From the NCBI GenBank assembly GCA_913020235.1, contig CAJWBT010000092.1:1-8264 (forward strand): 8,264 nt of DNA, in the 5' to 3' direction. A model generated the notes under the pieces. It did not search any database and was not told the DNA's origin. It saw only the letters and a list, made by a program, of their open reading frames with translations. The translations under genes and the position numbers were made by a program. This stretch comes from an uncultured Chloroflexota bacterium (GTDB lineage Bacteria > Chloroflexota > Dehalococcoidia > UBA3495). Shown piece by piece: positions 1 through 8,264 of this stretch (positions within the stretch are counted from its first letter, which is position 1; the number at the start of each line of letters is the position of its first letter).

Positions 1-269
1 AGCTGGAAATACTCCTTGTAGTCCACGCAGGCCAGGCACAGGAGCTGATTCAAGGCAAGCCTGGGGTCCTCTTTGGCCAACCGGCACACCAGCTCGGTGT
101 CCCCGGGTTCGATGGCTATCTGCGGAAGGTCGTGGAGGACGCCCGGCACCGGATGGAAATCTTTGAACACCTCCCGGGACACCGCAAGCAGCTCCCGGTT
201 GGACTGGCTCAAGCCCTGGCCTTCGTCCTGAGCCGAATCCGATGGCTTGGTGTTACTATTTTCCGCCAC
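1..269 (-). CDS. nuoC: NADH-quinone oxidoreductase subunit C (N-terminal part, cut by window edge)
   Basis: Subunit C belongs to the peripheral arm of respiratory complex I, on the cytoplasmic side of the membrane, and helps join the NuoB/NuoD module. Only the first 89 codons are present; the gene runs off the left edge. After a polar, probably disordered start of about 30 residues, the segment ending [17 protein letters not shown] resembles the NuoC N-terminal fold, where a leucine-rich helix leads to a conserved (G/C)VDY. I chose the GTG at 269-267, which overlaps the end of nuoB by 14 bases; there is no in-frame ATG nearby. Its purine-rich upstream stretch (AAAGAGA) touches the start codon, so translation probably depends on coupling to nuoB. 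A start further in is possible. The identification rests mainly on its place directly after nuoB and on the short VDY region. Confidence 0.8.
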
Positions 270-789
270 TCTCTTTGGCGTCCTGCATGATCTTTTCCTG
301 GAGCTTGAGGATACCGTACAGCAGTGCCTCCGGACGGGGCGGACAGCCCGGAACATACACGTCCACGGGGATCACGTGGTCTACCCCCATCACCACCGAG
401 TAGGACCGGTAATAGGGCCCTCCGTTGGTGGCGCAACTGCCCATGGCGATGACCCATTTCGGCTCCGGCATCTGCTCGTAAAGCAGCCGGATGGGGTCGG
501 CCATCTTCTTGACCACCGTCCCAGCAACAATCATCACGTCCGACTGGCGGGGCGAGGGCCACGTCACCACGCCAAACCGGTCGAAGTCGTAATGGGCCAT
601 GTAGGTAGACATCATTTCAATGGCGCAGCAGGCCAGCCCAAAGCTCAGCATCCACAGAGAAGACTTGCGGGCCATGGCGAACAACTGGCCTGTGGTGGTG
701 GTGATTACGCCGGGCACCATCCCAGACAAAGTCCGGTCCAACAGAGAGGAAGCCGGACGATTGCCTTGCCCCAGAGTCACCTCTGCCAA
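256..789 (-). CDS. nuoB: NADH-quinone oxidoreductase subunit B
   Basis: NuoB carries iron-sulfur cluster N2, the last cluster of the complex I chain, which passes electrons to quinone. The 177-residue length is typical. All four N2 cysteine positions are present: the tandem Cys54-Cys55 in [10 protein letters not shown], Cys119 in [10 protein letters not shown] and Cys149 in VPGCPPRPE. The conserved DFDRFG (68-73) and SPRQSD (79-84) stretches are also there. The start codon is TTG (789-787), 13 bases inside the end of nuoA, with a purine-rich GAAGAAGGGG about 10 bases upstream. A GTG three codons later is the alternative start. The overlaps on both sides point to translational coupling in a nuoABC operon. 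The protein should be peripheral, at the junction of membrane and hydrophilic arms. The identification is firm; only the exact start is open. Confidence 0.97.
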
Positions 790-1199
790 TCGAGAGACCC
801 CTTCTTCCAGGCGTAGACTATGGCGAAAGAGAGCACGCCCAGGAACAGCATCATGGCGTAGAAAGGAACCGAGTTGGCCGCGGTGGCTTTCTGCTGCAGG
901 AATATTACGGCCCAGGGAAACAGGAATACGGCTTCCACGTCAAAGATCAGAAAAAGTATGGCGAAGATGTAAAACCGGACGTGGATGTTGGACCATATAT
1001 ACCTGGCGGCGGGGATTCCGCACTCGTAGGAGGTAAGCTTCAACTCGGACTGCCGCCGGGATGACAGAATCCGCGACGCCCCGAACATAGCCCCGATGGC
1101 CACCACCGCGATCCCAGCGGAGATAGCAACCGCAGCCCAGTTCTCGGCGAACAGGTCCGCATTGAAAGCTTGGAGAATTATACTGGGGTGAGGTTCCAT
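777..1199 (-). CDS. nuoA: NADH-quinone oxidoreductase subunit A
   Basis: NuoA is a small integral membrane subunit of complex I near the quinone site. The 140 residues hold three hydrophobic segments at about 21-43, 76-100 and 111-130, as expected. Family marks are SYECGIP at 57-63 (the conserved loop with Cys60), followed by [17 protein letters not shown] with Asp87 and Glu89 in the second membrane segment. The ATG at 1199 lies directly after GAAGGA, so the ribosome site is unusually close to the start; no better in-frame start is evident. It is the first gene of the nuo operon and follows a near-consensus promoter at 1287-1259, giving a leader of about 53 bases. Its last codons overlap nuoB. 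Confidence 0.96.
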
Positions 1200-1218
1200 T
1201 CCTTCGGAGTAGGTACTC

Positions 1219-1337
1219 GGACCGCCAATCGGGCTTCCGGGGTCGACGCCTTGGATTCAATATACATCCGCCAGGGTTTAGTGTCAATTGAAAATGACCA
1301 GTACGGATGGCCGGCCCGGAAGCCCGATTGGCGGTCC
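1219..1337. repeat. perfect 23-bp inverted repeat flanking the nuo promoter
   Basis: The left arm (1219-1241, beginning GGACCGCCAATC) is the exact reverse complement of the right arm (1315-1337, ending GATTGGCGGTCC). The 73 bases between hold the nuo promoter. The centre of symmetry (about 1278) is within 5 bases of the promoter centre (1273). Relative to the predicted transcription start, one arm lies at about +11 to +33 and the other at about -63 to -85, so a transcript from this promoter carries only one arm. Read-through from the gene ending at 1341 would carry both and could form a 23-bp stem. No target-site duplication is obvious at the outer ends. Possible readings are an invertible promoter, a paired operator for DNA looping, or a small palindromic insertion. 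Confidence 0.9.
1259..1287 (-). promoter_or_regulatory. sigma70-type promoter of the nuo operon
   Basis: Read on the minus strand, TTGACA (1287-1282, 6/6 to consensus) and TATATT (1264-1259, 5/6) are separated by exactly 17 bases. The expected start of transcription is near 1252, about 53 bases before the nuoA ATG. It is the best promoter match I see in the window. It lies almost at the centre of the 23-bp inverted repeat at 1219-1337. Confidence 0.75.
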
Positions 1338-1340
1338 CGG

Positions 1341-2474
1341 TCAGTCGCGGGAGCGCAACGCCGTGGAGGAGATGTCCGCCCGGAACCGGGCCTCGGGGAT
1401 ACTCTGGAAAAGCGGGCTGAATCCCGGTGGAATGGCCACGTCCTCCAGGGTGCGAAACGCGCCGCTGTCCTCCCGGCCGGCCACCAAAAAGCGGCATCCG
1501 GCAGCCGCTATCTCGGCCAACGCCAGGAGCATCGCAGACTCCTCTCCGCCGTAGTACTGGGCCGCAACCAGGCGCACCGCCGTATCCCAGCCGATGACGA
1601 ACGTGCACCCTGGGAACAGGACGGCCTTCTTGTGAAAAGTCTCCGCCCGGGTTAGCACCACGCGCTCCCCGCTGGCAAACTGGCCCAACCGCCGCCTGAT
1701 TTCGGCCTCGGCGAGGGGCGGCTTGTCCACGTTGGTAACCGATAGCTCGAAGACCACGTCAACGTCCAAGATTTCCGCGGCGGTGCGAGCCAACTCCTCG
1801 TGGCCTCGGTGCAAGGGCGCAAAGGACCCCGACAGCACGGCCTCCGGAGCCGCCCCGTCCACGACCATCCGGCCGTCGGGCCCAAGCGTCGCGGTACCGG
1901 CCTCGCCGGACAGAAGCCGCTTCAGAGGATTGGGATGGCGCTTTCGCTGGATGGCAAGGTCGTCGGCGCCGCTCAAGCCCGGTGGGAGCCCCGGCTCCAA
2001 TCCGCAAGCCCCGGCCAGGGCGTGGACAATCAGCCGGCTTACCAGCTCTTCCTCACCCGCCCGGTCCCGGTGGCCCTTGGCCAAGCGGAGGTTATACGAG
2101 GCCGTTCCGGCATCGTCCCAGGCGGCGATATAGCAGCGGTGGGCGCCCCGTTTCGGCCGGTCGGTGGCGATTGCGGCGGTGCAGGCCAAGCCGACGACCG
2201 GAGGCTCGCCTTCCCGCAGGCGCATCCCCCGCCGGTAGGCGGCCCGGGCCATGGCCCTGGCGGTTTCCTGGGACACAAATTGGTCTGGCTCGCACCCCAG
2301 GAGGTCGATCATCGAAAGCCTCCCGTAGGGTATCACCACCTCCAGAAGGGTGCGTGATGCACCGGCGACGCCCAAGAGCCAGGCGACCGCCTGGCTGCCC
2401 GCGCCGGAGACGGCCAGTACCGCCTGCCGGGGCGAATCGTGGATCTTACGGATCACGTCTTCGACGGCACTCAT
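1341..2474 (-). CDS. CinA/PncC-like domain fused to an HxGH nucleotidyltransferase
   Basis: This is a two-domain protein of 377 residues. Residues about 1-165 resemble the CinA C-terminal (PncC) fold: AVSGAGSQAVAWLL (21-34), where canonical enzymes have AESCTGG, then TLLEVVIPYG (42-51) and VVGLACTAAIATDRPKRGA (93-111), which matches the VTGIAGPxGG region but is degenerate. Residues about 205-377 form a nucleotidyltransferase of the NMN/cytidylyltransferase superfamily. Its marks are SGSFAPLHRGHEEL with the HxGH nucleotide site at 222-225, NVDKPPL at 248-254, and a closing ISSTALR at 368-374. PncC enzymes deamidate NMN to nicotinate mononucleotide, and NadD/NadM enzymes of the second family adenylate such mononucleotides. 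A salvage role is therefore attractive but unproven, and the PncC motifs are altered. From memory, plant proteins annotated as nucleotidylyl transferase superfamily share this layout. I start at ATG 2474; the frame stays open to 2585, but that extra part is Pro-rich and looks non-coding. Confidence 0.8.
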   Translation of the reverse strand: MSAVEDVIRKIHDSPRQAVLAVSGAGSQAVAWLLGVAGASRTLLEVVIPYGRLSMIDLLGCEPDQFVSQETARAMARAAYRRGMRLREGEPPVVGLACTAAIATDRPKRGAHRCYIAAWDDAGTASYNLRLAKGHRDRAGEEELVSRLIVHALAGACGLEPGLPPGLSGADDLAIQRKRHPNPLKRLLSGEAGTATLGPDGRMVVDGAAPEAVLSGSFAPLHRGHEELARTAAEILDVDVVFELSVTNVDKPPLAEAEIRRRLGQFASGERVVLTRAETFHKKAVLFPGCTFVIGWDTAVRLVAAQYYGGEESAMLLALAEIAAAGCRFLVAGREDSGAFRTLEDVAIPPGFSPLFQSIPEARFRADISSTALRSRD

Positions 2475-2619
2475 CTCTGAAAGCGCCCCGATGCCCGGAG
2501 CAAGGAGAATCCAGAGTCCCGGCTTGGGCGGAGAATCCGGAGCGCCGGGTCGACTGTGGGGCCGTGGGTCGGCGGTGGGGCACACAGGGCAAGACGTTCA
2601 CCGGGTGTATTCGATACTT

Positions 2620-3210
2620 TCAAGGGGTCCGGCCGCCCGGCTGCCAAGGGGTGAAATCGATCTCTGCCATCTGGGACATGGAGTGCTGGATCTCTTTGCC
2701 GATCTTCAGGGTCCACGCCGCCATCACCGCCGCCGGCAGCCGCCGCGCCGCATCCCGCCACCAGAGGGGCTCGCCTTCGGTGACGGTGTCGCCCTCCAGC
2801 ACCTCACCCAGAAAGCAGGTCATGTCTCCGGCGTCCATGGCGTTGACCACCCGGCAGTCCAGGTACCCCCAGCAGTCCCGGAGGACCGGGCTGCCCGACG
2901 ACTTCAGATCGTACTCTACCGTGGATAGCTTGTCCCGGTCCCGGCCCGACACCAGGCCAAACCCGGTAACCAGATCCAGCTGGTCCTGGCGGAGAAAGTT
3001 CACCGCGAAAGCTCCGCTGCCGTAGATCAGCCCGTGACTGTAGTTCCGCTTGTATATCTGCACGACCACCCGAGGCATGCTGGGTACGATGGACGCGGCG
3101 CCGATGGCCACCGCGATCTGGGCGTTGGACTTCCCCTGCCACTGGCTGGTCACCGCGGCAACGGGGGACCACAGGTGGCCCATCAGGCGTGCGATGCGGC
3201 TATGTTCCAT
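2620..3210 (-). CDS. flavin reductase-like domain protein (FMN-binding split barrel)
   Basis: The 196 residues match the flavin reductase-like family (DIM6/NTAB, COG1853), soluble FMN-binding split-barrel proteins that often reduce free flavin with NAD(P)H for a partner monooxygenase. Visible marks are SPVAAVTSQWQGKSNAQIAV (15-34), the P-R/K-V-type stretch MPRVVVQIYKRNYSHGLI (45-62), AFAVNFL (67-73), and GLVSGRDRDK (85-94), like the family GxxSGRDxDK. CRVVNAMDAGDMTCFLGEV (119-137) corresponds to the strand that usually reads GDHxLFxGEV. No monooxygenase partner lies in the window, so the substrate is unknown. The ATG at 3210 has only a weak ribosome site; just upstream is a three-copy 14-bp repeat. 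The 145 bases between its stop and the next gene hold no gene and no clear terminator, so joint transcription with the CinA-like gene is possible. Confidence 0.85.
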   Translation of the reverse strand: MEHSRIARLMGHLWSPVAAVTSQWQGKSNAQIAVAIGAASIVPSMPRVVVQIYKRNYSHGLIYGSGAFAVNFLRQDQLDLVTGFGLVSGRDRDKLSTVEYDLKSSGSPVLRDCWGYLDCRVVNAMDAGDMTCFLGEVLEGDTVTEGEPLWWRDAARRLPAAVMAAWTLKIGKEIQHSMSQMAEIDFTPWQPGGRTP

Positions 3211-3214
3211 TGGA

Positions 3215-3256
3215 TGTCTTCACGCGGGTGTCTTCACGGGGATGCCTTCACGGTTT
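3215..3256. repeat. three 14-bp tandem repeats before the flavin reductase start
   Basis: Units begin at 3215, 3229 and 3243: TGTCTTCACGCGGG, TGTCTTCACGGGGA and TGCCTTCACGGTTT. The core TGYCTTCACG is kept in all three and recurs exactly every 14 bases. The array ends 4 bases from the flavin reductase start codon, so it lies in that gene's leader or promoter-proximal DNA. It may be an array of regulator sites, an RNA element, or a slippage product. Confidence 0.75.
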
Positions 3257-3506
3257 CCGTCTATGGAGCGCCATAGAAGCGCTGCTTCTCCGCCACACTC
3301 ACCCAGCTCGGTACTCCGGAGTTTAACACCGCCGGTAGCGGGGGGTCCACCGCCCTTTCGGTATTTGTCTGCTCATCACCGTGTGCCACTCCCTACGGTA
3401 AAGTGGCAGCGGGAGCCAACGTCAGGTAGTGGTCCCGGCGCCGGCCAGGAAAATGCGGTGGCGCCTCGGCCCCGGCAGGTCCAGGCAGCTTTGCGGCAAG
3501 CTGAAT
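3257..3506. other. non-coding stretch upstream of the flavin reductase gene
   Basis: Together with the tandem repeats, nearly 300 bases lie between the flavin reductase start and the propeller-gene stop, and I see no gene in them. The stretch holds several short palindromes: CTATGG-AGCG-CCATAG (3261-3276), AGAAGC-GCT-GCTTCT (3275-3289) and TGCCACT with AGTGGCA 11 bases apart (3384-3408). I could not find a convincing -35/-10 pair for the flavin reductase on the minus strand. No tRNA or other known RNA is recognisable. Confidence 0.5.
3486..3503 (-). terminator. weak hairpin just after the propeller gene
   Basis: CAGCTT and AAGCTG form a 6-bp stem with a 6-base loop, beginning 4 bases after the stop codon of the beta-propeller gene. 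No U-run follows on the minus strand, so it is at best a weak or processing-type 3' hairpin. Confidence 0.25.
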
Positions 3507-4529
3507 CTACCAGTCCGGGGAATGGTCCTCGGAGGTGTTGTTGGTGAGCCGGAGCTGGTTGCCTCCGTCGGAGCCCATCACGAAGATTTCTCCGGCGCCG
3601 TACATATAGGAGACGAAGGCGATCCCTTTGCCGTCGGGAGACCAGACCGGGGTCAGGTCGTCCGCCACGTTGCTGGTCAAGCGGCGCTGATTGGACCCGT
3701 CGCCCGGCATGGAATATATCTCGGCGTTGCCGTCCTGGTAGGATACGAAGGCGATGGTCTTGCCGTCGGGTGACCAGACCGGTGAGTGGTCATCGTCCTG
3801 ATGGGAGGTCAAACGTTTCACCTCGGGCTTGTCTTGCCAGGTGCCGTTTTTCGGTTTGCTCACGACATAGATATCGGTATTGCCGGCTTCGTTCCGCACG
3901 AAAGCGATTTCCCGGCCGTTGGCCGACCAGGCGGGGTTAAAGTCCTGCCCGTCCGTCAGGTGGACCAGGTTCACCCCATCGGGGTTTCGCAGCCACAACC
4001 CCTTCTCCGCATCGTCCGGGTTCTTGAAGAAAACCAGCCACTCCCCGTCGGGTGACCAGTCTCCCAGCAGGTCCTCGGCCGAGTTAGACGTTACTCGGGT
4101 CAGGTCACCGCCCGCGGAGTTCATCAGGTAGACCTCCGCGTTGTCATCCCGCTGGGAAACAAAGGCGAGCCGATCGCCACTGGGCGACCATAGAGGGGAG
4201 CGCTCGTCGCCGACGCTATGGGTCAGCCGGGTGAGGGTCTCCCCTTCCACGTCCACCAAGTTGACTTCCAGATCGCCGGCCTGGTCGGACAGATAGACAA
4301 TATTCTTGCCGTCGGGGGACCAATGCGGACCGAAGTCGCGGCCCTGGTTGTCCGTCAGCGCGGTGGCCGCGCCCGACTTGACATTCAGCGTGTATATCTC
4401 CCCGTCACCGTCCACCGTGGACACGAAAACGATCATGTTGCCGGTGGACGACCCGCACGCGGTGACGGCCAATGCGACGAGCAATGCCAGGAGCAGTATC
4501 ACCTTACGCACGATGCTAAAACCGTCCAT
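3507..4529 (-). CDS. TolB-like beta-propeller lipoprotein (PD40 repeats)
   Basis: The 340-residue protein has a lipoprotein signal: basic RK at about 8-9, a leucine-rich core, and lipobox VTAC with the lipidated Cys at 25. It should be anchored outside the cytoplasmic membrane. The rest is a beta-propeller of WD40-like PD40 repeats: WSPDGKNIVYLS, WSPSGDRLAFVS, WSPDGEWLVFF, WSANGREIAFV, WSPDGKTIAFVS and WSPDGKGIAFVS. The protein stops at HSPDW, and the matching strand (MIVFVS) opens the mature N-terminus, so about seven blades close by the strand exchange seen in TolB-type propellers. TolB's own N-terminal domain is missing and no tol/pal genes are nearby, so it is not a true TolB; a scaffold or ligand-binding role is likely. 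The ATG at 4529 is preferred over the GTG at 4532 because AGGGG lies 6 bases upstream of it. Confidence 0.88.
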   Translation of the reverse strand: MDGFSIVRKVILLLALLVALAVTACGSSTGNMIVFVSTVDGDGEIYTLNVKSGAATALTDNQGRDFGPHWSPDGKNIVYLSDQAGDLEVNLVDVEGETLTRLTHSVGDERSPLWSPSGDRLAFVSQRDDNAEVYLMNSAGGDLTRVTSNSAEDLLGDWSPDGEWLVFFKNPDDAEKGLWLRNPDGVNLVHLTDGQDFNPAWSANGREIAFVRNEAGNTDIYVVSKPKNGTWQDKPEVKRLTSHQDDDHSPVWSPDGKTIAFVSYQDGNAEIYSMPGDGSNQRRLTSNVADDLTPVWSPDGKGIAFVSYMYGAGEIFVMGSDGGNQLRLTNNTSEDHSPDW

Positions 4530-4609
4530 CACGCACCCCTGGAATAGCTATCACGAGTCGCGGCGGGTGCACCTTGTAGGAACCCGTTCACTCCCGGCCA
4601 CTAAGAAAG

Positions 4610-4615
4610 ATTATA
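4610..4615 (-). promoter_or_regulatory. possible -10 box of the propeller lipoprotein gene
   Basis: The minus strand reads TATAAT exactly, about 80 bases before the lipoprotein start. A matching -35 box at the usual distance is absent; TTGAAA (4645-4640) is 24 bases away, which is too far. This is a weak call resting on one hexamer. Confidence 0.35.
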
Positions 4616-4779
4616 GCCAAAAGTCCGCCGCCTCATCCCTTTCAATTTGACCGGGTTTGCATCAGAATCCCCCCACCCTCCCTTAACATGAACCAGGCAG
4701 CATTGGAATTACTGTCTGCTCGCGCTAAGCCTGTCGAAGAAAGGAAGGGGCCGGTAGTGAAGGCGGGCATCCGCCAGGC

Positions 4780-4808
4780 TTGACAAGGGAAGCGCCCTTG
4801 TTTAGCAT
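4780..4808 (+). promoter_or_regulatory. sigma70-type promoter of the amidohydrolase gene with an operator-like palindrome
   Basis: TTGACA (4780-4785, 6/6) and TAGCAT (4803-4808, 4/6) are 17 bases apart, with transcription expected to begin near 4815, about 87 bases before the ATG. ACAAGGG and CCCTTGT (4783-4789 and 4795-4801) form a palindrome with a 5-base centre. It overlaps the -35 box and fills the spacer, the place where a repressor would block RNA polymerase. No regulator gene is in the window. Confidence 0.55.
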
Positions 4809-4848
4809 CACAACGTTCCTCAGTCGATCCAGCCCCTGATTCACCCCG

Positions 4849-4888
4849 GCGGAGCCACGTCAGCTCCGCTGTATGACGAAATACAGCG
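4849..4888 (+). promoter_or_regulatory. two overlapping leader hairpins before the amidohydrolase ribosome site
   Basis: Hairpin A pairs GCGGAGC (4849-4855) with GCTCCGC (4863-4869) around a 7-base loop. Hairpin B pairs CGCTGTAT (4867-4874) with ATACAGCG (4881-4888) around a 6-base loop. They share the three bases 4867-4869, so the full forms compete. Hairpin B ends one base before the GGAAGG ribosome site (4890-4895). This could be an RNA switch-like leader, or at the DNA level a protein-binding palindrome. It matches no riboswitch class I know. Confidence 0.5.
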
Positions 4889-4901
4889 CGGAAGGTGTCT
4901 C

Positions 4902-6158
4902 ATGCGAGCATTAGTCGGAGCCAACCTCATCGATGGCACCGGAGGGCCGGTGGTCAACGACGCCACTGTGCTCATCGGCGGAGATCGTATCAATACCGTC
5001 GGGCCGCGAGGGGCCGTGAGCCTTCCTCCGGACACCGAAGTGGTGGACGTATCCGGGCTGACCCTGCTGCCCGGCCTCATCGACTGTCATGACCACCTGG
5101 CCTCCAGGAACTACGACCTGGCCAGCCGCTTTGGCCTCACCGAGCCGGCCTCCGTACGGCATCTGCGTACGGCCAAGACCCTGGAGCAGACCCTGGCCTC
5201 CGGCTACACCTGCGTGCGCGATGCCGCCTGGCTGGACGTCGGCTTCAAGCATGCAGTGGAAGAGGGGCTGATTCCTGGGCCCCGGCTGGTCGTCTCCGTG
5301 GTCATTATCTCCCCCACCGGCGGACTAAGCGATCACGTCTGCCCCGCGGGCCACCGCCGCCCCTTCCATACCGATCCCCTGCTGCCCTCCGGCGTTGCCG
5401 ACGGCGTGGATGCGGTTCGGGCCAAGGTGAGGGAGATGGTCCGCGTGGGAGCCGACGTCATCAAGTTCGGCACCACCGGCGGGGCCAGCTCCCGGCAGGG
5501 CCATGGCCCCAAGGACATAGCCTTCGGGCCGGATGAGGTCAAAGCCCTGGTGGATGAGGCCGCTGCCCTGGGCCGGAAGACCATGTGCCACGCCCTGGGC
5601 GGGCCGGGATTGCGCATGGCCATCGAGGCCGGCGCCGGTTCGATAGACCACGGGTGTTACCTGGCGGAGGAGCCGGACCTGCTCAAGATGATGGCGGACA
5701 AGGGTATCTTTTTCGTTCCCACTCTCGAGGTCTACGAGTTCCACTCCACGGTCAGCGCGCCCCACGTCCAGGAACGGACCAAGGCCCTGCTGCAGATTCA
5801 CCGGGAGAGCATCCAGCAGGCCCTGGCCGCCGGGGTCAAGGTGGTGGCCGGCACCGACGCCGGCGGATACGTCCACGGCGACAACGCCCACGAACTCCAG
5901 CTCCTGGTGGATCGGGGGCTGTCGCCCATGCAGGCCATCCAGGCCGCCACCGGCTGGGCCGCCGAGTGCGTGGGTCTGGGGAAAGAAATCGGCACTCTGG
6001 AGGCTGGTAAGCTGGCCGACCTGTTGGTGGTCGACGGGGACCCGTTGCGGGACATCGGCGTGCTGCGGGACCACGGACGCATCAAGCTAGTGATGAAGGG
6101 CGGCGAGGCTTTCGTGAACAGACTGCCCTCCGCCGCGCCGCAGCCGGTGGGAAGGTAG
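4902..6158 (+). CDS. metal-dependent amidohydrolase (imidazolonepropionase/prolidase-like)
   Basis: The 418-residue protein belongs to the amidohydrolase superfamily, COG1228 branch, which holds imidazolonepropionase-like enzymes and many peptidases that cleave Xaa-Pro or Xaa-Arg bonds. The metal ligands are all visible: His63 and His65 in LIDCHDHL, Lys188 in ADVIKFGTTGG (likely carboxylated and bridging two metals), His230 in KTMCHALGG, His250 in SIDHGCY and Asp319 in VAGTDAGG. The N- and C-terminal strands form the small beta-sandwich domain, ending in GTLEAGKLADLLVVDGDPL (364-382), typical of the family. No signal peptide is seen, so it should be cytoplasmic. The ATG at 4902 follows GGAAGG with a 6-base gap. 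It is probably a single-gene unit with its own promoter. The substrate cannot be told from sequence; a peptide or cyclic amide is likely. Confidence 0.9.
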   Translation: MRALVGANLIDGTGGPVVNDATVLIGGDRINTVGPRGAVSLPPDTEVVDVSGLTLLPGLIDCHDHLASRNYDLASRFGLTEPASVRHLRTAKTLEQTLASGYTCVRDAAWLDVGFKHAVEEGLIPGPRLVVSVVIISPTGGLSDHVCPAGHRRPFHTDPLLPSGVADGVDAVRAKVREMVRVGADVIKFGTTGGASSRQGHGPKDIAFGPDEVKALVDEAAALGRKTMCHALGGPGLRMAIEAGAGSIDHGCYLAEEPDLLKMMADKGIFFVPTLEVYEFHSTVSAPHVQERTKALLQIHRESIQQALAAGVKVVAGTDAGGYVHGDNAHELQLLVDRGLSPMQAIQAATGWAAECVGLGKEIGTLEAGKLADLLVVDGDPLRDIGVLRDHGRIKLVMKGGEAFVNRLPSAAPQPVGR

Positions 6159-6174
6159 GGCCGGTATGCAGCCG

Positions 6175-6209
6175 GCCGCCGTCCAACCCAATAGCTGAAT
6201 GCCGGCGGC
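6175..6209 (+). terminator. GC-rich hairpin between the amidohydrolase gene and trmD
   Basis: GCCGCCG (6175-6181) can pair with CGGCGGC (6203-6209) around a 21-base loop in the 66-base gap between the two genes. No U-run follows, so it may not terminate. It ends 15 bases before the trmD start and could affect trmD translation or transcript processing. Confidence 0.25.
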
Positions 6210-6224
6210 TGACTGTACCGACTC

Positions 6225-6971
6225 ATGCGCTTTCACATCCTCACCCTCTTTACCGAAGCCTTTCAGGGGCCCCTCCAGCACAGCATGCTCGGCCTGGCGT
6301 GCCGGCGGGGCTTGATCTCCATCCAGATCACCGACATCCGTTCCTACACCCACGACGCACACGGCACCGCCGACGACACCCAGTTCGGCGGAGGCCACGG
6401 CATGGTTCTCAAACCGGAGCCGGTCTTCGAGGCGGTGGAGGACGCCCTTAATAGCCACCCTCCGGAGGAGCAGGGGGCCATACCGGTCATTCTGCTCACC
6501 CCCCAGGGTGAAACCTTCAACCAGAAGATGGCGCTGGAACTGGTCCGGGCCCCGGCCCTGGTGCTGATCTGCGGCCACTACGCGGGCGAAGACGAGCGAA
6601 TCCGCCGCTCTCTGGCGACCCGCGAAGTCAGCATTGGGGATTTCGTGCTCACCGGGGGAGAGCTTCCAGCCATGGTGATGGTGGACGCCGTTGCCCGGTT
6701 AATTCCCGGCGTGGTGGGCTCCCAGGAGAACGTGGAGGAGGACTCCATAACTTCGGGCCTGCTGCAGCACCCGCTGTACACCCGTCCGGCCGAATACCGG
6801 GGCCTGGCCGTTCCGGAAATCCTGCGCTCCGGGCACCACGCCGAAATCGCCCGTTGGCGCCGCCAGGAGTCTTTGAGGCGTACCCTGGAGCGGCGTCCCG
6901 ACCTGCTGGAGACCGCCGGCTTGAGCGCCGAGGACCTGGCATTTCTTCGGTCTCTGGGCTACGGAGAATGA
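6225..6971 (+). CDS. trmD: tRNA (guanine-N1)-methyltransferase TrmD
   Basis: TrmD methylates N1 of G37 in tRNAs with a G at 36, using S-adenosylmethionine, and so prevents +1 frameshifting; it acts as a dimer in the cytoplasm. The 248-residue length is normal. SPOUT trefoil-knot motifs are clear: LTPQGETF (91-98), CGHYAGEDERI (116-126), SIGDFVLTGGELPAM (136-150), ARLIPGVVG (157-165), EEDSITSGLL (171-180, with the putative base Asp173) and HPLYTRP (182-188). The C-terminal domain holds SGHHAEIARWRRQESLRRT (202-220) and RPDLLE. Two motif changes stand out: GGGHGMV (55-61) where most have GGGPGMV, and Ala120 where the HYEG/RYEG motif has Glu. The gene is not beside rpsP, rimM or rplS as in many bacteria. 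The ribosome site before ATG 6225 is weak. Confidence 0.95.
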   Translation: MRFHILTLFTEAFQGPLQHSMLGLACRRGLISIQITDIRSYTHDAHGTADDTQFGGGHGMVLKPEPVFEAVEDALNSHPPEEQGAIPVILLTPQGETFNQKMALELVRAPALVLICGHYAGEDERIRRSLATREVSIGDFVLTGGELPAMVMVDAVARLIPGVVGSQENVEEDSITSGLLQHPLYTRPAEYRGLAVPEILRSGHHAEIARWRRQESLRRTLERRPDLLETAGLSAEDLAFLRSLGYGE

Positions 6972-7005
6972 AGATGGAACGGTGTCCATCGTCCCGAAGC
7001 GCCCA

Positions 7006-7064
7006 AACACCCCTCACCGCCGGCCCTTCTCCCAGCGGGAGAGGGGCCTGGAGTGAGGGGTGTT
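7006..7064. repeat. palindromic repeat copy 1 (two nested stems), possible trmD terminator
   Basis: AACACCCCTCAC (7006-7017) and GTGAGGGGTGTT (7053-7064) make a perfect 12-bp outer stem. Inside it, GGCCCTTCTCCC and GGGAGAGGGGCC (7022-7033 and 7037-7048) make a second 12-bp stem with one T-G pair and a 3-base loop. It begins 35 bases after the trmD stop and is followed by ATTTTC, so it may serve as a terminator. A related, same-orientation copy lies at 7641-7711. Confidence 0.85.
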
Positions 7065-7113
7065 ATTTTCGGTCGGAAACCACACCAGCCGGTCAACCCT
7101 AGGACGATAATCA

Positions 7114-7593
7114 ATGGCCAAAACCGATTTCAAGTTCCAAACGCAACTCCGGGTGCGCTGGATGGAGTGCGACGCTCAGGGGATCGTTTTCAACGGGTCC
7201 TATATGGGCTACCTGGAAGTGGGGCAAGCGGAGTACTTCCGAAAGCTGGGGTTCAGCATCTACCGGATCGCCCAGCGGGGCTACTTCGACAGCGCGGTGG
7301 TCAGAACGGTCCTGGAGTTCAAGTCCCCGGCGAGAGTCGACGACATTCTGGACCTCTACGTCCGGGTGAGCCACATCGGCAATACCAGCCTGCACCTCGA
7401 TATCGAGGTATATCCTCAGCTTTCTGACCGGCTGCTGAGCACGCTGCAAGCGGTGTACGTGGGTTTCCACGTGGAGTCGGAGACCACCCGCCCGGTGCCC
7501 GACGAGATCCGCGAGTTGGTGGACCATTTCGAGGCCACCGGCGAGGTGCTGCCCTTGGAACGCTTTCCCCGGCTGGCCGAAGCGGCCCGATAA
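7114..7593 (+). CDS. hotdog-fold acyl-CoA thioesterase (4HBT / YbgC family)
   Basis: The 159-residue protein matches the 4-hydroxybenzoyl-CoA thioesterase family of single hotdog domains, which hydrolyse acyl-CoA or aryl-CoA thioesters and work as tetramers. The family signature is clear: LRVRWMECDAQGIVFNGSYM (12-31), with the conserved Asp20 in the D-xx-G-hydrophobic-V/F-F-N motif, then GYLEVGQAEYFRKLGFS along the central helix. A later strand pair follows, LEFKSPARVDDILDLYVRV (67-85) and QAVYVGFHVES (112-122). The start ATG at 7114 has AGGA about 9 bases upstream. The gene stands alone between two related palindromic repeats (7006-7064 and 7641-7711). The crotonase-like gene downstream also acts on CoA esters, so a shared acyl-CoA pathway is possible but not shown. 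The substrate cannot be read from sequence. Confidence 0.88.
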   Translation: MAKTDFKFQTQLRVRWMECDAQGIVFNGSYMGYLEVGQAEYFRKLGFSIYRIAQRGYFDSAVVRTVLEFKSPARVDDILDLYVRVSHIGNTSLHLDIEVYPQLSDRLLSTLQAVYVGFHVESETTRPVPDEIRELVDHFEATGEVLPLERFPRLAEAAR

Positions 7594-7640
7594 GGCCGTC
7601 TTCGAGTCTCTCCGGACCCTGAGAAGGAATGGCCGCATGT

Positions 7641-7711
7641 GCCCTCACCCTCGGTCCTTCTCCCATCGGGGAGAGGGATGCACCCGGCGCAGCCGGGGGC
7701 TGGGTGAGGGC
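7641..7711. repeat. palindromic repeat copy 2 (three stems)
   Basis: GCCCTCACCC (7641-7650) and GGGTGAGGGC (7702-7711) form a perfect 10-bp outer stem. Within it are an inner CTTCTCCC / GGGAGAGG stem like that of copy 1, and an extra CCCGGC-GCA-GCCGGG hairpin (7683-7697) absent from copy 1. Both copies have the same orientation and share the CCCTCACC, CCTTCTCCC and GGAGTGAGGG-like blocks. This looks like a REP/MITE-like family of GC-rich genomes. It lies 48 bases after the thioesterase stop. Confidence 0.85.
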
Positions 7712-7729
7712 TGGTCGCCGGACCCTCGG

Positions 7730-7758
7730 TTGCCTGTCCCCTTCTTTCCCCTTATTAT
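7730..7758 (+). promoter_or_regulatory. likely promoter of the crotonase-like gene
   Basis: TTGCCT (7730-7735, 4/6) and TATTAT (7753-7758, 5/6) are 17 bases apart, in an AT-rich island within GC-rich DNA. The predicted start of transcription is near 7765, giving a leader of about 100 bases before ATG 7865. Confidence 0.5.
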
Positions 7759-7864
7759 AGTACCGGCGAGCCGCCCACCACTTCGACGGGGCAGGCCCGT
7801 ACAAAGGTGTCATCTCCCCTGGGTCGCACCAGGGGGGGCGGAAACTTACGGAGGTCGTGCACAG

Positions 7865-8264
7865 ATGGACTACCGCTATGTTCTGTACGAAAAGGATGGC
7901 CCGGTTGTCAGGATTACCATGAACCGGCCAGAAAAGCTGAACGTAATAGACTTCCCCGGCCAGGGCGGCATCCTGGACAATTTCTACGCCGCGCTTGGGG
8001 AGGCCGAGGAAGACGACGAAGTAAAAGTTGTGGTGATTCGAGGCGCCGGCCGGTCCTTCTGCGCGGGCCATGACCTGGAGGTTGTGGGGTTCATCTACGG
8101 CATTGGCACCGGACAGCCCGGTGAGCGCCGGGCCAGCCAGCGAATCCGCCTCAAGGTAGACCGCAAGTGGATGGAGAACCACCTGAAGCTTCTCACGTTC
8201 CCCAAGATTACCATCGCCCAGGTCCAGGGCCACTGCATCGGAGAGGGCGCGCTCATGATGGAGT
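7865..8264 (+). CDS. enoyl-CoA hydratase/isomerase (crotonase) family protein, N-terminal part
   Basis: The first 133 codons are present and the gene runs off the right edge. Crotonase-fold marks are VVRITMNRPEKLNVID (14-29), VVVIRGAGRSFCAGHDLEVV (55-74), which contains the first oxyanion-hole loop, and KITIAQVQGHCIGEGALMM (114-132) with the second oxyanion-hole Gly. Such proteins bind acyl-CoA and stabilise an enolate; reactions include hydration, isomerisation, hydrolysis and decarboxylation. Where classical hydratases read GGGCE with a catalytic Glu, this one reads GEGAL, so the Glu position is Leu130 and the reaction may not be simple hydration. The segment FIYGIGTGQPGERRASQ (76-92) makes the loop between the oxyanion regions long. 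The ATG at 7865 follows a good GGAGGT (7850-7855) at 9 bases. The second catalytic region lies beyond the window. Confidence 0.87.
   Translation, partial: MDYRYVLYEKDGPVVRITMNRPEKLNVIDFPGQGGILDNFYAALGEAEEDDEVKVVVIRGAGRSFCAGHDLEVVGFIYGIGTGQPGERRASQRIRLKVDRKWMENHLKLLTFPKITIAQVQGHCIGEGALMME

Follow-up and report, generated by a model that had tools for sequence, protein, structure and literature searches.

A perfect inverted repeat around a promoter-like site upstream of nuoA, tentatively interpreted as a static pair of a short repeat rather than as an invertible switch

Can a bacterium turn its respiratory complex I on and off by flipping a promoter? The question is raised by the DNA in front of nuoA in the 8.3-kb window analysed here (the whole stretch of DNA under study, at its full length), where a perfect inverted repeat encloses a promoter-like site directed at the nuo operon. 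A flipping promoter would place complex I under phase control, a mode of regulation known mainly for surface structures, and the two states should be readable directly from existing metagenome reads. If the promoter is static, the locus carries a caution instead, namely that long perfect inverted repeats resemble switches when they are judged against shuffled sequence. Our tentative answer is the latter: we assign a probability of about 0.45 to the view that the locus holds two inverted, static copies of a short repeat, probably a dispersed one, on either side of the nuo promoter. The features to which we refer are the following, in the order of their coordinates.

256-789, minus strand: nuoB, which follows nuoA in the operon (PF01058, E 3.5e-31)
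777-1199, minus strand: nuoA, NADH-quinone oxidoreductase subunit A (PF00507, E 1.1e-30), the first gene downstream of the putative promoter
1207-1218, no strand: 12-nt dyad GAGTA-GG-TACTC, read from the sequence, between the left arm and the nuoA start
1219-1241, no strand: left arm of the repeat, 23 nt, exact reverse complement of 1315-1337
1242-1314, no strand: spacer, 73 nt, with a GC content of 49% (arms 74%, window 64%)
1259-1264, minus strand: -10-like hexamer TATATT, a consensus match 17 nt from the -35-like hexamer
1282-1287, minus strand: -35-like hexamer TTGACA, a consensus match only
1315-1337, no strand: right arm of the repeat, 23 nt, with 3 nt between it and the stop codon of the upstream gene
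1341-2585, minus strand: gene upstream of nuoA and co-directional with it, whose C-terminal part is nucleotidyltransferase-like (PF01467)

The initial annotation of this DNA had described a perfect 23-bp inverted repeat set around a near-consensus promoter aimed at nuoA, in the layout of an invertible segment, and this description of the arms, the spacer and the orientation of the promoter is accurate. The arms at 1219-1241 (sequence GGACCGCCAATCGGGCTTCCGGG) and 1315-1337 are reverse-complementary at 23/23 positions and lie 73 nt apart, with a start-to-start spacing of 96 nt, and the spacer contains the pattern TTGACA-17-TATATT on the minus strand, which matches the consensus at 11/12 positions. 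The repeat is therefore confirmed as an observation and is striking on paper: the longest exact arm per window was 9-15 nt in 200 order-2 Markov windows (exact arms, spacer limit of about 300), versus the 23 nt observed, and the next-longest exact arm in the window itself measures 12 nt. With up to 3 mismatches allowed, the only places of the arm in the window are the two arms, and two matches were obtained in 0/200 shuffles. Promoter-like sites scoring at least 11/12 are also infrequent, with one found in 200 resampled windows.

The claim that the two centres lie within 5 bases of each other is likewise correct (promoter centre 1273, repeat centre 1278). However, only 141 noncoding nt separate the nuoA ATG (1199) from the stop codon of the upstream gene (1341-1343), and the repeat spans 119 of them, so that any nuo promoter located in this gap must fall inside the repeat. 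Enclosure of the nuo promoter is thus half expected, and since it is nearly forced if nuo has its promoter in the gap, the near-centring provides weak evidence of design. With transcription assumed to start near 1252, an assumption on which the positions of both arms depend, the left arm would occupy approximately +12 to +34 of the predicted 5' untranslated region of nuoA, and the right arm approximately -63 to -85. A purine-rich GAAGGA abuts the nuoA ATG directly, which makes for an unusually short ribosome-site spacing.

Perfect inverted repeats of this kind are far commoner in real genomes than in resampled sequence. A control sample of 1,046,227 bases, taken as 60 slices from 40 other genomes, contained in total 12 perfect inverted repeats with arms of at least 20 nt and spacers of 20-300 nt, i.e. 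about 0.1 per 8.3-kb window. Six of the control arms were searched for genome-wide, and all six recur, at 215, 25, 206, 37, 856 and 23 places (2-3 mismatches allowed), while the reversed-pattern control of each of these searches gave 0. The remaining six belong to one genome, and the first 16 nt of these arms are found 4-13 times across its three slices. Repeated arms are therefore established for 12/12 control repeats (six genome-wide, six within slices), a figure that is a guide and not a rate, with seven of the 12 repeats coming from one genome (two of these with overlapping arms), all 12 from five genomes, and the control genomes having been chosen as relatives of a Reyranella metagenome-assembled genome (MAG), presumably with no Chloroflexota among them. 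A control arm of 19 nt is also repeated, at 143 places. As all 12 comparable repeats have repeated arms, any candidate of this type should first be checked for the number of its copies in the host genome. For two control arms, an exact 21-mer was sought in 30 further genomes each, picked as relatives; one arm turned up in 1 of these genomes and the other in 0, so that a dispersed arm can be restricted to a single species or a few. Three control genomes (G070, G050 and G001) each possess one very abundant arm (856, 215 and 206 places, respectively), many copies of which, among those listed, stand as facing pairs at similar distances.

According to the reading that we prefer, the arms upstream of nuoA would be two facing copies of a short repeat, most likely one of the dispersed intergenic REP- or MITE-like type, which would have come to rest on both sides of the nuo promoter. 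RNA polymerase would read the minus-strand TTGACA-17-TATATT and transcribe the nuo operon through the left arm in the ordinary way. The arms would switch nothing, and their only likely effect would be exerted on RNA that reads through from upstream, which would carry both of them and fold into a 23-bp hairpin. We infer that further copies of the arm are present in the host's own genome and that the promoter is in use.

The exact 21-mer of the arm was searched for in one genome each of 84,980 species and gave one match, in a Reyranella MAG, where no second place was found with up to 3 mismatches and where the match lies on a different contig from that genome's nuoA match. Since control arms are themselves confined to few species, the near-absence of the window's arm elsewhere is no argument against a dispersed repeat. 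What does count against it is that no further copy of the arm occurs within the 8.3-kb window with up to 3 mismatches. The arm is neither more palindromic nor better folded than chance: 1143/2000 random 23-mers from the window are as symmetric, and shuffled versions fold equally well in 73 of 200 cases for one strand and in 85 of 200 for the other, in a folding test that separates repeats poorly (only 1/8 control arms beats 95% of the shuffles on both strands, and 3/8 are worse than most). An internal dyad in the arms, as expected of half-sites for an operator or a recombinase, was considered and found to be not above chance. Neither the arm nor an arm pair with a gap of 60-90 nt was found in viral contigs, and a 146-nt region had no match among plasmids and phages. 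A spurious plus-strand ORF across the repeat, used as a bait for the intergenic DNA of relatives, retrieved none at E <=10 among 115 candidates.

The promoter inside the repeat bears on how such a pair could have arisen. Among 20 control repeats with arms of at least 17 nt, four leave no room for a promoter in the spacer and the other 16 enclose sites of at most 8/12, versus 11 in the window, a comparison in which the control spacers are mostly GC-richer than the window's spacer and a promoter match is accordingly less likely in them. It would be unusual for an inserted unit to contain an 11/12 promoter by chance, because none of these 16 roomy control repeats encloses a site above 8/12. A whole inserted unit would have to bring the promoter along, and therefore paired single repeats around a native promoter, or a local copy, fit the locus better. 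Elsewhere in the window, a hairpin at 7006-7064 (28-nt arms, 3-nt loop, 86% complementary) lies between a trmD-like and a thioesterase gene, and its left part has a direct relative (86%) about 630 nt away, at 7642-7670; the hairpin may be an intergenic repeat that is dispersed in this genome.

Comparison with known mobile repeats places the locus close to two classes and in neither of them. MITEs are short gene-free units bounded by terminal inverted repeats. The window's repeat likewise has terminal inverted repeats and no gene, but differs from a MITE by having no target-site duplication: there is no direct repeat at its ends, and a 2-nt match appears only after 6 nt have been trimmed. REPINs and REP doublets, as presented in the excerpts of PMC3116915 and PMC2817692, likewise consist of two short identical inverted intergenic sequences that span about 100 bp and can form one hairpin. 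The spacing of 96 nt falls within the range of REP doublets (about 70-110 nt) and lies between 71 and 110, the two commonest doublet spacings given for one Pseudomonas genome in the excerpt of PMC3116915. On the other hand, the window's arms are not palindromic as those of REPINs are, and here the spacer carries a near-consensus promoter. The repeat is not filed as a REPIN, because its arms are not palindromic, or as a MITE, because the target is not duplicated.

The genes on both sides of the repeat indicate the kind of host and the age of the arrangement. Where the 120 relatives listed for each flanking gene carry an organism name, it is Dehalococcoidia, SAR202 or Chloroflexi, and we therefore regard the host as a bacterium of this kind. 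The window itself establishes the order of the upstream gene and nuo. Contigs of the same size that are common to the lists of 120 relatives of the upstream protein and of NuoA number 14, versus 0-3 in 12 shifted lists, which indirectly suggests that this order is old and that, in a number of relatives, the upstream gene probably lies next to nuo.

Among the alternatives to the static pair of a short repeat, the one that survives best, although we regard it as unlikely, is a one-off local event, in which a template switch during replication copied one flank of the promoter in inverted form to the other side, leaving a recent and functionless pair with no other copies. Such an event would explain the perfect identity of the arms, by its recency, together with the native promoter between them, the lack of a target duplication and of any arm elsewhere in the window, and the near-absence of the arm in other species. 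It would also explain the situation in P0003, a relative whose upstream protein is 85% identical and whose frame extends 16 residues beyond the window's stop, across the position of the right arm. None of the six possible translations of the arm was present in this tail when it was inspected by eye, and hence the exact arm is not kept there, unless the gap of the relative has shifted. The tail, back-translated and compared with the right-arm region, was equalled by 47/500 shuffled tails, and homology is not shown by this comparison. The longer tails of P0006, P0019, P0021, P0027 and P0033 contained no arm translation by eye either, in proteins that are 67-69% identical and too distant to weigh. 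Against the local event stands the control survey, in which 0/12 repeats of such kind were one-off. Moreover, to copy 23 nt over a distance of 73 nt where no imperfect repeat is already present would be a rarer event than to correct one.

It is tempting to return to the invertible promoter, in which a site-specific recombinase would act at the arms and flip 1242-1314, turning the promoter toward or away from nuoA. Invertons are described in the excerpt of PMC11892184 as having inverted repeats of 10-40 nt that flank a promoter; the window's arms, exact over 23 nt, fall within this range and enclose a putative 11/12 promoter, unlike the 16 roomy control repeats. Recombination between the arms would, in addition, be expected to maintain their perfect identity. 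Nonetheless, what could be tested on inversion leans against it. The base rate of repeated arms among the control repeats (12/12) counts against a flipping segment, and no recombinase domain (Pfam) was seen in the 10 stretches scanned of the 52 listed ORFs, with only 1.2 kb visible on one side. The missing arm translation in the tail of P0003, inspected by eye, points the same way. The flipped promoter would be antisense into the upstream gene, no plus-strand gene occurs before 4902 among the ORFs taken as genes, and no visible gene would be served by the flipped state. The window's repeat also flanks a core respiratory operon rather than the surface genes typical of invertons, and a segment of 73 bp seems short for the synapsis of two sites. 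Our literature search retrieved nothing that joins an invertible promoter with the nuo operon, invertons with Chloroflexi, or SAR202 with the term invertible, and the search on phase variation, inverted repeats, NADH dehydrogenase and invertible returned only irrelevant work on expression of E. coli in urine. We consider a flipping segment to be distinctly unlikely, and the full claim, that inversion of the 73-bp promoter segment by a recombinase lets individual cells switch complex I on and off, in a phase variation of core energy metabolism, to be slightly more doubtful still.

An RNA element appears very improbable. It would require RNA reading through from upstream to form the 23-bp stem, which would be cut by a double-strand RNase or would protect the upstream message, and would thereby separate it from the nuo message. 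The potential to form the hairpin is established, since the two arms fold far beyond shuffles as RNA (-73.1 kcal/mol, z -6.0, 0/200) and also as DNA (z -6.8, 0/200 shuffles), and the co-directional arrangement of the upstream gene and nuo, with the two probably adjacent in a number of relatives, is also in its favour. A weak terminator-like site inside the spacer, a 5-pair stem followed by ATTTTCAATT at 1312-1296 on the minus strand, lies between the upstream gene and the nuo promoter and likewise speaks for this reading; the window contains 10 terminator-like sites, versus 5.0 (sd 2.5) in shuffles. However, the stability is due to the perfect arms, whereas the spacer alone (z 0.23) and the RNA from the assumed start (z 0.34) are unstructured, and a U-run follows neither arm. 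A long-kept RNA stem is expected to hold G-U pairs or mismatches, and this one is without any. The search against Rfam families at curated cut-offs found none. A microRNA family match over the whole stem (E 0.084, 20.4 bits versus a cut-off of 197) was taken as chance. An intrinsic terminator was rejected as well, there being no U-run in GAGTACCTACTCC, which follows the left arm on the minus strand, or in CGGTCAGTCGCGGG, which follows the right arm on the plus strand; the terminator scan takes loops of 3-8 only, which places a stem with a 73-nt loop outside its reach.

In gal repression, a DNA loop forms between two operator sites. The least probable reading of the window's arms is that they are two such sites, located at about -74 and +23 and bound by a single regulator, with DNA looping over the promoter: their centres, 96 bp or about 9.1 helical turns apart, bracket the promoter with the near-integral helical spacing of two identical gal-type sites, but the arms have no significant internal dyad of the kind expected of a dimer's operator, they are longer and more exact than gal-type operators, operators do not usually stay identical over as many as 23 nt, and the exact 21-mer lies beside nuo in no genome of the 84,980-species collection, which may lack close relatives.

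Several minor observations concern the upstream gene. Its closest protein match, P0001, is annotated as 377 aa long instead of 414, and a listed relative, P0005, also bears PF02464, which we take to be CinA. Queries with the single proteins of the upstream gene and of nuoA found no relatives in viral contigs, and an alignment query found two relatives of the upstream gene there, 28% identical. These cover residues 1-374 and are located on IMG/VR contigs of 195 and 253 kb (L006 5001-6251 and L007 5001-6221); they may represent a version of the upstream protein found in large phages. No nuoA was seen among the nine ORFs listed around the relative in L006. Finally, P0014 (586 aa) joins a flavin reductase-like part (compare 2620-3210 of the window) and the upstream protein in one predicted protein, a hint that the two are linked, or else a fusion produced by gene calling.
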